Shown here: in pieces, positions 1-64,000 of the stretch
Numbering within the stretch: the stretch's first letter is position 1
How the letters are laid out: each line of letters opens with the position of its first letter
Source of the DNA: Methanobacteriota archaeon
GTDB taxonomy: Archaea; Thermoplasmatota; Thermoplasmata; UBA10834
NCBI GenBank assembly: GCA_020348345.1
Contig: CP070748.1
Location: forward strand, 1,629,682-1,693,681
DNA length: 64,000 bases
Reading direction: 5' to 3'
Made by a program: the position numbers and the translations under genes
Notes under the pieces: generated by a model
What the model saw: only the letters and a program-made list of their open reading frames with translations
The model's database searches: none
What the model was told of the DNA's origin: nothing

Positions 1-159
1 GCGTTTCCGCTTCTATAGAACGCGCACACGCCCACGTATGCGTGGCTCGTGTTCCGCCAAATTATATTTATATTCGCCAGGTAGCTACTCATCTGCGTGA
101 CGGAGAGCCCAACCCCCCAGGGCCCCCCAAGGCGAGATCACAATATGAGGCGATTTTGA
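1..159 (+). promoter_or_regulatory. Leader and promoter region of the PKD surface protein, with a mini-ORF
   Basis: An A/T-rich TATA-like element (ATTATATTTATA) lies at about 61-72, and the long CDS starts at 160, so the leader would be roughly 60-70 nt. A four-codon mini-ORF, ATG AGG CGA TTT TGA, occupies 145-159 and ends directly before the ATG of the main gene. No strong Shine-Dalgarno sequence is visible. No other gene is seen in this left edge. Confidence 0.4.
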
Positions 160-3100
160 ATGGATGAGAGTAAGCACTACTCGAGAAGATGCGTGACTGT
201 TATCATCGCGTTGACCTTCATCGGAGGCATAATGACTGTTCTCCCTGCGAAGGCCATAGACTTGCCGAGCGATGCATGGATCAAGGGGAACGTTTCCGAT
301 AGCCTAGGCCCGATCCCGAACTCGTATGTCAAGGTCATGATGTTCACCGCCGGCGGCGTAGACATCAACTGGACATTCTCCGACGCCCTCGGCGATTACG
401 AGATCGGTGTGCCCGGCGGATTCGACTACATGATATTCGCCGCAAATGGCAGCTATATGATGAGTATGAACCAAGTGTCCGTTCTAACAGGCGAGACCAA
501 ATGGGTGAACTTCACGCTCGATCCCATCGCCGTCGAAGCCGACGTGACGATCAAGGGCTACGTCAAAGACAGCGAGGGCGCCTCGCGAGACGACGGCCAT
601 GTCCTCGGCATAGTATACGATCCCATGGGTGACGACATGCCAGAGTACGCCAACCTGACCGTTCCGAAACCCGACGGTTACTTCGAGGTCAATGTCATTC
701 CGAGCACTGGGGGTGGCGGCGCCGTCGCCATGGACTTCCCAGGCTTCAACATGATTGAGAACAGTACGGAAGATCCGCTGGTGGGCGGGGAGACCTATTG
801 GTTCAACATCACCCTCGAGGCTCCATCGTACGACGACAATGCAATGCTGTACGGCTATGTGACGGTCAGTGGCAGCCTTACACCGATTGCGAATGCGCTC
901 GTTGCGATTGAGATATGGAATGAAGATCCTGATGGCGGCTACTCCAACTACACCTTCACTGACGCGAACGGTCACTACGAAATGAACGTTACAAACGGCT
1001 CCGCGAGGCTAATGATCTCGAAGGGCGGCTACTCAATGGCCATGTTCGAACTCGAGATTCTGCCGTTCGTCGCGATTCAGAGGAATGCGGAGCTCACGCC
1101 GGTGAATTGCGTGGTTAAAGGTAACGTGACCGATGGGAAATCCAGCGATCCGATGGAGTACGCGACCGTGTTCATATGGTATGGCGGCGGCGAGATGTCT
1201 ATTACCAATACGAACGAGTCTGGCTTCTACGAGATGAAATGCGTAGCTGGCGAGAACCTGTACATGAGCGTCGAGGTGGATAATTACTCGCGAGGAGTCG
1301 CCGAGATAGACCTTCTGCCGGGCGACGAGAAGTGGCAGGACTTCGAACTCTGGCCTGTATCAGCCTGGATCGAAGGAAACGTGACCGACTTCTTCGACGG
1401 AACCGGAATAGCCAACGCGCGTGTCGAAGCCGACTCCGAGGGCTACTACGAAGAAGGCTCCACGGACGACTTCGGCTACTACAACCTGTCGGTACCACAG
1501 GGTACCTACGACGTTAGGATCACCGCGACAGATTATTGGGAGAACGAATCGACCGTAGAAGTGTTGGACGGGATGGCCACCAAGCACGATGTCAGATTGA
1601 TGCCGTGGGATATTCCTGAATTCTGCAGACTGTACGGTTGGGTCAACGATACTGATTCGGGAACCGGGATAGACGGAGCTACCGTGTACATCGAGCTAAC
1701 GGACGGTGGTTACTCGGACGAGACTTACAGTGCTAGCAACGGGTCGTACGAGATCTTCATCCCCGCGGCTGAGATCAAATATCTAGTTACTGCCCGCATG
1801 CATTACCCCGCATATGGCGTGTTCGATGCGGAAGGGCTCGTCGATGAGAGAATGGACTTTACGCTTGATGCGGACATGTACCGGCCGAATATAACCTACA
1901 CACAAGAACCTATAGAGAACCTCACGTGGTTCAATCCGACCGTTATCGACATCGAGATTGAAGAGCCCAATATCGAGAGTTTCATGCTGCTGCAATGGAT
2001 GTTCTGGAAGATGGAGGATCAATCCGGAGATGAATGGGAGTACTTCTACCTCGTTGACATGAAATCGACATCCTTCAATCCTTTGGACCCGTATGTTGGC
2101 CTGCCGTACCTGCAGTTGGGTGATAACTACACGATTCACCAGGAATGGAATGCGACGATTCCGAGTGCCGGATGGCTTCAGAACGGCGATGATAGCCATT
2201 ATGTCGTTGCGTCGGAGCAATGGTGGGGGCCGGACCATTACTACGCCTTGCGGGGTTACTATACCAACGATACACTGACCGACGTTGAGTGCTCTGCATA
2301 CTTCGACGCAGATACGGGCGAGATTCAGTTGTTCTGGTTTGATTGGATGGGCGAGGCCGATCCTGATGACCCCAGTGCGACCTTCAATGTAGAGGTGATG
2401 ACCTATGCACACAATACGTCTGACTGGAACCAGCGCCAAATGGGCGATCGAATGCAGCTTGGGCCGCTCGACGTAATCGGTCTGGAGTTCATAATAGATG
2501 AGATCGTCCCGAGCGGCCGCTACATGACTTTGTTCGGAGTGAACGACTTCGGATACCAGAGCAATGGCGATCTTAGAAACTTGACGGTGGACAATGACCC
2601 TCCTTCCGCGAATGCAGGCCCCAACAGGGATGAGGTCGTCAACACGACGGTTGAGCTGAACGCGTCGCTCTCTTCTGACAACGGATGGATTGAGAGCTAC
2701 GAGTGGGTGTTCGACGACGGCGGATTGGTGACTCTCTATGGCGAAGTGGTGGACTACGTGTTCACCTCGACTGGCGAGTACGAGATCATGCTTACTGTGA
2801 CGGACGGCGCTGAGCATTTCGACTTCGATATGCTCGTGATAACTGTCAACGACGATATGCCCCCCGTCGCCAACGCTGGGCCTGATATGACGGTACCGGA
2901 GAACACCCTCGCGGTCTTCAACGGCAGCGACTCATATGACGATGTCGGCATCGCGAACTACTCATGGACCATCGTAGAACTTTCGGAACCCCTCAATGGC
3001 GAGGTGTGCAACTACACCTTCACGGACCTCGGAGACTACACCGTCGAGCTGGTGGTAATTGACACCATCGGGCAGCAGTCAGAGCCTGACATTGCGGTGA

Positions 3101-4104
3101 TAACCGTTGTTGACGTGACTGCGCCAGTCGCAAACGCTGGCCTTGATCGGATTGTCCCCATCGGGACCGAGGTGACATTGGACGGGAGCGATTCATCGGA
3201 CAACCACGAAGTCGTGAATTACACATGGACGTTTACCGACGACGTCGATGTGACGCTGTACGGTATGGAGGTGGACTACACCTTCCTGACACCTGGCGAG
3301 CATGTCGTCACCCTTACCGTTGAGGATGCTGCCGCCAACTCCGACACCGACACAGTGTTGATAACCATCGAGGACGGCGTTGACCCCGTCGCAGATGCTG
3401 GGAGCGACATCACTGTGGCTATCGGCGAAGAGGTCACCTTCAACGGTTCAGGATCGTCCGACAACAGCGGCATCATAGAGAGTTACTCGTGGACTTTCGA
3501 GTACGACGGTCAGGAGAGAGAGCTGTTGGGAGTGAGTGCGAACTTCACCTTCGAGATCGCCGGTGAATACGTCGTCACGCTGACCGTCGAGGACGCGGCT
3601 GGCAACTACGATACCGACACAGTCACTGTCCGCGTCAACGCACCGCCCGTGGCAGATGCAGGAGATGCGATCTCCGCCGACGTCGGTGAAGAGGTAACCT
3701 TCGACGGGTCGGGCTCCAGCGACGATAGCGGCGTCATAGTGAGCTACACGTGGACATTCGAGTACGACGGCCTGGATAGAGAGCTGAACGGTGTCAGTCC
3801 GAGCTTCGTGTTCGATATCGCCGGTGAATACGTCGTCACGCTGACCGTCGAGGACGCTGCAGGCCTTACGGATACCGACGAAGTCGTTGTCACTATTGTC
3901 GCTGAAGGCGATGAGGAGAGCTTCCTGGAATCCTACTGGTGGGTACTCGCCATCATCGCCATAGTCGTGGTTGCGGGCGTTGCCTCAGCAGCCATGATGA
4001 TGTCGAAGAAAGGCGGCAAGGGCGGCGAGCCGGAGGGCAAGCCCGTAGAGCCTGAGGAGCCGATGGAGACGGAGGATATGCCTCCGCCGCCTGATGACCT
4101 GTAG
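160..4104 (+). CDS. Secreted, membrane-anchored surface protein with carboxypeptidase-regulatory-like and PKD repeats
   Basis: This 1314-residue protein begins with a signal peptide: a basic N-terminus, a hydrophobic stretch around residues 12-30, and an AKA-like cleavage site. Residues of about 35-570 hold repeated beta-sandwich modules of the carboxypeptidase-regulatory (CarboxypepD_reg) type, with G-x-V-x-D/G starts and GxYE/GYYN strands. Residues of about 800-1245 hold four or five PKD-type Ig folds (ANAGP...DGS...SYEW). A single membrane helix lies at about 1257-1277 and is followed by a short cytoplasmic tail rich in Gly, Lys, Pro and Glu. N-x-S/T sequons are frequent, which fits an extracellular glycoprotein. 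The last two PKD modules share a 41-nt identical stretch. The protein probably acts in adhesion or cell-surface structure; no catalytic domain is visible. Confidence 0.85.
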   Translation: MDESKHYSRRCVTVIIALTFIGGIMTVLPAKAIDLPSDAWIKGNVSDSLGPIPNSYVKVMMFTAGGVDINWTFSDALGDYEIGVPGGFDYMIFAANGSYMMSMNQVSVLTGETKWVNFTLDPIAVEADVTIKGYVKDSEGASRDDGHVLGIVYDPMGDDMPEYANLTVPKPDGYFEVNVIPSTGGGGAVAMDFPGFNMIENSTEDPLVGGETYWFNITLEAPSYDDNAMLYGYVTVSGSLTPIANALVAIEIWNEDPDGGYSNYTFTDANGHYEMNVTNGSARLMISKGGYSMAMFELEILPFVAIQRNAELTPVNCVVKGNVTDGKSSDPMEYATVFIWYGGGEMSITNTNESGFYEMKCVAGENLYMSVEVDNYSRGVAEIDLLPGDEKWQDFELWPVSAWIEGNVTDFFDGTGIANARVEADSEGYYEEGSTDDFGYYNLSVPQGTYDVRITATDYWENESTVEVLDGMATKHDVRLMPWDIPEFCRLYGWVNDTDSGTGIDGATVYIELTDGGYSDETYSASNGSYEIFIPAAEIKYLVTARMHYPAYGVFDAEGLVDERMDFTLDADMYRPNITYTQEPIENLTWFNPTVIDIEIEEPNIESFMLLQWMFWKMEDQSGDEWEYFYLVDMKSTSFNPLDPYVGLPYLQLGDNYTIHQEWNATIPSAGWLQNGDDSHYVVASEQWWGPDHYYALRGYYTNDTLTDVECSAYFDADTGEIQLFWFDWMGEADPDDPSATFNVEVMTYAHNTSDWNQRQMGDRMQLGPLDVIGLEFIIDEIVPSGRYMTLFGVNDFGYQSNGDLRNLTVDNDPPSANAGPNRDEVVNTTVELNASLSSDNGWIESYEWVFDDGGLVTLYGEVVDYVFTSTGEYEIMLTVTDGAEHFDFDMLVITVNDDMPPVANAGPDMTVPENTLAVFNGSDSYDDVGIANYSWTIVELSEPLNGEVCNYTFTDLGDYTVELVVIDTIGQQSEPDIAVITVVDVTAPVANAGLDRIVPIGTEVTLDGSDSSDNHEVVNYTWTFTDDVDVTLYGMEVDYTFLTPGEHVVTLTVEDAAANSDTDTVLITIEDGVDPVADAGSDITVAIGEEVTFNGSGSSDNSGIIESYSWTFEYDGQERELLGVSANFTFEIAGEYVVTLTVEDAAGNYDTDTVTVRVNAPPVADAGDAISADVGEEVTFDGSGSSDDSGVIVSYTWTFEYDGLDRELNGVSPSFVFDIAGEYVVTLTVEDAAGLTDTDEVVVTIVAEGDEESFLESYWWVLAIIAIVVVAGVASAAMMMSKKGGKGGEPEGKPVEPEEPMETEDMPPPPDDL
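3556..3857 (+). repeat. Direct DNA repeat in the last two PKD modules
   Basis: A 41-nt stretch at 3556-3596 (beginning ATCGCCGGTGAATACG) recurs without mismatch at 3817-3857, an offset of 261 nt or 87 codons, which is one PKD module. The surrounding protein sequence is also very similar. This indicates recent module duplication or gene conversion. Confidence 0.85.
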
Positions 4105-4167
4105 GCCGCGGCGACCCGACACCAAACTATGAAAACCCCTTTCCTTTCCCTGTTTGCAGCCATACGC

Positions 4168-5031
4168 TCATGGTGATCTTCGCTCGATTACATCCATGAG
4201 CTGTTCGATTGTCAGCGGCGGGTCCGCAGCCTCTTCCTTCAATCGCAAATTCCTGTAGATTCTCGCAACCGTAGGGAGTTCGAGACCGGCCGATGCTAGC
4301 AAAGCCTCGTTGTACAGAATATCCACTGGCTTTCCTTCGGCGATTATGCCCCCCTTCTTGACAACGCAGACCCTGTCTGCAATCCGGGCTGCCATGTTCA
4401 TGTCATGAAGAGCGATGACGACGCTCATCCCATGCTCGTCTCTGAGGGATACGAGAAGCCGTTCCATCTTCATGGCGTTGGAAGGGTCGAGGTCGCCAGT
4501 TGGCTCGTCGACTGCGAGTATCCTGGGTTGCATTGCGAGCACACCCGCAATGGCGACAAGTCTCTTCTGCCCCCCACTGAGATTGTGTGGAACCTTTTGC
4601 GCGTCCGTGATGCCAACCACTTCCAACGCGCGCTCCGCCCTCTTCCTCGCCTCCTCCGCGGAAAGTCCTAGGTTCAGCGGACCGAACATGACGTCGTCGA
4701 TGACCGTAGGAGAGAAGAGCTGCGAATCAGCGTCCTGAAACACAAGGCCGACCAGCTTCCTGATCGCTGACAGGTTGTCCTTGCACAGATTCTCGCCAAA
4801 GACTCGGACCCTGCCTACATCAGGCATCATCAGTCCGTTGAGGTGTTCGAGCAGAGTCGATTTTCCTGCTCCATTGGGGCCGCACAGAGCCACTATCTCC
4901 TTGGGGTATACGCTGAAACACATGTTGTGTATTCCTTGCGTTCCGTCGGGGTACTTGTGAGAGACGCAGTCGACATGGATTATCGCGCCCTTGTCGTCAT
5001 GGCACACTCCCGCCTGATCTGTCCGTGTCAT
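4168..5031 (-). CDS. cbiO: ECF transporter ATP-binding protein (CbiO/EcfA type)
   Basis: This 287-residue ABC ATPase energises cobalt or nickel uptake. The Walker A motif GPNGAGKST lies at about residues 51-59, the Q-loop sequence is VFQDADSQLF, the signature is LSGGQKR, and Walker B is ILAVDEP followed by an H-loop His in ALHDMN. The VGLVFQDADSQLF sequence is typical of CbiO/EcfA rather than of other ABC importers. The ATG overlaps the stop of the upstream T-component gene by four bases (ATGA), so translation is probably coupled. The full module runs cbiM, cbiQ, cbiO on the minus strand. The roughly 20-residue N-terminal extension before the ABC fold may be real or may indicate a later start. 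Confidence 0.9.
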   Translation of the reverse strand: MTRTDQAGVCHDDKGAIIHVDCVSHKYPDGTQGIHNMCFSVYPKEIVALCGPNGAGKSTLLEHLNGLMMPDVGRVRVFGENLCKDNLSAIRKLVGLVFQDADSQLFSPTVIDDVMFGPLNLGLSAEEARKRAERALEVVGITDAQKVPHNLSGGQKRLVAIAGVLAMQPRILAVDEPTGDLDPSNAMKMERLLVSLRDEHGMSVVIALHDMNMAARIADRVCVVKKGGIIAEGKPVDILYNEALLASAGLELPTVARIYRNLRLKEEAADPPLTIEQLMDVIERRSP

Positions 5032-5876
5032 ATCGTCACAACTCCCACGCCGAGATATCGGTCGATGACTGCGATTGCAAGTATCGAGAGCAGTGCCAAG
5101 ATTGCCGCAATGCCCTTAGCGCTTGGTCTGGGAACGCGTTCTACGACGGGGAAGCTTCCGTCGAAACCCCTTGATTCCATCGCCTTGGAGATCCTCTCGG
5201 CTCTGTCGAACGCGTGTATGAACGCATGGCCGAATATGCCGGCGTACATCCTACTCTGCCTTGTAACACCTCTGACAAGACCCCCGTTTCGAGAGTGGAT
5301 GGTGTCAATCACATTAGTCAGTTCATCGCTTGTCACGTAAAGGAATCTGTAGGTCAGGAGGAACATCGTGGCCAATGATGCGGGCATTGTCCTATGAGCG
5401 ACATACACGATATGCTTGTACCTGATTGTCATGAACGTCGCCAAGGAAAATGTCACGACCGCCAATCCTCTCATGGCAAGCTTCAGCATGAGAATCAGGC
5501 CGTTGTCCGTCACAACGATTCTCGTAGTGCCAAGGTCGAGCCCCGCGATTTCGTCCCCTGGCTCTGTGAACACGAACATGATGGCAAGCGTAACCACGAA
5601 GACCAGCGGAAGCGTGTACCATCCGATCAGGAGTCTGACTGGAAGCCTCGCAGCGACATAGAACGTAACCGTGAACGCATAGAGTGCAAGAAGCGTCGCG
5701 AGGTCAGTGACGACCGTGACCAAGGCGACGATCAGCAGGAGCATGAACGTCTTGGTCCATGGGTTCGTCCTGTGGACAACGCTCGATCCTCTTTCGGCGT
5801 AATGGGTGATCACGCGCAGATCCGGCACATGTTTCGTGTATGTTCTCCCAGACAAGCCACCCTCACCTCCACGCAT
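5028..5876 (-). CDS. cbiQ: ECF transporter transmembrane T component (CbiQ/EcfT)
   Basis: This 282-residue integral membrane protein has five or six hydrophobic segments and the cytoplasmic coupling region of EcfT/CbiQ. Two Ala-Arg/Gly-like coupling motifs are present, here seen as AMESRGFDG near residues 236-244. The family couples the ATPase to the substrate-binding component CbiM. It lies between cbiM (7 bases upstream) and cbiO (ATGA overlap), so the three genes form one operon. The assignment to metal transport follows from the CbiM partner. Confidence 0.88.
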   Translation of the reverse strand: MRGGEGGLSGRTYTKHVPDLRVITHYAERGSSVVHRTNPWTKTFMLLLIVALVTVVTDLATLLALYAFTVTFYVAARLPVRLLIGWYTLPLVFVVTLAIMFVFTEPGDEIAGLDLGTTRIVVTDNGLILMLKLAMRGLAVVTFSLATFMTIRYKHIVYVAHRTMPASLATMFLLTYRFLYVTSDELTNVIDTIHSRNGGLVRGVTRQSRMYAGIFGHAFIHAFDRAERISKAMESRGFDGSFPVVERVPRPSAKGIAAILALLSILAIAVIDRYLGVGVVTI

Positions 5877-5883
5877 TGACCGC

Positions 5884-6576
5884 TCACGGCGCCTCCGAAG
5901 GCTCCGACGTGCGCAGCACCTTTCGGATTCGTTCCACTCCTTCCAGGAGCTCCGGCTTCACCCTCCCTATAAATACAACGATGTAAGCCGTAATGAACCC
6001 CTCGACGATTCCCATTACGATGTTCGCGGCGGCTATGAACACCAGGTTATGAGCCGTCTCCTCCTCGTCCAAGTGTGAGTCCTGAACGCCAGCGAATGCG
6101 ATTATGATGACTACGATGGCCGCACTGACGACCAAGGCCAGCACAGTCGCAGAGAAGCCGGATGTGAATCTGCCAGCCCGAAGGCCTGTTCTCAGATTCC
6201 GGTAAGCGTAGTAGCCTATCAGCACCTCGACCAGGTTCACCACGACATTAACTCCGATCACCCCCCATCCTCCATGACCGATCGCAGCGCTGAAGAGGTT
6301 GATTACGAGAACGGCCAGGCTGCCGACTGCGGGCCCGGCCAGGACTCCAATCAGCGGTGTCAGGTTGAGGTGTATGCCTCCGAACACGGGGATGGTCACC
6401 ATGAAGGCCGCGATGCCGACTGCCGCACACATGGCGCCTATTGTGAATCTCCTCACTGAGGCGGGCTCCCGTTTCAATGTGTGCAGCGAGAACGCTATAA
6501 TGGCTGCAGCTACCGCCCACCAGAAGAGTACCCATGCCGGCGAAAGCGCACCATCCTCCAGATGTATGTGTGCCAT
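5884..6576 (-). CDS. cbiM: Cobalt/nickel ECF transporter substrate-specific component CbiM
   Basis: This 230-residue membrane protein has about six helices. The region GGIHLNLTPLIGVLAGP, followed by NLFSAAIGHGGWGVIG, is characteristic of CbiM/NikM and carries conserved His and Asn residues. In the family, the mature N-terminus MHIxDG coordinates the metal through its amine and His2. Here the predicted start gives MAHIHLEDG, so the motif has two or three extra residues in front. An ATA codon at 6567-6565 would restore an exact M-H-x-x-D-G start, but I do not have evidence for its use. No cbiN is visible nearby. Nickel or cobalt uptake is the likely role. Confidence 0.85.
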   Translation of the reverse strand: MAHIHLEDGALSPAWVLFWWAVAAAIIAFSLHTLKREPASVRRFTIGAMCAAVGIAAFMVTIPVFGGIHLNLTPLIGVLAGPAVGSLAVLVINLFSAAIGHGGWGVIGVNVVVNLVEVLIGYYAYRNLRTGLRAGRFTSGFSATVLALVVSAAIVVIIIAFAGVQDSHLDEEETAHNLVFIAAANIVMGIVEGFITAYIVVFIGRVKPELLEGVERIRKVLRTSEPSEAP

Positions 6577-6680
6577 GTTCCTGACGCTGACCCACCGCGA
6601 AGAGGTTTAATAAGAATTTCCATTCGGTTATTAAGACGGAGCGACCGAGCCCGAGCCCTTAATAAGAACGCATTCCGCCA
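6577..6680 (-). promoter_or_regulatory. cbiM promoter with repeated TTAATAAG elements
   Basis: The intergenic region carries TTAATAAGAA at 6607-6616 and again at 6659-6668. An inverted copy of the core, TTATTAAG, lies at 6628-6635. The copy at 6606-6613 reads TTATTAAA on the minus strand, about 30 nt before the cbiM start, so it is probably the TATA box. The other two copies could be binding sites for a metal-responsive regulator. That role is inferred from position only. Confidence 0.35.
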
Positions 6681-7568
6681 TCAGCTCGTCCCGGAGTGAT
6701 ACCTCAGCAGGCTGATGATCCAGAGCACTTCGAATACGATGCATATGGTGGCAGGAACTGCGACGATCGGTTCGAACAACGCGATAGCGAGCGTCGCGGT
6801 CAGTCCCAGGTTCTTGTAGCTTGCGAAGAGCACGATGTGAATCCTGTCCGCCTTGGGCATTCCTCTGTACCGCAGCAGGAATTCGGTCAGGTAACCCGTT
6901 CCGAAGGTCCTTACGAGGCAGGCAGCAGAGACGAAGACCACCATTGCGGGATCGTCCAGAAACGCGTTCCTGTTCGAGCCAGCAACGGCGAAGATAAGCA
7001 CGAAGAACGACAGGTTCGTCACGATAGTTTTCGTGCTCTTCTCGATGTCCTTGAGCATCAATAGCCTTGAAAGGCCCATCGGCAACACGATCAGCAGCAA
7101 CAGCGAGATTATGAGGCTCGATACCGAGACCGATGAGCCAATGAGCGCGAGCGATATGAGGGGCATCAGGACGAGCGCCGCCAGGTAATTCGCCGATGTG
7201 GAAACCAGTGCCTTTGCCGTCGAGCCCCCGAGTATGGAGGTGAAAGGCACAATGGATATTGCCGATGGTGCCGCTGCCATGAGGACCCATCCCCACCGCA
7301 GCTCATCGCTGAACAAGCCTCCCAGAAGCAGAATGATACCCGTGAGAAAGCCGTAGTTCAGAATCAGCATCATGAGCGCATCTCTGGACAGACCCTTGGC
7401 CTGCGTTTCGCTCAGCTTGACGTTGGTGAGAGACACCGTCATGAGCAATGCCAGTGCTCCCATCGAGATCTCCTTCGTCATGATGGGGAAGCCGCCGATG
7501 ACGAGGCCGACGACGAGGCCTAGAGTCATCATGATAGCATGGCTCTGCAGGACCTCGCTCGCTCTCAT
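6681..7568 (-). CDS. Bile acid:sodium symporter (BASS) family transporter
   Basis: This 295-residue protein has eight to ten hydrophobic helices and fits the BASS/SBF fold. Conserved features include the helix-break segment MAAAPSAISIVPFTSILGGS and a second crossover in VLFASYKNLGLTATLA. Family members are secondary transporters of organic anions driven by sodium or protons, located in the cytoplasmic membrane. The substrate cannot be read from sequence. It is separated from cbiM by about 100 bases with its own promoter elements, so co-transcription with the metal transporter is uncertain. Confidence 0.8.
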   Translation of the reverse strand: MRASEVLQSHAIMMTLGLVVGLVIGGFPIMTKEISMGALALLMTVSLTNVKLSETQAKGLSRDALMMLILNYGFLTGIILLLGGLFSDELRWGWVLMAAAPSAISIVPFTSILGGSTAKALVSTSANYLAALVLMPLISLALIGSSVSVSSLIISLLLLIVLPMGLSRLLMLKDIEKSTKTIVTNLSFFVLIFAVAGSNRNAFLDDPAMVVFVSAACLVRTFGTGYLTEFLLRYRGMPKADRIHIVLFASYKNLGLTATLAIALFEPIVAVPATICIVFEVLWIISLLRYHSGTS

Positions 7569-7671
7569 TACGCGTCAGAAGTCCGCTACCATACAAAAAT
7601 CTTCGGCAGCCGTATTCGACTCTCCCTCCTGAGCCAATTCTTTATAGACTGCCTGTCTTTACCCACACTCC

Positions 7672-8328
7672 ATGGGCTTGGTCGAGTGGGGAACTGACCT
7701 CATACTCGATTGGATATCTCATTTTGGATATCTCGGAATCGTGTTCCTGATGGCGCTCGAAAGCGCTTGTATGCCCGTTCCCAGCGAGATAGTCATGCCT
7801 TTCTCAGGCTATCTCGTCTATCAGGCCGAACAGCCAGGATACGATGGCGCAGTGATGAGCCTCGTGGGCATCGGGGTCGCAGGAGCAGTCGGGTGTACGA
7901 TCGGATCGATTGCCGCTTACCTGGTGGGGATGCATGCCGGAAGACGGGTCATATTGGCCTATGGCAAGTACTTCCTGCTGAGCGAAAAGCATCTCCTGAC
8001 GGCGGAGCGTTGGTTCGAGAAATATGGGGATGCGGCAACATTCATCAGCAGGCTTCTGCCCATCATACGGACATTCATATCGCTTCCTGCCGGAATCGCC
8101 AAGATGAATTTCAAGAAGTTCGTCTTCTATAGCTTCGTCGGTTCCCTACCGTGGACTTTCATGCTAGGTTATGTGGGCTACGCGCTCGGCCCCAGTTGGG
8201 AGGACATACTGGACGTGTTCCACAAGCTCGACGTCGTAGTGGTAGTCGCTCTGATAGCCATAGTGGTCTGGTATGTATACAAGCTGAAGCTCTTCGGCAC
8301 GAAGAAGAAGCAGGTTGCTCAGCCGTAG
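7672..8328 (+). CDS. DedA family membrane protein
   Basis: This 218-residue protein carries the DedA/SNARE-associated (VTT) signature. An E-S-x-x-x-P-x-P-S-E motif (ESACMPVPSEIVMPFSGY) appears near residues 27-44, and a second one, FISRLLPIIRTFISLPAG, near residues 125-142 with the conserved Arg and Gly. It has four to five membrane helices. Recent work links this superfamily to phospholipid or lipid-carrier flipping; the substrate here is unknown. The end of the gene overlaps the stop of the converging rli1 gene by ten bases. A TATA-like TTTATAG lies about 30 nt upstream of the ATG. Confidence 0.85.
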   Translation: MGLVEWGTDLILDWISHFGYLGIVFLMALESACMPVPSEIVMPFSGYLVYQAEQPGYDGAVMSLVGIGVAGAVGCTIGSIAAYLVGMHAGRRVILAYGKYFLLSEKHLLTAERWFEKYGDAATFISRLLPIIRTFISLPAGIAKMNFKKFVFYSFVGSLPWTFMLGYVGYALGPSWEDILDVFHKLDVVVVVALIAIVVWYVYKLKLFGTKKKQVAQP

Positions 8329-10085
8329 TAGAACTCGCCCTTCGCCTTCTGTTCTCTATCGAGCCTGGAATCCTTCTTGTTTATCCTCGGCCTGTGCGTC
8401 TCGTGATCCCTTCTGAAAGTGATGTCGACATCTCGCAGAAACATATTCATGCCGTCCCGCATCTCGGTCGGGCCGACCGCCTTGCCCTTCTTTGATGCTT
8501 CACCGCTGAATACCATGAGCGAATCGGAGATGAGATCCACCATGTAGACATCATGGTCGACGACGAGAGCGGACTTACCGGATTTCTCCACGACCCTCCT
8601 GATGGTCTTCGATGCCGTCATCCTCTGGGATGAATCCAGATAGGCGGACGGCTCGTCCACGAGGTAGATGTCCGCTTGTCTTCCTAGGCATTCTGCGATC
8701 GTTACGCGCTGGAGTTCCCCTCCTGACAGGCTCTTCAGATCATTGTCCAGGAGGTGCTTCAGCGTCAGCGGGTTGGCGATTTCCGCCTGGAAGAATCCTG
8801 ACTCGAAATCCTTCCCTACGGTGGAAAGCAGGTGCTCTCTCACGGTTCCGTCGAATTCGGGTTTGATATACTGAGGTTTGTAGCTGATGGTGACCTGGCC
8901 GCTCACCCCGCCCGCCGTCGGGGAGACCTCGCCAGCGAGCATCTTCACAAAGGTCGTCTTGCCTGTCGCATTGGGTCCGACGGCGCCTACGACCTCGCCC
9001 TTCTTGATGGATCCCTTCTCGACGATAAGGCTGAATCCCTTGAAGCGCTTCTTGAGCTCAGTGAACTCTATCAGGGGTTCGGAGAGCCAGTCGCTCCGAG
9101 GAGGCCGCGCCTCGAACTTGATCTCGGTCTCCCGAATGCGAATGTTTTCCTCACGCAGGTAGCCTTCGAGATATGTGTTTATGGCAGCCCTTACGGTTCG
9201 CGGCTGAGCGATCACACCGTACGCTCCCTCCGATCCGTACATGATGTGCACCATATCCGCGAGGAAATCCATCACTGCGAGGTCATGTTCGATGACGATG
9301 ACGCGCTTCTCCTTGCCAAGGTCCTGAATCACCTTGGCGATCTCGAGCCTCTGGTATATGTCAAGGTACGACGAGGGTTCATCGAAGAAGTAGACGTCGG
9401 AATCCTTGAGGAGGACAGCAGCTATAGCCACTCTCTGCAACTCCCCGCCAGAGAGTTTCTTCAGATCCCTTGTGAGCACCCCGGATAACGACAGCCTCTC
9501 CGCAATCTCATCCAGTCGGCCGTCGCAGTCCAGCTTGCTGAGGAGCGTCGTAACCTCTCCCTTGTGAACCGACGGCAGCTTGTCTACGTACTGTGGCTTC
9601 AGGGCGCATGTGATGGAACCTTCGGCGAGAGGTTTGAGATAGTCATGAATCTCCGTGCCTGCGTACTTGTCAAGAACTCTGTCCCAGTCCGCCTCCGATT
9701 CGTAGTCTCCCAGGTTGGGTACCACCTCTCCTGAGAGCATGGAGATCGCCGTGGTCTTGCCTATGCCGTTCGGCCCCAGTAGCCCGATCACCTGTCCCTT
9801 GCGCGGCACGGGCAGTCTGTAGAGCCTGAACGCGTTCTTGCCGTACTGGTGGACCATCTCGCCTTCAAGCTCGCGAGGCAGTCCTATGATCTTGATAGCC
9901 TCGAAGGGGCACTTGTGAATGCAGATGCCGCATCCGACGCAGAGCTCCTCCGAGATCACCGGTCTTCCGTCTTCTCCGATGACTATCGCCTCTGTGCCCG
10001 TCCTAACGGGCGGGCAGTAATGCATGCACTCCATACCACAGCGCTTGGGCTGGCATCGTTCTCTCAGCAGTACGGCTATCCTCAT
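8319..10085 (-). CDS. rli1: Ribosome recycling factor ABCE1/Rli1
   Basis: This 588-residue twin-ABC ATPase splits ribosomal subunits after termination or rescue, together with pelota or aRF1. The N-terminal 75 residues hold two [4Fe-4S] sites: a first cluster built around the Cys residues of CGMECMHYCPP and a second with CVGCGICIHKCPF. Two nucleotide-binding domains follow, with Walker A GPNGIGKTT and GPNATGKTT and signatures LSGGELQR (twice). Length and domain order match the archaeal family. Pelota is encoded 3.6 kb away on the opposite strand. Confidence 0.96.
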   Translation of the reverse strand: MRIAVLLRERCQPKRCGMECMHYCPPVRTGTEAIVIGEDGRPVISEELCVGCGICIHKCPFEAIKIIGLPRELEGEMVHQYGKNAFRLYRLPVPRKGQVIGLLGPNGIGKTTAISMLSGEVVPNLGDYESEADWDRVLDKYAGTEIHDYLKPLAEGSITCALKPQYVDKLPSVHKGEVTTLLSKLDCDGRLDEIAERLSLSGVLTRDLKKLSGGELQRVAIAAVLLKDSDVYFFDEPSSYLDIYQRLEIAKVIQDLGKEKRVIVIEHDLAVMDFLADMVHIMYGSEGAYGVIAQPRTVRAAINTYLEGYLREENIRIRETEIKFEARPPRSDWLSEPLIEFTELKKRFKGFSLIVEKGSIKKGEVVGAVGPNATGKTTFVKMLAGEVSPTAGGVSGQVTISYKPQYIKPEFDGTVREHLLSTVGKDFESGFFQAEIANPLTLKHLLDNDLKSLSGGELQRVTIAECLGRQADIYLVDEPSAYLDSSQRMTASKTIRRVVEKSGKSALVVDHDVYMVDLISDSLMVFSGEASKKGKAVGPTEMRDGMNMFLRDVDITFRRDHETHRPRINKKDSRLDREQKAKGEFYYG

Positions 10086-10222
10086 CCTGATGGGTTAAGG
10101 TGGGCTCCGTTTAAAAACATATCAATCGAGGTGATGTCGAACTCGATCTGCGACGTTGCCCTGGGCTAGCCCATCTGGCCCTGGCGGCGTTTGAAACAAC
10201 GCTTCCCAGCAGAGCACGCTAC

Positions 10223-10230
10223 CTTTAAGT
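10223..10230 (+). promoter_or_regulatory. Probable TATA box of metG
   Basis: CTTTAAGT lies about 32-39 nt upstream of the chosen ATG at 10262, the distance expected for an archaeal promoter with a very short leader. Confidence 0.4.
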
Positions 10231-10261
10231 GTGGCGCCATCGATTGAGGGCGCCGCTGAAT

Positions 10262-12469
10262 ATGGATAGAGTGCTGGTCTGTTCTGCATGGCCTTACGCC
10301 AACGGCCCGATTCACGTCGGGCATGTCACAGGGTCGCTTCTCCCAGCCGACATCTTCGTCAGATTCAACAGGCTCATCGGAAACGATGCGATAATGGTTT
10401 CGGGCTCCGATATGCACGGGGCGCCGATAACCGTCAGTGCCGACAAGGAGAAGGTCTCTCCAGAGAAGGTCGCGCGCAGATATCATGACCTCAATTCGAA
10501 GGCCATAGAGATGCTCGGCATCAGCTTCGATCTTTTCACCCACACGCACACGAAGAATCACGAGAGTGTTGTGAGCGAGGTGTTTCTAGAACTGCAGGAG
10601 AAGGGACACCTCAAGCGCATGACCACATCCCAATACTACTGTGGCGAATGCGACCGGTTCCTTCCGGATCGATACGTCGACGGAACGTGTCCTCATTGCG
10701 AGTCCGCGAACGCCCGTGGGGATCAGTGCGACGTCTGCGGCATGGACCTCGACGCCAAGGACCTGAAGGATGCTCATTGTCAGCTATGTGGCTGCGTCCC
10801 TGATTTGCGGGATACGGAGCACATATTCCTGAAGCTGCCGGATTTCACCGACAGTCTGAAAGCATACGTCGAGTCCTGTCGCCATTGGAGACCGCATGTT
10901 CGGTCCTTCACACTCAACGTGCTTGAAGAGGGCCTCACGGACAGGCCGATAACCAGAGACATATCGTGGGGCGTCCCCGTTCCCGTCGATTCCTATGACA
11001 CTAAACGGATATATGTGTGGTTCGAGGCGGTCATAGGATACCTTTCAGCTACGAAGGAGTGGGCTGCTGCGTCCTCCGACTCGACCTCATGGGAGCGGTT
11101 CTGGAAGGACAGCTCGTGCAGGAGCTACTACTTCCTCGGCAAGGACAATATCGTCTTCCACACGATCATCTGGCCGGCGATACTGACGGGCATTGGAGGG
11201 CTCAACCTGCCTTATGATGTCGTGGCAAACCAGTTCATGAACTTGGGAGGTCAGAAGTTCTCCAAGAGCATGGGCGTTAGCATCAACATACCGGACCTGC
11301 TGACCAAGTTCCAACCGGACGTAATAAGATACTATCTTGTGGCGAACATGCCTGAGTTCAAGGATAGCGAATTCTCCTGGGACGACTTCGCCCAGAGAAC
11401 CAACAGCGAACTCGTGGCAACCTACGGCAATTTCGTCCATCGTGCCATGTCATTCACTTACAAGAACTTCCACACCATCCCGAGCAGAGGGCCACTCGAT
11501 GACCGGGACAAGGCCGCTATGAAGCGTATCTCCGACGCGGGTGAGGCAGTCGCAAGATCCCTTTCCAAGTGCGAGTTCAGGGAGGCCTTGAGGTCCCTTA
11601 TGGACCTCGCACAGTTCGGAAACCAGTACTTCGATTCGGTTGCGCCATGGACGCTTGTGAGGTCCGACAAGGCCCGATGCGGGACGGTCTTGCACGTTAG
11701 CTTGGAAATGTGCAAGGCGCTCGCAGTGTTCGGCTGTCCGTTCCTGCCGTTCTCCTCCGAGAGGATATGGACGGACCTCGGGATGGAAGGCTCGGTGGAG
11801 GCAGCCGGGTGGAAGGGTTTTGAAGTGCCTCTCAAGGAGGGAGCTTCGTTGAAGAAACCTGTACCGCTGTACGCTAAGGTGGACATGTCAGCAGCCGGAG
11901 GATTCGCCCGATACTCGATGCTGAACCTGAGGGTCGGGAAGATACTGAGCGTGGAACCGCATCCGAACGCGGACAAGTTGTATGTGATGAAGGTGGATGT
12001 TGGAAGGCCGATCACGATCGTGAGCGGCCTGAAGGACTACTACACAGCGGAGGAGCTGAGCGGGAAGACGCTGATAATCCTCACCAATCTTGAGCCCGCG
12101 AAGCTGAGAGGGGTGAAATCAGAAGGGATGTTGTTGGCAGCCGAAGACGCAGAGAGGCTCGCCCTGCTCACTCCGGAGAAGGATCTGGCGCCAGGCACTC
12201 AGATATCAAGCGGTCTTGAGGCCGCAGACAAACAGATATCATACAAGGAGTTCCAGAAGCTGGACATGCGCGTGGGAGTCCTCGCCGAACTGAGCCCGCC
12301 GAAGATCGACATCGGCGGCAAGGCGGTCGGATGCGAGGTGGCCGGCGGAGTGGCTGGAGAGAAGTATGCGGCGTTGGTCCTCGACGATTCGGCGCTTGTC
12401 ATGCACGGCCCGGATGGGGTCAAGATAGTGTTCGACAGAGATATACCGGCTGGTGCGAGAATACGATGA
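10262..12469 (+). CDS. metG: Methionyl-tRNA synthetase with C-terminal tRNA-binding domains
   Basis: This class I aminoacyl-tRNA synthetase of 735 residues charges tRNA-Met. The HIGH-type motif is IHVGHV near residue 17 and the KMSKS-type motif is KFSKSMG near residue 340. A zinc-binding insertion with several CxxC knuckles (CGEC, CPHC, CDVC, CQLC) spans about residues 126-182. At about 545-645 there is an EMAPII/Arc1p-like OB fold (LRVGKILSVEPHPNADKLY). A second, shorter copy beginning LDMRVGVL occupies the end. I chose the ATG at 10262 because the MDRVLVCSAWPYANGPIH start matches the family. The stop overlaps the next ATG (ATGA). Confidence 0.95.
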   Translation: MDRVLVCSAWPYANGPIHVGHVTGSLLPADIFVRFNRLIGNDAIMVSGSDMHGAPITVSADKEKVSPEKVARRYHDLNSKAIEMLGISFDLFTHTHTKNHESVVSEVFLELQEKGHLKRMTTSQYYCGECDRFLPDRYVDGTCPHCESANARGDQCDVCGMDLDAKDLKDAHCQLCGCVPDLRDTEHIFLKLPDFTDSLKAYVESCRHWRPHVRSFTLNVLEEGLTDRPITRDISWGVPVPVDSYDTKRIYVWFEAVIGYLSATKEWAAASSDSTSWERFWKDSSCRSYYFLGKDNIVFHTIIWPAILTGIGGLNLPYDVVANQFMNLGGQKFSKSMGVSINIPDLLTKFQPDVIRYYLVANMPEFKDSEFSWDDFAQRTNSELVATYGNFVHRAMSFTYKNFHTIPSRGPLDDRDKAAMKRISDAGEAVARSLSKCEFREALRSLMDLAQFGNQYFDSVAPWTLVRSDKARCGTVLHVSLEMCKALAVFGCPFLPFSSERIWTDLGMEGSVEAAGWKGFEVPLKEGASLKKPVPLYAKVDMSAAGGFARYSMLNLRVGKILSVEPHPNADKLYVMKVDVGRPITIVSGLKDYYTAEELSGKTLIILTNLEPAKLRGVKSEGMLLAAEDAERLALLTPEKDLAPGTQISSGLEAADKQISYKEFQKLDMRVGVLAELSPPKIDIGGKAVGCEVAGGVAGEKYAALVLDDSALVMHGPDGVKIVFDRDIPAGARIR

Positions 12470-13128
12470 AGCTGGATCTCCATATCCATTCCAGATTCTC
12501 CCGGGACGGAACGGCGAGCCCGGAGGAGATCCTCAGGCGATGCAAGGATGTTGGGCTTGACGGATGCTCGATAACCGATCACAACTCGATCGAAGGCTCC
12601 CTCGAAGCGTGTGAGATCGGCGCCGCTATGGGGCTGACAGTCGTCCGCGGCATTGAGATCTCAAGCATTAATGGCCATATACTCGCATACGGACTCTCCG
12701 CACCCGTGCAGAGAGGGCTTTCAGTCAGTGAGACAATTCGGAGAATTCACGCCGCCGGAGGCATAGCTGTCGCCGCCCATCCCACAAGGTTCGGATCCGG
12801 TTTGGGAGAGGCGGACATCGCTGACGTCGGTTTCGATGCTGTGGAGATCCTGAACGGTGGCAGTTCTGGACGCGGCAACCGCCGTGCATCGACGATAGCG
12901 GCCGACCTGAAGCTCCCTGGCATCGGCGGCAGCGACGCCCATAAGATCGCTGAGATCGGCCGTTCCTTTACGGTCATTGATGAATTCACCTCCGAAGCTG
13001 ATGTCATCAGGTCGGTAGTCGAAGGCCGTCCGGAAGCGTCTGGGAGGAGCAGAAGCGCAGGGGAGGGTCTGATGCACGCCATTGAAGCCACTTTCGATTG
13101 GACACGCCGCGGCTTTAAGAGGCTGTGA
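12466..13128 (+). CDS. PHP-domain phosphoesterase
   Basis: This 220-residue protein has the PHP (polymerase and histidinol phosphatase) metal-binding motifs in order: DLHIHSRFSRDG, ITDHNS, GIEIS, AAHPTRFG and GGSDAH. These His and Asp residues bind two or three metal ions for phosphoester hydrolysis. The substrate is not evident; related stand-alone PHP proteins cleave nucleotides, cyclic phosphodiesters or 5'-phosphates. The ATG overlaps the metG stop by four bases, so the pair is translationally coupled. Confidence 0.87.
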   Translation: MKLDLHIHSRFSRDGTASPEEILRRCKDVGLDGCSITDHNSIEGSLEACEIGAAMGLTVVRGIEISSINGHILAYGLSAPVQRGLSVSETIRRIHAAGGIAVAAHPTRFGSGLGEADIADVGFDAVEILNGGSSGRGNRRASTIAADLKLPGIGGSDAHKIAEIGRSFTVIDEFTSEADVIRSVVEGRPEASGRSRSAGEGLMHAIEATFDWTRRGFKRL

Positions 13129-13130
13129 AC

Positions 13131-13493
13131 TCAGATGTGCTCTGCGACCATCTCAGCGTACTTGGTCGCGGCCTCTGCAAGCTGGGGCGCAGGAACCTCG
13201 TCTGAGGCGGTCAGCACGAGAAGAGCTCTGTTGCCGGCGCTCTTGAGAATCATCCTGCTTCGGGTCAGCTCCACCGCAACATAGTCCAGTCTGTCCTTGA
13301 GCTCGCTCGTCGCGGTCTCCGCCGCGCCGAGAAGAATCGCCGACATGGCGACAAAGGTTTCCAGGTGAACACCCTTTGGCGAGTCGCCGGCTATGTGCAT
13401 TCCGCTCCTGGAAACGACCGTCGCTTCATACACGGAGGGAACTGCCTTGTGGAGCTCGTCAAGAATCTCTTCCACTTCCAGATACTGAGCCAT
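13131..13493 (-). CDS. Roadblock/LC7 domain protein (MglB-like)
   Basis: This 120-residue single-domain protein has the roadblock/LC7 pattern: helix EEILDELHKAVPSVYEATVVSRSGMHIAG, the long helix with FVAMSAILLGAAETATSELK, and the strand pair RMILKSAGNRALLVLTAS. Such proteins act as GTPase regulators or dimeric scaffolds for small GTPases and signalling. No GTPase is adjacent. A strong Shine-Dalgarno sequence (GGGAGGGAGAG) precedes the ATG on the minus strand. It ends three bases after the stop of the convergent PHP gene. Confidence 0.85.
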   Translation of the reverse strand: MAQYLEVEEILDELHKAVPSVYEATVVSRSGMHIAGDSPKGVHLETFVAMSAILLGAAETATSELKDRLDYVAVELTRSRMILKSAGNRALLVLTASDEVPAPQLAEAATKYAEMVAEHI

Positions 13494-13681
13494 GTGCTCT
13501 CCCTCCCGTCAGATTGTGTGCAAATGACCTGAAGAGAATATAAACTTTGGCGAACTCGTGCTGAGCGCTCATCACTTATACGCAACGAATCAGCCATTAG
13601 GCTGGGCGCAACAGCGGTCATGCAGATCAGCTTCTCGATGCCTTGATATCTGGTCATTGTCATCCCTGCACGAGAACAGGG

Positions 13682-14719
13682 ATGAAAGTACTACATCAGG
13701 ACACCAAGACGAACGAGATCAAGCTGCTGCCCGAGACCGCCGATGATCTGTGGCACCTCAGCAACCTGTTGGACGAGTCCGACCTGGTTTATGCAGTGAC
13801 CTTCAGGAGAAAGGAGGAGAAGGGCGACAAGCTCAGACCCGAACGTACCGAGAAGGCGCGAATGAAGCTCGGCATTCGAGTCAAGAAAGTCGAGTTTCAC
13901 GAGTACGACGACAGGTTGCGGCTCCTGGGCGAGATCGAATCGGGCCCACAAGATGTCGGGCAACATCACACGCTCATGATTGGTATCGGTGACGCGGTAA
14001 CCATCGTTAAGCCGGATTGGAAACAGGCCCATCTGCACAGGATCCAGCGAGCGGTCGAAGCGAGTGAGAAGCCCACGGTCTTGTTCGTATCGATAGAAGA
14101 CACTGAGGCCGTCATAGCCGTGGCTCGCGAGTACGGTTTCAAAGGGGTTGCGACGATCACAAGGAACCCCGAGGGCAAGATGTACGAATCCAAAGCCAAC
14201 GAAGACGCCTTCCTCGACGAAACGATCAGCAAACTCCTTCAGATCGCCACGGTGGAGCCTCTGGTGATACTCGGCCCCGGGTTCACGAAGGAGGCCTTGG
14301 TGCAGCGCCTGAGAGATAAACATCCCGACCTAGCCTCTGAGATAATACTCATATCAACGGGGCAGGCGGGGATGGCGGGAGTTCAGGAAGCCATGAAGAA
14401 GGGGCTCGGCGGAAAGGCCGTGGAAAGCGCGCGCGTCGCCCGGGAGACGCGATTGGTCGAGCAGCTGTTCTCGGAGATAGGGTCTGACGGTCTGTTCGCG
14501 TACGGCACTGAATCAGTGAGGCTGGCGGCGGAATCGGGCGCCGTCAGCGTCCTGTTGGTTTCAGACACGAAGGTCAGGACCGAAGAGGCTGACACCCTCA
14601 TCAAGCTCGTTGAAGGCGCCAGCGGCGAGTTCGTCATAATCAGTTCGCTTCACGAGGCCGGGCGCAAGCTCGAATCCCTCGGCGGCGTCGCTGCAATCCT
14701 GAGATACCGCATCGAGTGA
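13682..14719 (+). CDS. pelA: Pelota homolog, mRNA surveillance/ribosome rescue factor
   Basis: This 345-residue protein has the three eRF1-like domains of Dom34/pelota. The N-terminal Sm-like domain starts MKVLHQDTKTNEIKLLPET, the central domain has ILGPGFTKEAL, and the C-terminal L7Ae-like domain ends AAILRYRIE. No GGQ motif is present, as expected for pelota rather than aRF1. It recognises stalled ribosomes and works with aEF1A and Rli1, which is also encoded here. I took the ATG at 13682 because it matches the family N-terminus; the preceding residues of the open frame do not. Confidence 0.94.
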   Translation: MKVLHQDTKTNEIKLLPETADDLWHLSNLLDESDLVYAVTFRRKEEKGDKLRPERTEKARMKLGIRVKKVEFHEYDDRLRLLGEIESGPQDVGQHHTLMIGIGDAVTIVKPDWKQAHLHRIQRAVEASEKPTVLFVSIEDTEAVIAVAREYGFKGVATITRNPEGKMYESKANEDAFLDETISKLLQIATVEPLVILGPGFTKEALVQRLRDKHPDLASEIILISTGQAGMAGVQEAMKKGLGGKAVESARVARETRLVEQLFSEIGSDGLFAYGTESVRLAAESGAVSVLLVSDTKVRTEEADTLIKLVEGASGEFVIISSLHEAGRKLESLGGVAAILRYRIE

Positions 14720-14724
14720 CGCTC

Positions 14725-15177
14725 TCATCTGCGACGTGCTTTGACAACGTCGACGGTCGCGTCTATGAGCATGCGGATCGGAAAGGGCTTCGCCCAGAAG
14801 GATGTCGCTCCGGCCTTGATCGCCTCGGTTCTCGCTTCTTCGTCCGCGCTTGAGAATATGATTGGTATGTTCGGGTCGATGCTGAGGATCTCCTTCGTCG
14901 TCTGTATGCCATCCTTTCCCGGCATTCTGTGGTCCATGATGATCGCATCGGGCCTGACGGACATTGTCTTCAGGTAACGGATGGCTTCGTCGCCATTCCT
15001 CGCGGAGTAGACCGTATGGCCCTTGGACTCGAACATGTCTCTGTAGAGGTCCCTTATGAACTCCTCATCATCCACGACGATGATTCTGGCCAGGACGTCT
15101 GAGTTGTTGGAGTTTCTGGTCCTGTACCCTCCTGACATGTTGCTCATTGCTCCTAGATTGAGTCCATGACGGCCCAT
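14725..15177 (-). CDS. CheY-like response regulator receiver protein
   Basis: This is a single receiver domain of about 120 residues behind a 30-residue N-terminal extension, 150 residues in all. Acidic residues VVDDEEF, the phospho-acceptor Asp in IIMDHRMPGKDG, the Thr/Ser position IIFSSA and the Lys in FWAKPF are all present. No output domain exists, so it must act by protein contact. I start at the ATG at 15177 because GAGGTGG sits four bases upstream; the open frame continues nine codons further. No histidine kinase is adjacent. A likely TATA box (ATAAAATAAG) lies at about 15281-15290 on the minus strand. Confidence 0.9.
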   Translation of the reverse strand: MGRHGLNLGAMSNMSGGYRTRNSNNSDVLARIIVVDDEEFIRDLYRDMFESKGHTVYSARNGDEAIRYLKTMSVRPDAIIMDHRMPGKDGIQTTKEILSIDPNIPIIFSSADEEARTEAIKAGATSFWAKPFPIRMLIDATVDVVKARRR

Positions 15178-15204
15178 ATGACCACCTCTCGGCTCAGTCT
15201 CCAC

Positions 15205-15585
15205 GCCGCGGAAAGGCGAGCTATGTCATCCGATTCCGCTGAGTGCATCCCACTTTTCGCTGAAGCCGAATCCACCCGTGCTTATTTTATTGTTTCGAGA
15301 AGCGTCGTTGCCGTGGTCGAATCGGTGTTAGAAGCACTGTGAGACCGAAATGGTTTGATAGGTAGGAGGGAGCAATAACTCCTACCTATGCGGGATGGTC
15401 TTCGTCAGCACTCAACAGGAGGCTCAAGTCCTGCATTGCAGCCGAGGAGGTCATACACCTCCTCCCAGCTGTAGTGATCTCCATCAGTCATCCATACACC
15501 TTCTCTGTGTCATCTCCATTCGCAGCCATGGTCAATACCGTTGGCTGAGGACCATGCCGAAAGTAGTCTGGACATGCGAAAATAG
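15205..15585. other. Gene-free stretch with strong hairpins (candidate ncRNA or leader region)
   Basis: No convincing coding frame fills these bases between arcS and the CheY gene. The stretch holds a perfect 11-bp inverted repeat, ATAGGTAGGAG at 15358-15368 with CTCCTACCTAT at 15379-15389. A second hairpin, GAGGAGGT 15444-15451 with ACCTCCTC 15457-15464, is flanked by CAGC and GCTG that can extend the stem. A smaller stem, CAGGA with TCCTG, lies between them. An A/T-rich TATA-like element at 15281-15290 could serve either strand. It could encode a small RNA or a structured leader or trailer; no known RNA family is recognised. Confidence 0.4.
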
Positions 15586-17301
15586 TCATCTGGCACGATG
15601 CCGTATGTGCACCGCCTCGCCTCTATCGGCGGCTCTCATCTCCACGGGCGTCATCCGAGCAACTCCCACTGCTCTCACATCGCCCGCGTGTCTGATGACT
15701 GCATCATCCCCTATGCGGATGTCGTCTGTCGCATCTTCGACGCCGATCGCAAAGAGGTTACCCTTGGGGAGGAAGTCGTCTATCTCCACGCAGTATGCGT
15801 CCTTGGAGCCGACGATAGCGGCTCCAGGGAGCGTCATCGATATCATGCCCCGCTGGTGGGATACCGCTCCGAGCTGGATGCCGTCTCTCACGATCTTCAT
15901 TGCTGGCCACCTTCCGGCCGCCGACGCTCCAGCAGTCAGGGCATCTCCCGCATCGCCGAATTGAAATCTCGCGATCGAGCTGAGATCGTCCGCAGCGCGC
16001 GTTCTTCGCCGGGTTCCGCCGCCCCCGTTGGGCGCCTGCTCTCTGACAGTATCTTCCAGTTTGGACAGGCTTCCTCGTGCGTTTGGATCGCCGTCAGATG
16101 TGTCGATGCAGTCGTCCACAACCTCGTTCACGAGATCTCTCTCGCTGCCGAGGTGAGATATGATTGCTTTGTATCGCTGGCTTTCGACGAGCCATCTCAC
16201 CAATTCCTGCACCATCGCCTGTTCGTCGCGGTCCCAATGGCCCGTCACGGGAATGTCGTAATCTCGAGCCGGATAGAATAGCTCGAGCTCCCTTGGCACC
16301 AGACCGAGCGGTGAAGTCACGATTACCTCGTGGACGGCGTGAGCTCTGCCGGAGTTGAATATGGCGTCTCTGAAACGCCGGTGCGATGGAGATATGGAAT
16401 ATGGCTTACGTGCGGAGCAGGGCAGAAGGACCAGAGTGTCCGCCTTGTCCGGACGCCTGTACCTGTCCACCAGCCTCCTTCGCCATCTCGCCACGTCTGG
16501 TCTGTGGAGAGACTCCTTGGAACTCGCGGTGAACCTCGCTCCCTTGATGGGCGCGTGCACCTCCTGCAGGTGCGAATGTTCGAGATCGAGGACGCGCAGG
16601 GATTGCACCTGCCAGGTCTCCGCACGGATTCTGCTTTCGACCAGTTCTCTGAGCGTGCCCAGCGCGATGTGATTCCTCACAAGCCTCAGCTCGTTCGTCG
16701 CGACCGAGATGTTGTGCTTGAGCAACCCTTTCACATCAGCTATGCCTTCTGCGCACGAAGCGCATTCGCAGGGCAACTCCTTGATGCGATCAACGGGGAT
16801 TGCGCCATCGGAGTTGAGATATTGGCCGTTCTCAGCGGCCATGATGAGCGGTATCGAATCGAACACGTCTATTCCGCAGTAGGATAGAAAGGCCAGTCTA
16901 CTCGGCAGTCCTATCACCGGGCAGAAGGCCGGCTTCAGCAGTCTCCTGTTCTTCATCGCCTCGATAGCGTCGACGAATCTCCTCGAATCGAGAGACAACC
17001 CGGAAACGCCATCTAGGATGGCGAAGCCCCCTTCAGACACATCCGCGGCGAACGGTGATCCGCGATAGCCCACTTCTATCTCCGGCTCGCCTTCATGCGG
17101 AGACAGCGAGAATCCCGATGGCGAGATGCCGATGTCTCCTTCCTTCGCCAGGCTGGACTGTCTCAGCTTGAGGCCGTCCTTCGGGGCAGTATGCTTCCAG
17201 GTATCGACGAACGCGATCGTCGGCGTTCCGTGGACCACCCCATCCAGCTCAAGCTCCCCCCGTCTGGCCAAGCCGTCCCTGGCGTTGATTTCGAATCTCA
17301 C
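15586..17301 (-). CDS. arcS: Archaeosine synthase (ArcS/TgtA2)
   Basis: This 571-residue protein converts preQ0 at position 15 of the tRNA D-loop to archaeosine. The N-terminal two thirds is a degenerate TGT-like barrel with a CECASCAEG zinc-type cluster. The ArcS-specific motif PCSARKPYS-x-SPSH appears near residue 300, and a PUA domain forms the last 80 residues. The absence of the full TGT active-site set, together with the PCSxxKPYS motif, separates it from the true transglycosylase. It lies 71 bases downstream of a five-gene sulfur-relay cluster on the same strand and may be co-transcribed with it. Confidence 0.88.
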   Translation of the reverse strand: MRFEINARDGLARRGELELDGVVHGTPTIAFVDTWKHTAPKDGLKLRQSSLAKEGDIGISPSGFSLSPHEGEPEIEVGYRGSPFAADVSEGGFAILDGVSGLSLDSRRFVDAIEAMKNRRLLKPAFCPVIGLPSRLAFLSYCGIDVFDSIPLIMAAENGQYLNSDGAIPVDRIKELPCECASCAEGIADVKGLLKHNISVATNELRLVRNHIALGTLRELVESRIRAETWQVQSLRVLDLEHSHLQEVHAPIKGARFTASSKESLHRPDVARWRRRLVDRYRRPDKADTLVLLPCSARKPYSISPSHRRFRDAIFNSGRAHAVHEVIVTSPLGLVPRELELFYPARDYDIPVTGHWDRDEQAMVQELVRWLVESQRYKAIISHLGSERDLVNEVVDDCIDTSDGDPNARGSLSKLEDTVREQAPNGGGGTRRRTRAADDLSSIARFQFGDAGDALTAGASAAGRWPAMKIVRDGIQLGAVSHQRGMISMTLPGAAIVGSKDAYCVEIDDFLPKGNLFAIGVEDATDDIRIGDDAVIRHAGDVRAVGVARMTPVEMRAADRGEAVHIRHRAR

Positions 17302-17372
17302 GAGGAGTGATTGCCCGGAAGGCTATAAAAGAAACGACGGCGGAAGCCCGTCATTTGGCTGAACGCTGCATC

Positions 17373-17729
17373 TCAGAAGGTCGTGGTGACGTCGTGTTCC
17401 TCAAGGATGGCCTTGAGTTCGTCCTTGCCGATGACCTTTACACCGTCTACGAGGGGTGCGTCGGCTACGCCTCTATCTTCCAGATCCTCTCTGACTGCGA
17501 ATACCCGGACGTCGAAATCGTACAGCTCAGTGGTGGCTTCCACGTTCGATGGCATTGCCACTGCCTCCGGCTTCTGCCCGGCAATCGCATTGTACACGCC
17601 GTCGTCCGACTCAATGACCGTCACCCTCATCCCGTTCACGCCCATGGCCAATGCGAGCCTCAGCCCTGCGAAGGCATCCTCCAGGCCGTAGGGCGCCTTC
17701 GTCACCATGACCAACATAGAATCCGCCAT
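17373..17729 (-). CDS. DsrE/DsrF-like sulfur relay family protein
   Basis: This protein of about 118 residues has the DsrE-like alpha/beta fold: strand MLVMVTKAPYG, helix EDAFAGLRLALAMG, strand RVTVIESDDGVYNAI, and a C-terminal VIGKDELKAIL. It resembles TusC/DsrF but has no obvious conserved sulfur-carrying Cys. It probably forms a heteromer with the neighbouring DsrE and DsrH proteins. I use the ATG at 17729, preceded by GAGGTGA. A GTG at 17741 that overlaps the previous stop is the alternative. It is the last of five tightly spaced minus-strand genes. Confidence 0.75.
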   Translation of the reverse strand: MADSMLVMVTKAPYGLEDAFAGLRLALAMGVNGMRVTVIESDDGVYNAIAGQKPEAVAMPSNVEATTELYDFDVRVFAVREDLEDRGVADAPLVDGVKVIGKDELKAILEEHDVTTTF

Positions 17730-17737
17730 TCCACGAA

Positions 17738-18097
17738 TCACCTCGCTATGGTTACGAGCCTGTCAGATTCCGAGATGAAGCCGAAGAGCTCGTTTGTGAG
17801 GCTGCCGATCTTCACGCCTTCGACCTCCTCTCCCCGTTGAAATCCCCGGGCGGCGTAGCAAGTCTCGCACAGCGAGATCTTGGCACCAGCCTTCGCAAGC
17901 TCTTCGATCTCTTCGCCAACGTTTGGGAATCTCTTCGGCGCCTGGCCTTTCTTCACAGCCGTGATCCCTTCACCGTAGCCGAACATGTTGACCTTGTACC
18001 CTTTCCTGAGAGCGGCTGCCGCGAGCTTCGTCGCGACATTCGAATCCATGGCCATCATCGATCCCGATCGCCATATGATCGTCAGTGTCTTTGTCAT
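17738..18097 (-). CDS. DsrE/TusD-like sulfurtransferase subunit
   Basis: This 119-residue DsrE-family protein starts MTKTLTIIWRSG. The conserved sulfur-accepting Cys lies in SLCETCYAARGF near residues 75-86, which matches the C-x-x-x-A-x-x-RG pattern of TusD/DsrE active subunits. In TusBCD/DsrEFH complexes this Cys carries persulfide from TusA. The protein sits between a DsrH-like and a DsrF-like gene, so a complete DsrEFH-type hexamer could form. Sulfur could be destined for tRNA thiolation or another cofactor; no DsrC/TusE is visible. Confidence 0.8.
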   Translation of the reverse strand: MTKTLTIIWRSGSMMAMDSNVATKLAAAALRKGYKVNMFGYGEGITAVKKGQAPKRFPNVGEEIEELAKAGAKISLCETCYAARGFQRGEEVEGVKIGSLTNELFGFISESDRLVTIAR

Positions 18098-18108
18098 CGC
18101 GTGTCACC

Positions 18109-18411
18109 TCAGATCGTGACCGTCCTCTCGGTCCGCTCCATAATCGTCTCGATTATCTGATCGTAATCGGCGGCTTTCCCCACCTTGAGGTCCGATTCCC
18201 GGAAGCCCCTCGCTTCGAGGTCGTCATGCGCGACGATCACATCCGCAGCCGCGTTTGCTATGAGGGCGCTCCTCTTGGGCTGAAGAGCGTTGTACACACC
18301 ATCCTCGAAGAGGATGGCCGTCGAATCGTCCCTGTCCGCAAGGCGGTGCATGGTCTCGACAGGGTCCAGCTCCTGAGGCGATCTTATGACGATGAATGCG
18401 GTGCGAACCAT
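18109..18411 (-). CDS. DsrH/TusB-like sulfur relay protein
   Basis: This protein is about 100 residues long, starting MVRTAFIVIRSPQELD. The segment ILFEDGVYNALQPKRS resembles the DsrH/TusB core. A clear Shine-Dalgarno sequence (GAGGGG) lies six bases before the ATG at 18411. The longer open frame upstream overlaps the preceding gene and is rejected. It is a probable partner of the DsrE and DsrF-like proteins encoded on either side. Confidence 0.72.
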   Translation of the reverse strand: MVRTAFIVIRSPQELDPVETMHRLADRDDSTAILFEDGVYNALQPKRSALIANAAADVIVAHDDLEARGFRESDLKVGKAADYDQIIETIMERTERTVTI

Positions 18412-18419
18412 CGTACCCC

Positions 18420-18824
18420 TCAGCCGATGAAGAGTTGTACCTTTGAATCCGCAGCTATGTTCAGGAAGGCAGACGCGCCCAGAACCTTCACACCGTCGAT
18501 CAGATCGGTGTCCTTCACTCCCATTAGTGCCATCGAAGTGCTGCACGCGTAGAAGTTCACTCCGAGGTCCTTGGCCTGGCGCATCATCTCATCGTATCCG
18601 GGAACATTCAATTTCTTCATCTTCTTCTCGATCATCCCCGTGAAGAGGCGCATAAGGCCCTTGAGCTTCGGGCGGACACCCTTCTTCAGAAGCTTCAGCC
18701 CGAAGAAGGTGTAGAACACGTGCACTTCCATTCCCATGCTGGCGGCCGTCGTGCCCATGATCAGGGGCATCATCGCTTTGTCGAAGCTACCTTCGCTCAC
18801 AACCATCACAAACTTGCCTGCCAT
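18420..18824 (-). CDS. DsrE2-like (peroxiredoxin-annotated) sulfur trafficking protein
   Basis: This 134-residue protein has the DsrE2 family pattern: MVVSEGSFDKAMMPLIMGTTAASMGMEVHVFYTFFGL at the start, a basic linker, and FYACSTSMALMGV carrying the conserved Cys near residue 93. DsrE2 proteins are membrane-associated or soluble sulfur carriers that usually co-occur with TusA and rhodanese. The first helix is hydrophobic. It lies directly after tusA, the standard order in sulfur-trafficking clusters. Confidence 0.82.
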   Translation of the reverse strand: MAGKFVMVVSEGSFDKAMMPLIMGTTAASMGMEVHVFYTFFGLKLLKKGVRPKLKGLMRLFTGMIEKKMKKLNVPGYDEMMRQAKDLGVNFYACSTSMALMGVKDTDLIDGVKVLGASAFLNIAADSKVQLFIG

Positions 18825-18851
18825 TTGATCTCCCCCAGTGCAGTCGATAGA

Positions 18852-19115
18852 CTACTTCACCTTGATGTAGAACCTGAATACCTTGCCATCCTCTTCCATG
18901 CCAAGGAGCTCGTTCCCGGTTCTGGTCGTCCAGGCGGGCACGTCGTCCTTCGAGCCGACGTCGTCCGCCAACAGCTCCAAGACCTGGCCAGAGCTCATCC
19001 CCTTCACCTTCTTGGCCAGATGCACGATTGGCATCGGGCACATGAGCCCCCTTGCGTCCAGCGTCTCATCCTTGTCCAAGAACATCTCTCCTGCGGTATT
19101 GTCACTACCGTGCAT
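18852..19115 (-). CDS. tusA: TusA family sulfur carrier protein
   Basis: This protein of up to 87 residues contains the TusA signature LDARGLMCPMPIVHLAKKVK with the CPxP Cys that carries persulfide. It is the first gene of a minus-strand group tusA, dsrE2, dsrH-like, dsrE and dsrF-like. A TATA-like TTTATTAG at 19142-19134 is about 20-26 bases from the ATG at 19115, which fits a leaderless transcript. A second ATG at 19085, preceded by GGAG, would give the more usual 77-residue length. A winged-helix regulator is transcribed divergently. Confidence 0.85.
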   Translation of the reverse strand: MHGSDNTAGEMFLDKDETLDARGLMCPMPIVHLAKKVKGMSSGQVLELLADDVGSKDDVPAWTTRTGNELLGMEEDGKVFRFYIKVK

Positions 19116-19193
19116 AGACGATTGCCCTTTGCCCTAATAAACATTGTCACGTTGGTTTGCGGCGCTGCGACCAGCCTGTTCGTCAAAACGGTT

Positions 19194-19203
19194 AAGTATA
19201 AAA
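19194..19203 (+). promoter_or_regulatory. TATA box of the winged-helix regulator gene
   Basis: AAGTATAAAA is centred about 23 bases before the ATG at 19222, so the transcript would be nearly leaderless. The divergent tusA promoter lies about 60 bases away in the same 106-bp intergenic region, a natural site for regulation of the sulfur-relay cluster. Confidence 0.5.
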
Positions 19204-19221
19204 CTGGCAATAGCGTGCAAT

Positions 19222-19581
19222 ATGGTCGAGCCGCAGAAGATACTCTCGGGCCAGGCGACCTGCAGAGACATAGTCAAGTGCTTATACGGCCTCTCTGACT
19301 TCGAAATCGCCATATATCGCAAGCTCGTGGCAAAGGGCCCGCTCAGGGCTGACGACCTCGCCCCCGTCATGAAGAAGGATCGCAGCACCGTGTACAGGGC
19401 ACTCCAGCGGCTCGTCGGCGCGGGCCTCGCTTTCAGGGAGACGAAGAACATCGACCGCGGCGGTTATTACCACCTCTACACGGCGGTCTCCCCATCACGA
19501 CTCAGGCAGAAGCTCAAGCGCTGTGCAGACGATTGGTTCAACAACATGAAGTCTGCTATTGACGACTTCGACCTAGTGTGA
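19222..19581 (+). CDS. Winged-helix transcriptional regulator (TrmB/MarR-like)
   Basis: This 119-residue protein has a winged helix-turn-helix: FEIAIYRKLVAKGPLRADDLAPVMKKDRSTVYRALQRLVGAGL, then the wing YYHLYTAVSP. A C-terminal amphipathic helix could dimerise. A Cys in ATCRDIVKCLYGL lies before the DNA-binding domain and might sense redox or sulfur state; that is speculative. I use the ATG at 19222, just downstream of a TATA box. The divergent position suggests control of the tus/dsr genes. Confidence 0.78.
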   Translation: MVEPQKILSGQATCRDIVKCLYGLSDFEIAIYRKLVAKGPLRADDLAPVMKKDRSTVYRALQRLVGAGLAFRETKNIDRGGYYHLYTAVSPSRLRQKLKRCADDWFNNMKSAIDDFDLV

Positions 19582-19639
19582 CCGATACGGCCTCCTTGTT
19601 CGTGAAAGGCTTATATCTCGCCATTCGATTAGGAGGCCG

Positions 19640-20575
19640 ATGTCGGGGAGTCTGAAGGGTTCGGATATCGTCTCCATCCGGGATTTTTCACGCGAGCAGA
19701 TCGAGCGCGTGCTCGAAGTCGCCGAGAAGATGGTCCCTATCGCCAGGGGAGACGAGAAGAGTAGCCTGCTGGAAGGGCGAATTCTGGGTTCACTGTTCTA
19801 CGAGCCGTCAACAAGGACGCGGCTCTCGTTCGAGGCCGCCATGACTCGGCTCGGAGGGAGGACTCTCGGCTTCGACGAGCCTAGGGGCTCCTCGGTGGCA
19901 AAGGGCGAGACCCTGGCTGATACCATAAGGATGGTCGATGCATACTCCGATGTCATCGTGCTGCGCCACACTCAGGAAGGCGCTGCCAGGCTCGCAGGCC
20001 ACTTCGCGGAGAAGCCCGTCATCAACGCGGGCGATGGAGCTGGACAACACCCGACACAGACGTTGCTCGATTTGTTCACGATCAGGAAGGAGAAGGGTGG
20101 CATCGACGGGAACCACATCGTCATAGTCGGCGACCTGAAATACGGGAGGACAGTTCATTCCCTCTCAGAGGCGCTCAGCATGTTCGGTGCGGAGCTCACA
20201 TTCGTCGCTCCTCCGACGCTTCAGATGCCCCAGGAGCACATCAAACACATAGAGACGAGGGGCATTAGGCCGAAGATCAGCAACTCGCTGGAGGAAGTCA
20301 TAGCCGAGGCGGATGTCCTTTACGTCACCCGCATACAGAAGGAGCGATTCCCCGATCCGGCAGAGTATCGCAAAGTCGCCGGAGCGTTCACGATAGACCG
20401 TGAGATGTTGCGCGACGCCTCTGACAACCTGGTCATAATGCACCCTCTCCCGAGGGTGAGCGAGATAGATCCGGAGGTGGATCTAACGCCTCACGCCAGG
20501 TATTTCGACCAGGCCTTCAACGGAGTGCCGGTCAGGATGGCGCTGCTATCAATGGTCCTCGGAGGGATTGAATGA
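19640..20575 (+). CDS. pyrB: Aspartate carbamoyltransferase catalytic subunit
   Basis: This 311-residue protein catalyses the second step of pyrimidine synthesis, from carbamoyl phosphate and aspartate. The carbamoyl-phosphate motif FYEPSTRTRLSFE lies near residues 53-65, and GDGAGQHPTQTLLD and HPLPRVSEID are present. A TATA-like CTTATATC and a Shine-Dalgarno sequence (AGGAGG) precede the ATG. The stop overlaps the pyrI start (ATGA), so catalytic and regulatory chains are made in a coupled way. Confidence 0.97.
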   Translation: MSGSLKGSDIVSIRDFSREQIERVLEVAEKMVPIARGDEKSSLLEGRILGSLFYEPSTRTRLSFEAAMTRLGGRTLGFDEPRGSSVAKGETLADTIRMVDAYSDVIVLRHTQEGAARLAGHFAEKPVINAGDGAGQHPTQTLLDLFTIRKEKGGIDGNHIVIVGDLKYGRTVHSLSEALSMFGAELTFVAPPTLQMPQEHIKHIETRGIRPKISNSLEEVIAEADVLYVTRIQKERFPDPAEYRKVAGAFTIDREMLRDASDNLVIMHPLPRVSEIDPEVDLTPHARYFDQAFNGVPVRMALLSMVLGGIE

Positions 20576-21027
20576 AGGAGTTCAAGGTGACTCCGATCAG
20601 GAATGGGACCGTCATAGACCACATCGATGTGGGCATGGCGCTGAAGGTTCTCCGCATCATCGGCGTGAGGAATGAGGTGAGCTCGACAGTCAGCGTCCTG
20701 ATGCACGTTCCCAGCAAGAAGAACAACTGGAAGGATGTCGTCAAGATAGAGGATCGCGAGCTCGATCCCAAGGAGCTCGATAAGATTGCGCTCATATCGC
20801 CCGATGCGACGATCAACATCATCCGAGATTACAACGTGGCCGAGAAGTTCGTCGTAGAGGTACCCGAAAGGGTCAAGGGAATCATGACCTGTTCCAATCC
20901 AGGATGCATCACGAACAAGAGCGAGCCCGTGGAACCCGAGTTCGTCGTTGAGACGAAGAAGCCTCCGGCGTTGAGATGCGTTTACTGTGACAGGATGACG
21001 ACTGACATAGCCGAGAACATCGTGTAA
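20572..21027 (+). CDS. pyrI: Aspartate carbamoyltransferase regulatory subunit
   Basis: This 151-residue protein forms the allosteric regulatory chain. The nucleotide-binding domain begins with VTPIRNGTVIDHIDVGMALKVLRII. The C-terminal zinc domain carries CSNPGCITN and LRCVYCDRM, giving the four zinc-binding Cys residues (C-x4-C and C-x2-C). It overlaps pyrB by four bases. Zinc binding is needed for assembly with the catalytic trimers. Confidence 0.97.
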   Translation: MKEFKVTPIRNGTVIDHIDVGMALKVLRIIGVRNEVSSTVSVLMHVPSKKNNWKDVVKIEDRELDPKELDKIALISPDATINIIRDYNVAEKFVVEVPERVKGIMTCSNPGCITNKSEPVEPEFVVETKKPPALRCVYCDRMTTDIAENIV

Positions 21028-21051
21028 GTGGAAACAGGAGGAGGTTCTGAA

Positions 21052-21384
21052 ATGCGGCTGTTGTTCGAACCGATGGCCTGCATTGCATGTGGACTGTGTG
21101 AGGTCGCCTGCAGCCTGCACAGGGACGGCGTGCTGACTCCAATGTCTTCGAGCATCATTCTTCATCAGGAGGACAAGGCGAACTATTTCGGGCTTGTGCT
21201 GAAGAGCGCCTCGGAGGGGCTTGTGCTCGCACGGCCTGAAGGTGTGACCCATGGTGCGCAATCGTCAGACTCTGGCGGTCCGGGGGCGAAGCCCATCCTT
21301 CTCAGGGAGCCGTGCGACCTATGCGACGGCGCCCCTCGATGCGTAACCATGTGTCCGACTGGCTGCATCAGCAAGGAGGGGTGA
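21052..21384 (+). CDS. 4Fe-4S ferredoxin-like protein, likely AOR partner
   Basis: This 110-residue protein has one complete CxxCxxC...C set near its start (CIACGLCEVACSLH) and a second near the end (CDLCDGAPRCVTMCPTGCI), enough for about two [4Fe-4S] clusters. The arrangement is like the electron-transfer subunits found next to tungsten aldehyde oxidoreductases. The ATG at 21052 follows an AGGAGGAGG Shine-Dalgarno sequence; the in-frame GTG at 21028 lacks one. The following AOR-like gene starts two bases after its stop. Confidence 0.82.
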   Translation: MRLLFEPMACIACGLCEVACSLHRDGVLTPMSSSIILHQEDKANYFGLVLKSASEGLVLARPEGVTHGAQSSDSGGPGAKPILLREPCDLCDGAPRCVTMCPTGCISKEG

Positions 21385-21385
21385 G

Positions 21386-22597
21386 ATGAACCTCGCGAAC
21401 GGAAGATACGGCGAGATAGACCTTTCTTCCGGCGAGACGCAGGAGCACGACCTCGAGGAGGGTTACGCGAGGAGCCCGACCGCGTTCCTGTCCCGTATCG
21501 ATGCGGCAATCGCGGATGCTGGCGAGGATGCCATGGCCATATCCTCCGGAATCCTGACCGGGAGCCTGGTCCCGGCCGCAGGCGCCGGGTTCTTGAGGCT
21601 TGTGCGCGACGGTTCAGAGGCAGAGAGTATGTGCCCGTTGTTGGGTTTCGTAGGAGTGGAACTGAAACTCTCGGGCTTTGACTTTCTCGTAATATCTGGA
21701 AAGGCGAGCGGGCATGGATACATATGGATCAGGGACGGCATCATTGAGTTCGTATCTTCGCCGGGTTCTGCGTCATTGGATTCGTGGGGCAGGACTGATC
21801 TCATACGATCCGAGCAGGGAGACGGCAGGATACAGGTCATAGCCGCAGGCTCCTGGGCCGAATCGCAGCCCCCTTCCTCGCAGCTGATACTGAACTACTG
21901 GGGTGGCGAGGACAAGATAGGATGCGCAGCGGAGTTCGGATCGAGGAAACTCACTGCGATCGCCTTCCGAGGAATGGGAGAGCTGGACCTTGAGGATTCA
22001 GAAGGGCATTTCGCCGCGTCATCGGAGCTGTATGGAAAGCATCTGGCGGGCCTAGGAGAGAACCGTGGCTTGGCCTCGTTTTCATCTGCTGCTGAGCATG
22101 AAGGATACTCGGAGCTGTTACACAGAAGCATCGCCTGCTACGGATGTCCGTTCCCGTGCAGGAGCTTCTACAAACTCTTCGAGGATGCGAGTGTCAAAGA
22201 GCGCGGGGCGCAGGAGCCGGGCTATCTCGTCTATGACGTCGCCGCGGTGGAGTTTCTGACATCCCTGGAACTGAGCCCCCGCGATGTGATCACTGTCCTC
22301 ATGCGGTGCGCCAGATTTGGAGCGGAGCCTGTATCCGTAGCGACAGCGGCGTCCGCGGGTGGTGCGGTGGATATCGCCGCGATCCAGAATGTTCTGGAAT
22401 CTGGCGGTGCTGGTTCCTCTGCGAACAGCACCCTGCGGCGCGGGTTCGCCGACTCGTTCGAAGATGTCAGCGATTATGCCACCTGCCTCGCGCTTGGCCT
22501 GTGCCCTCGCTACTGGGCGAAAGCAGGCATGGACCTCGAAGCTATTGGGAGAGTCTCAGAGCCCGCCCTTGGCGCGCTAATCAACATCGTCGACTGA
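21386..22597 (+). CDS. Short aldehyde ferredoxin oxidoreductase-like protein
   Basis: This 403-residue protein resembles the tungstopterin aldehyde oxidoreductase (AOR) family but is about a third shorter than usual. The N-terminal domain keeps GRYGEIDLSSGE, the glycine-rich LTGSLVPAAGAGFLR and the GSRKLTAIAFRG segments that hold the pterin in AOR. The [4Fe-4S] ligands are visible as CYGCPFPC near residues 251-258 plus a fourth Cys in GLCPRY near 373. The substrate pocket region looks reduced. It is preceded by its own ferredoxin. The gene runs undisrupted to a normal stop, so it is not an obvious pseudogene; the activity is unknown. Confidence 0.72.
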   Translation: MNLANGRYGEIDLSSGETQEHDLEEGYARSPTAFLSRIDAAIADAGEDAMAISSGILTGSLVPAAGAGFLRLVRDGSEAESMCPLLGFVGVELKLSGFDFLVISGKASGHGYIWIRDGIIEFVSSPGSASLDSWGRTDLIRSEQGDGRIQVIAAGSWAESQPPSSQLILNYWGGEDKIGCAAEFGSRKLTAIAFRGMGELDLEDSEGHFAASSELYGKHLAGLGENRGLASFSSAAEHEGYSELLHRSIACYGCPFPCRSFYKLFEDASVKERGAQEPGYLVYDVAAVEFLTSLELSPRDVITVLMRCARFGAEPVSVATAASAGGAVDIAAIQNVLESGGAGSSANSTLRRGFADSFEDVSDYATCLALGLCPRYWAKAGMDLEAIGRVSEPALGALINIVD

Positions 22598-22654
22598 ATT
22601 CTTCGCTGTAAAGCTTATTGTCCAGTTCGGACATTTGTCACAGAGGTGTTGGTC

Positions 22655-23197
22655 TTGAAGATACTCGTCACCACGGGGATGCCAGGCTCTGGCAAGGAGG
22701 AGCTGTTGAACCGCTGCATCGCCAGGGGAGCCAAGGTGATCAGGATGGGGGATATGGTCCGCGACAAAGCGAAGGAGTTCGGACTGGATCTGTCCGATGC
22801 TAGCGTGGGCAGTCTTGCAGACGAGGAGAGGAAGAGGTATGGCATGGATGTCTGGGCGAAGCGCACCATCCCCTTCGTGGGCGGAGACCTCGTCGCGATC
22901 GATGGCACGAGAGGGCCGGCCGAGATAAAGGCGTTCAAGAACGCATTCGGAGACGCCCTGGTAGTCGTGGCAATTCACTCAGCTCCGAAGACTCGGTTCG
23001 ATCGCCTGAAGAGTCGCGGAAGACCAGACTCTCCATCGAGCCAGTCGGAGTTCGAGCTCCGCGACAGGCGTGAGCTCGATTGGGGGCTGGGAGACGCAAT
23101 CGCCCTTGCGGATCATATGGTCATAAACGAGGGCACCCTCGAGGAACTGACAAAGCTAGTCGACTCGCTCCTTGACGATCTGCTGAAGAAGGAGTGA
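22655..23197 (+). CDS. UPF0200 family nucleoside/nucleotide kinase-like protein
   Basis: This protein of about 180 residues has a P-loop TGMPGSGKEEL near its start and the downstream pattern VIRMGDMVRDKAKEFG...WAKRTIP...DGTRGPAE of the archaeal UPF0200 family, related to dephospho-CoA and adenylate kinases. The true substrate is not known to me. I favour the TTG at 22655, which follows a GAGGTG Shine-Dalgarno sequence by six bases and gives the family-like start MKILVTTGMPGSGK. A GTG at 22646 is the alternative. Confidence 0.82.
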   Translation: MKILVTTGMPGSGKEELLNRCIARGAKVIRMGDMVRDKAKEFGLDLSDASVGSLADEERKRYGMDVWAKRTIPFVGGDLVAIDGTRGPAEIKAFKNAFGDALVVVAIHSAPKTRFDRLKSRGRPDSPSSQSEFELRDRRELDWGLGDAIALADHMVINEGTLEELTKLVDSLLDDLLKKE

Positions 23198-23201
23198 GTT
23201 G

Positions 23202-23468
23202 ATGGACCTTCTGGCGATCAAGCCGTGCAAGGCCGATGCATTCGAGGTGATCCCGAAGGAGGAGCTGCGCCTCGATCTCGACCGGTGCGAGCGTATGCTT
23301 AAGGGGAAAGGCTACGAGATCGTGTCAAATCCAGGAGTGATGCTCGTGGTTCGAAGAGGGGTTGAGATGACGCTGTACCCGCGTGGCCGCGTGCTTCTGC
23401 ATCCCGTTGAATCGAAGGAGCTCGCCGAGGCCCTAGCACAGGAATTGTTCACTGCCTTGGAGCTGTAG
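23202..23468 (+). CDS. Conserved small archaeal protein of unknown function
   Basis: This 88-residue acidic protein follows the UPF0200 gene by four bases and has a good Shine-Dalgarno sequence (GGAG). The sequence alternates helix (LRLDLDRCERMLKGKGY) and strand (VMLVVRRGVEMTLYPRGRVLLH) in a way that suggests a compact alpha/beta domain. I do not recognise the family. Its position suggests co-expression with the upstream kinase-like protein. Confidence 0.7.
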   Translation: MDLLAIKPCKADAFEVIPKEELRLDLDRCERMLKGKGYEIVSNPGVMLVVRRGVEMTLYPRGRVLLHPVESKELAEALAQELFTALEL

Positions 23469-23560
23469 AATCGCATAACGGAGTTCCACAGGTTTACTTA
23501 TATACACGGGCACGATTCAATCGACGCGCAAATCTGCGCATCAAAGGATGGTCGAATTGG

Positions 23561-24487
23561 ATGATAGAGATCGAACACCTCGTCAAGACGTTTGGCGAGA
23601 TAAAGGCCGTAGACGACCTGTCTCTTCCCGTGCCGAAGAAGAAGATGGTCGGATTCCTGGGGCCGAACGGCGCTGGGAAGACCACCACAATCAAGATCCT
23701 GACGAACCTCATATCCGCTACCCGCGGCACAGCGATGCTCAACGGCATCGACGTCACCAAGGAGCCCAAAAAGGCTCTAGCTCACGTGGGCGCCGTTGTC
23801 GAGACGCCGGAGTTCTATCCGTACCTCACACCCGTGGAGACGCTGGCGTATCTAGGGCGCATAAGAGGGATGTCCTCGAGAGAGATATCGATCCGTACCG
23901 AGGACGTGCTGAACCAGGTGAAGATGACGGAATGGAGAACAACCAGAATAGGCAAGTTCTCCAAAGGGATGAAGCAGCGGCTTGCGATCGCTCAGGCAAT
24001 GCTTCACGAGCCTGAGATACTGATACTCGACGAGCCAACGAGCGGCCTCGACCCCCGAGGAATGGTCGAGGTGCGCGAGATAATCAAGGGTCTGAAGAAG
24101 CGTGAGTACACCATCTTCATGAGCTCGCATCTGCTCGGTGAGGTGCAGGAGACGTGCGACAAAGCCGCCTTGATCGAGAGAGGGAGGTTGCTTGTCTACG
24201 ACGATATTGACAACCTGAAGAAGCTCACGAGGACCTCTAAGATCGAGGTCACAACTGTCGACCAGGCATCGGAGGAGATGCTTTCGCGGATAGGCGGCCT
24301 GGCAAACGTCAAGGACGTCGCCAGCGTCAATCCCCAGACGTTCGTGGTGACCTTGGAGAACTCCGATGCAAACAGAGCCGATCTCCTCCTCGCGGTTCAG
24401 AGGCTCGGGCTTAAGATCTCAGGCTTCAGTCCCGTCGGGCTGCCTCTGGAGATGATGTACATGGATATGGTCAAGGAGTCGAGGTGA
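23561..24487 (+). CDS. ABC transporter ATP-binding protein (ABC-2 exporter type)
   Basis: This 308-residue ATPase has Walker A GPNGAGKTTT, signature FSKGMKQRL and Walker B LILDEPTSGLDPRG. The C-terminal 80 residues form the accessory domain seen in DrrA/NatA-type ABC-2 exporters. It is followed at three bases by its membrane partner. The substrate is unknown; drug, lipid or surface-polymer export are possible. A TATA-like element (CTTATATAC) lies about 60 bases upstream. Confidence 0.92.
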   Translation: MIEIEHLVKTFGEIKAVDDLSLPVPKKKMVGFLGPNGAGKTTTIKILTNLISATRGTAMLNGIDVTKEPKKALAHVGAVVETPEFYPYLTPVETLAYLGRIRGMSSREISIRTEDVLNQVKMTEWRTTRIGKFSKGMKQRLAIAQAMLHEPEILILDEPTSGLDPRGMVEVREIIKGLKKREYTIFMSSHLLGEVQETCDKAALIERGRLLVYDDIDNLKKLTRTSKIEVTTVDQASEEMLSRIGGLANVKDVASVNPQTFVVTLENSDANRADLLLAVQRLGLKISGFSPVGLPLEMMYMDMVKESR

Positions 24488-24490
24488 TGG

Positions 24491-25609
24491 ATGATGGCTG
24501 AGGACACCACGAGATCCCATGCGGCTCCATCGGACTTCGACCAGGTACGCGTTGTCTGGAGATACGAGATATTGAAGTACCTGAGATCCAAGAGGCTGAT
24601 TGCAACATTGGCCATAGTTGGCGCCATACTTGCGCTGATCTATCTGCTGCCGCCCGTGCTTGGTGACGGCTACAGCGGTACGGTCGAGGGCGAAGAGCTA
24701 TCGCTCTTTCCTGCGGAATTCTCGGGAATTGAGCCTTCGGAGCTGGGTGACGCGCTATACATTGCAGTCATCCCCAGGGACACGATCGAGCCCGGTACCA
24801 TAGAAGTGTATCTGGACGACTCGCTGTATTCCTCAGAAGGCGGGGCTGTCTGGGTTTACAAGAACCTTAAGGTCGAGGGGGGAACGCAGAACGCTGTGTT
24901 GTTCATGGAACCTATCGATCCCAACAGCACGATATCGGTCACATACGATTGGCACGTCTCTGCTCAGTCATTCGACTCCAATTTCATCGGCTTCGTCAGC
25001 TTACTGATAGTGGTCTGCGCGACATTCTTCGCAGCTGACTCATTGGTGGGCGAGTTCCAGAACAGAACGGGCTACCTGATATTCCCGAACGCGCTCAAGC
25101 GTGAGACGCTGTTGATGGGCAAATTCATGGCGAGCGTCACGGTCGGCATAGTCGTGGTCGTGCTCTTCTATCTCGTCGTGGCAGCACTGTCGCTCGTCAG
25201 CGCGAGAGGAGTCGATGACGACTTCCCGTTGTCCCTGGGCTTCGCGATACTCTATCTGCTGGCTGCGACTGGAATTGGCTACTTCATCAGCTCGATCATG
25301 AAAGGTTCAACTGGGGCGATAGTGCTGACATTCTTCCTGTTGTTCATGATACTACCTATCGTAGATGGCGTGTCGATGGTATCCGGAACCAAGATCGAGG
25401 CCTCGGCGACTTTCGCAGCAGGGACTATATCCTACATACTGATCGATCCTTATCCTGTGGACACGGTGAGCGGCGAAGAAATTCCCGGAATGGAGTTGCA
25501 CAGCTTCTACCCCACGCCCGCTACAGCCGCCATCGTGCTGCTGGCCTATGCTCTGGTATGTTATGTGTTGAGCGCCATAATCTTCAAGAGAAAGCAGTTG
25601 GTGGGCTAG
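24491..25609 (+). CDS. ABC-2 type transporter permease
   Basis: This 372-residue membrane protein has a first helix near residues 35-55 (LIATLAIVGAILALIYLLPPVL), a large extracytoplasmic loop of about 110 residues, and then five clustered helices from residue 165. This is the ABC-2/NatB topology. It ends in a short basic tail (FKRKQLVG). It pairs with the ATPase encoded just upstream. ATG codons at 24491 and 24494 are both possible starts. Confidence 0.88.
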   Translation: MMAEDTTRSHAAPSDFDQVRVVWRYEILKYLRSKRLIATLAIVGAILALIYLLPPVLGDGYSGTVEGEELSLFPAEFSGIEPSELGDALYIAVIPRDTIEPGTIEVYLDDSLYSSEGGAVWVYKNLKVEGGTQNAVLFMEPIDPNSTISVTYDWHVSAQSFDSNFIGFVSLLIVVCATFFAADSLVGEFQNRTGYLIFPNALKRETLLMGKFMASVTVGIVVVVLFYLVVAALSLVSARGVDDDFPLSLGFAILYLLAATGIGYFISSIMKGSTGAIVLTFFLLFMILPIVDGVSMVSGTKIEASATFAAGTISYILIDPYPVDTVSGEEIPGMELHSFYPTPATAAIVLLAYALVCYVLSAIIFKRKQLVG

Positions 25610-25610
25610 A

Positions 25611-26816
25611 TCAGTACTGCGGGGGATGAGGAGGCTGCTGAGGAGGCTTCCCCTGCTGGTCCCATCCAGGTTGTCCCCAGACCACGCTTACAGTGCCCTT
25701 CCTGCGCGCCTCGATGATCTCCACCATTCGCAGGAAGTCCTTCCTGGTCACAATCCCGACCAGCATGCCTCGGTCGTCCACAACCGGCAACCGCCCCAGG
25801 TCTCTCTGACTGAGGATTCTGACGGCTTCAACGGCGGACGTCTCCGGTTTGACAGTGACCACGTTCCTGGTCATGATGTCCTTGACTCTGGTTATATGAA
25901 TCCTATCCTTCTGCACTTTGCTGGTGTCGGATAGCGTGACAATGCCGACAAGGCCGTAATCCACAACCGGATAGCCCATCCTCCTTGTGGCCATCATCAA
26001 GTCGAGGAGCTGCTGCACGGTCATGTCGGGATGAGCGACCTGCACCGCATCGGACATTATCTGCCTCACCGTCATTCCTTCGAGGCTCTCGCTGATGACC
26101 GTTGCGCGCTCCTCCTCTTTCGCTCCCATGTAGACGAAAAGTGCTATCAGCACGAGGAACAAGTTGAAAACGAAAATGCCGAAGACCGCCATTCCTATGG
26201 CGAGGACCTTCGCGACAGAAACCGCCTTCTTGGTCGCGTCTATGTACGACATCCTCGCGGCGAGGAATGATCTGAGCACCCTTCCTCCATCCATCGGGAA
26301 TGCCGGAAGCATGTTGAAGAACGCCAGGAGGACGTTGTAGAACGCTATTATGCCCAGTAAAATCACGACGCCCTCCAAATCCGCATCGAATTCTAGCAGG
26401 TCCAAGGAGATCATCAGTCCGTAGGACACTCCCCCTATCGCGAGGCTGGTCATCGGCCCTGCGAGCGCCATCTTCAGTTCTTCCATTGGCTTCTTCGGAA
26501 TCTCCTCCATCGAGGCGACGCCGCCGAAGATCATGAGTGTAATGCTTCGTATCTTGACGCCAAATCTCATCGCGACGTAGGAGTGTGCAAGCTCATGCGC
26601 AAGGATCGTCGCGAAGAAGATGACAGAAGCAATCGTTCCAAGGATATACTTCACTCCAACGCTGGCATCGATATCGCCGAAGCCCAATGTAATGCCCATC
26701 AACGTGAGACTCTGCGACCCGAAGACGTAGATGAATAGCAGGAGGATGATCAGGAATGTGAAGTGCAGATAGATTGGTATCCCGAATATCCTTCCAATCT
26801 TTATCGAGGCGCTCAT
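25611..26816 (-). CDS. Site-2 protease family (M50) membrane metalloprotease with CBS domains
   Basis: This 401-residue protein has the intramembrane zinc motif HELAH at about residues 74-78 and the second metal-ligand motif NMLPAFPMDGGR near 195. Six or so membrane helices precede two CBS domains (residues of about 265-385), which usually bind adenosyl nucleotides and regulate activity. The C-terminus is rich in Gln and Pro. I start at the ATG at 26816 because the MSASIKIGRIFGIPIYLH opening matches the family and a TATA-like CTTAAATAG lies about 25 bases before it. The substrate is unknown. Confidence 0.9.
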   Translation of the reverse strand: MSASIKIGRIFGIPIYLHFTFLIILLLFIYVFGSQSLTLMGITLGFGDIDASVGVKYILGTIASVIFFATILAHELAHSYVAMRFGVKIRSITLMIFGGVASMEEIPKKPMEELKMALAGPMTSLAIGGVSYGLMISLDLLEFDADLEGVVILLGIIAFYNVLLAFFNMLPAFPMDGGRVLRSFLAARMSYIDATKKAVSVAKVLAIGMAVFGIFVFNLFLVLIALFVYMGAKEEERATVISESLEGMTVRQIMSDAVQVAHPDMTVQQLLDLMMATRRMGYPVVDYGLVGIVTLSDTSKVQKDRIHITRVKDIMTRNVVTVKPETSAVEAVRILSQRDLGRLPVVDDRGMLVGIVTRKDFLRMVEIIEARRKGTVSVVWGQPGWDQQGKPPQQPPHPPQY

Positions 26817-26898
26817 CGTCTCGATGTAAGCAGTTTCGCTATTTAAGCCTTGGACAGTATGGGTCAGTTTCTGGCGGCTCATTTTTTCCGAAAGTATC

Positions 26899-26907
26899 AT
26901 ATAAAAG
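26899..26907 (+). promoter_or_regulatory. TATA box for the FG-GAP/PKD gene
   Basis: ATATAAAAG lies about 36-44 bases before the TTG start at 26943, in the short intergenic region shared with the divergent M50 gene. Confidence 0.5.
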
Positions 26908-26942
26908 TAAATCTACTGTCATAACCCTGGGATGGGACGCAT

Positions 26943-29900
26943 TTGCATCGATTCTCGACGGCGACGATGATCGTCGTCCTCGTTGCATCTCTCTTGATGC
27001 CTTTTGGTACTTCACAGGCATCCGATGAGGGTGTCCCCTCGCCATGCGAACCCGTGTGTTTTCCTCTCGGCGATGAATACGCAGCTTTTGGCGCGATAGA
27101 ATTCAACGGGCCGATCGATACGTCAACACCAGTACCCGAGTATCCTCTCATATCGAGAGCGCTGATGCTTCCAGGAGGATCTACTGACGCAGATGTCGCC
27201 GATGTGAATGGGGATGGATATTCCGACATGGTTATTGCAGTCGGAGGCACTGTCGGCTATGTCTCTCTTTTCTATGGCCAATCGGATGGGGAATTTCTAT
27301 CCTACCCCTCTTACAGTATATCTCTAGGTCGAAAGCCAGTTGCTGTTTCAGCTATTGACATTCAAGGAACTGGACAGAGTCAAATAGCCGTCCTTGAGAA
27401 AGCCAATTCTGCGATTGACACGAATCGTCTTATCATTATCAATCTGACTAGCGAGTCATCCCATGAAGAGCTTAAGAATCTCACTCTTTATGATAATGCA
27501 ACCTCGATGGCAGTTGGCAACTTCATTGGAGACTTTCATGTCGACATTGCAATAGCCTGCGCTGGCTCTGATCCATCCAACACGCCCGGGGTGATTGAGG
27601 TTCGGGAAGGTCCTTCGTTTGCCACTTACAGTATTTTCGAAGCCGGCAAAGGGACGAATTGCATGGCGGCCGGTGATTTCGACGGAGATCTACTGATTGA
27701 CATAGCTGTGGGCAACCGCCATGATTCAACCGTCGCAATTTTCAATCAGCCTTTCTCATTGGGAATGGACCCTAGCGCCGTCCTGGAAGTTGACGGCAGC
27801 CCCTCAGCACTCGCCTCGGGTAGGTTGAATGACAACGATTTGGATGATCTTGTCGTGTGTACAGATGATACCCCATCAGCGCGTTTCTTCTTTCAGGACA
27901 TAGGCGGTATTCCTCTAACAGAAACATACAATCGTTCGCTTCAGCTCTCGCCCAGCCATGTTACAACGGGCGACGTCGACCAGGATGGACGAGACGACCT
28001 ACTTGTCCTTTCCGTCGAGTCGAACGCCGCTCTTGGCATGCTCCAACGAGCTACCACGCCGATATGGCCGAGCGAGGCGGATTTCATCTTCCCAACGGGG
28101 GCGTTTCCCAGAAGCTCTTTAATCGGACATTTCGATTCCGACGAAGGCGTCGATATAGCGATCGCCTCCGCAAGAGACGATTGGAACGGGTCGAGCCTCG
28201 CTTTATATCTGGCAGGCCCAGAGCTATACTCCAACGGCAATGTCACCATCTTGTCGAAGACCGACTACGAGGCTGAAGCTGTTGCATCAGGGGACATCGA
28301 TGACGACGATTTCGATGATGTGATATTCCTATACCCCGCCGAAGAGGCCTTTGGCTATCGGCTGTCCTCTTCCGGAGACCTCTTCACCATCCAGCTTCCC
28401 CATCAACCTGCGAAGCTCAATGTTGCAGATCTCAATGCCGATGGAATCTCAGACGTTCTCACAACGGAGGCGGGTGGCAATCAGTTCATCGTGCATCTAG
28501 GCAATGCGGCGGGGGCTGGCAATGGAACATTCGACTCCTGGACTATCCAATGCTCGGGTAACTTGACCGACCTCGCAATGGGAGACCTGAACGACGATGC
28601 GCTGACGGATATTGCAGTCGTCACCGATAAAGGCATGATCGACATATTCTACTGCCCTGGCCCAGGCCTTCCATTTGAAGAATACCAGCAGATAGTCGCT
28701 GCGCCCGGTGAGTCTCTTGTTTCTATCGCCATCGGCGATTTCGATTCGAACGGGCTTAACGACATAGCATATCCACGGGCAACCACCAAGATCAGCGTGA
28801 TGCTCCAGAACGAAGGAAGCACTCCATTCTCGCTACCTGCAGACTACGACCTGAGCGCAAGCTTCAACGGCGAGTTCGAAGCGGCATTCAGCGGTGACAT
28901 AACCGGGGACGGCAAGGACGACATCTTGGGGCTGCGAGCAGACGACAATCGGGCCTACCTGTTCGATCAGTTGGATTTCGCAACTACGTCGGAGTACTTC
29001 GAGGAGCTGGAGTTTCCCGAAGATCCTATCTTCGTCACGGTCACGGATGCAACGGATGATGGTTTCGAAGACATCGTGGCTATATTCGAGTCGGCGGATC
29101 TCGTGTTCCTTTACCGTCAGGAAGATGGAACGATTCCACTCAATCCGTCTATGACGTTCGTCACTGGAGCCAATCCGTCCTGGGCGGTGGTGGGGGATGG
29201 CAGCAAGGATCATCGGGGCGATCTCATCGTTTGCAACTCTGGTTCGCATTCGGCATCCGTCTGGGAGCAGCTGAACTTCGCACCTACTGCCCATTCGGGC
29301 GGGCCTTATGAAATCCAACAGGGCGACGACCTCGTATTCAACGGCTCCGCCACTACTGGCTCGACTGAGATTCCGTTCATGGAATACCGCTGGGACTTCG
29401 GGGATGGAAACTCGACTACTTGGATCAGGGAGCCCAATCCCGTTCATGCGTACATGGAACTGGATGTGTTTGACGTGACAATGGAGGTGAGAGATCCCCT
29501 CGGACTGAGCGATACCTCTCACACTGCGGTGACAGTGGTCGACAGCTTCCCGCATGTGAGCTTCACGATGTTCCCTTCGATCCCCATGGAGGGAGCAGTG
29601 CTCCAATTCAACGACACGACCACCTCGTTCGACGAGGTGATTCTGCTCAATTGGAGCGTGGACGGAGCGCCGTATGGCACCAACACAAGCAACATCACAG
29701 TGGCGTTCGACGACGGACCTCACTACGTCACGCTGGAGGCGACCGATGACGACAACTCGGTGGCGAACTTCACGCTCGATTTCAATGTCCTGCCAAGAGA
29801 TCCCCAGGCCGTTCTAGTTGCGCCTTCGATCGCGGACGAGGGCGTTGAGGTTCGTTTCGAAGTAGAGGTCGATATCTGGAACGGAGGTCCATGGGACGAC

Positions 29901-31994
29901 ATCGTCAGCTACGAGTGGAACTTCTCCTATGAGGGAGGGGAGTTCGTCGCTGATATCGTCACTACAACCAACAGCACTTTCAAAGAGTTCGGTGCTGACG
30001 GCGAGTCGCGCCAGTACTCGATAGCTGTGCGCGTGACCGACGACGACGGAAACTCCACGGTGTGCGCCACCGACATTACCATACTAGACATCGGGCCAGA
30101 TGCGACCCTCGTATTGTCCACTGATGTTCCCGGCGAGGGCGTTCCGTTTTCGTTCCTGGCGACCGATTCGTACGACGGCGTTGTGGATTGGGCATGGACA
30201 CTGATAGGGCCAGAAGGATATCACGAGACATTCAACCTGACGGCCTCAGAAATGGCGGCAGTCGAGTTTGTGCTTCCGGACGGCTCTTATGAAATGCATT
30301 TGGAGATCGCCGAAGCAGACAACGACACTGACGAGTTCACACTTGACTTCGATGTGGCAGAGCTCCCTCCGAGCGTGACGTTGCATACCGATCCCGACCA
30401 GGGCACATTTCTGGAATTTGAGGCCGTAAGCCTCACAACGACGGTGGACAGCTACGACGAGGTCACAGGCTTCGAATGGGATTTCATCGCATACGGCGGC
30501 GAATTCATGCCTGATGCGGCGACGGAAGAGGGCACGACATATCATCAGTACGATTGGGCAGGCAACTACACCGTCAAGGTGCGCGTCACCGACTCGGAGA
30601 ACTCCACAGCCATAGCCATTGCCACGGTGGAGATCACCGACAGGGAGCTCGCGGGAACCTTCGACGACGTTGCCGTCACTCGGGACGACCCCAACGATAC
30701 CGCAACCGTGACCTTCGACGCCAGCTACTTCTCGGAGACGTTCCCCGATATCTCAAACGTCGCTTGGGAGTTCGGGGACGGCGATCGAGAGCTGCTCGTC
30801 GGCGTACCTTCGCAGCCCATTAGTCATACGTATTCGCCAGTGAATGACTACATCGTGAATCTCACGCTCACCGACGATGATGGAAACGTCCTTATCATGA
30901 GTCAAGAACTGCTTCTCGTTCACCCCGTCATAGAGATGATATCCCCCGCTGGCGATTGCGTGATCAATCCCGGAATCCCGATTAGATTTCTGATAAGCGA
31001 CGATTCTCTGCCCCTCGTTTCGGTGACCTACTCCGTGGACGATGACACCGAGAGGAATTTCACCTCTCAGTATGAGATAGACACCACTGATTGGGCCGAT
31101 GGAACGTACTCGGTTACAGTTCGAGCACAGGATCGGGACGGCAACATCGCAATACTGCGGGATGTGGATATCGCGATCGATAGCGTGTTTCCCGAGGTAG
31201 CAATTCTCTGGTCCTCCAACCTCACATATGCTGGCGACAGGCTCAACCTGACGATCGAAGTGGACGACGCGAACGTGGACCCTGAAGGGGTGACGCTCTT
31301 CATTAGGTTCCCAGGGGACGATTCAGCGTCATCCACTCTGATGAAGCCGCTGGAGAACGGCAGGTTCTACGCCGTCGTCAACGTTCCGATGAGGACGGGT
31401 ACGATCGAGTTCTGGTTCACTGTCGAAGACATGGCGGAAAACGCCGTCACGACCGAGGTCTACTCAATAACGGTCAGGATGCATTTCATTGATGCTGCAT
31501 GGCCGTACCTCCTGGCATTGGCAATCATTGCGGCAATGGGCACCGCCTTCTACTTCTTCCGCGAAGCCAAGACGGCGGTCGACGAGACATTCATCATCTA
31601 CAACGACGGACGGCTCATGGCCCATAGCACCCGACGCTTGAAGCCCGGGATGGACGATCAGATCCTGGGTAGCATGTTCGTCGCGATACAGGACTTCGTC
31701 AAGGACTCGTTCAAGGGCGAGACCTCCTTCACCCTGCGCAAGCTAGATTTCGGAGAGAAGTCGGTCCTCGTCGAAAGGGGAGATCGCATCTTCCTGGCTG
31801 CGGTGCTTCACGGCCGGTCCTCGAGGAAGGTTGTCAGCCGCATGAAGAAGGTGGTGAACGAGATCGAGGAGCGTTTCGAGGCCTCTCTTGAAGACTGGGA
31901 TGGCGATCTTGATGAGGTTCGAGGCGTGAACGAGATGATGAAAAAGCTTTATTCGAGAGCGCCTGCATTCCCGGGCGCTCTGAAACGAGCCTAA
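26943..31994 (+). CDS. Giant FG-GAP/PKD surface protein with a cytoplasmic C-terminal domain
   Basis: This 1683-residue protein begins with a signal peptide (TATMIVVLVASLLMPFGTSQA). Residues of about 70-770 contain a dozen FG-GAP/VCBS-type repeats with calcium-binding loops such as DVNGDGYSD, DFDGDLLID and DVDQDGRDD, consistent with a beta-propeller. Residues of about 780-1500 hold PKD/Ig-like modules (YRWDFGDGNST and similar). One membrane helix lies at about 1521-1539. Unlike most such proteins it continues for about 140 residues inside the cell with a folded alpha/beta domain (FIIYNDGRLMAHSTRR...) that resembles roadblock/longin-like signalling domains. The TTG start is inferred from the signal peptide. 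A role in sensing or adhesion is inferred. Confidence 0.88.
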   Translation: MHRFSTATMIVVLVASLLMPFGTSQASDEGVPSPCEPVCFPLGDEYAAFGAIEFNGPIDTSTPVPEYPLISRALMLPGGSTDADVADVNGDGYSDMVIAVGGTVGYVSLFYGQSDGEFLSYPSYSISLGRKPVAVSAIDIQGTGQSQIAVLEKANSAIDTNRLIIINLTSESSHEELKNLTLYDNATSMAVGNFIGDFHVDIAIACAGSDPSNTPGVIEVREGPSFATYSIFEAGKGTNCMAAGDFDGDLLIDIAVGNRHDSTVAIFNQPFSLGMDPSAVLEVDGSPSALASGRLNDNDLDDLVVCTDDTPSARFFFQDIGGIPLTETYNRSLQLSPSHVTTGDVDQDGRDDLLVLSVESNAALGMLQRATTPIWPSEADFIFPTGAFPRSSLIGHFDSDEGVDIAIASARDDWNGSSLALYLAGPELYSNGNVTILSKTDYEAEAVASGDIDDDDFDDVIFLYPAEEAFGYRLSSSGDLFTIQLPHQPAKLNVADLNADGISDVLTTEAGGNQFIVHLGNAAGAGNGTFDSWTIQCSGNLTDLAMGDLNDDALTDIAVVTDKGMIDIFYCPGPGLPFEEYQQIVAAPGESLVSIAIGDFDSNGLNDIAYPRATTKISVMLQNEGSTPFSLPADYDLSASFNGEFEAAFSGDITGDGKDDILGLRADDNRAYLFDQLDFATTSEYFEELEFPEDPIFVTVTDATDDGFEDIVAIFESADLVFLYRQEDGTIPLNPSMTFVTGANPSWAVVGDGSKDHRGDLIVCNSGSHSASVWEQLNFAPTAHSGGPYEIQQGDDLVFNGSATTGSTEIPFMEYRWDFGDGNSTTWIREPNPVHAYMELDVFDVTMEVRDPLGLSDTSHTAVTVVDSFPHVSFTMFPSIPMEGAVLQFNDTTTSFDEVILLNWSVDGAPYGTNTSNITVAFDDGPHYVTLEATDDDNSVANFTLDFNVLPRDPQAVLVAPSIADEGVEVRFEVEVDIWNGGPWDDIVSYEWNFSYEGGEFVADIVTTTNSTFKEFGADGESRQYSIAVRVTDDDGNSTVCATDITILDIGPDATLVLSTDVPGEGVPFSFLATDSYDGVVDWAWTLIGPEGYHETFNLTASEMAAVEFVLPDGSYEMHLEIAEADNDTDEFTLDFDVAELPPSVTLHTDPDQGTFLEFEAVSLTTTVDSYDEVTGFEWDFIAYGGEFMPDAATEEGTTYHQYDWAGNYTVKVRVTDSENSTAIAIATVEITDRELAGTFDDVAVTRDDPNDTATVTFDASYFSETFPDISNVAWEFGDGDRELLVGVPSQPISHTYSPVNDYIVNLTLTDDDGNVLIMSQELLLVHPVIEMISPAGDCVINPGIPIRFLISDDSLPLVSVTYSVDDDTERNFTSQYEIDTTDWADGTYSVTVRAQDRDGNIAILRDVDIAIDSVFPEVAILWSSNLTYAGDRLNLTIEVDDANVDPEGVTLFIRFPGDDSASSTLMKPLENGRFYAVVNVPMRTGTIEFWFTVEDMAENAVTTEVYSITVRMHFIDAAWPYLLALAIIAAMGTAFYFFREAKTAVDETFIIYNDGRLMAHSTRRLKPGMDDQILGSMFVAIQDFVKDSFKGETSFTLRKLDFGEKSVLVERGDRIFLAAVLHGRSSRKVVSRMKKVVNEIEERFEASLEDWDGDLDEVRGVNEMMKKLYSRAPAFPGALKRA

Positions 31995-32003
31995 GGTGAG
32001 CAG

Positions 32004-32789
32004 TTGGCATTACCCATCCCGGACACCGTCACGCTCGCGGGAGTCACATGCTTCTGCACAGCGATGGCCGCAGCGTCGTACTACCGGAAGGTGTTCGACC
32101 TGTCAGGTTCGCTGCTGGCGTTTGCCGTTGGAATGATCATTGGAATCTGCGGGAGCGTGATTTGGCTCCTACTTCTTCTTGTATTCCTGGTGACGAGCTT
32201 CGGCATCACAAGATACAGACTGGATTGGAAGCGCAAGGAGGGTTTTCAGGAAGGCAAGAGCGGCGAGAGAACCTGGAGGAACATCGCAGCCAACGGCGCG
32301 GTCCCCTCGATCATAGCATTTGCGAGTTTCTTGTCCGAGGCAGTGGCCAGCGGCGGCCCGGATGCAGCCATATTTCCGAAGGACACTGCCAGCTTCCTAT
32401 TCGTCACCTCGGTTGCGGTGGCCGCGGCAGACACTGCTGCAAGTGAGATTGGCATCATAGACCCGAGAGTGTATCTTATAACCACTTTCAGGCGCATCAG
32501 GAGAGGCACGGATGGCGGGGTCTCGCTGACGGGACAGATCGTCGCCTTCGTGGCTGCGGCGTACACCTCGGCTATCGCATACGTTGCTTTCTCGGCGTTT
32601 GACACCGACCTCCTGGCCGGTCCCAGGACGCTGCTTATCCCAATGCTCTGCGGCTTCCTCGGCTGCCAGATAGACAGCGTCATTGGAGCTTTGTGGGAGA
32701 GGAAAGGCAGGATAGGCAAGCTTGGCAACAATTTCATCTCGATTTCATTCGGTGCATTTCTGGCGTTGTTGTTCGCCATGGGTTCTTGA
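32004..32789 (+). CDS. DUF92 family integral membrane protein
   Basis: This 261-residue protein has about six hydrophobic helices and the DUF92/TMEM19 pattern: SFGITRYRLDWK, ANGAVPSIIAFASF, TSVAVAAADTAASEIG, RRGTDGGVSLTG and GCQIDSVIGALWER. A plant relative (VTE6) phosphorylates phytyl phosphate, so an isoprenoid-phosphate substrate is conceivable here but unproven. The TTG start at 32004 follows a GGTGA Shine-Dalgarno sequence. It begins ten bases after the giant FG-GAP gene. Confidence 0.82.
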   Translation: MALPIPDTVTLAGVTCFCTAMAAASYYRKVFDLSGSLLAFAVGMIIGICGSVIWLLLLLVFLVTSFGITRYRLDWKRKEGFQEGKSGERTWRNIAANGAVPSIIAFASFLSEAVASGGPDAAIFPKDTASFLFVTSVAVAAADTAASEIGIIDPRVYLITTFRRIRRGTDGGVSLTGQIVAFVAAAYTSAIAYVAFSAFDTDLLAGPRTLLIPMLCGFLGCQIDSVIGALWERKGRIGKLGNNFISISFGAFLALLFAMGS

Positions 32790-32860
32790 ACTCGCACGCA
32801 TATCGTCGGATGAGCGACTGGCCGCGTCAATCCGCACGCACATTACGACATGAAGCTCTC

Positions 32861-33607
32861 TTATCTGCTTGCGAGGGATTCCAAGGCCGGAGTGACCTGT
32901 TCGATGCGAGGCACGTACGCATCCGCCACGTAACGCCCTCTGGCGGTTTCGAGCCCGACCTGGATCGCTGACATGCCTGCCACCTTCGCGCCGTCGATGT
33001 CGGCCCACGGATTGTCACCAACGTGAACCGCACGTCCAGGTTTGACGTCCAGCTCGGCCAACGCGACATCGAAGATCTTACGAGCCGGTTTCCTCGCCCT
33101 GACCTCGTTCGAGAATACTGCAACGTCGAATCTATCGAGAATATCCATGTCCCCGAGCATTGCTCTCAGAACCGATCCTGGCGTCTTGCCCGTGTTGGAT
33201 ATCAATCCCATCTTCCTTCCGCTCTCCTTGACGGCGACGAGCGTTGCCTTCGCTCCCGTGAGAAGCTTGGGCCTGTGCTGGAGCATGCTCTCTGAATAGG
33301 CCTTTTCGACATCAGCGAGCGTTGATGAGCCGATCCGTTTCAAGAGCCCGGGATCGAGTGAGTCCAGCAGGAAATGGACCTGCTCTCCGACGGAGATATC
33401 CTCTTCCCTGCTCCAGATGGCTTCGAGGCGGTCTCCCGTCCTCCGGTAGGCCGCCTCGAGCGTCTCTCGAGTAGGATTGAATCCAGAGCCATCGAGGATT
33501 CGCTGGATGGCATCGAGGCGCAGCTCCGCAACGACTCCAGCGCCTCCTGGCACCTCCTGGATCAGCGTGTCCCAGAGATCGAATGTCACAGCCTCTATCT
33601 GTGTCAT
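32861..33607 (-). CDS. HAD-superfamily hydrolase
   Basis: This 248-residue protein has the HAD motifs: I in TFDLWDTL (nucleophile Asp, though the usual second Asp of DxDxT is replaced in the DLWDT form), II in LISNTGKTPG, III Lys in EVRARKPARKIF, and IV in HVGDNPWADIDGAK. A helical cap lies between motifs I and II. It probably dephosphorylates a small metabolite. The substrate cannot be assigned from the sequence. Confidence 0.87.
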   Translation of the reverse strand: MTQIEAVTFDLWDTLIQEVPGGAGVVAELRLDAIQRILDGSGFNPTRETLEAAYRRTGDRLEAIWSREEDISVGEQVHFLLDSLDPGLLKRIGSSTLADVEKAYSESMLQHRPKLLTGAKATLVAVKESGRKMGLISNTGKTPGSVLRAMLGDMDILDRFDVAVFSNEVRARKPARKIFDVALAELDVKPGRAVHVGDNPWADIDGAKVAGMSAIQVGLETARGRYVADAYVPRIEQVTPALESLASR

Positions 33608-33694
33608 GTCAGCGCCTTCTCGAACAGCCGTACAGGTTATCTACTTGACTGTCGCCTGACTGCCGCATCGATGTCCAGCTTTTGGATGGAAAGC

Positions 33695-33703
33695 TATTAA
33701 ATA
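33695..33703 (+). promoter_or_regulatory. TATA box of the 5S rRNA gene
   Basis: TATTAAATA is centred at about 33699. A start of transcription about 26 bases downstream would fall at 33725, exactly where the extended helix I of the 5S transcript begins (33726). This supports independent transcription of the 5S gene. Confidence 0.6.
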
Positions 33704-33731
33704 GGGAATCGTTGTTAGACGCCTGAAGAGC

Positions 33732-33954
33732 GGTTTGACGGCCAAAGTGGCGGGGCCACACCTGGTCTCATCCCGAACCCAGAAGTTAAGCCCGCCCACG
33801 TTCTTTGCGGTACTGAGGTGCGCGAGCCCTCGGGAAGCTCAAGGTCCTTGTGACCTCGTGACCGCATCGGCTAGATGTCCTAGCCAAGTACCTTCGGGTA
33901 CAGGGTGAACCACATCGTTTGAACCCGGTGCGTGCGTGGAACGCTGTCAGCCAC
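33732..33954 (+). rRNA. rrf: 5S rRNA with a probable ~98-nt insertion
   Basis: The conserved 5S core is clear: loop A CCAAAG, helix II GUGGCGGG (33747-33754) pairing with CCCGCCCAC (33791-33799), loop C with AUCCCGAAC, loop B GAAGUUAAG, and the helix IV/loop E region GGUACUGAGGUGCGCGAG...CUCGGGAA. Helix V is CUUUG (33803-33807) with CAAGG (33840-33844). The expected helix I strand does not follow. Instead GCUGUCAGCC at 33943-33952 pairs with GGUUUGACGGC (33732-33742) with one bulged U, and AAGAG/CUCUU can extend the stem outward. Bases 33845-33942 are therefore an insertion. Without them the RNA would be about 125 nt, the normal length. No 16S or 23S gene is nearby. End positions are approximate. 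Confidence 0.88.
33845..33942 (+). other. Self-folding insertion domain of the 5S rRNA
   Basis: This stretch lies between the 3' strand of helix V and the 3' strand of helix I. It can form a closing stem, CGCAUCGG (33863-33870) with CCGGUGCG (33925-33932), extended outward by bases 33854-33860 with 33933-33939. That stem encloses two hairpins: GGCUA/UAGCC (33869-33885) and GUACC-UUCG-GGUAC (33888-33901). The fold is compact and leaves the standard 5S domains intact. Confidence 0.65.
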
Positions 33955-34010
33955 TCTTTCTGCATATTCTGGATAAACAGCGTACGGTACGTGGTACCTA
34001 CACGAAAGGG

Positions 34011-34018
34011 TTTATAAG
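34011..34018 (+). promoter_or_regulatory. TATA box of the zinc-ribbon membrane protein gene
   Basis: TTTATAAG is centred about 26 bases before the TTG start at 34040, so the mRNA is probably leaderless. Confidence 0.5.
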
Positions 34019-34039
34019 AGTCAAAAGGCGTAAACGCAG

Positions 34040-34918
34040 TTGGAGCTGGCCCCCTTGGCTCTCACGATTGAAGAGAAATGGATTCTGATCATCATACTGA
34101 TTGCGGTAATGACTCTGGTCGTCTTTTTCGAGGTCAGAATCATGCGCGGCAAGGCAAAGGAGGTCAGGAGAGCGAGCCAGCGCAGAGATGAGGCGCACAA
34201 CGCTCTATTGACGACCGACTCGGTGCTCGGCGTCGTCGCGAGGGAAGGAGCGGACGTAGACAGCGCCAGGACCATCGTGAACAGGGCAAGGGACGCCTAT
34301 TCGAGGAGGGAGTACGGGCGGACCATGGATCTGTGCGAAAGCGCCAGACTGGAACTCCGCAAATGCAAGCGACCGACCTATCTGCAGCCGGAGCCAGAAG
34401 CTGAGGCTTCGGACGATCTCGAACGCCTCGCCGAGGAGATTGTCAGGTCTGACGTCAGACCGAGCCACAGCGACACATACAAGGGTACGAAGCTGCCGGC
34501 TGACGAGGGTTCTGGCTACATGGGTGCCAAGTTCGAGGTGGGCGCTGCCAGGGAAGATCTGAAGCGTGCAGCTGAAGAAGGAAGGGACACGGCAGAGGCG
34601 GAAGAGACGCTCGCCGGCGCGGAGGCCGAGTTCGAAGGCGGGAACTACGCCAGAGCGCTCTCGCTCGCGATCAAGGCGAGGAAACGGCTCAGCGAGACCG
34701 CTGACTCAGACACCATTCAGCTTAGCGCCTCAGGAGTCAGAGAGGAAACTGAGGGCGAGGCGCTGAAGTGCACCTCCTGTAGGAGCATGATACTTCCTGA
34801 TGACGATTTCTGTGCCCAGTGCGGCGCTCCAGCGAAGTTGGAGCCGTGCCCGGAATGCGGCAGGGAACCGACGAAGACCGACAAATTCTGCAGGAAATGC
34901 GGCACGAAGCTGAGGTGA
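34040..34918 (+). CDS. Membrane-anchored protein with helical repeats and C-terminal zinc ribbons
   Basis: This 292-residue protein has one N-terminal membrane helix (WILIIILIAVMTLVVFFEV), then two helical TPR-like segments (SARTIVNRARDAYSRREYGRTMDLC and AEETLAGAEAEFEGGNYARALSLAIKA) separated by a charged, probably disordered linker. The last 50 residues hold two zinc-ribbon halves (CTSCRSMILPDDDFCAQCG and CPECGREPTKTDKFCRKCG). I do not recognise a defined function; membrane-tethered scaffolding is plausible. The TTG start is supported by the TATA box 26 bases upstream. Confidence 0.75.
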   Translation: MELAPLALTIEEKWILIIILIAVMTLVVFFEVRIMRGKAKEVRRASQRRDEAHNALLTTDSVLGVVAREGADVDSARTIVNRARDAYSRREYGRTMDLCESARLELRKCKRPTYLQPEPEAEASDDLERLAEEIVRSDVRPSHSDTYKGTKLPADEGSGYMGAKFEVGAAREDLKRAAEEGRDTAEAEETLAGAEAEFEGGNYARALSLAIKARKRLSETADSDTIQLSASGVREETEGEALKCTSCRSMILPDDDFCAQCGAPAKLEPCPECGREPTKTDKFCRKCGTKLR

Positions 34919-35065
34919 CAGAGGCGTTCGAACAGATGATTGGCGAGGTGCCCGGCGATGTCGCAATTATGGACATTCCGAGGCTGCATGCTGGCATGAC
35001 GGCGTGGAATAGTATAAATATCAAGTAAGAGGCTTAGAAAGCGGGGGTGGGCGAAGGAGGAGTAC

Positions 35066-35338
35066 ATGGCCGAAGAGAACACGATATTCATCGGAAAAAA
35101 GGCGACCATGAACTACGTCCTAGCAGTCGTCTCACAATTCAATGGCGGCTGCACTGATGTCTGCATAAAGGCGAGAGGGCGAGCGATAAGTAGGGCGGTG
35201 GATGTCTCGGAGATAGTGAGAAACCGGTTCATCCGCGACGCGGCCTACAAGGACGTCAAAATAGAGACGGAGGTCCTGCCGGGGCAGGATGGCGCTGACG
35301 CGAATGTGTCGTCCATCGAGATATACCTAGCCAGGTAG
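35066..35338 (+). CDS. albA: DNA/RNA-binding protein Alba
   Basis: This 90-residue protein is a typical Alba: [19 protein letters not shown] at the start with the two Lys residues of the nucleic-acid contact region, then the helix [21 protein letters not shown] and the beta hairpin [13 protein letters not shown]. It packages chromosomal DNA and also binds RNA. A GGAGG Shine-Dalgarno sequence precedes the ATG, and a TATA box (GTATAAATA) lies about 45 bases upstream. Confidence 0.95.
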
Positions 35339-35393
35339 GGCACGATCCGAGGCTTGCGGACCGGCCATGGTTCGAGACCGGTTAGGCTGAGCC

Positions 35394-36251
35394 TTGGCAC
35401 GGCTCGACGTCTTTATCATGGACGAAGCATATCGTCAGTCGATCAGTGAGGCGATGTCTGTGTCAGGTGACGGCCTGGTCATTGTGAAGTTCGGCGGCAG
35501 CGTCATCACCAACAAGGACCGCCTTCGCGAGTTCAGAGAGGATGTCTGTCGCAGGCTCGCTGGGGAGCTGAGTGCGTGGAACGGTGATATCGTGCTGGTC
35601 CATGGAGCGGGTTCGTTTGGCCATATACTCGCCAGACAGCATCGGCTGCATGAGGGATTCAGGGACGAAAGCCAATTGAAACAGGTAGCTCTGGTGCAAA
35701 GGGACGTTAGGGAGCTGAATGTACGCGTTCTCGAAGCGCTCATCGACAGCGACATCAGGGCGGTCTCCGTGCCGCCTGCGGCTGCAGCGTCGTTCCGGGA
35801 CGGCTCAGTCACAAGGTTCGATCCTGCTCTGTTCAGCAAGATGATGAACCTGTGTCTTGCACCAGTGACCTTCGGCGACGTAGTCCCTGACGAGTCGATG
35901 CGGTTCTCGATATGCTCTGGAGATCTGATGATGCAAGAACTCGCTCGCCATTTGAGGCCGAAGGCAGCCATATTCTGTGCGGATGTGGACGGTGTCTTCA
36001 CAAGCGACCCTAGACAGAATGCCGATGCGGAGCTCATCTCTGAGTTGGACAGGGAGGCGGTTCAGCGTATAAAGCAGAGCGAATCTACCCGCGCTGACGT
36101 GACGGGAAGCATCAAGGGCAAACTGGAGCGCATGCTGGCCATAGCCGAGAACTGCGAAAAGTGTATCATACTGAACGGTGATGTTCCAGGCAGATTGGAG
36201 AGCGCTCTGAGGGATGAGGAGCCGCTATCCACCAAGGTGCTACCGGGATAG
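35394..36251 (+). CDS. ipk: Isopentenyl phosphate kinase
   Basis: This amino-acid-kinase-fold protein of up to 285 residues phosphorylates isopentenyl phosphate to IPP, the last step of the archaeal alternative mevalonate pathway. Motifs include KFGGSVITNK, VHGAGSFGHILARQH (His of the IPK active site), CSGDLMMQELA and DVTGSIKGKLE. The family usually begins a few residues before KFGGS, so the ATG at 35454 (or 35418) may be the real start rather than the TTG at 35394. Type 2 IPP isomerase and GGPP synthase follow at once. Confidence 0.92.
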   Translation: MARLDVFIMDEAYRQSISEAMSVSGDGLVIVKFGGSVITNKDRLREFREDVCRRLAGELSAWNGDIVLVHGAGSFGHILARQHRLHEGFRDESQLKQVALVQRDVRELNVRVLEALIDSDIRAVSVPPAAAASFRDGSVTRFDPALFSKMMNLCLAPVTFGDVVPDESMRFSICSGDLMMQELARHLRPKAAIFCADVDGVFTSDPRQNADAELISELDREAVQRIKQSESTRADVTGSIKGKLERMLAIAENCEKCIILNGDVPGRLESALRDEEPLSTKVLPG

Positions 36252-36259
36252 GTGCTGAG

Positions 36260-37345
36260 ATGACAGAAGGCGAGCAGCAGCCGGGCAGAATCATCGAGAT
36301 GCGTAAGAACGACCACGTCGACATATGCGCGAACGAGGATCTCAGCCCAGGCTACTACTACTGGGACGACGTGAAGCTGGTCCACAGGTCTCTGCCTGAG
36401 ATCGACCTTGCAGACGTGGACACTTCCGTGACGTTGTTCGGCAAGAAGCTGTCAGCACCTCTGGTGATCTCCGCCATGACAGGAGGCTACGACAAGGCTA
36501 GGGAGATAAACGGAATCCTCGCATCCGTTGCTGAGGAACACGGCCTCGGAATGGGCGTTGGCAGCCAGAGGGCAGCGCTCGAGAATCCTGAGCTGGCAGA
36601 CACCTACTCGGTCGTCGGCGATTACGACATTCCTCTCAGAATCGCTAATCTGGGGCTGCCTCAGCTCGTCAGGCAGAGGTCCGAATCGGTTCTCCTGCCC
36701 GAGGACGGCAGAGCGGCGATGGATATGATCGGTGCGGATGTCCTCGCCATTCATCTCAACTACCTGCAGGAAGTCGTTCAGCCCGAGGGCGACACCTGCG
36801 CCAGGGGCGGCGTCGAGGCGATCAGGACGTTCGCCTCTGAGATGCCGGTTATAGCCAAGGAGACTGGCGCGGGGATATCGCGGCAGATGGCGCTCGTTCT
36901 CAAGAAGACTGGCGTCCGCGGTTTCGATATCGGCGGACTCGGCGGCACCAGTTTCTCCGCTGTGGAGTACTATCGTGCCAGAAAGGTTCGGAACGAAGCC
37001 AGGGAAAACATCGGCAAGGCCTTTTGGGATTGGGGCATCCCATCTCCCGTATCGGTCGTGACTGCGAGCGTGGGCCTCCCCCTGATCGCCACGGGCGGTC
37101 TCAGGACCGGATTGGACGTTGCGAGGGCGCTCTGCATCGGAGCATCGTGCGGCGGTATGGCCGGCAGGCTGCTTCCCTCCGCGCTCGAGGGGAAGGAGGC
37201 GCTGGAGCGCGAGGTGAGGATGATCGTAGACGAGCTCAGAGCCGCTATGTTCCTTGTCGGCTCCAGGGAGGTCGAGGAGCTGGTGTCCGCCCAAGCGCTC
37301 GTAACGGGCAGAACAAGAGAATGGCTGGACCACGTGATGGAGTGA
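36260..37345 (+). CDS. fni: Type 2 isopentenyl-diphosphate isomerase (FMN-dependent)
   Basis: This 361-residue TIM-barrel flavoprotein interconverts IPP and DMAPP. The start RIIEMRKNDHVDIC, the FMN-contacting segments PLVISAMTGGY and GVGSQRAALENPE, the catalytic region HLNYLQEVVQPEGD and the phosphate-binding GGLGGTSFSAVE are all present. It sits between ipk and ggpps with eight-base and five-base gaps, forming an isoprenoid operon. Confidence 0.96.
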   Translation: MTEGEQQPGRIIEMRKNDHVDICANEDLSPGYYYWDDVKLVHRSLPEIDLADVDTSVTLFGKKLSAPLVISAMTGGYDKAREINGILASVAEEHGLGMGVGSQRAALENPELADTYSVVGDYDIPLRIANLGLPQLVRQRSESVLLPEDGRAAMDMIGADVLAIHLNYLQEVVQPEGDTCARGGVEAIRTFASEMPVIAKETGAGISRQMALVLKKTGVRGFDIGGLGGTSFSAVEYYRARKVRNEARENIGKAFWDWGIPSPVSVVTASVGLPLIATGGLRTGLDVARALCIGASCGGMAGRLLPSALEGKEALEREVRMIVDELRAAMFLVGSREVEELVSAQALVTGRTREWLDHVME

Positions 37346-37350
37346 TTCGA

Positions 37351-38334
37351 TTGGCATTCCCGGATGATTACAAGGAGCGCATCGTGGTGATAAACGAACG
37401 ACTTATGCAATCGTTCGAGGCGATGGACAGCGTGAACTTGCGCGCTGCTATGGCTCACTACCCTGCCGCGGGTGGAAAGCGCCTGAGACCATTGCTAGCG
37501 ACAATGACGTGTGAGGCGTTCGGCGGCAACCCAGACAGCGCGATACCGTTCGGCGTCGCGCTCGAACTGATACACAACTTCACTCTCGTTCACGACGATG
37601 TGATGGACGAGGACGACACGAGGCGGGGGATGAAGACCGTGCATCACGAGTTCGGCGTCCCCGAGGCCATACTCGCCGGAGATGCGATGTTCGCAAGGGC
37701 GTTCGAGATCGTGCTCGATAGCGATATCGACGCCCCGTGCATTGTCAAGCTCGTGGAGATACTCGCTAGGTCCGTCAGGTTGCTTGCGGATGGACAGCAG
37801 ATGGACCTGGACTTCGAAGACCGGGACGTGGTTAGCCCGGAGGAGTACCTGGAGATGATCGAGCGAAAGACCGCGGTGCTGTACTCCGCCGCGGCCCAAG
37901 GAGGTTCGATCGTGGGAGGCGCGAGCGAAACACAACAGGAGGCGCTCTTCGAGTATGGCAGGCTTATAGGGCTCGGATTCCAGATATGGGACGACGTTCT
38001 GGATCTGCGCTCGACTCAGGAGGCGTTCGGCAAACCCGTCCTGAATGATATCCGGAATGGCAAGAAGACTCTCATAGTCGTTCACGCGATCGATGCTATG
38101 AAGCCCCCTCAAAAGGACGAGTTCATGGCCGTCCTCGGCAAGAAGGACGCCACTGAAGAAGAGCTCAAGAAGGCGAGGGATCTGCTGGAGGACGTCGGCT
38201 CTGTGGATTACGCGAGCAGGATTGCGAGTGAATTCGTCGCCAAGGCGAAGGACGAGCTCTTGGCGGTCAAAGACGATGGACACAGGGAGATCCTAGCGTC
38301 CTTCGCAGACTTCATGCTGGCCAGGCAGTCTTAG
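37351..38334 (+). CDS. Polyprenyl (geranylgeranyl) diphosphate synthase
   Basis: This trans-prenyltransferase of 327 residues builds the C15-C20+ chain for archaeal lipids. The first Asp-rich motif is HDDVMDEDDTRRG and the second is FQIWDDVLDLRS. GGKRLRP, near residue 41, binds diphosphate. Product length is set by residues near the first motif and cannot be stated with certainty; GGPP is the default for archaea. The TTG at 37351 follows GGAGTGA and lies six bases after the isomerase stop. Confidence 0.93.
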   Translation: MAFPDDYKERIVVINERLMQSFEAMDSVNLRAAMAHYPAAGGKRLRPLLATMTCEAFGGNPDSAIPFGVALELIHNFTLVHDDVMDEDDTRRGMKTVHHEFGVPEAILAGDAMFARAFEIVLDSDIDAPCIVKLVEILARSVRLLADGQQMDLDFEDRDVVSPEEYLEMIERKTAVLYSAAAQGGSIVGGASETQQEALFEYGRLIGLGFQIWDDVLDLRSTQEAFGKPVLNDIRNGKKTLIVVHAIDAMKPPQKDEFMAVLGKKDATEEELKKARDLLEDVGSVDYASRIASEFVAKAKDELLAVKDDGHREILASFADFMLARQS

Positions 38335-38996
38335 GCGACGCCGGTCTTGGTCAGCTTGAACCCAGCTCTCCTGCCTTCCTCGAGATGGCGATGCTTTATG
38401 ATAACAGCTCTTCGGGAGCTGGTGCCGACCTTGTCAAGGCGTACGATGGCTTTGGCGTTGTGCAGCAGCACATGGCCGCCGAGCGGTTCGAAAGATCCCT
38501 TCTCTATGTCAGTGTACACCTGAGACGTCAGCAGAACTGGTATGTTCTTGTGTCTGGCAACCACGAGTAATCTTGCGAGCTGAGGGCTCAAGGACTTCCT
38601 CACTCCCTTCTCGTCATCCTTCCGCGTCAGTCTGTAGTGGATCGTCGTAGAATCGAGAATAATCACACCGACATCGACGGCGCTGTCCGCAAGTTTCGAG
38701 GCCTTGTCCACAAGCTTCTCCTGTTCCTCGAACGAGTGCGGCTCGAAGAAGAGGAGATTCTTCAACGCCTTCTCGTAATCCTCGCCGCATATCTGCTTCA
38801 TCCGATCGAGCGAGACGCCCTCGGTGTCGATGAATATGACCTTCCTTCCCTCGAGCGCAACGTTCCTTGCGACCTGAAGGCAGATATTGGTCTTGCCGGT
38901 GCCCGCCTCCCCGAACAGCAGGGTGATGGCGCCGCCTTCCAGTCCTCCACCGAGGAGGTCATCAAGTGCTGGAGAACCTATGGGCACGCGGACCAT
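38331..38996 (-). CDS. radB: RadB recombinase paralog
   Basis: This 221-residue RecA/RadA-core ATPase lacks the N-terminal helix-hairpin-helix domain of RadA, which is the hallmark of euryarchaeal RadB. Walker A is GEAGTGKTN near residue 29, Walker B is VGVIILDSTT, and the later motif is PVLLTSQVY. It assists recombinational repair, probably as a mediator for RadA or partner of Hjc. The ATG at 38996 gives MVRVPIGSPALDDLLGGG, the family start. The last four bases overlap the end of the prenyl synthase gene. Confidence 0.93.
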   Translation of the reverse strand: MVRVPIGSPALDDLLGGGLEGGAITLLFGEAGTGKTNICLQVARNVALEGRKVIFIDTEGVSLDRMKQICGEDYEKALKNLLFFEPHSFEEQEKLVDKASKLADSAVDVGVIILDSTTIHYRLTRKDDEKGVRKSLSPQLARLLVVARHKNIPVLLTSQVYTDIEKGSFEPLGGHVLLHNAKAIVRLDKVGTSSRRAVIIKHRHLEEGRRAGFKLTKTGVA

Positions 38997-39073
38997 GCGC
39001 CGCCATCGGGCTCGTCGCTGATAATTGTTGCGAATGCATGCGAGAGGCATCTCAGACAGTCTTATTACGCCGA

Positions 39074-39712
39074 ATGGCTTTCATCAGGAGCGTGACCGTC
39101 CACCGAATCGGAGCCGAAGCCAAGCTGGACTCTGCAGAATGGATGGATCGTCCTGTCGTCGTCAAGCAGCGGGTGGTGAAGGGGTACAGGCATCCCGACT
39201 TGGACAGATCCCTGCAGACGTTCAGGATTCGCAATGAAGTCAGACTGATGCTCGAAGCACGGAAGGCTGGCATCTCCGTACCGATAGTCTATTCCGTGGA
39301 TTTGGAAGGTAACCGAATCATCATGGAGGAGATCTCTGGCGTGAGGGCTAAGGACGCGTTGCAGGACTCAGATGTGGACGGTGAGAGCATCTGCCGAAAG
39401 ATCGGCGAGATAGCTGCACGGTTGCATTCCAACGACATCATCCATGGGGATCTCACCACAAGCAACATGCTGTTCGATGGTAGGCGTATTGTGCTCATCG
39501 ACTTCTCACTGGGGCAGAAATCTTCCGAGATCGAGGACAAGGGTGTGGATATGCATCTGCTCGAAGAGGCCTTTCACTCCGCCCACCATTCAAGGGCAGA
39601 GCTGTATGACATCGTCAAGGAGTCTTACGCGGCCGCCTATGCTGACGGCGAGGCTGTCCTTCGCAAGGTTGCTGAGATCGAGAAGAGGGGGCGATACACA
39701 CGGAAAGAATAG
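39074..39712 (+). CDS. bud32: Bud32 (PRPK) atypical kinase/ATPase of the KEOPS complex
   Basis: This 212-residue minimal kinase has the catalytic loop IHGDLTTSNML and the metal-binding IDFSLGQ. The basic tail GRYTRKE matches the family end. In KEOPS it supports Kae1 in forming t6A37 on ANN-decoding tRNAs. Kae1, Pcc1 and Cgi121 are not in this window. The stop overlaps the probable non-canonical start of rdgB as ATAG. Confidence 0.92.
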   Translation: MAFIRSVTVHRIGAEAKLDSAEWMDRPVVVKQRVVKGYRHPDLDRSLQTFRIRNEVRLMLEARKAGISVPIVYSVDLEGNRIIMEEISGVRAKDALQDSDVDGESICRKIGEIAARLHSNDIIHGDLTTSNMLFDGRRIVLIDFSLGQKSSEIEDKGVDMHLLEEAFHSAHHSRAELYDIVKESYAAAYADGEAVLRKVAEIEKRGRYTRKE

Positions 39713-40269
39713 CCTTTGCCACCACTAACGACGGGAAGTTCAAGGAGATTTCGCAGCAGATGGCAGAGCACGGCTACGTGGTCGATCACCTCAGGATGCC
39801 GTATCCTGAGCTGCAGACATCTTCTCTGGAATCCACGATCGTGCCAGGGCTGATGTGGCTCGTATCGAAATTCGATCGACCCATCATCATCGACGACTCA
39901 GGCCTGTTTATTGATTCGTTGAAGGGCTTTCCTGGGGTGTACTCGTCCTATGCGTTCAAGACACTGGGCTGCGAAGGTATACTTGAGCTGATGAGAGGCG
40001 TGGGAGAACGCGCAGCTAGATTCGAATGCTGCATCGGTTTCATCTCGCCCGAAGGCGAACCTTTCATAGCGAAGGGTGTGGCAGAAGGTTCGATAGCTGA
40101 AGCCATGAGGGGCAGCGGGGGTTTCGGCTATGACCCAATATTCGTCCATGAGGGTCATAGTCTAACCTACGCTGAGATGGATGTCGTCGAGAAGAACAAG
40201 ATCTCGCATCGTGGCATAGCAATGGAGAAACTGGTCGAAGCACTTCCCGACCTTCTCCCGACGCCATGA
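39709..40269 (+). CDS. rdgB: XTP/dITP diphosphatase (Ham1/RdgB) with a probable ATA start
   Basis: This nucleotide-pool sanitiser hydrolyses ITP, dITP and XTP. The family N-terminus, F-A-T-T-N-x-x-K-x-x-E, is encoded at 39715-39747, upstream of the only ATG in the frame (39760). No ATG, GTG or TTG exists between the in-frame TGA at 39673 and that motif. An ATA at 39709, overlapping the bud32 stop as ATAG, would give exactly the usual start. Later motifs IIDDSGLFIDSL, FPGVYSSY, GGFGYDPIFV and SHRG are intact. With the ATA start the protein is 186 residues, a normal length. Confidence 0.88.
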   Translation: MAFATTNDGKFKEISQQMAEHGYVVDHLRMPYPELQTSSLESTIVPGLMWLVSKFDRPIIIDDSGLFIDSLKGFPGVYSSYAFKTLGCEGILELMRGVGERAARFECCIGFISPEGEPFIAKGVAEGSIAEAMRGSGGFGYDPIFVHEGHSLTYAEMDVVEKNKISHRGIAMEKLVEALPDLLPTP

Positions 40270-40274
40270 ACCAA

Positions 40275-40284
40275 TAGTTATATC
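40275..40284 (+). promoter_or_regulatory. TATA box of tRNA-Pro
   Basis: TAGTTATATC lies about 40-50 bases upstream of the tRNA 5' end, leaving a short 5' leader for RNase P to remove. Confidence 0.45.
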
Positions 40285-40324
40285 TCCGCCTTGCCAAATC
40301 TCCTTTCCCGCCAGTCCACTCATC

Positions 40325-40398
40325 GGGGTAGTGGTTTAGCTTGGTATGATACGTGCTTTGGGAGCATGAGGTCGTCGGTTCAAATCCGACCTACCCCA
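40325..40398 (+). tRNA. tRNA-Pro (TGG anticodon)
   Basis: The acceptor stem GGGGTAG (40325-40331) pairs with CTACCCC (40391-40397). The anticodon stem CGTGC/GCATG encloses the loop TTTGGGA, giving anticodon TGG. The T arm is GTCGG-TTCAAAT-CCGAC. The 74-nt molecule has no intron. The genomic sequence after the discriminator A is CCT, so the CCA end is not encoded in full. Confidence 0.95.
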
Positions 40399-40474
40399 CC
40401 TCTGAATCACTAGCCATAAGCACGCCGTCTCCGAGCGTTTGTTTCTAGAGAATGCCATGACCATTGCGAGGAAA

Positions 40475-41905
40475 TCAGGTGACCAGCGCCTTCTCGTATT
40501 CCTTTATCAGTCGATCGCCTTCTTTCGTCAATTCGGGGTCTATCTTCTCAACTACGTGCTCCCGAAGCATCTTCTTTGCCGTGTCTCTTGCCTCTGAAAT
40601 CCTCCCGTCTACGAAAGTCGTCCAATCCTTCATCTTCTTCCTGTCTATCAGGAAGAGCTCGTCCTTGAACTTCCTCGCGGTGTGCGGATGTGTTAGAAAC
40701 GTGTTTCCGTGGCCGACTTCCTTGACGACATCAAGGGCGGCCATCTCTCTGTCTATCGTGTACTCCTTCATGTATGCTGTCAGATTCTCCCATTCGAATG
40801 AGTCGATGAGCATCTGCTCAAGCGAGCATCCGAGGTCATTGTCAAGGCCTCCGAATCCACAGGAGAGGTCAGTGTCGGAAAACACCCGCATGAGGCCACC
40901 CGCAATCATGCTCAGGCTCGTGCTCTGGCTGAGCCCTCCACCTCCGATCCCCCAGCTTCCCACCATGCTGGGCAGTTCATACCTCCTCGCCATCTGTCCC
41001 GCAGCCACGCTTATTGGCAGCAACTCGGGAGCGGTGTAATTCATGTTTCCCGACAACACATCGACAGGAGCAGATTCGGAGCAGTAGACATGTGGCGCTC
41101 CTGGCTGAGCGAATTGTGTGATGATCAAACTGGCGAGGTTCTCGGTGTTTATATTTACGATTGTTCCTGCAAATGTGACGGGGCTTGACAGGCCTGATAT
41201 CGACATCGACATCGTAACAACAGGTATTCCCGCCCTCGCGAGCTCGACCTGCGCTTCGACAAGTCCTCTTTCGAATGAAAGGGGTGATATTGAGCAGAGG
41301 ATGACTGAGAAGATCGGACGTTTCTTCAACTCCTCCTTTCCGCCAACAAGCAGCGCCGCGAGGTTGACCTCGGTGATGGCGTCGAGGCGACTCAGGCACA
41401 TGCCTTGTACATGCATCGCGCATCCCTGAAGAGAGGTCCACATCTCATGAACACTGTGGGCGGCTTCAGGAACGTCCGAGACGGTCACGATCGGCCAGAA
41501 GAAATCGACAGCATCCAACGCGTCGGCCAGCTTGGCGAAGTCAGCAAGATCGTCTCTCGTTGCTCCCCGCCTCCGCCCAGTTTCGACGTCAAGAGTGTAG
41601 ACGGTCAGACCATCAGTGGCAACGTGGGGCACACACCCTGTGACGGGAACCTCCAGATCGTTACCCGGTTCTCGAGCGCGGAGTTTGAACTGTTTCGGCG
41701 CCTTGGCCAACGCCTCTGAGACCATGCTCTCTGCAAACCTCGCAACACCTGTCCTGTGGTCCACATCTGCACCGGATTCCTCGAGCATCCTCAGGACCGT
41801 CTGGCTCCTCACCAGGACTCCATTCTCGCTCAGGTTCAGAAGACTGTACTCGTGCACTGCCTCCTGCTCCTGTTTGTCAAGCACACTCATTCTCAAGCTG
41901 GTCAT
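40475..41905 (-). CDS. MttB family (trimethylamine methyltransferase-like) protein lacking pyrrolysine
   Basis: This 476-residue protein belongs to the MttB superfamily (COG5598), which transfers methyl groups from quaternary or tertiary amines to a corrinoid protein. The frame is uninterrupted, with no in-frame TAG, so it is a non-pyrrolysine member like glycine-betaine methyltransferase MtgB rather than true trimethylamine MttB. Sequences such as GIPVVTMSMSISGLSSPVTFAG and GSWGIGGGGLSQSTS are typical. No corrinoid protein or reactivase is adjacent. The methyl donor is unknown. Confidence 0.85.
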   Translation of the reverse strand: MTSLRMSVLDKQEQEAVHEYSLLNLSENGVLVRSQTVLRMLEESGADVDHRTGVARFAESMVSEALAKAPKQFKLRAREPGNDLEVPVTGCVPHVATDGLTVYTLDVETGRRRGATRDDLADFAKLADALDAVDFFWPIVTVSDVPEAAHSVHEMWTSLQGCAMHVQGMCLSRLDAITEVNLAALLVGGKEELKKRPIFSVILCSISPLSFERGLVEAQVELARAGIPVVTMSMSISGLSSPVTFAGTIVNINTENLASLIITQFAQPGAPHVYCSESAPVDVLSGNMNYTAPELLPISVAAGQMARRYELPSMVGSWGIGGGGLSQSTSLSMIAGGLMRVFSDTDLSCGFGGLDNDLGCSLEQMLIDSFEWENLTAYMKEYTIDREMAALDVVKEVGHGNTFLTHPHTARKFKDELFLIDRKKMKDWTTFVDGRISEARDTAKKMLREHVVEKIDPELTKEGDRLIKEYEKALVT

Positions 41906-42101
41906 GTTATCACAAACTCCCTTCTTCTGCTTGATGAGGCTGCACCGGCGCTTTCACGATCGCGTCGAGGGCGTTCAATCAGCGACCGCCTGCTGCTTGA
42001 GTTTTGCGGTCCTTTGGGATCCATCACTGCGTGGCAGCTTGCTGCTCGGCTGGGAGCCCAACATTCTCCAGCCTCTCTGGACATCCAATAACTCATTCGG
42101 C

Positions 42102-42542
42102 ATGATTGTTGAGCCGAATTCCTGCGAGTCATCGACAGTTGTTGGCCAGAATGAGCCAACGACATTCGTGCAGGCATGCCAGAACGGTTTCGCATTCGAG
42201 CTGGCGACGAAAGGTACAAAGGCTCCGGCTTCTTTCACTGCCGCATTGCCTCGCAAATCCGCTTCTGAGCATGATGCCAAGATCACGGAGCCTCGACGGG
42301 TCGACAGAAAGAGACGCGTTAGCGTCGTGGTGGTCTGCGGCATCATGGTTCTCGCAATCGACGCATGGCTATACCTTTGGCTGATACCTTGGATCGACAG
42401 CCAGGAATGGGCGAGAACGCAGTATGGCAGCGTGGGCTATGCCGTATTCTTCATCATGACGCTCTTCACCTTCCTGGCGTCCCTCGCTTTGGCCGCGTAT
42501 TACTTCTCGCGCTCGTCATATCCATCGGACAAGTGGAGATGA
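42102..42542 (+). CDS. Hypothetical small protein with two membrane helices
   Basis: The frame ends in a convincing two-helix segment: VSVVVVCGIMVLAIDAWLYL, a short acidic/aromatic loop, and VGYAVFFIMTLFTFLASLAL, with basic residues before the first helix. The N-terminal part before about residue 75 is less convincing, and the real start is uncertain (ATG at 42102 is used here). The family is not recognised. It precedes an ABC exporter by about 110 bases. Confidence 0.45.
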   Translation: MIVEPNSCESSTVVGQNEPTTFVQACQNGFAFELATKGTKAPASFTAALPRKSASEHDAKITEPRRVDRKRRVSVVVVCGIMVLAIDAWLYLWLIPWIDSQEWARTQYGSVGYAVFFIMTLFTFLASLALAAYYFSRSSYPSDKWR

Positions 42543-42655
42543 TTTACCTAAATGGACGCGCCAAGGCACGGGGATGCGAACTCCAGCTGGCATGATGATA
42601 ATCATAATATCTCTGGATGTGTTGACGGTGCACAGACTCTTCGCGAGTGGGGGGT

Positions 42656-43600
42656 ATGTGCGCGACAGATATGATTGTCGATGTGGAGGACCTCGCCAAG
42701 AGATATCCACCTGACATAATGGCAGTCGATGGTATCTCTTTCTCGATCGAAAGCGGAATGGTATTCTCTCTCCTTGGTCCAAACGGAGCGGGCAAGACGA
42801 CTACGGTTGAGATACTGGAGGGGTTGCGAACCCCCACAAGAGGCCGCATCACCGTGCTCGGCGTGGACATCCTGAAAGACTATGCGAGTATACGGGGAAA
42901 GGTCGGCACTCTGCCTCAGAACTTCGAGCCGTTCGACAACCTGAAGCCGTTCGAAGCGGTGGATTACTGGGCGAAGCTGTTCGGCGTTCGGAAGACTCGT
43001 CGGGATGTCAACGAGATGCTTGAGGCAGTCGGCCTATCGGAGAGGAAGAGCCTGCTCGCAAAGAAGCTGTCAGGTGGAGAGAAGAGGAAGCTTGGAATCG
43101 CTCTCTCCATGATAAATGATCCTGAACTTCTCTTCCTGGACGAGCCCACCACCGGTCTGGACCCCAAGGCCCGGCGCGATCTCTGGAAGCTGATTGAGGA
43201 TATCAGAGGGGGTGGCGCAACGGTGTTTCTTACGACTCACTACCTGGACGAAGCGGAGAAGCTCTCTGACGACGTCGCGATAATGCACAGAGGAAGCATC
43301 ATCGCTGAAGGCAGCCCGTCTGAGCTCATCACCAGGTATGGAAAGACGACCGTAGTGGTCCTGGAGGGGGCTGGCATGGACGGTCTGACGGAGATCACTC
43401 GGAGAGGCATCGAAGCCACCGAAGTGAATGGCGATGTTCTGGTGCCTGTGAAGAACCCGGCTGAGATGCGCATCATATTCGCCAAGCTCTCCTCGATCGA
43501 GCTTCCCGTGAAGGACATGTACACCCGACGACAGAGCCTGGAAGATGTCTTCCTGAACCTGGTGGGCACGAAGATGGATGAGGGGGTGCTTCAGGAATGA
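42656..43600 (+). CDS. ABC transporter ATP-binding protein (ABC-2 exporter type)
   Basis: This ATPase of about 314 residues has Walker A GPNGAGKTTT, signature LSGGEKRKL, Walker B LLFLDEPTTGLDPK and H-loop TTHYLDE. The C-terminal domain ends in the region YTRRQSLEDVFLNLVG that is typical of DrrA/YhaQ-type exporters. Alternative starts exist at the GTG 42647 and the ATG 42680. It overlaps its permease gene by ATGA. Confidence 0.93.
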   Translation: MCATDMIVDVEDLAKRYPPDIMAVDGISFSIESGMVFSLLGPNGAGKTTTVEILEGLRTPTRGRITVLGVDILKDYASIRGKVGTLPQNFEPFDNLKPFEAVDYWAKLFGVRKTRRDVNEMLEAVGLSERKSLLAKKLSGGEKRKLGIALSMINDPELLFLDEPTTGLDPKARRDLWKLIEDIRGGGATVFLTTHYLDEAEKLSDDVAIMHRGSIIAEGSPSELITRYGKTTVVVLEGAGMDGLTEITRRGIEATEVNGDVLVPVKNPAEMRIIFAKLSSIELPVKDMYTRRQSLEDVFLNLVGTKMDEGVLQE

Positions 43601-44700
43601 GCAAGATCATGGCCGATCTGGTCGGATTCGGCAAAACGTATCTGAGGAACATCTCGGGCCCTTTCTTCGCCTTCGCCTTCCCCATCCTCCTGATATTCGT
43701 GTTCGGCGCCATATTCTCTGGCGACGAAGTCTCCAGCGTCAACCTGCCAATCCAGAACTTGGACGATGGACCTCATTCGCTCGCCTATGTGGAGCTACTG
43801 AGAATGACAGACATCGTGGACATCGAGACTATCCCGAAGGACGCGGCGATCCACGAGTACATCGACGACAATTCGCTACCGCTCGCCCTCGTGATACCCG
43901 ATGATTTCAGCGCGACGATCGACGAGATTATCGGTGGGAATGGCACGGGCGTGGCGACCGTCACTGTCTACGGCGATCCAACCCGAAGCACATACAACAT
44001 AGCGGTCGGGGCGGTGGATGCGGCCGTCAAGTATCTCAACAACAACCTGACTGGCGTAGAGCCAATCGTGGCGTTTGAGGTGAGCCAGGGAGGGGCTGAC
44101 GAGTTCAATTTCATGGACTTCTTCCTACCGGGCGTCGTGGGGATAACGGTCATGACCAACTCACTGTTCGCCATGACCTCGATCTGCGCGGAGTACCGAA
44201 ACAGAGGCTACTTCAGGATGCTTGCGACAACGAAGATCAGCAAGGCTGAATGGCTCACCTCCAAGTTCGTCTTCTTTACGGTCATGTTGATCGGTTCGCT
44301 TGTTCTGACCTATGCGATCGGCAGGGCCCTGTTCGATATGGAGACTTCGCTGACGCTGATCTCGCTGGTGTTGATCGCTGCGGGCACATTCCTGTTCGTA
44401 TCGATGGGAATGCTTCTCGGCATCATAATACGAGACCCCGAATCAGGTGCTGCCGTCGCGAACGCGATAGGCTTCCCGATGATGTTCCTGTCAGGAGCGT
44501 TCTTCCCGTTGGATTCGATGCCCGAATACCTCCAACTTGTTGCCAAGGCATTGCCCCTGACGTATCTCAACGAGGGCCTCAGGGACACAATGGTCTATTC
44601 GAACAACGAGAGCGCCGTTCTGAACCTGCTGGTGTTGGCAGTGATAGCCGTCGTGTTCTTCGTGGCAGCAAGCAGATTGATGTCCTGGAAGGAGAAATGA
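43597..44700 (+). CDS. ABC-2 type transporter permease
   Basis: This 367-residue membrane protein has one N-terminal helix, a long extracytoplasmic domain (about residues 45-175), and then five or six helices. The ABC-2 segment NAIGFPMMFLSGAFFPLDSMPEYLQ and the end LPLTYLNEGLRD match the family. It pairs with the ATPase with which it overlaps by four bases. The export substrate is unknown. Confidence 0.9.
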   Translation: MSKIMADLVGFGKTYLRNISGPFFAFAFPILLIFVFGAIFSGDEVSSVNLPIQNLDDGPHSLAYVELLRMTDIVDIETIPKDAAIHEYIDDNSLPLALVIPDDFSATIDEIIGGNGTGVATVTVYGDPTRSTYNIAVGAVDAAVKYLNNNLTGVEPIVAFEVSQGGADEFNFMDFFLPGVVGITVMTNSLFAMTSICAEYRNRGYFRMLATTKISKAEWLTSKFVFFTVMLIGSLVLTYAIGRALFDMETSLTLISLVLIAAGTFLFVSMGMLLGIIIRDPESGAAVANAIGFPMMFLSGAFFPLDSMPEYLQLVAKALPLTYLNEGLRDTMVYSNNESAVLNLLVLAVIAVVFFVAASRLMSWKEK

Positions 44701-44936
44701 AGATCTGCAGGGCGCCAACGTGCGCTCGCCGGGTTCACTTGCTCAGGGCTCTGGCGAGGGTGGCAGCGAACTCGACTTCGTCCATCGACGAAGAGCGATG
44801 GGCAGATTCGTGCTCTCGATTCGCCCCGCCGTTCGCATTGTTGACGAATGGGCCAGCACGCGCCCTTCTCTTGCACTTACTCTAAATATGAAAATCATAT
44901 ACACCCAATTACGAGTGGCTCTTTGGAGGGCCGGAA
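44701..44936. promoter_or_regulatory. Intergenic region upstream of kamA with an inverted repeat
   Basis: No gene is seen here. Near the 3' end, ATATGA (44886-44891) and TCATAT (44895-44900) form a 6-bp inverted repeat around AAA. It overlaps the likely TATA region (CTAAATATG) about 40 bases upstream of the kamA ATG. It may be an operator. Confidence 0.35.
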
Positions 44937-46232
44937 ATGCGGAAGTACAAGGACATTCCAATCTGGAAGGACGTCAGCCCGAAGCAATGGTCTGACTGGA
45001 AATGGCAGGTGAGGAACAGGATAACCGATGTTGACACCCTGTCAGAAGTCATAAACCTGTCCGATGAGGAGAGGGATGAAATCGTCAACTCGACCAAGTA
45101 CCTGAGGATGGCCATAACGCCTCACTTCGCAACGCTGATGGATCCTGACGATCCCGAGTGCCCGATTCGAAGGCAAGCGGTTCCGTCTTCGAACGAGTTG
45201 CACATATCGAAGGATGACATGGAAGACACCGTCGGAGAGACGACGGATGCGCCCCATGAAGGTCTAACGCACAGATACCCCGACAGAGTGTTGTTGCTGC
45301 TCACCGACCAATGCAGCATGTACTGCAGACACTGCTGCAGGCGGAGGATTGTTGGGACGACGGACCACGCACGGAAATGGGAGGAGATCAAGGCGGGGAT
45401 AGACTACGTGCGCAGGACGCCCCAGGTCAGGGACGTCCTCCTGTCAGGCGGCGACCCGCTGCTAGTATCCGATGCATTGCTGGAGAAGACGCTCCGGGAG
45501 CTGAGGAACATAAAACACGTCGAGGTGATTCGATTGGGCTCCCGAACGCCTGTAGTCATGCCGATGAGAATCACGTCGAGCCTGGTGAGGATGCTCAGTA
45601 AGTATCATCCAATCTGGTTCAACACGCATTTCAACCACCCGAAGGAGGTGTCGCCCGCCTCCAAGCGCGCCGTCGAGATGCTGGTTGATGCCGGCATACC
45701 GATGGGCAATCAGTCGGTTCTGCTGAAGGGCGTCAACGACTGCCCCGTCATCATGAAGAAGCTCTGTCACGAGCTCGTCGCAATGAGGTGCAGACCGTAC
45801 TACATCTATCAATGCGACATCGCCAAGGGGCTGGAGCATTTCAGAACGGCAACCGCCAAGGGCATCGAGATCATCGAGCATCTGAGAGGCCACACGTCCG
45901 GCTTCGCCGTCCCCGAATTCGTCATCGATGCGCCGACCGGAGGTGGAAAGATACCTGTAGGACCGAATTATCTCATATCGATGTCCGACAAGCGCGTCAT
46001 TCTCCGCAACTACGAGGGTGGCGTATTCCAGTTCCCTGAGGTGGAGGGCGACCGCACCAGCAAATGTCCTTCGAATTGCCGCATGTGCAAGGATTACGAA
46101 CACATCGAATCGAAAGAGGGTGTGGCAGCGGTTCTGTCTGGAGAGAAGCTATGCCTCATTCCTGAGGGGACAGCAAGGGCTGAGCGAAGGAAGGCGTACG
46201 TCAGGGGATCCTCGAAGCATAGAAAGAGGTGA
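44937..46232 (+). CDS. kamA: Lysine 2,3-aminomutase family radical SAM protein
   Basis: This 431-residue protein has the radical SAM cluster motif CSMYCRHC near residues 126-133 followed by CRRRIVG. DVLLSGGDPLLV, IRLGSRTPVVMP, THFNHPKE and the lysine-aminomutase PLP region (VPEFVIDAPTGGGKIP) are also present. The C-terminus carries CPSNCRMC, a zinc-type cluster. The reaction is L-lysine to beta-lysine, used in archaea for the osmolyte N-epsilon-acetyl-beta-lysine. The acetyltransferase AblB is not adjacent, so its physiological use here is open. Confidence 0.92.
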   Translation: MRKYKDIPIWKDVSPKQWSDWKWQVRNRITDVDTLSEVINLSDEERDEIVNSTKYLRMAITPHFATLMDPDDPECPIRRQAVPSSNELHISKDDMEDTVGETTDAPHEGLTHRYPDRVLLLLTDQCSMYCRHCCRRRIVGTTDHARKWEEIKAGIDYVRRTPQVRDVLLSGGDPLLVSDALLEKTLRELRNIKHVEVIRLGSRTPVVMPMRITSSLVRMLSKYHPIWFNTHFNHPKEVSPASKRAVEMLVDAGIPMGNQSVLLKGVNDCPVIMKKLCHELVAMRCRPYYIYQCDIAKGLEHFRTATAKGIEIIEHLRGHTSGFAVPEFVIDAPTGGGKIPVGPNYLISMSDKRVILRNYEGGVFQFPEVEGDRTSKCPSNCRMCKDYEHIESKEGVAAVLSGEKLCLIPEGTARAERRKAYVRGSSKHRKR

Positions 46233-46242
46233 ACCCTCCGTC

Positions 46243-46932
46243 TCAGCGAGCACACGCTCTCCGTCCCAGTGAAGCTTCTTTGATGAGGTACGTGCCCGTG
46301 TCGCGTGAGACGCTCTTATCGTGCCTGTCGATCACTATCGGGCTGGAGAAGTTCGGGGCATCCATCACATAGGTTTCGAACTCCCCTCCCTCACCGGAGA
46401 TGTTGATGCCAAACCTCTCATGAAGCGCAGAAAGCTCCTCGATCGCGTCCTCCGTGATCTCCCTGCCAAGCCATGATTCGTCCAATCCTTGTGCATATGT
46501 CCCGACGATGATTATTCGAAGCCCCGCATCCAACATGTCATCGATGATCGCCCTTTGTGGCTTCCGCCATAGAGGGGAGTACAGCGGCTTGCCAAGCTTA
46601 TGGCAGATACCGTTGATTCGTGACCATTGGTAGTCTGAGGCGATGGCACCCGAGAGAAATCCATCAACATCCTCTTCGCGCATCAGTGCTTCGAGATCAT
46701 CGAGTTCCGTCTCCTCCTCGGCCTCGCTTGATGCGGTTTTAAGCGGTATGCCCAAAGCCTCCGACTGCAGTGCCGTCCATCGTGCATTCGGATGGTGAAA
46801 CATATAGGACCCATCGTCGCTGGGTATCACGGTCAGCAGGCTGACCACTTCCCAGCCTTGCTGCTGCAGAAGATACACAGAGTATGCCGAGTCCTTGCCT
46901 CCTGAGAAAAGGGCTGACACTCTCCGGGCCAT
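46243..46932 (-). CDS. dph6: Diphthine-ammonia ligase family (Dph6-like) ATP pyrophosphatase
   Basis: This 229-residue protein has the PP-loop LFSGGKDSAYSVYLLQQ at its start and the family motifs GAIASDYQWSRIN, PLYSPLWR and SGEGGEFETYVMDAP. The family amidates diphthine on elongation factor 2 in the last step of diphthamide synthesis. It converges with kamA, with ten bases between the stops. Confidence 0.88.
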   Translation of the reverse strand: MARRVSALFSGGKDSAYSVYLLQQQGWEVVSLLTVIPSDDGSYMFHHPNARWTALQSEALGIPLKTASSEAEEETELDDLEALMREEDVDGFLSGAIASDYQWSRINGICHKLGKPLYSPLWRKPQRAIIDDMLDAGLRIIIVGTYAQGLDESWLGREITEDAIEELSALHERFGINISGEGGEFETYVMDAPNFSSPIVIDRHDKSVSRDTGTYLIKEASLGRRACAR

Positions 46933-47045
46933 ACGAAGCTGATTGTCGCACGCGATAAAAAGACTGCGCCAGTCGCCGCTAGCAACAGAGGTTACGCGCC
47001 CCCTCTGGACTGCGTTTATGTACCAGCAGCTCGATTCACACGAAC

Positions 47046-47255
47046 GTGTACTACTGTCCCAAATGCGATCGCACCGTCCCGAAGGAGCGTCTCGAACAGA
47101 TTGACGCAGAGCTGAGGGCCAGGTTCAACAAAGAATGCCTCAGCTCCCTGAAGTGCCCTGTTTGCGAGACGGAGTTCCTCGATCTCGATGGTGCACATCC
47201 CGATGGTGGGAGACACATCGGCGAGAAGAGGAGGAAGGAAGCTGAACATAGATGA
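47046..47255 (+). CDS. Small zinc-ribbon protein
   Basis: This 69-residue protein has two CxxC knuckles (CPKC at the start, CPVC near residue 37) that would bind one zinc, and a basic tail. The GTG start at 47046 follows a TATA-like GTTTATGTA by about 30 bases, so the mRNA may be leaderless. Its 3' end overlaps the start region of the following creatininase-family gene. The function is unknown. Confidence 0.62.
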   Translation: MYYCPKCDRTVPKERLEQIDAELRARFNKECLSSLKCPVCETEFLDLDGAHPDGGRHIGEKRRKEAEHR

Positions 47256-48015
47256 ACTCACCAGCGAAGACTTCTCTGCGATCGTGAAGCGCAATCCCAT
47301 AGCCATACTCCCGATGGGCGCCGTCGAGGAACACGGCAGCCATCTACCGCTGGGAACAGATTCGTTTCAGTGTGAGGAGGTTGTGAACAGACTTGCCAAA
47401 GAGTTCGGGGCGTTGGTTCTCCCCCCGATACGATACGGAGACTGCAGATCCACGCGCAACTTCCCGGGCACCATATCGTTGAGCTTTGAAACGCTACAGG
47501 CTGTGGTGATGGATGTGCTATCGGAGCTCGCGCGAAACGGCATATCCAGGGTGGTGGTGCTCTCCGGTCACGCCGGCAGCGGCCACATGGCATCTCTCAA
47601 GCTTGCGGCACAGAGGGTGGCCGAGCGGCATGCGAACATGAAGATCATGGTGCTGTCCGACTACGACATCGCCTACGACCTCGCGGGAAAGGAGTTTCCC
47701 GAAACCGACGGCCATGCAGGACAGATCGAGACGTCCAGGATGCTTGCGATAAGGCCCGACCTCGTCGGGGCCGAGCGCCCCTGTGGAGATTCGAGACCTC
47801 CCAGGTATATGATTGTGAACGATCCTGAGCGATGTTTCCCTTCGGGCGTGATGGGAGATTCGCGCGACGCGTCTGCCGAGAAGGGCAAGCGCATCGATGA
47901 TTACATTTTCACCGAACTCTCCAGAATCATGACAGAGGACTTCGGCGCCCAGAGAGAGAAAGGGGACACTTCAGCGAGTGATATCGGAAAGGAGGAAGAA
48001 AGCCATGGACATTAA
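47242..48015 (+). CDS. Creatininase/FAPy-deformylase family amidohydrolase
   Basis: This protein of about 257 residues has the creatininase-family metal-binding motifs AILPMGAVEEHGSHLPLGTD, RNFPGTISLSF, LSGHAGSGH and DGHAGQIETS. Archaeal members include the ArfB deformylase of riboflavin/F420 synthesis, so that role is possible. The family start aligns with L-N-I-D-E-L, where the codon is CTG at 47242, eight bases after AGGAGG. In-frame GTG (47188) and ATG (47200) lie further upstream within the previous gene but have no Shine-Dalgarno sequence. The CTG start is therefore favoured but unproven. Confidence 0.82.
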   Translation: MNIDELTSEDFSAIVKRNPIAILPMGAVEEHGSHLPLGTDSFQCEEVVNRLAKEFGALVLPPIRYGDCRSTRNFPGTISLSFETLQAVVMDVLSELARNGISRVVVLSGHAGSGHMASLKLAAQRVAERHANMKIMVLSDYDIAYDLAGKEFPETDGHAGQIETSRMLAIRPDLVGAERPCGDSRPPRYMIVNDPERCFPSGVMGDSRDASAEKGKRIDDYIFTELSRIMTEDFGAQREKGDTSASDIGKEEESHGH

Positions 48016-48691
48016 GGAGGCCGCGGCGAGGGAAGCCGTGAAGTACGTCGAAGATGGAATGGTCGTAGGGCTTGGGAGCGGTTCGACGGCGAGTATGGCC
48101 ATCAAGCTCATTGGCCAGAAGATCAAGACCGAAGGGATAATGGTCACAGGGATACCGACCTCCAGCGCCTCAGACCTCCTCGCGAGAGCCATGGGTATCA
48201 AAATGGGTGACCTTGACGATCACAGGGAGATCGACATCACAATCGACGGTGCCGACGAGGTGGATCCGAGGCTGAATCTCGTAAAGGGCCTTGGTGGAGC
48301 ACTGGTGTGGGAGAAGGTCGTTGCCGCGTCAACGAGAGTCGAGATGATCGTCGTAGACGATTCGAAGGTGGTCGAATACCTGTGTCAGAAGGTCCCGCTC
48401 CCTGTCGAGATCATCCGCTTCGCCAGGGAGACGACGGCCAGGAGGTTGGCATCCCTCGGCTGCGTCCCGAAGCTCAGAATCGCGGAGGACGGCGAGCTGT
48501 ACGTGACGGACAACGGCAACAACATCATCGATTGCAGATTCAATCGTATCGACGATCCTAAATCGATGGAATCCAGAATCAACAGCATACCTGGCGTGGT
48601 TGACAACGGGCTGTTCGTCGGTGTTGCCAGCAAGGTGATTATCTCAAACCAGGATGGGATAAGGATACTCGAGAGGCCGGTCCAGGGCTAG
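48005..48691 (+). CDS. rpiA: Ribose-5-phosphate isomerase A
   Basis: This 228-residue protein interconverts ribose 5-phosphate and ribulose 5-phosphate. The phosphate-binding VGLGSGSTASMAI, the active-site DGADEVDPRLNLVKGLGGA and the KVP-type segment are intact. The ATG at 48005 follows GGAGGAAGAA and overlaps the end of the creatininase-family gene by 11 bases. With the split transketolase and transaldolase near 58-60 kb it completes a non-oxidative pentose phosphate pathway. Confidence 0.95.
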   Translation: MDIKEAAAREAVKYVEDGMVVGLGSGSTASMAIKLIGQKIKTEGIMVTGIPTSSASDLLARAMGIKMGDLDDHREIDITIDGADEVDPRLNLVKGLGGALVWEKVVAASTRVEMIVVDDSKVVEYLCQKVPLPVEIIRFARETTARRLASLGCVPKLRIAEDGELYVTDNGNNIIDCRFNRIDDPKSMESRINSIPGVVDNGLFVGVASKVIISNQDGIRILERPVQG

Positions 48692-48714
48692 TCAGTATAG
48701 CGGCCGGAGCGCTC

Positions 48715-49080
48715 TCACTTGGCGAGGTCCTTGAGCTGTTTGATATTGCTCTCAATCGCCGTGATCTTCTTCTTCTCCTCAGCCTCGATGATATCGACGA
48801 TCTTGTCGAAAGTTATCGCCAGCTTGTTGGAGTGGACGGGTCTGCCCTTTCCCTCCTTCTTGATGTCCCTCTTTGAGACCCACTTGCGTCTGCGGAGGTC
48901 CTGCATGGCGATCGAAACTTCGGGTTGCCGAAGGCCCGTGGCACTCTCTATCTCGACAGATGTGGTCTCTTCCTTCTTTCTCAGGTAGACCAGCGTCTTG
49001 GCCATGTTCTTGGACAGGCCTGTGCGCATGAGAAGCTCGACGAGCATCTCGTCTTTCTTGGTGAGACCTTTGTCTGTCAT
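48715..49080 (-). CDS. Winged-helix transcriptional regulator with C-terminal coiled coil
   Basis: This 121-residue protein has a winged helix (LSKNMAKTLVYLRKKEETTSVEIESATGL then RQPEVSIAMQDLRRRKWV) and a wing with basic residues. It ends in a helical, probably dimerising, tail of about 30 residues. It resembles the predicted TrmB/ArsR-like regulators of Thermoplasmatota. It is transcribed divergently from the ribosomal L44e gene. The intergenic region contains an A/T-rich promoter segment and inverted repeats. Confidence 0.8.
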   Translation of the reverse strand: MTDKGLTKKDEMLVELLMRTGLSKNMAKTLVYLRKKEETTSVEIESATGLRQPEVSIAMQDLRRRKWVSKRDIKKEGKGRPVHSNKLAITFDKIVDIIEAEEKKKITAIESNIKQLKDLAK

Positions 49081-49153
49081 ATCAGACGCCTAAGCCAATT
49101 ATTTATTACCATATATTTATTGATTGCTATTTGAATTCCGTGATAATATAGAT

Positions 49154-49169
49154 AACGGCCGGGGCCGTT
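49154..49169. repeat. Inverted repeat between the winged-helix regulator and L44e genes
   Basis: AACGGCC (49154-49160) and GGCCGTT (49163-49169) form a perfect 7-bp inverted repeat around GG. A second GC-rich palindromic segment (GAGCGCTC) follows at about 49181. The position suggests an operator or a 5' hairpin of one of the divergent transcripts. Confidence 0.4.
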
Positions 49170-49241
49170 CACCAGGGCGGGAGCGCTCGCCTTCTGCTAC
49201 CGCCTGGATGCGTTGTCGATCCGATCGGAAGTCGGCAATGC

Positions 49242-49249
49242 TTTAATAT
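49242..49249 (+). promoter_or_regulatory. TATA box of the ribosomal/translation cluster
   Basis: TTTAATAT lies about 47-54 bases before the L44e ATG at 49296, giving a leader of about 25 bases. Confidence 0.4.
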
Positions 49250-49295
49250 GAGTTCCCGCTTACTCGTCACCAGCCCCACAGGGCCGTTGATATCG

Positions 49296-49577
49296 ATGAA
49301 GAGACCCAGAGTAATGAAGGGCTACTGTCCAAAATGCAAGAAGCACACCGAGCAGGAGGTCGAGCGGATCAAGACTCGGCCCAGGAGCGAACTCAAGTGG
49401 GGGCAGAGGCGATATCGGCGGGCGACAAGGGGATACGGCGGTTTCCCCAGGCCGAAATACGAGGGCAGACAGAAGCCCACCACGCGCGTGAACCTCAGGT
49501 ACAGGTGCAGGGTGTGCAAGAAGGCCTATCAGAGGCCTGGTATCCGTGCGAAGATTTTCGAACTCAAGGAGGCCTGA
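49296..49577 (+). CDS. rpl44e: Large-subunit ribosomal protein L44e (eL42)
   Basis: This 93-residue basic protein has the L44e start [23 protein letters not shown], the [17 protein letters not shown] segment and the second zinc half [15 protein letters not shown]. Four Cys residues bind zinc. It sits at the E site of the large subunit. I use the ATG at 49296, which gives the canonical N-terminus; the upstream part of the frame is not conserved-looking. S27e follows five bases later. Confidence 0.97.
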
Positions 49578-49582
49578 GGCGT

Positions 49583-49768
49583 ATGAGTTCCATACCGTCT
49601 CCGAAGAGCAAGTTCATCAATGTCAAGTGCCATGACTGTGGCAACGAGCAGACCGCCTTCGACAAGCCGGCGACGCAGGTGAAGTGCCATGTGTGCGGGG
49701 CGACGTTGGTAAGACCCACTGGAGGCAAGGGCGAGATCAGAGGTGAGCTGCTCGGAGAGGTTAAGTGA
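49583..49768 (+). CDS. rps27e: Small-subunit ribosomal protein S27e (eS27)
   Basis: This 61-residue zinc-ribbon ribosomal protein has [20 protein letters not shown] followed by CGATL, the standard C-x2-C...C-x2-C arrangement. Shine-Dalgarno sequence GAGG lies just before the ATG. The stop overlaps the aIF2-alpha start (TGATG), a conserved archaeal gene order. Confidence 0.96.
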
Positions 49769-50553
49769 TGCTCCGCAGAACCGATTTTCCGGAGGTCGGA
49801 GAGCTTGTGGTCTGCAGCGTGCAGAACGTCAAGAACTTCGGTGCCTTCGTCACCCTTGACGAGTTCAGCGGCAGAGAGGGGTTCATCCACGTCAGGGATG
49901 TGGCGACAGGATGGGTCAAATACATCAGGGACCACGTTCGAGAAGGTCAGAAGATAGTCTGTCGCGTTCTGGGAGTGGACTCGGACAAGGGTCATATCGA
50001 CCTGTCGCTGAAGCAGGTGAACGATCATCAGCGCAGGGAGAAGGTGCAGGAGTGGAAGAACGAGAAGAAGGCCGACAAGCTGCTCGAGATGGCGGCGACG
50101 AAGCTCGGCAAGACTCACGAACAGGCATATGAGGAGGTCGGCGACAAGCTGATCGAGGAGTTCGGCAGCCTGTACGGAGCACTCGAGGAGACCGCCTCTG
50201 ATCCATCCGTGTTGAAGAATCTGGGAATCGACAAGAAATGGGTCGCGGCGATGACGTCTCTGGCCAATGAGAGCATACAGCTGCCGTCGGTGTCGATCGA
50301 CGGCGTACTCGAGATAACCAGCCCCGCACCTGACGGCATTGACATGATACGCACCTCTCTTGGAGGAGCAATCGCGGGCGCTGAGGATGACGTGAGCATT
50401 CATTACCTCGGAGCGCCCAGATACAAGGTGACTGTGACCGCGGAGGACTACAAGACGGCCGAGGAGGAGCTGAAGAAGGTCATCGACAAGGCCGTGTCGT
50501 CTATCGAGAAGACAGGAGGCACGGCCTCATTCAAGAGAAAGGAGGAGAAGTGA
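49768..50553 (+). CDS. eif2a: Translation initiation factor aIF2 alpha subunit
   Basis: This 261-residue protein starts with an S1 OB-fold domain (VVCSVQNVKNFGAFVTLDEFSGREGFIHV) of about 85 residues, then a helical domain, then the C-terminal alpha/beta domain that binds aIF2-gamma (IRTSLGGAIAGAE). It forms part of the initiator-tRNA-binding heterotrimer. The ATG at 49768 overlaps the S27e stop by one base; a GTG at 49765 is possible. Its own stop overlaps the nop10 start (GTGA). Confidence 0.96.
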   Translation: MLRRTDFPEVGELVVCSVQNVKNFGAFVTLDEFSGREGFIHVRDVATGWVKYIRDHVREGQKIVCRVLGVDSDKGHIDLSLKQVNDHQRREKVQEWKNEKKADKLLEMAATKLGKTHEQAYEEVGDKLIEEFGSLYGALEETASDPSVLKNLGIDKKWVAAMTSLANESIQLPSVSIDGVLEITSPAPDGIDMIRTSLGGAIAGAEDDVSIHYLGAPRYKVTVTAEDYKTAEEELKKVIDKAVSSIEKTGGTASFKRKEEK

Positions 50554-50723
50554 CTCGGACGCTGCTGAGGAAGTGCCCCTCCTGCTCGGGCTACACGCTG
50601 AGGGAGCGCTGTCCAGGCTGTGGAAGCGTCACATTCATGCCCGTCTCCGCGAGATACTCTCCCGGGGACAGATATGGCGAGTATCGGCGACGACTGAAGA
50701 AGGAGATGAAGGGGGCGGTTTGA
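50550..50723 (+). CDS. nop10: H/ACA RNP component Nop10
   Basis: This 57-residue protein begins with GTG overlapping the aIF2-alpha stop. Its sequence has the zinc knuckles CPSC and CPGC (C-x2-C...C-x2-C), the core GYTLRERCPGCG, and the Nop10 signature PVSARYSPGDRYGEYRR. It binds Cbf5 and is needed for guide-RNA-directed pseudouridylation. The gene order aIF2-alpha, nop10, PAC2 is common in archaea. The gene is easily missed because of its small size. Confidence 0.96.
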   Translation: MTRTLLRKCPSCSGYTLRERCPGCGSVTFMPVSARYSPGDRYGEYRRRLKKEMKGAV

Positions 50724-50724
50724 G

Positions 50725-51483
50725 TTGGAGGATATCCTGGTCGTGTACAAGGAGAAGCCGGACCTCACCGATCCCATATTGATAGAAGGTCTCCCAGGAG
50801 TTGGAAACGTTGGCAAGCTCGCGGCCGAACACCTCGTGGACCAGCTCAAAGCCGAGAAGTTCGTGGACATCTACTCGAAGTACTTCCCGCCGCAGGTCCT
50901 GGTGGACGATTCTGGCATCGTGAAGCTGGTGAACAACGAGATGTACTATGTCAAGAGGGACGGCGCCAAGCATGATATGATTGTGCTCATAGGTGATTAC
51001 CAGGGCCTCACTCCCGACGGGCAGTACGAGCTGGCTGATAGAATGCTCAAGATGGCTCAGGAGCTGGGAGTCAAGATGATTTTCACTCTCGGCGGCTACG
51101 GCCTGGGCAAACTGGTCGAGAAGCCGCGGGTTCTCGGGGCGGTGTCGCACGAGGATCTGGTGCCGAAGATGAAGGAGCTCGGCGTGACCTTCTCGAAGGG
51201 CGAGCCCGGAAGTGGCATCGTGGGCGCCAGCGGCCTTCTCCTTGGGCTCGGGAAGGTCTACGGCATGCGAAGCGTGTGCCTGATGGGAGAGACCTCGGGA
51301 TACTTCGTCGACCCAAAAGCGGCTCAGGCTGTGCTGGAGGTGTTGTCGAAGGTGCTGGAGGTCGAGCTTGACTTTTCCGATCTGGAGGACAAAGCCGAGC
51401 AGATAGACCTCTTGACCTCGAAGCTGAAGGATACAGAACCGCAGCAGGAGCCGAGGAAGGAGGATCTGGGATACATCGGCTGA
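50725..51483 (+). CDS. PAC2 family proteasome assembly chaperone-like protein
   Basis: This 252-residue protein has the PAC2 pattern: ILIEGLPGVGNVGKLAAEHLVDQL at the start, VLIGDYQGLTPDGQYELADRML, and FTLGGYGLG with GIVGASGLLLGLG. In eukaryotes the related proteins assist proteasome alpha-ring assembly; the archaeal role is less defined. The TTG start at 50725 follows the nop10 stop by one base, and its upstream GGGGGCGG could serve as a weak ribosome-binding site. Confidence 0.9.
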   Translation: MEDILVVYKEKPDLTDPILIEGLPGVGNVGKLAAEHLVDQLKAEKFVDIYSKYFPPQVLVDDSGIVKLVNNEMYYVKRDGAKHDMIVLIGDYQGLTPDGQYELADRMLKMAQELGVKMIFTLGGYGLGKLVEKPRVLGAVSHEDLVPKMKELGVTFSKGEPGSGIVGASGLLLGLGKVYGMRSVCLMGETSGYFVDPKAAQAVLEVLSKVLEVELDFSDLEDKAEQIDLLTSKLKDTEPQQEPRKEDLGYIG

Positions 51484-51519
51484 TCCAAGGCGCAGGGCAT
51501 TGCCTGTCCCGTCAATAAT

Positions 51520-51526
51520 AAAAAAA
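51520..51526 (-). terminator. Oligo-T terminator after the RHH regulator gene
   Basis: On the minus strand this is a run of seven T residues (in CCTATTTTTTTATTATT), about 70 bases after the stop of the RHH gene. Archaeal transcription commonly ends at such T-runs. Confidence 0.5.
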
Positions 51527-51596
51527 TAGGGGGGAGGTAATCCTAACCAGTGAGTCGAGGAATAAAGTAGTTAGAGTGCATCCCATCCCGTTCTGA

Positions 51597-51839
51597 CTAC
51601 TTCTTCAGATATTCTTCCTCGTACGCTTTGATTGTGGCGAGTGTCTGCTCCGCGTGCTCGAACTTCTTCATCCTGTCCACCACCAGTTCGAGACGCGAGT
51701 ATATCAGGTCTCTTATTGCGGATCGTATGGCTTCCGAGCGCGAGGGAAAATCGTCGATCTCAACCAGGAAGTCGAGGGCGCGCAGATGCCTCTCCGGTAT
51801 GCGGATTGTTATCTTCTCGCTCTCACGTTCCATTGACAT
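51597..51839 (-). CDS. Ribbon-helix-helix (CopG-like) DNA-binding protein
   Basis: This 80-residue protein has an RHH domain: strand EKITIRIPERHLRALD, helix FLVEIDDFPSRSEAIRSAIRDLI. The FPSRSEAIR motif is the hallmark. A helical tail of about 30 residues follows. It resembles the small archaeal RHH regulators, including the CdrS type involved in cell division, but I cannot name the target. A minus-strand TATA element (TTTTATAAGG) lies at about 51914-51923. An inverted repeat lies about 160 bases upstream. Confidence 0.88.
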   Translation of the reverse strand: MSMERESEKITIRIPERHLRALDFLVEIDDFPSRSEAIRSAIRDLIYSRLELVVDRMKKFEHAEQTLATIKAYEEEYLKK

Positions 51840-51996
51840 TCGCCCCGCGTGCCAAGCGCTGTTTCCCCGACAGCCTTTGTACCTCTTTTGCCTTACACCC
51901 GTCGGACAAACACCTTATAAAATTGTATATATATAAAACTTAGGTCTATTAACGTCGCTGAGTGTAAAAGGCGTGTTGTTGCCCACATCGGCTTTC

Positions 51997-52014
51997 TTCG
52001 GATTACAATCCGAA
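51997..52014. repeat. Perfect 8-bp inverted repeat upstream of tRNA-Tyr
   Basis: TTCGGATTACAATCCGAA is an 8-bp inverted repeat with a 2-bp centre. It sits directly before the TATA box TTTATATAAA (52021-52030) of the tRNA-Tyr gene. It may be an operator, possibly for the divergent RHH protein, or the end of a short transcript. Confidence 0.5.
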
Positions 52015-52020
52015 AAACGA

Positions 52021-52030
52021 TTTATATAAA
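52021..52030 (+). promoter_or_regulatory. TATA box of tRNA-Tyr
   Basis: TTTATATAAA is a near-consensus archaeal TATA box about 45-55 bases before the 5' end of the tRNA. Confidence 0.6.
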
Positions 52031-52074
52031 TTGCATGATAGGGTGGTTTGCATCGTCGTCCGTGTTGCATCAGA

Positions 52075-52187
52075 CCCGACTTAGCTCAGACTGGCTAGAG
52101 CGGCTGACTGTAGTGTGGAAATCGGTACGACCGATCTCAGTCGCTGAAATCAGCAGGTCCCCGGTTCAAATCCGGGAGTCGGGACCA
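52075..52187 (+). tRNA. tRNA-Tyr (GTA) with a 35-nt intron
   Basis: The acceptor stem CCCGACT (52075-52081) pairs with AGTCGGG (52177-52183). The D stem is GCTC/GAGC, and the anticodon stem is GCTGA (52103-52107) with TCAGC (52150-52154). The anticodon GTA is at 52110-52112. The T arm is CCCGG-TTCAAAT-CCGGG. The intron, 52114-52148, sits at the standard 37/38 position and contains the hairpin ATCGGT-ACG-ACCGAT. The terminal CCA is encoded (52185-52187), unlike in tRNA-Pro of this window. Confidence 0.95.
52114..52148 (+). other. Intron of tRNA-Tyr
   Basis: These 35 bases interrupt the anticodon loop between nucleotides 37 and 38, the canonical archaeal position. The internal 6-bp hairpin and the flanking pairing are consistent with a bulge-helix-bulge substrate for the splicing endonuclease. 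Confidence 0.85.
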
Positions 52188-52211
52188 TCCATAGACAGCG
52201 CTATTTGCTAC

Positions 52212-53540
52212 TCATTGGCCAAGGCTTCTCCAGGCGTGTATGCCATCGCGCGTCACGACCTCCTTGTTCTTTTCCAGCACCGCCATGTCCTTGTCATCGA
52301 ACGCTCTCGGATCGACCGCGATGATCAGCTTCGTGGAACAGGCCATGGCGGTCTCGGTCCACCTCTCGACTGCATTGAGCACCCGGGCGAAATCGTTGCT
52401 TGTTACCAGATATTCGACGCCGTCGACGAGCACGATGCCGTTGTCCGATCGTTCCATGAAACCCACGAGCATGTCGGTCAAGAGGCTCAGCTTCGCCGGG
52501 TCGAGGTTGTCCTCTCCGGGAACGGTCGAAAGCCAAATGATCGGCGTGGTCTGGAGATATAGATTGGACCTGAGATCGTTCGGGTATCTCCGCGTTACGA
52601 TTAGTCCCTGGGTCCTGCTGGTGTACTTGGAGCATTGCCTGCAGGGGCAAGGCAGTCCGCAAGAGCCGCAATCGAGGCTCTCGCACGGGAAGCTCTCGTC
52701 GTCTTCGCAGTCGAAGCATCTGCCTCTCAGGATGTCCACGAACATCTCGAACGAGACGTCAGGCTTCTCCTCCTCCACGAGATAGACTCTCCGATGGAGC
52801 AGCTCGTACGATGCCTTCGAGCTTGACAATGCGGTCTCGATCTTGGGCTCCCTGAGCACCATTTGGCCTCTGGCAATAGAAATCGCGAAGATCAGACCGG
52901 CCACCGCGATGCCTGCAACGATCGAAATGGACGACGCAGACAGTTCGCCGGTGCTCAGCCTCCCACCATCATCTCCGAAGAGATAAGGCACGGTGCTTGC
53001 TGCAAACACCCAGAGGCCTGAAAGGTAGATGAGTCCAGACCTCTGTTGTGTCATGCTTGACTGGCTCCTGGAACCGACTATGAATATCATCGCGATGAGC
53101 ATCATCGCTGCCGGATACAGTACCATGAGGTTGGTGCCGAACGATGAGAGGCTGACGCGGTCGTCGACCTCGATGTTGACGAGCGAGCCAAGCGCAACCG
53201 CGGTGACGATTCCCGCGAGCATGAACCAGCCGTAGACATTGGGCGGCCTGAGCTCGACTCTGCGCTCCAAAGGGAACACGATGGCGAGCTGCCAGAGAAA
53301 GGTCTCGCATAGCAGGATGGAGAACACAAAGGTTCGGCCGACGGTCTGGGCGATCTCGGCCTGAGTCGGCTCCACAAGAGGATACATGGCCCCGGTGATG
53401 AGCGCAATGAACGCGCTCGACATCGCTAATAAAAAGAGCATCGCCGCGCTGGACTTGGGATTCGACATGAGGGCAAGAAATCCCGCGCCCAGACAAACCG
53501 ATCCTGCGATGAGCGACGCAATCCACAGTACCGCTACCAT
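52212..53540 (-). CDS. Membrane sensor protein with a DUF835 domain
   Basis: This 442-residue protein has about seven N-terminal membrane helices (residues 1-240), a short linker helix, and a cysteine-rich patch (CFDCEDDESFPC then CGSCGLPCPCRQC) near residues 285-315 that may bind metal. A C-terminal DUF835 domain follows (LLTDMLVGFMERSDNGIVLVDG...). DUF835 is common in archaeal signalling proteins and is often coupled to response regulators. A CheY gene lies about 80 bases upstream on the same strand. No kinase domain is visible. Confidence 0.8.
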   Translation of the reverse strand: MVAVLWIASLIAGSVCLGAGFLALMSNPKSSAAMLFLLAMSSAFIALITGAMYPLVEPTQAEIAQTVGRTFVFSILLCETFLWQLAIVFPLERRVELRPPNVYGWFMLAGIVTAVALGSLVNIEVDDRVSLSSFGTNLMVLYPAAMMLIAMIFIVGSRSQSSMTQQRSGLIYLSGLWVFAASTVPYLFGDDGGRLSTGELSASSISIVAGIAVAGLIFAISIARGQMVLREPKIETALSSSKASYELLHRRVYLVEEEKPDVSFEMFVDILRGRCFDCEDDESFPCESLDCGSCGLPCPCRQCSKYTSRTQGLIVTRRYPNDLRSNLYLQTTPIIWLSTVPGEDNLDPAKLSLLTDMLVGFMERSDNGIVLVDGVEYLVTSNDFARVLNAVERWTETAMACSTKLIIAVDPRAFDDKDMAVLEKNKEVVTRDGIHAWRSLGQ

Positions 53541-53618
53541 AGCCCTGCAACCTCATTGTGGAGTCGCGGGTCGAAAAGAATCGCGTTCCTGAACTCGCTC
53601 GGTGGCCGTTTTGCACCA

Positions 53619-53981
53619 TCAATGGGTCGTCGCCGCTCTCACGGATTCCAGCAGCCGCTCGACCTGGAAGGGCTTCGCGACGAAGTCTATTGCACCCGCT
53701 CGCATGGCCTCCTTTCTCAGAGCCTCTTTGACGAGGGCGCTCACGACGATTATCTTGGCGCTCGAATCTAGCTCTATGATCTTTGTAATCGCTGATAGGC
53801 CGTCCATCCCCGGCATGAGTATGTCCATCAATACGATGTCCGGCTTGAGCGCCTTGTACTTCTCAATCGCCTCCAAACCATTGGCCGCTTCCCCGACGAT
53901 TTCATGGTCATGGCTCTCGAGTATGTCACGGATCATCTCGCGGATGAATGGTGCATCCTCGACAATCAGTACCGTCGCCAT
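53619..53981 (-). CDS. CheY-like response regulator receiver protein
   Basis: This 120-residue single receiver domain has VEDAPFIREM (acid pocket), the phospho-Asp in DIVLMDILMPGMDG, the Ser in IIVVSALVKEA and the Lys in FVAKPFQVERLL. No output domain is attached. It is followed on the same strand by the DUF835 membrane sensor, so the two probably belong to one signalling pathway. Confidence 0.93.
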   Translation of the reverse strand: MATVLIVEDAPFIREMIRDILESHDHEIVGEAANGLEAIEKYKALKPDIVLMDILMPGMDGLSAITKIIELDSSAKIIVVSALVKEALRKEAMRAGAIDFVAKPFQVERLLESVRAATTH

Positions 53982-54324
53982 CCTTAAGCCCTACCTGTCC
54001 ACGTGACCCACAGCTGCATCCCTTCAACCGCAGACAAACATAGTTAAACGAATCCGTGCATATATAAGTTGGCCATTGCAATTTTCAAGCGCTGCACCGA
54101 TGCTTGGTCGATGATCAGACGGTTCGTTTCTTGTGTCGCGGCGACCCCAATCATCACACTCCGGGCCGCCTGCTCGCCGCTGCAAGAGCGCGGACGGCGG
54201 ACGCAAATGCCTTCGGCATTTCGTCTGACGATTGAGCGGCTCATACCAGACTTCACAACAAATATATACTACGAACCGCATTAGTCATAATCGTCTGACA
54301 TTTGTCGGACTCTAGGGATGGGCA
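53982..54324 (+). other. Gene-poor stretch with a promoter and strong hairpins (candidate ncRNA)
   Basis: A good TATA box (TATATAAG, 54061-54068) predicts a plus-strand transcript from about 54090, but no matching reading frame follows. Downstream are a stem CCGCC/GGCGG (about 54161-54200) containing GCTC/GAGC. A stronger hairpin pairs GACG and AAATGCC (54200-54203, 54205-54211) with GGCATTT and CGTC (54215-54225). A second TATA-like ATATATACT (54260-54268) precedes the next gene. A small RNA of about 150 nt is the simplest explanation. A 66-codon minus-strand frame (54047-54244) also exists but is unconvincing. Confidence 0.4.
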
Positions 54325-55602
54325 ATGGCACTGGGCATACGCAGGCAGTCCGCTCAAGAGAACAGCCCACCTCAGGAGGAGAGGGGCGTTCCGTACAGGC
54401 TGGCGTCTTACGAGCACGACAACGAGGGCAAGAGGTTCAAGTCGAGCGAAGTCGTTTACAGTTTCTGGAGCGCCGCGAAGTACACCTTGGTGCTCTCAAT
54501 CATTCTGTGGTGGTTGCCTCTTTTCGGCCAGATGATAGCTGGATACGTCGGCGGCCGAAGAGCGGGTGGGCCATGGAAGGGGGTGGCAGCCTCGATACTG
54601 CCGGTTGTCTGTCTGTACGTAGTCGTCACGGGCTTCGACAGTGGCTTCTTCCCTTCCCACGTGATGGGCGTCGCGATAGCACCAGCAGCCGTGGCAGCAT
54701 CCTTGGGCGAGAGTATCCCGCTGATCTCGCCGTACATTCAGTTCTCATCCGAGTATGTCGGCTCTTTTGTGGATGCGCTAGCAGGCTCCAGCCCCTACGG
54801 CATTAACACGTACATCGTGACGGTGGCCTTCGCCTACGTTGGCGGAATCCTCGCTGAGCAGAGTCGCCGCGAGATCGAGTACACCTCCGGCGCGGTGATG
54901 CACAACACAACTGTGCTGATGGCGGACAACCAGCAGCGTCAGCCGCAAGGGCTTCATCCGTATCCCGCTCCTGCAAGGCCTGGTCTTGCACACATGATTG
55001 CCTCACACATGCCGTGGGCGCACCTGCATCACGGAGATCATTCGCATCAGCATGTATACGCATTGCCTCCTGCACGCGCGGACGGATGGGAGTGCGCGGC
55101 GGCAGGATCGATCGATAGCCGCTCGGGTCAGGCGCGGGAGGAAGCTCCTGAGATCATCGGGCCCAATCGCAAGCGGTCAAGCCGCAAGGGCCCCGATTCA
55201 AGGCAGGCAAGAAGGAAGGGTCAGAAGGGCCGTCATCGAGCCAGCAAGGATCCCTGGCAGAGGGCGGAGCGGAGGGTGAGGCAGCCCTACTCATCCGCCA
55301 AGCGATTCGCTTCAGGATACGAAACGACCAATTCCACTGCAAAAAGAAGAAGGAGGAGCAAGACGCCCAAGGGTGCAGAGCGAAGCCGTGAGAGATTCGC
55401 CCCTGAGAGCACGCGATCAGTCAAACGGACGAGAAGAAAGATCGACAGAGAATGGAGCGATCATCATCGCACCGATCATGCCCCCTTGAGGTCGATGGAG
55501 TTCTACGACGACGAGGACGGTATCACGGAGGGGGCGGCTGAGCGCGCTCGCAGCAGCTCAAGGCACTCTGCTCCCAGGTCGAAGCGCTGGGACACCATCT
55601 GA
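54325..55602 (+). CDS. Membrane protein with a His-rich patch and a long basic tail
   Basis: This 425-residue protein has a polar N-terminus, then three to four hydrophobic helices (about residues 50-190) including the glycine-rich FGQMIAGYVGGRRAGG. A His-rich segment (HLHHGDHSHQH) near residues 234-244 could bind metal. The last 170 residues are strongly basic and low in complexity (Arg, Lys, Ser), predicted to be disordered, and could bind DNA, RNA or acidic lipids. I do not recognise a family for the whole protein. The gene stands alone between the CheY/DUF835 pair and TFS. Confidence 0.75.
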   Translation: MALGIRRQSAQENSPPQEERGVPYRLASYEHDNEGKRFKSSEVVYSFWSAAKYTLVLSIILWWLPLFGQMIAGYVGGRRAGGPWKGVAASILPVVCLYVVVTGFDSGFFPSHVMGVAIAPAAVAASLGESIPLISPYIQFSSEYVGSFVDALAGSSPYGINTYIVTVAFAYVGGILAEQSRREIEYTSGAVMHNTTVLMADNQQRQPQGLHPYPAPARPGLAHMIASHMPWAHLHHGDHSHQHVYALPPARADGWECAAAGSIDSRSGQAREEAPEIIGPNRKRSSRKGPDSRQARRKGQKGRHRASKDPWQRAERRVRQPYSSAKRFASGYETTNSTAKRRRRSKTPKGAERSRERFAPESTRSVKRTRRKIDREWSDHHRTDHAPLRSMEFYDDEDGITEGAAERARSSSRHSAPRSKRWDTI

Positions 55603-55739
55603 TCGATTGGTGGCTGTCTGTTGCATATCGTACGACGCTTGCGGGAGGCGAAGCTATTTATCTGACGAAACATTCGCCAGACGAGAGGCCCGGGCTCGCG
55701 ATAGGCTTCGCGACCACCGCGCCCTTGAGGCTGGAGTCT

Positions 55740-56045
55740 ATGTTCTGCCCCAAATGCAAGTGTTTGTTGTATCCGAAAGACGATATGTTGATTTGCAGGA
55801 AATGCGGCGCAGCCTATGACCCGTCCAGCGCCCAGAAGCCGGAGGTCATCACCCACCGAGCTCGCGACCGCGAAATGGCGGTCCTCGAGGAGATCTCGGG
55901 CACTCTGCCCACCGCCGATGTCGAATGCCCTTCGTGCGGACACGGAAAGGCGTATTGGGTTCTCAGACAGACGCGGGCCGCGGATGAGCCTGAGACTAGG
56001 ATATTCAGATGCGTTAATTGCTCCCATTCGTGGCGCGAGTACTAG
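55740..56045 (+). CDS. tfs: Transcription factor S (TFIIS-like, archaeal TFS)
   Basis: This 101-residue protein has an N-terminal zinc ribbon (CPKCKCLLYPKDDMLICRKCG) and a C-terminal zinc ribbon (CPSCGHGKAYWVLRQTRAADEPETRIFRCVNC) with the Cys pattern of RPB9/TFIIS. The usual catalytic RSxDE acidic pair is represented by R-AADEPE. It stimulates RNA cleavage by backtracked RNA polymerase. The ATG at 55740 gives the family start MFCPKC. Confidence 0.93.
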   Translation: MFCPKCKCLLYPKDDMLICRKCGAAYDPSSAQKPEVITHRARDREMAVLEEISGTLPTADVECPSCGHGKAYWVLRQTRAADEPETRIFRCVNCSHSWREY

Positions 56046-56114
56046 TGCGCTGGATGGATGCGCAAAGCTTTTTAAAATACTGAAGGGTTACAGGTAGGTA
56101 CGGAAGGGGGGTCA

Positions 56115-56855
56115 ATGTTTCAGGCGAGAGCCAGGGCCGAAATACTCAAGGAAGTCGTCAATGTAGTCTCGACCCTTGTCGACGAGGCGAAATTCACCGT
56201 GAATGCAGATGGATTGACGTTGCGCGCGGTCGACCCAGCCCACATTGCCATGGTCGATCTAAGCCTCGCCAAGGACGCCTTCGAGGAGTTCAAGGCGGAC
56301 GAGAGCGAGATCGGCATTGACATAGACAAACTCGGCCAGTTTCTCAAGCTGGCGAGGGGCGATGACTTGGTAGACCTGAAGCACGACGAGGAGAAGAGGA
56401 AGCTCAAGATAGTCGTCGGCGACATAACCAGACACATGAGCCTGATCGACACCACTGGCATGAGCGATCCCAAGGTCCCCAACCTGGAGCTGCCTGCGAC
56501 GGTGACGGTTCGGTCAGACGACCTCCTGCAGGGCATAAGGGCGAGCGAGACCGTCTCGGACCACATAGCGCTCGTCGCAAGCCCGGACGGATTCGAGATG
56601 AGCTGTGAGGGCGATATGGACCAGGTCCACTGGAAGAAGGCCAAGAAAGACCTTGGAGTACTCGAAACACCAAGCGCTGTAAGGAGCCTGTTCCCCTTGG
56701 AGTATTTCTCCAACATGCTGAAGTCCGTCTCCTCGGGCAGTGCGGTCACGATGCACCTTGGCAGCGATTATCCAGTTCGCATGGAGTTCAAGATCGCTAG
56801 CGACAAAGGCGAAGTGAGATATCTTCTCGCCCCGAGGATTGAGAGCAACGATTGA
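56115..56855 (+). CDS. pcn: DNA polymerase sliding clamp (PCNA)
   Basis: This 246-residue protein has the PCNA fold: start MFQARARAEILKEVVNVVSTLVDEAKF, GLTLRAVDPAHIAMVDLSL, the interdomain connector VPNLELPATVTV, and the C-terminal VRMEFKIASDKGEVRYLLAPRIE. It forms the homotrimeric ring that tethers polymerase and other PIP-box proteins. The purine-rich GGAAGGGGGG before the ATG may serve as the ribosome-binding site. It follows TFS closely, a recurrent archaeal pairing. Confidence 0.97.
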   Translation: MFQARARAEILKEVVNVVSTLVDEAKFTVNADGLTLRAVDPAHIAMVDLSLAKDAFEEFKADESEIGIDIDKLGQFLKLARGDDLVDLKHDEEKRKLKIVVGDITRHMSLIDTTGMSDPKVPNLELPATVTVRSDDLLQGIRASETVSDHIALVASPDGFEMSCEGDMDQVHWKKAKKDLGVLETPSAVRSLFPLEYFSNMLKSVSSGSAVTMHLGSDYPVRMEFKIASDKGEVRYLLAPRIESND

Positions 56856-56943
56856 AGCGGTGGTCGCGAGCAATGGAGGGCGCTATGTCGCTCGGAAATG
56901 TCCGTTCTTCTGCAGTCGAGCGGGACGACCAGGCTGATGTTCT

Positions 56944-57570
56944 ATGAATAGGCTCAGAATAGGGGTTTTGGCATCGGGTGGCGGCACCAATCTTCAGGTG
57001 ATCATCGACTCGTGCGAGCGCGGGGAGGTGGATGGGGATGTCGTCGTGGTTGTATCCAACGTTCCGGACGCATATGCGCTCGTCAGGGCGGAGAAGCACG
57101 GCATCGCTGCGTACTGCTTTCCGCACGAGGGCATGACGAGGGAGCAGCACGAAGCCGACATAATCGAATGCCTGGAGAAACACAAGGTCGACCTCGTATG
57201 CCTCGCCGGCTACCTCAGGATGCTCACACCTCGCATGATCGACAGATATTCTGGGAGAATACTCAACACGCATCCTGCGCTGCTCCCATCGTTCGGTGGC
57301 AAGGGAATGCACGGGCTCAACGTCCACGCAGCGGTTCTCGATTACGGCGTTAAGGTGACGGGATGCACCATTCACGTAGTAACCCTGGAAGTGGACGGAG
57401 GCCCTATCGTCCTACAGAAGGCCGTGCCCGTGCTTGAGGATGATACGCCGGAGACGCTGCAGGCCAGGGTGTTGAAGGAGGAGCACAAGCTGTACCCCAG
57501 GGCGCTGCAGCTGTTCGCCGAAGGCAAGGTCAAGGTCGAGGGCCGACGGGCCAGAATACTCGGCACATGA
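56944..57570 (+). CDS. purN: Phosphoribosylglycinamide formyltransferase (PurN)
   Basis: This 208-residue enzyme transfers the formyl group from 10-formyl-THF (or an equivalent) to GAR. LASGGGTNLQVIIDSC binds the substrate phosphate. CLAGYLRMLTPRMIDRYSGRILNTHPALLPSF holds the catalytic Asn-His region, and GVKVTGCTIHVV completes the site. It starts about 90 bases after PCNA and probably has its own promoter. Confidence 0.95.
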   Translation: MNRLRIGVLASGGGTNLQVIIDSCERGEVDGDVVVVVSNVPDAYALVRAEKHGIAAYCFPHEGMTREQHEADIIECLEKHKVDLVCLAGYLRMLTPRMIDRYSGRILNTHPALLPSFGGKGMHGLNVHAAVLDYGVKVTGCTIHVVTLEVDGGPIVLQKAVPVLEDDTPETLQARVLKEEHKLYPRALQLFAEGKVKVEGRRARILGT

Positions 57571-57663
57571 TCGGCAGTCGCATGCTCCTCTTTCGAATAA
57601 GTTTAAACTAGTGTGACCGGTATCTCGCTCTTGAACCGACCGCGCAGGAGGGGGAATGACACC

Positions 57664-58503
57664 TTGGAGATCTACGATGGAGAATTCATAAGCGAGCTGG
57701 AATCGATTGCACGCAGGGTTCGCGCACACGCCGTCACGATGATCTATCAGGCTGGTTCAGGCCATCCGGGTGGCTCACTATCGGCGGTGGACATCCTTGT
57801 GGCGATGTACTTCCACCTCATGAAGCACGACCCCAAACGGCCTGATTGGCCTGAAAGGGATCGGTTCGTTCTGAGCAAGGGACACGGCGCGCCCGCGCTC
57901 TACGCCGCGCTCGCCGAGGCGGGCTACCTGCCAGTGGCCGAGCTCGAGTCGCTGAGGAAGATGGGCAGCAGGCTTCAGGGACATCCATGCATGCGCAAGA
58001 CTCCTGGCGTCGAGATGTCCACTGGATCTCTGGGACATGGCCTCGCAGCGGGTAATGGAATGGCGCTCGCGGCGAAGCTGGATCGCAAGCTGTACAGGAT
58101 ATTCGTCCTCTGCGGAGATGGCGAGATGGATGTCGGCGAGACCTGGGAGGCTGCCATGCTCGCATCGCACTACAAGCTTGACAACATAACGATGTTCCTG
58201 GACAGAAATAAGCTCCAGCTCGACGGACCTACAGAGAAGATCATGTCCCTCGAACCTCTGGCGGACAAATGGAAGGCCTTCGGCTGGCACGTGATCGAGA
58301 TAGACGGCCACAACATGAAGGAGATAATCCAGGCTACGAATGAAGCGAGGAGCATCAAGGGGAGGCCGACAGCGATAATCTGCCACACGATCAAGGGGAA
58401 GGGCGTCAGCTTCATGGAAGGCTCGCTGCATTTCCATGGCAAAGCCCCGAACGACGATGAGTACAAGCAGGCCATGAGAGAGCTGGGGGTGGCGCCAGAA
58501 TGA
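57664..58503 (+). CDS. Transketolase N-terminal subunit
   Basis: This protein of about 279 residues is the thiamine-diphosphate-binding half of a split transketolase: QAGSGHPGGSLSAVDILVAMY, FVLSKGHGAPALYA, LCGDGEMDVGETWEA and the DRNKLQLDGPT segment are conserved. Split transketolases are usual in archaea. I use the TTG at 57664, about nine bases after GGAGGGGG; a GTG at 57613 is the alternative. It overlaps the C-terminal subunit gene (ATGA). Confidence 0.95.
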   Translation: MEIYDGEFISELESIARRVRAHAVTMIYQAGSGHPGGSLSAVDILVAMYFHLMKHDPKRPDWPERDRFVLSKGHGAPALYAALAEAGYLPVAELESLRKMGSRLQGHPCMRKTPGVEMSTGSLGHGLAAGNGMALAAKLDRKLYRIFVLCGDGEMDVGETWEAAMLASHYKLDNITMFLDRNKLQLDGPTEKIMSLEPLADKWKAFGWHVIEIDGHNMKEIIQATNEARSIKGRPTAIICHTIKGKGVSFMEGSLHFHGKAPNDDEYKQAMRELGVAPE

Positions 58504-59444
58504 CCTGGAAGTGGGAGAGCCAGAGGAAACAGTACGGCCGGGCTCTCGTCGAACTCGGAAAGGAGAGGAGCGATATAGTTGTACTCGACGCAGACCTGTC
58601 GAGCTCGACCAGAACCGCCGATTTTGCATCAGCGTTCCCGGAGAGATTCTTCAACTGCGGAATCGCCGAGCAGAACATGATCGACACAGCAGCGGGACTG
58701 GCAGCTTCGGGCAAGACAGTATTTGCCTCGACCTTCGCGGTCTTCGGAACCGGTAGGTGTTACGACCAGATCAGGCAATCCGTCGCGTATCCGAAGCTGA
58801 ACATCAAGATTGTCGCGTCTCATGCAGGCATTACCGTCGGAGGGGATGGCGCCTCTCATCAGATAATTGAAGACCTGGCTCTTATGCGCGTCCTGCCTAA
58901 TATGAGCGTTATCGTACCAGTCGATTCAAACGAGACCTACAGGGTGGTCAAGACGATTGCCAACACGAAGGATCCCGTGTATGTCCGTATAGGCAGGGCC
59001 GACGTCCCGACAGTCACTGATGAGGACACGCCGTACGAGATGGGCAAGGCGACGATCATGCGCGACGGCGATGATGTGACTCTTATCGGATGCGGCATAA
59101 TGACATCCAAGAGCCTGGAAGCCGCTGATGAACTGGCCAAGCACGGTATCGATGCCCGCGTGATCAACTTGCACACGATAAAACCCCTCGACGAGAAGAC
59201 CATCGTGAAGGCCGCTCGCGAGACTGGCGGCGTCGTTACAGCGGAGGAGCACTCGGTAATGATGGGTATGGGGAGCGCGGTCGCGATGTGCTTGGTCGAG
59301 AATTTCCATGTTCCCATGAAGCGCGTCGGGATACCCGACGTCTTTGGCGAGTCCGGCGCGTGCACGGAGTTGATGGAGAGATACGGCCTGACGATGGAGA
59401 ACATCGTCGAGGCCGCCCACGACGTGTTGAAAAGGAAGAAATGA
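58500..59444 (+). CDS. Transketolase C-terminal subunit
   Basis: This 314-residue partner supplies the pyrimidine-binding and C-terminal domains: [55 protein letters not shown] and the later [16 protein letters not shown]. Together with the N-terminal subunit it transfers two-carbon units between sugar phosphates. It is translationally coupled to that subunit and followed by a transaldolase. Confidence 0.96.
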
Positions 59445-59454
59445 GGGATGGCGA

Positions 59455-60102
59455 ATGAAGATATTCATTGACACGGCAAATCTGGAGCATATCAGGGAAG
59501 TGAACAGCTGGGGCGTACTCGATGGCGTCACTACGAACCCGACCCTGGTGGCCAAGGAGGGCAGGGAGTTCGCCGGAGTCATAAAGGAGATATGCTCGAT
59601 CGTCGACGGGGACGTCAGTGCCGAGGCGGTGTCCATGGACGCCGACGGGATGGTGGCAGAAGCGCGCGAGCTGTCCAAGATGCACAAGAACGTGGTGGTC
59701 AAAATACCGATGACCGCTGAGGGCTTGAAGGCCGTGAAGGTCCTGTCCGCCGAAGGCATACGTACCAACATGACGCTCGTATTCTCGCCGAACCAGGCTC
59801 TGATGGCTGCGAAGGCCGGCGCGACCTACGTGTCCCCGTTCGTGGGCAGGCTCGACGACATCAACCATACTGGCATGGACCTTGTGAGGGATATCGTCGA
59901 CATATACGACGTTCACGGCTACGAGACTCAGGTCATCGCCGCGAGCATCAGACATCCGCTGCACGTGACCGAGGCCGCTCTAGCAGGCGCCCACGTCGCC
60001 ACAATCCCTTACGACGTTCTCAAGAAGATGCTGAAACACAACCTCACAGACGCGGGGATCAAGAGATTCCTCGAGGATTGGGAGAAGGTTCCCAAGAAGT
60101 GA
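59455..60102 (+). CDS. tal: Transaldolase (TalC/F6P-aldolase type)
   Basis: This 215-residue small transaldolase has the start [29 protein letters not shown], the Schiff-base Lys in [15 protein letters not shown], and [18 protein letters not shown]. This compact group includes transaldolases and fructose-6-phosphate aldolases, and the exact reaction is set by few residues. Its place directly after the two transketolase genes favours the transaldolase role. Confidence 0.93.
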
Positions 60103-60120
60103 GGTAGGCTGCCGAAGAGC

Positions 60121-60633
60121 CTACCATATGTAAGACGACGCGCTAGACCTGTCAAACCCTCTGATGAGGTCGATCTCATATTTCTCCGCAGGCTTCCACC
60201 CATAGATGGGGTACACCAGCTTCGGGAGGTATCTCGTCATGTTCCTTGCGAGGTCCGTGACCGGATGATCCGCCCCGAAGGTTTCGAGGCTTATTCTCGC
60301 TACCGGGGCCCTAGCCTCCGCCTCGTCAGTGATTCCAAGCGTGTGCACGTATTCATGTAGCAGAATATGGAACACATAAGGCTTGAACAGGTCGGGATCC
60401 GTCGTTTGAATCCTTGCGAGCGGGAGGGAATTCATGACTATGATGTTCGTGTTGACAGGGAAGAACGCGCCGATGAAGCCGTCCAGGCCCCCGCCGAGGT
60501 TTGCCAGCCCCAGCATGAGCCCTCCACGACACTTGCCCGTGCAGTTGCTGACAGCGGATTTCACAAGCTCGAACACATCGATGAGATCCGTGGCAAGTTC
60601 CAGCCTTTCCGAGAATGGGGGGCTCGGGGTCAC
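60121..60633 (-). CDS. Putative small zinc metalloprotease-like protein
   Basis: This 170-residue protein contains HEYVHTLG, a close fit to the HExxH zincin motif, near residue 93. A downstream Glu in GITDEAEARAPVAR could be the third zinc ligand. The rest is mixed alpha/beta with no membrane helix. It probably hydrolyses or binds peptides, but the family is not one I can name. The GTG start at 60633 is the longest frame and has no clear Shine-Dalgarno sequence. Confidence 0.62.
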   Translation of the reverse strand: MTPSPPFSERLELATDLIDVFELVKSAVSNCTGKCRGGLMLGLANLGGGLDGFIGAFFPVNTNIIVMNSLPLARIQTTDPDLFKPYVFHILLHEYVHTLGITDEAEARAPVARISLETFGADHPVTDLARNMTRYLPKLVYPIYGWKPAEKYEIDLIRGFDRSSASSYIW

Positions 60634-60737
60634 TTCACATTGTGTTGGTCTTCGTAAGCCTTATGGTCATCGCTTGACGGCCGAAAGACCCCCCATGTTG
60701 ACAAACATGAAATATCGGCAACGTCTCTTCCAGGCCC

Positions 60738-61895
60738 GTGCGGACCGAAGTGCTGGTTGTTGGCGGAGGACCCGCTGGCTCCACTGCGGCTCGTGAACTC
60801 GCAGCCGATCACGATGTCGTCATAGCGGAGGAACACCACCGACCCGGAGAGCCGATGCAATGCGCGGGATTGGTGACTCCCAGGGGCGTGTCTAAACTCG
60901 CCCAGAGCAGTGTAATCGAGAGCATTCGGGGCGCAAGAATACACTCCCCCCTCGGCTTCATATTGAGGATCGAATCCCGAAAGCCACGTGCACACGTCAT
61001 CGATCGTCGAAGTCACGATTTGGCCCTCTTCGAGAGCGCGGTGGACGCGGGTGCGGAGCCCTTGCTGGGGACCAGGCTGCAGGGCATTCGGGTCGTGAGG
61101 GGAGCAGTTGAAGCCTCCGTCGAAGCGGAGTCCGTCGGCCGCAGAATCGAGGCGCGCATGATCATAGGCGCCGATGGTCATCGGTCTGCCTGTCGCGAGG
61201 CCGCTGGCCTCGCGGGCGCAAGGCACATGCTCAGAGGCATACAGGTCGAGCTGAAGGGCGTGGATTCTGACCCGGATACGGTGGATATCTTCCTGGGCAA
61301 GAAGGTCGCACCTGGTTTCTTTGCGTGGTCGATTCCTGCAGGAGACCTTACGAGAGTCGGCCTATGCACCTGGGGCAAGGAGCATCCGCCCGCGAGTTAT
61401 CTGAGGAAGATGCTCAGAAGACCGGAGTTCTCCGGGGCAGTTGAGGTTTCGAGGTCGTCCGGCAAGATACCCCTCGGCCCGGTCAAATCCGCAGTCGGCA
61501 AAGGAATCATGTTGGTTGGAGATGCAGCTTGTCATGCTAAGCCTTTGTCAGGGGGAGGAGTCTACACCGGGATCAAAGGTGCGGAGCTATGCGCGGGCGT
61601 TGCCTCTCAGCACTTGAAGGACGATGGGGAAACCTCCCTCCACGCATATGACGACCTCTGGAAGAATTCGTTCGGAACAGAACTCGTCAGGGCATTCAGG
61701 ATAAGGAAGGTGTTCCTCGCACTGTCGGACAGCAAGATGGATCGTGCGCTGCGGATGTTCGATAACCCCGATGTGCGTCAGCTCATCGAGGAGCGAGGAG
61801 ATATCGACTATCCATCAGCCCTTTCTAAGAACGTTCTTAAGCTTGCTCCGAAGCTCGCTCAGTTTTCCCCTCAGCTTATAAAATCTCTTCTCTAG
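60738..61895 (+). CDS. Geranylgeranyl reductase family FAD-dependent protein
   Basis: This 385-residue flavoprotein has the dinucleotide-binding VLVVGGGPAGSTAARELA, the GADGHRS motif and the second FAD motif GIMLVGDAACHAKPLSGGGVYTGIKG. The PLSGGG sequence is typical of the archaeal digeranylgeranylglycerophospholipid reductase group, which saturates isoprenoid chains of membrane lipids. The GTG start at 60738 gives MRTEVLVVGGGPAG. Its last 81 bases overlap the end of the convergent membrane-protein gene. Confidence 0.9.
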   Translation: MRTEVLVVGGGPAGSTAARELAADHDVVIAEEHHRPGEPMQCAGLVTPRGVSKLAQSSVIESIRGARIHSPLGFILRIESRKPRAHVIDRRSHDLALFESAVDAGAEPLLGTRLQGIRVVRGAVEASVEAESVGRRIEARMIIGADGHRSACREAAGLAGARHMLRGIQVELKGVDSDPDTVDIFLGKKVAPGFFAWSIPAGDLTRVGLCTWGKEHPPASYLRKMLRRPEFSGAVEVSRSSGKIPLGPVKSAVGKGIMLVGDAACHAKPLSGGGVYTGIKGAELCAGVASQHLKDDGETSLHAYDDLWKNSFGTELVRAFRIRKVFLALSDSKMDRALRMFDNPDVRQLIEERGDIDYPSALSKNVLKLAPKLAQFSPQLIKSLL

Positions 61896-62624
61896 CGAAG
61901 GATACTTCCCAGGATTGTCTAGCACGAAATAGTACAACGCCATGAACGAGACGAGCCCGCAGCCGCCGACCAGTAGCCCAAGCGGCCATCTCGGTATCGG
62001 TATCTTCAATCCGAAGGAGGAATCCGGTATCAATCCGTCCACGCCCAGATCCTTCATGTACGACAGGTTCACCAGGCTCTCCTCAGGATCGAAAGACACC
62101 ATCTCGGCCCACTGTTCGTCCGTGAAACACCCCTTCGATTTCAGCACGACCTTCGTATCGTTCCCTTCGAAGTTGAACTCAAGGCTGAGCCTGACGAAGT
62201 ACGTGCTTTGCATGAAGTAGGAGCCATGCGGCGTGTTCTTGCTGGTTGATATCGTCAGCGACAAGTTCTCGGTTGAATTGAGTGGAAGCGTTCCGATGTC
62301 GACGGTCTTCTGGGTCTCACCGTTGTCGAACACAGGAGGGTTCTCGAAATCGCTGTCGACATCCCTGAGGTCCTCCTGAGTGGCATAGCGGTATATTCCA
62401 ACGATGACCGTCACGTTTGTCATGATGCCATCATCGTCGTCATATGGGTTCGAGACATTGAACCCGAAGGCGAGGGAATCTCCTGGAGCCACAGTTGGCG
62501 TTACGAAATCGGAGAGAATGTTGTTTGCATACTGAGGCGACCCCGGATACGGTATCGATGCGAGGGCCGAGCCTTGTATGATCACGAATGCAGTCAGCAC
62601 AGCGGCTGCGGAGCCTAACCTCAT
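61815..62624 (-). CDS. Secreted protein with a C-terminal membrane anchor
   Basis: This 269-residue protein has a signal peptide (LGSAAAVLTAFVIIQGSALA), a beta-rich ectodomain of about 175 residues with several N-x-S/T sites (NVTVIVGIYRY, NLSLTISTSKNTPHG), one membrane helix near residues 219-238 (PLGLLVGGCGLVSFMALYYF), and a basic cytoplasmic tail of about 30 residues. The ectodomain is similar in style to COG1470/CARDB-like Ig domains. Its function is unknown. The 3' end overlaps the end of the geranylgeranyl reductase gene by 81 bases. Confidence 0.78.
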   Translation of the reverse strand: MRLGSAAAVLTAFVIIQGSALASIPYPGSPQYANNILSDFVTPTVAPGDSLAFGFNVSNPYDDDDGIMTNVTVIVGIYRYATQEDLRDVDSDFENPPVFDNGETQKTVDIGTLPLNSTENLSLTISTSKNTPHGSYFMQSTYFVRLSLEFNFEGNDTKVVLKSKGCFTDEQWAEMVSFDPEESLVNLSYMKDLGVDGLIPDSSFGLKIPIPRWPLGLLVGGCGLVSFMALYYFVLDNPGKYPSLEKRFYKLRGKLSELRSKLKNVLRKG

Positions 62625-62732
62625 ACCGAGCGAGGGAAGCCTCAGAGGTCTATATGGTTTTTGGCAGGACAGCTTTGCAGGCGACCGGCCGAGGAAGCGT
62701 TAATACTGCCCTCCGCCCTTGGCATTCTCGTG

Positions 62733-63758
62733 TTGGCACTGAAGGTAAGTCGAAGGAATGCAGAGGATGTCAGGCGCGTTCTCGCTTCGGTCGGTATCGT
62801 GGATTCGGCCAGAACCATCGTCGAGCAGGGCGATTCCGTCATCCTCCCACTCGTCGCTCCCCCGCCAGGACAGCTTCTTCAGGACTTCGAACACGAAATG
62901 CTATCCGCGGATTTCCCATTGCGGCCTGCGCGTACGGACCCGATAGACGACATACGGCGAATCGCGGAGGTCGATGATGGTCTGAAGCATCTGCTGCCCA
63001 GGAAGTGGGAGCTTCTTGGCGATGTCCTTGTCATCCGGCTCCCTGATGAGCTTGATGCCTACGAGGAGCAGGTTGCCAGGGCCTATTCTGAAGTCCTCGG
63101 AGCGAAGACAGTTCTCAGGGACACCGGTGGCGTGACGGGCGAGCTCAGGACGCCGGTGATTAGGAAGATACTCGGTTCGGAAACGGTCACAATCCACAAG
63201 GAGAACGGCGTCCTGTTCAAGCTCGATGTCAGCCAAGTGATGTTCTCCTCCGGCAACGTCGACGAGCGCATCCGCGCGTCGAAGATAGTCTGTGATGGGG
63301 AGACTATCGTTGATATGTTCGCTGGAATTGGGTACTTCTCCATCCCGCTGGCGGTTCATGGAAGACCGCGTCGCGTTATCGCGTGCGAGCTGAATCCAGT
63401 CGCGTACGCCTATCTCGTGGAGAACACGTGCCTGAATTCGGTCGAAGAGGTCGTTGAGCCCGTGCTGGGGGATAACCGCGATCTGAAGGGAGAATCCATC
63501 GCGGACAGGATCTTCATGGGTTATGTCAAGACGACACATGAGTATCTGGAGACCGCGGTCAGACTCCTCAAGAGCAAGGGCGTGTTGCACTACCACGAGA
63601 CTTGTCCATGCGATCTTCTCCCCGACCGCCCTGTCTCACGCATTGAAGAAGCGATGAATGGCGGAGACATTGAGGTGCTCGGAATGAGAGAGGTGAAGTC
63701 ATACTCTCCGGGAGTAAGCCACGTAGTGGTCGACGCCCGTATAATCAAGCCCGGGTGA
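62733..63758 (+). CDS. taw2: tRNA(Phe) wyosine synthase Taw2 (Trm5-related methyltransferase-fold)
   Basis: This protein of about 341 residues has the Trm5/TYW2 layout: an N-terminal domain and a Rossmann fold with FAGIGYFSIPLAV as the SAM-binding loop. The segment MGYVKTTHEYL followed by VLHYHETCP, and the end YSPGVSHVVVDARI, fit archaeal Taw2 better than Trm5, which has an NLP-type motif there. Taw2 transfers the aminocarboxypropyl group of SAM to imG-14 at G37. A TATA-like GTTAATAC lies about 30 bases before the TTG (62733) or GTG (62730) start. Confidence 0.85.
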   Translation: MALKVSRRNAEDVRRVLASVGIVDSARTIVEQGDSVILPLVAPPPGQLLQDFEHEMLSADFPLRPARTDPIDDIRRIAEVDDGLKHLLPRKWELLGDVLVIRLPDELDAYEEQVARAYSEVLGAKTVLRDTGGVTGELRTPVIRKILGSETVTIHKENGVLFKLDVSQVMFSSGNVDERIRASKIVCDGETIVDMFAGIGYFSIPLAVHGRPRRVIACELNPVAYAYLVENTCLNSVEEVVEPVLGDNRDLKGESIADRIFMGYVKTTHEYLETAVRLLKSKGVLHYHETCPCDLLPDRPVSRIEEAMNGGDIEVLGMREVKSYSPGVSHVVVDARIIKPG

Positions 63759-64000
63759 CTTCCTCGACCGCGCCGGCCTCTCTCAGAAACTCCACGAACG
63801 CCTTATGATGGGAGTCGGGATCGTCGCTCTCGAGCAGTCTGGAAGCGAAGGCCTTGAGATGCTTCCCAAACTCCTTCTCCTCCTTCGTGAACTTCCATTC
63901 CCTAGTGGTTATGCCCAACGACAAGTCGAATGCGTACGCGATTGCCCTCGTCCTATGGTCGGCGGATGAATCCACTTCCAAGGCCGCGATTGCAGACGAC
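63745..64000 (-). CDS. Uncharacterised protein, partial at the window edge
   Basis: The frame is open from the window edge to 63745 and has no stop upstream of the TTG at 63981, so the real start may lie outside the window. The visible 84 residues are helical and acidic (TKEEKEFGKHLKAFASRLLESDD and HKAFVEFLREAGAVEEV). No catalytic motif is seen, and the family is not recognised. It overlaps the end of the convergent taw2 gene by 14 bases. Confidence 0.6.
   Translation of the reverse strand, partial: SSAIAALEVDSSADHRTRAIAYAFDLSLGITTREWKFTKEEKEFGKHLKAFASRLLESDDPDSHHKAFVEFLREAGAVEEVTRA

Follow-up and report, generated by a model that had tools for sequence, protein, structure and literature searches.

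Does the 5S rRNA gene in the window (the whole 64,000 nt of DNA that were analysed) encode a 5S rRNA of ordinary length, or a molecule whose two ends meet only across a large expansion? An earlier note on this DNA had proposed that the gene is a true 5S rRNA gene, expanded by about 98 nt, in a Thermoplasmatota-like lineage probably outside the Halobacteria. Both points were borne out: the host belongs to the Thermoplasmata, and comparison with normal relatives gave an expansion of 97 nt. A recheck of the letters also confirmed sequence and coordinates as described there. As a whole, the data are very probably explained by an expanded 5S rRNA of about 221 nt, which retains an arm at the site known from Halococcus morrhuae, the arm being old and probably shared with haloarchaea.

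The 5S locus and the closure of helix I

The host genome (1.7 Mb, single contig, 86.8% complete) contains one 5S gene, the expanded gene in the window. The window holds no further rRNA gene. The 5S gene stands alone and is flanked by a gene for a HAD-family hydrolase (32861-33607, minus strand) and a gene for a zinc-ribbon protein (34040-34918, plus strand). An Rfam search of the stretch at a permissive threshold returned 5S only. The match to RF00001 (cmscan) covered 33734-33856 and model positions 1-120 with 75.6 bits (cut-off 38), and the 5S core is highly conserved among relatives. In this match, however, a poor helix I was forced onto local sequence. The TATA box that the earlier note had put at 33695-33703 was recovered as a TATA-like box at about 33694-33704, which is also present in related loci. 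The gene comprises the following parts:

33694-33704 (+): TATA-like box of the stand-alone 5S gene (from the sequence; A/T-rich box, equal distance in relatives)
33726-33730 (+): outer helix I extension, 5′ half AAGAG, partner 33954-33958 (fold; sequence)
33732-33742 (+): helix I 5′ strand (GGTTTGACGGC), RNAalifold columns 4-14 (pairing with the distal strand in relatives)
33734-33836 (+): canonical 5S core with helices II-IV, loops B, C and E and the helix V 5′ strand (RF00001)
33800-33804 (+): proximal part of the helix V 5′ strand, GUUCU, partner 33938-33942 beyond the insert (sequence; normal relatives)
33837-33937 (+): 101-nt interval that contains the expansion, flanked by GGGAA and GGAAC (comparison with normal relatives)
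33938-33942 (+): proximal part of the helix V 3′ strand, GGAAC (sequence; comparison with normal relatives)
33943-33952 (+): helix I 3′ strand (GCTGTCAGCC), predicted true 3′-terminal region of the molecule (RNAalifold; pairing in relatives)
33954-33958 (+): outer helix I extension, 3′ half CTCTT (fold)

In each of the 25 relatives (9 families), all seven positions of the 7-nt helix I core paired with the distal strand, whereas the best match in the local region reached four to six of seven positions, and seven in none of them. According to this, the 5′ end indeed pairs with a strand about 98 nt further on, and the local strand after helix V lacks a proper helix I pairing, both as the earlier note had claimed. 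In the minimum-energy fold of 33720-33965 (z = −3.46; none of 200 shuffles folded as well) the 5′ strand likewise paired with the distal strand, and the proposed outer AAGAG/CUCUU stem was part of this fold. Furthermore, the distal strand pairs and covaries in related 5S loci. Helix I is closed by the two ends of the molecule only via the strand 97 nt further on.

Position and folding of the insert

The distance from GCGCGAGC to GTCA is 118 nt here versus 21 nt in normal relatives, which fixes the excess length at 97 nt; about 4 of the 101 nt between GGGAA and GGAAC are present in normal 5S. Normal relatives read GGGAAGC-CTGGAAC-GCTGTCAGCC, expanded genes GGGAAGC-(insert)-GTGGAAC-GCTGTCAGCC. 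Since GGAAC (33938-33942) pairs with GUUCU (33800-33804), the insert splits the 3′ strand of helix V, and it does not lie after helix V and before helix I, as had been assumed previously. Judged by sequence comparison, the insert site is archaeal position 104.1/105 (bacterial 108/109), as in the H. morrhuae insert for which this site was defined (PMC7812874, PMC7530397). The length of the insert is 97 nt here and about 95-113 nt in relatives, versus 108 nt in the Halococcus type. In family f48 (f1 to f60 are handles for families) the pre-insert sequence can also complete helix V (GUAAUCUUC/GAAGAUUAC; L231, L239 and other f48 loci), and these bases, which could pair on either side of the insert, suggest that the junction can shift.

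The insert is predicted to form a short hairpin (P1) and a long arm (P2-P3-P4), which together with the two helix V halves would make up a four-way junction. Its elements are:

33842-33856 (+): P1 hairpin, AGGUC-CUUGU-GACCU (RNAalifold pairs with two-sided changes)
33858-33937 (+): long arm P2-P3-P4 (match of covariance model R2 at L001:1625-1704, 63.6 bits; covariation)
33872-33873 (+): internal loop I, 5′ side (UA), A invariant (A7 columns 16-17, A 100%)
33880-33882 (+): internal loop II, 5′ side (CUA), A invariant (A7 columns 24-26, A26 100%)
33883-33906 (+): P4 with UUCG tetraloop (A7 columns 27-32 with 108-114; fold)
33907-33910 (+): internal loop II, 3′ side (GAAC) (A7 column 116, A 97%)
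33917-33924 (+): internal loop I, 3′ side (GUUUGAAC; consensus GYUNNAA) (A7 columns 126-133)

RNAalifold was applied to an independent MAFFT alignment of 25 genes and gave 61 consensus pairs, 34 of them with two-sided changes, including pairs in P1, P2, P3 and P4. In alignments fitted to the model (A5, A7), in which pair counts are for this reason biased toward its structure, changes on both sides were seen in 23 of 27 arm pairs; for 39 arms, 89.2% of the cells were paired (66.3% after shuffling), 260 cells had a two-sided change (84 after shuffling), and the covariation score was 0.669, compared to at most 0.113 with the partners slid. The effect is large, and the independent MAFFT alignment agrees with the covariation on the fitted one. 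Both internal loops are near-invariant while the stems vary, with the consensus YA / GYUNNAA for loop I (G 100%, U 97%, A 97% and A 100% on its 3′ side) and NA / NA for loop II.

In this genome P3 consists of 5 bp, and outer P2 contains mismatches. A pseudoknot was considered in which the loop of an apparent GGCTAG-CTAGCC hairpin would pair with the strand preceding TTTGAA; it was rejected, as other families form a nested P3 there. A reading of the internal loops as K-turns was also dropped, the tandem G-A pattern being absent.

Fate of the insert during maturation

The locus is predicted to encode an RNA of about 221 nt (33732-33952) with an intact 5S core, and the arm would stay in the mature rRNA. 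Other fates of the transcript have to be weighed against this. Introns are known from archaeal rRNA and tRNA, and an intron-bearing tRNA gene is present in the window itself; the insert could thus be an intron that is cut at a bulge-helix-bulge (BHB) by the archaeal splicing endonuclease, ligation restoring a normal 5S. However, no BHB was present at the insert boundaries. None was found by the BHB scan anywhere in the gene of this genome, in the f2, f8, f15 and f19 sequences and in three of four f9 sequences, and matches in the other sequences were located at scattered columns inside the insert or the core, none of them conserved at the boundaries. The partners of the boundary strands are helix V and P1 rather than one another, and covariation as well as invariant loop residues in two classes show the arm to be constrained. 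Splicing is therefore regarded as extremely improbable. Even less credit is given to a mature 5S that ends near 33856 with a poor helix I, the downstream part being an independent small RNA or a trailer. The 3′ end of the 75.6-bit cmscan match at 33856 would fit such a molecule, but full pairing is never reached by the local strand, whereas the distal strand pairs in every sequence and covaries, and the same annotation error was described for haloarchaeal expanded 5S genes (PMC7812874).

Removal of the arm after folding and without ligation would yield a two-piece 5S, like the intervening sequences in some bacterial 23S rRNAs, and the long stems are possible endonuclease targets. We consider this very improbable: the H. 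morrhuae insert was found in an intact 231-nt molecule, as recounted in PMC7812874 with reference to Luehrsen 1981, and the conserved internal loops suggest a kept function. Where genomes were screened for their complete set of 5S genes, no normal 5S was seen beside the expanded one (G576, in which the core is masked, was left out). As these genomes have no 5S type other than the expanded form, the latter is presumably retained in functioning ribosomes. For H. morrhuae, cryo-EM revealed a four-way junction, a flexible outward arm and a retained insert (PMC7530397). By analogy, the retained arm described here would project outward from the central protuberance and leave the uL5/uL18-binding core undisturbed.

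What looked like a second, normal 5S in G075 was a single expanded gene broken up by the ends of two contigs. The tRNA gene in the window (52075-52184, plus strand), probably a tRNA-Tyr(GUA) gene whose anticodon loop contains an intron of about 38 nt, was found by Rfam and missed by ARAGORN.

Occurrence in Thermoplasmatota and relation to haloarchaeal inserts

Within the class, 400 genomes were sampled and the arm was detected in 71 of them by covariance model R2, namely in families f1, f2, f7, f8, f9, f15, f19, f21, f23, f24 and f27. Family f3 is also expanded, as judged by alignment and a 20.3-bit match in its locus, and Ca. Saliniplasma carries the arm as well. In the phylum sample the arm occurred outside this class in f48 (19 genomes) and f60. 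These two families, which were absent from model building, gave matches of 35-50 bits in register and inside 5S genes; all inspected matches were located in 5S genes except for a second, 5′-truncated copy in G450. The total amounts to at least 14 families from two classes of Thermoplasmatota. A plasmid search with the insert as query gave no match, and among the matches listed by a contig pattern scan true ones were diluted by bacterial chance matches.

Normal 5S genes are present in f4, f5, f6, f10, f12-f14, f16-f18, f20, f25 and f26, among others, as well as in f28-f33, f35, f37, f49, f50, f56 and f57. Normal-length 5S of Thermoplasmatota (e.g. f4, f10, f20, f37, f49) share the core and the type of helix I 3′ strand with the expanded 5S, but they have no insert, and the helix I strand directly follows helix V. 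Relatives of this kind had been named in the earlier note as evidence that would speak against an expansion. They exist in other families, and nevertheless the claim stands, since those genes merely lack the insert and mark gain or loss. In an EF-2 tree the expanded state is patchy and requires 9 changes, at least 5 of them forced by well-supported branches; for example, f60 (expanded) and f37 (normal) are sister families, and f3 (expanded) clusters with f12 and f13 (both normal). According to these changes the arm was lost or exchanged several times, loss and transfer not being separable by a single gene tree such as that of EF-2. The arm would be old within Thermoplasmatota, with repeated loss or exchange.

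In G450 (f60; L236:2966-3048 and 430-512) the truncated copy is found about 2.5 kb downstream of the full one and still has the insert and the helix I 3′ strand. It resembles a pseudogene or a remnant of recombination, such as have been reported for some expanded 5S genes of bacteria. A second, 5′-truncated 5S of normal length was seen about 1.8 kb from the full gene in G420 (f37, L331). The single-contig genome G162 (f19) has two unlinked, slightly different expanded 5S genes (L241, L242), both with the arm. In G038 and G048 (f9; L269, L273) the EF-2 reading frames are about 1050 aa long and carry a large insertion, which may be an intein, toward the N-terminus.

A survey from 2021 listed no archaeal 5S expansions outside a few haloarchaeal genera of the Halobacteriales and concluded that prokaryotic 5S expansions are confined to taxa of subfamily rank; it also noted that archaeal expanded 5S genes are misannotated as shorter ones (PMC7812874). 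Our literature search, for which subscription journals and preprints were largely outside the scope, returned no report of a 5S expansion in Thermoplasmatota. A pattern search revealed inserts in 13 of 244 Halobacteria genomes. Like the expanded 5S studied here, the 5S of Halococcus morrhuae and Halalkalicoccus (108-nt insert) is expanded at the same site in the helix V 3′ strand by a similar length, has a short hairpin and a long arm at a four-way junction (a predicted one in the gene of the window), and is the sole 5S type in the cell. It differs in that it belongs to another phylum and to few genera as opposed to at least 14 families, its sequence is mostly diverged, and the terminal part, P4, is built differently.

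Model R1, built from Thermoplasmata arms alone, matched the Halococcus/Halalkalicoccus subtype (A) over all 82 positions (1-82) with 28.7-35.6 bits, while its best false matches in the same loci were near 15 bits. The second haloarchaeal subtype (B) gave only about 10 bits. With the halo-only model R3, Thermoplasmata inserts were among the top matches and in register (best 16.9 bits, E about 0.17 and above, E-values being rough due to a shortened calibration). A sequence-only HMM of the insert scored haloarchaeal inserts barely above shuffles, so that sequence alone does not prove homology. Folded in isolation, the Halococcus/Halalkalicoccus inserts show the same element order (P1, P2, loop I, P3, loop II, P4) together with a 2x8 loop CA/GUUACAAC; the residues that are invariant in loop I occur in them too. 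Of 40,000 shuffled sequences, 15 gave a 2x7-8 loop with a 6-bp helix after it and none gave the full topology, in a test that was chosen after seeing the structure.

The main rival to shared descent is convergence, with separate origins of the arm and the haloarchaeal insert at a permissive site. No archaeal insertion site other than 104.1/105 is known, and this site permits unhindered expansion (PMC7812874); the lineages belong to different phyla, and both the weak R3 match and the low score of subtype B count in favour of separate origins. The R1 scores well above the false matches, the common order of elements, the shared loop I residues and, though post hoc, the shuffling result argue against convergence, which we consider rather unlikely. 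Shared descent, vertical or by transfer, is judged probable; in view of the weak reciprocal model, homology is likely but unproven. The expansion had previously been taken as an independent example. With the same arm in at least 14 families and detection of the Halococcus/Halalkalicoccus insert by R1, common origin or transfer is likelier than an independent event.

Thermoanaerobacterium-type 5S rRNAs also carry a large, self-folding insert in the 5S core, but this belongs to another domain, is located at another site (positions 52-53, helix III bulge) and is shorter (41-46 nt). Asgard archaea have supersized rRNA expansion segments, which are not known to occur in 5S rRNA. With a same-site expansion in at least 14 families and two classes of another phylum, what looked like a haloarchaeal curiosity becomes a ribosomal element that is conserved and widespread. 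This raises the questions of what the arm binds, what caused its repeated loss or exchange, and whether it moved between phyla, and it is a warning that 5S annotation with the standard model truncates expanded genes.

The invariant loop adenines suggest a docking role, and the conserved internal loops are a probable, still putative, docking surface for a protein or RNA partner. We tentatively propose, as a possibility somewhat less likely than not, that Thermoplasmatota and Halobacteria share the arm as a single RNA module, ancient and partly mobile, which selection maintains because its two conserved loops dock a lineage-specific factor on the central protuberance. If true, two archaeal phyla carry an unrecognised ribosomal binding platform. 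Its consensus marks loop I as possibly T-loop-like (UNNAA).
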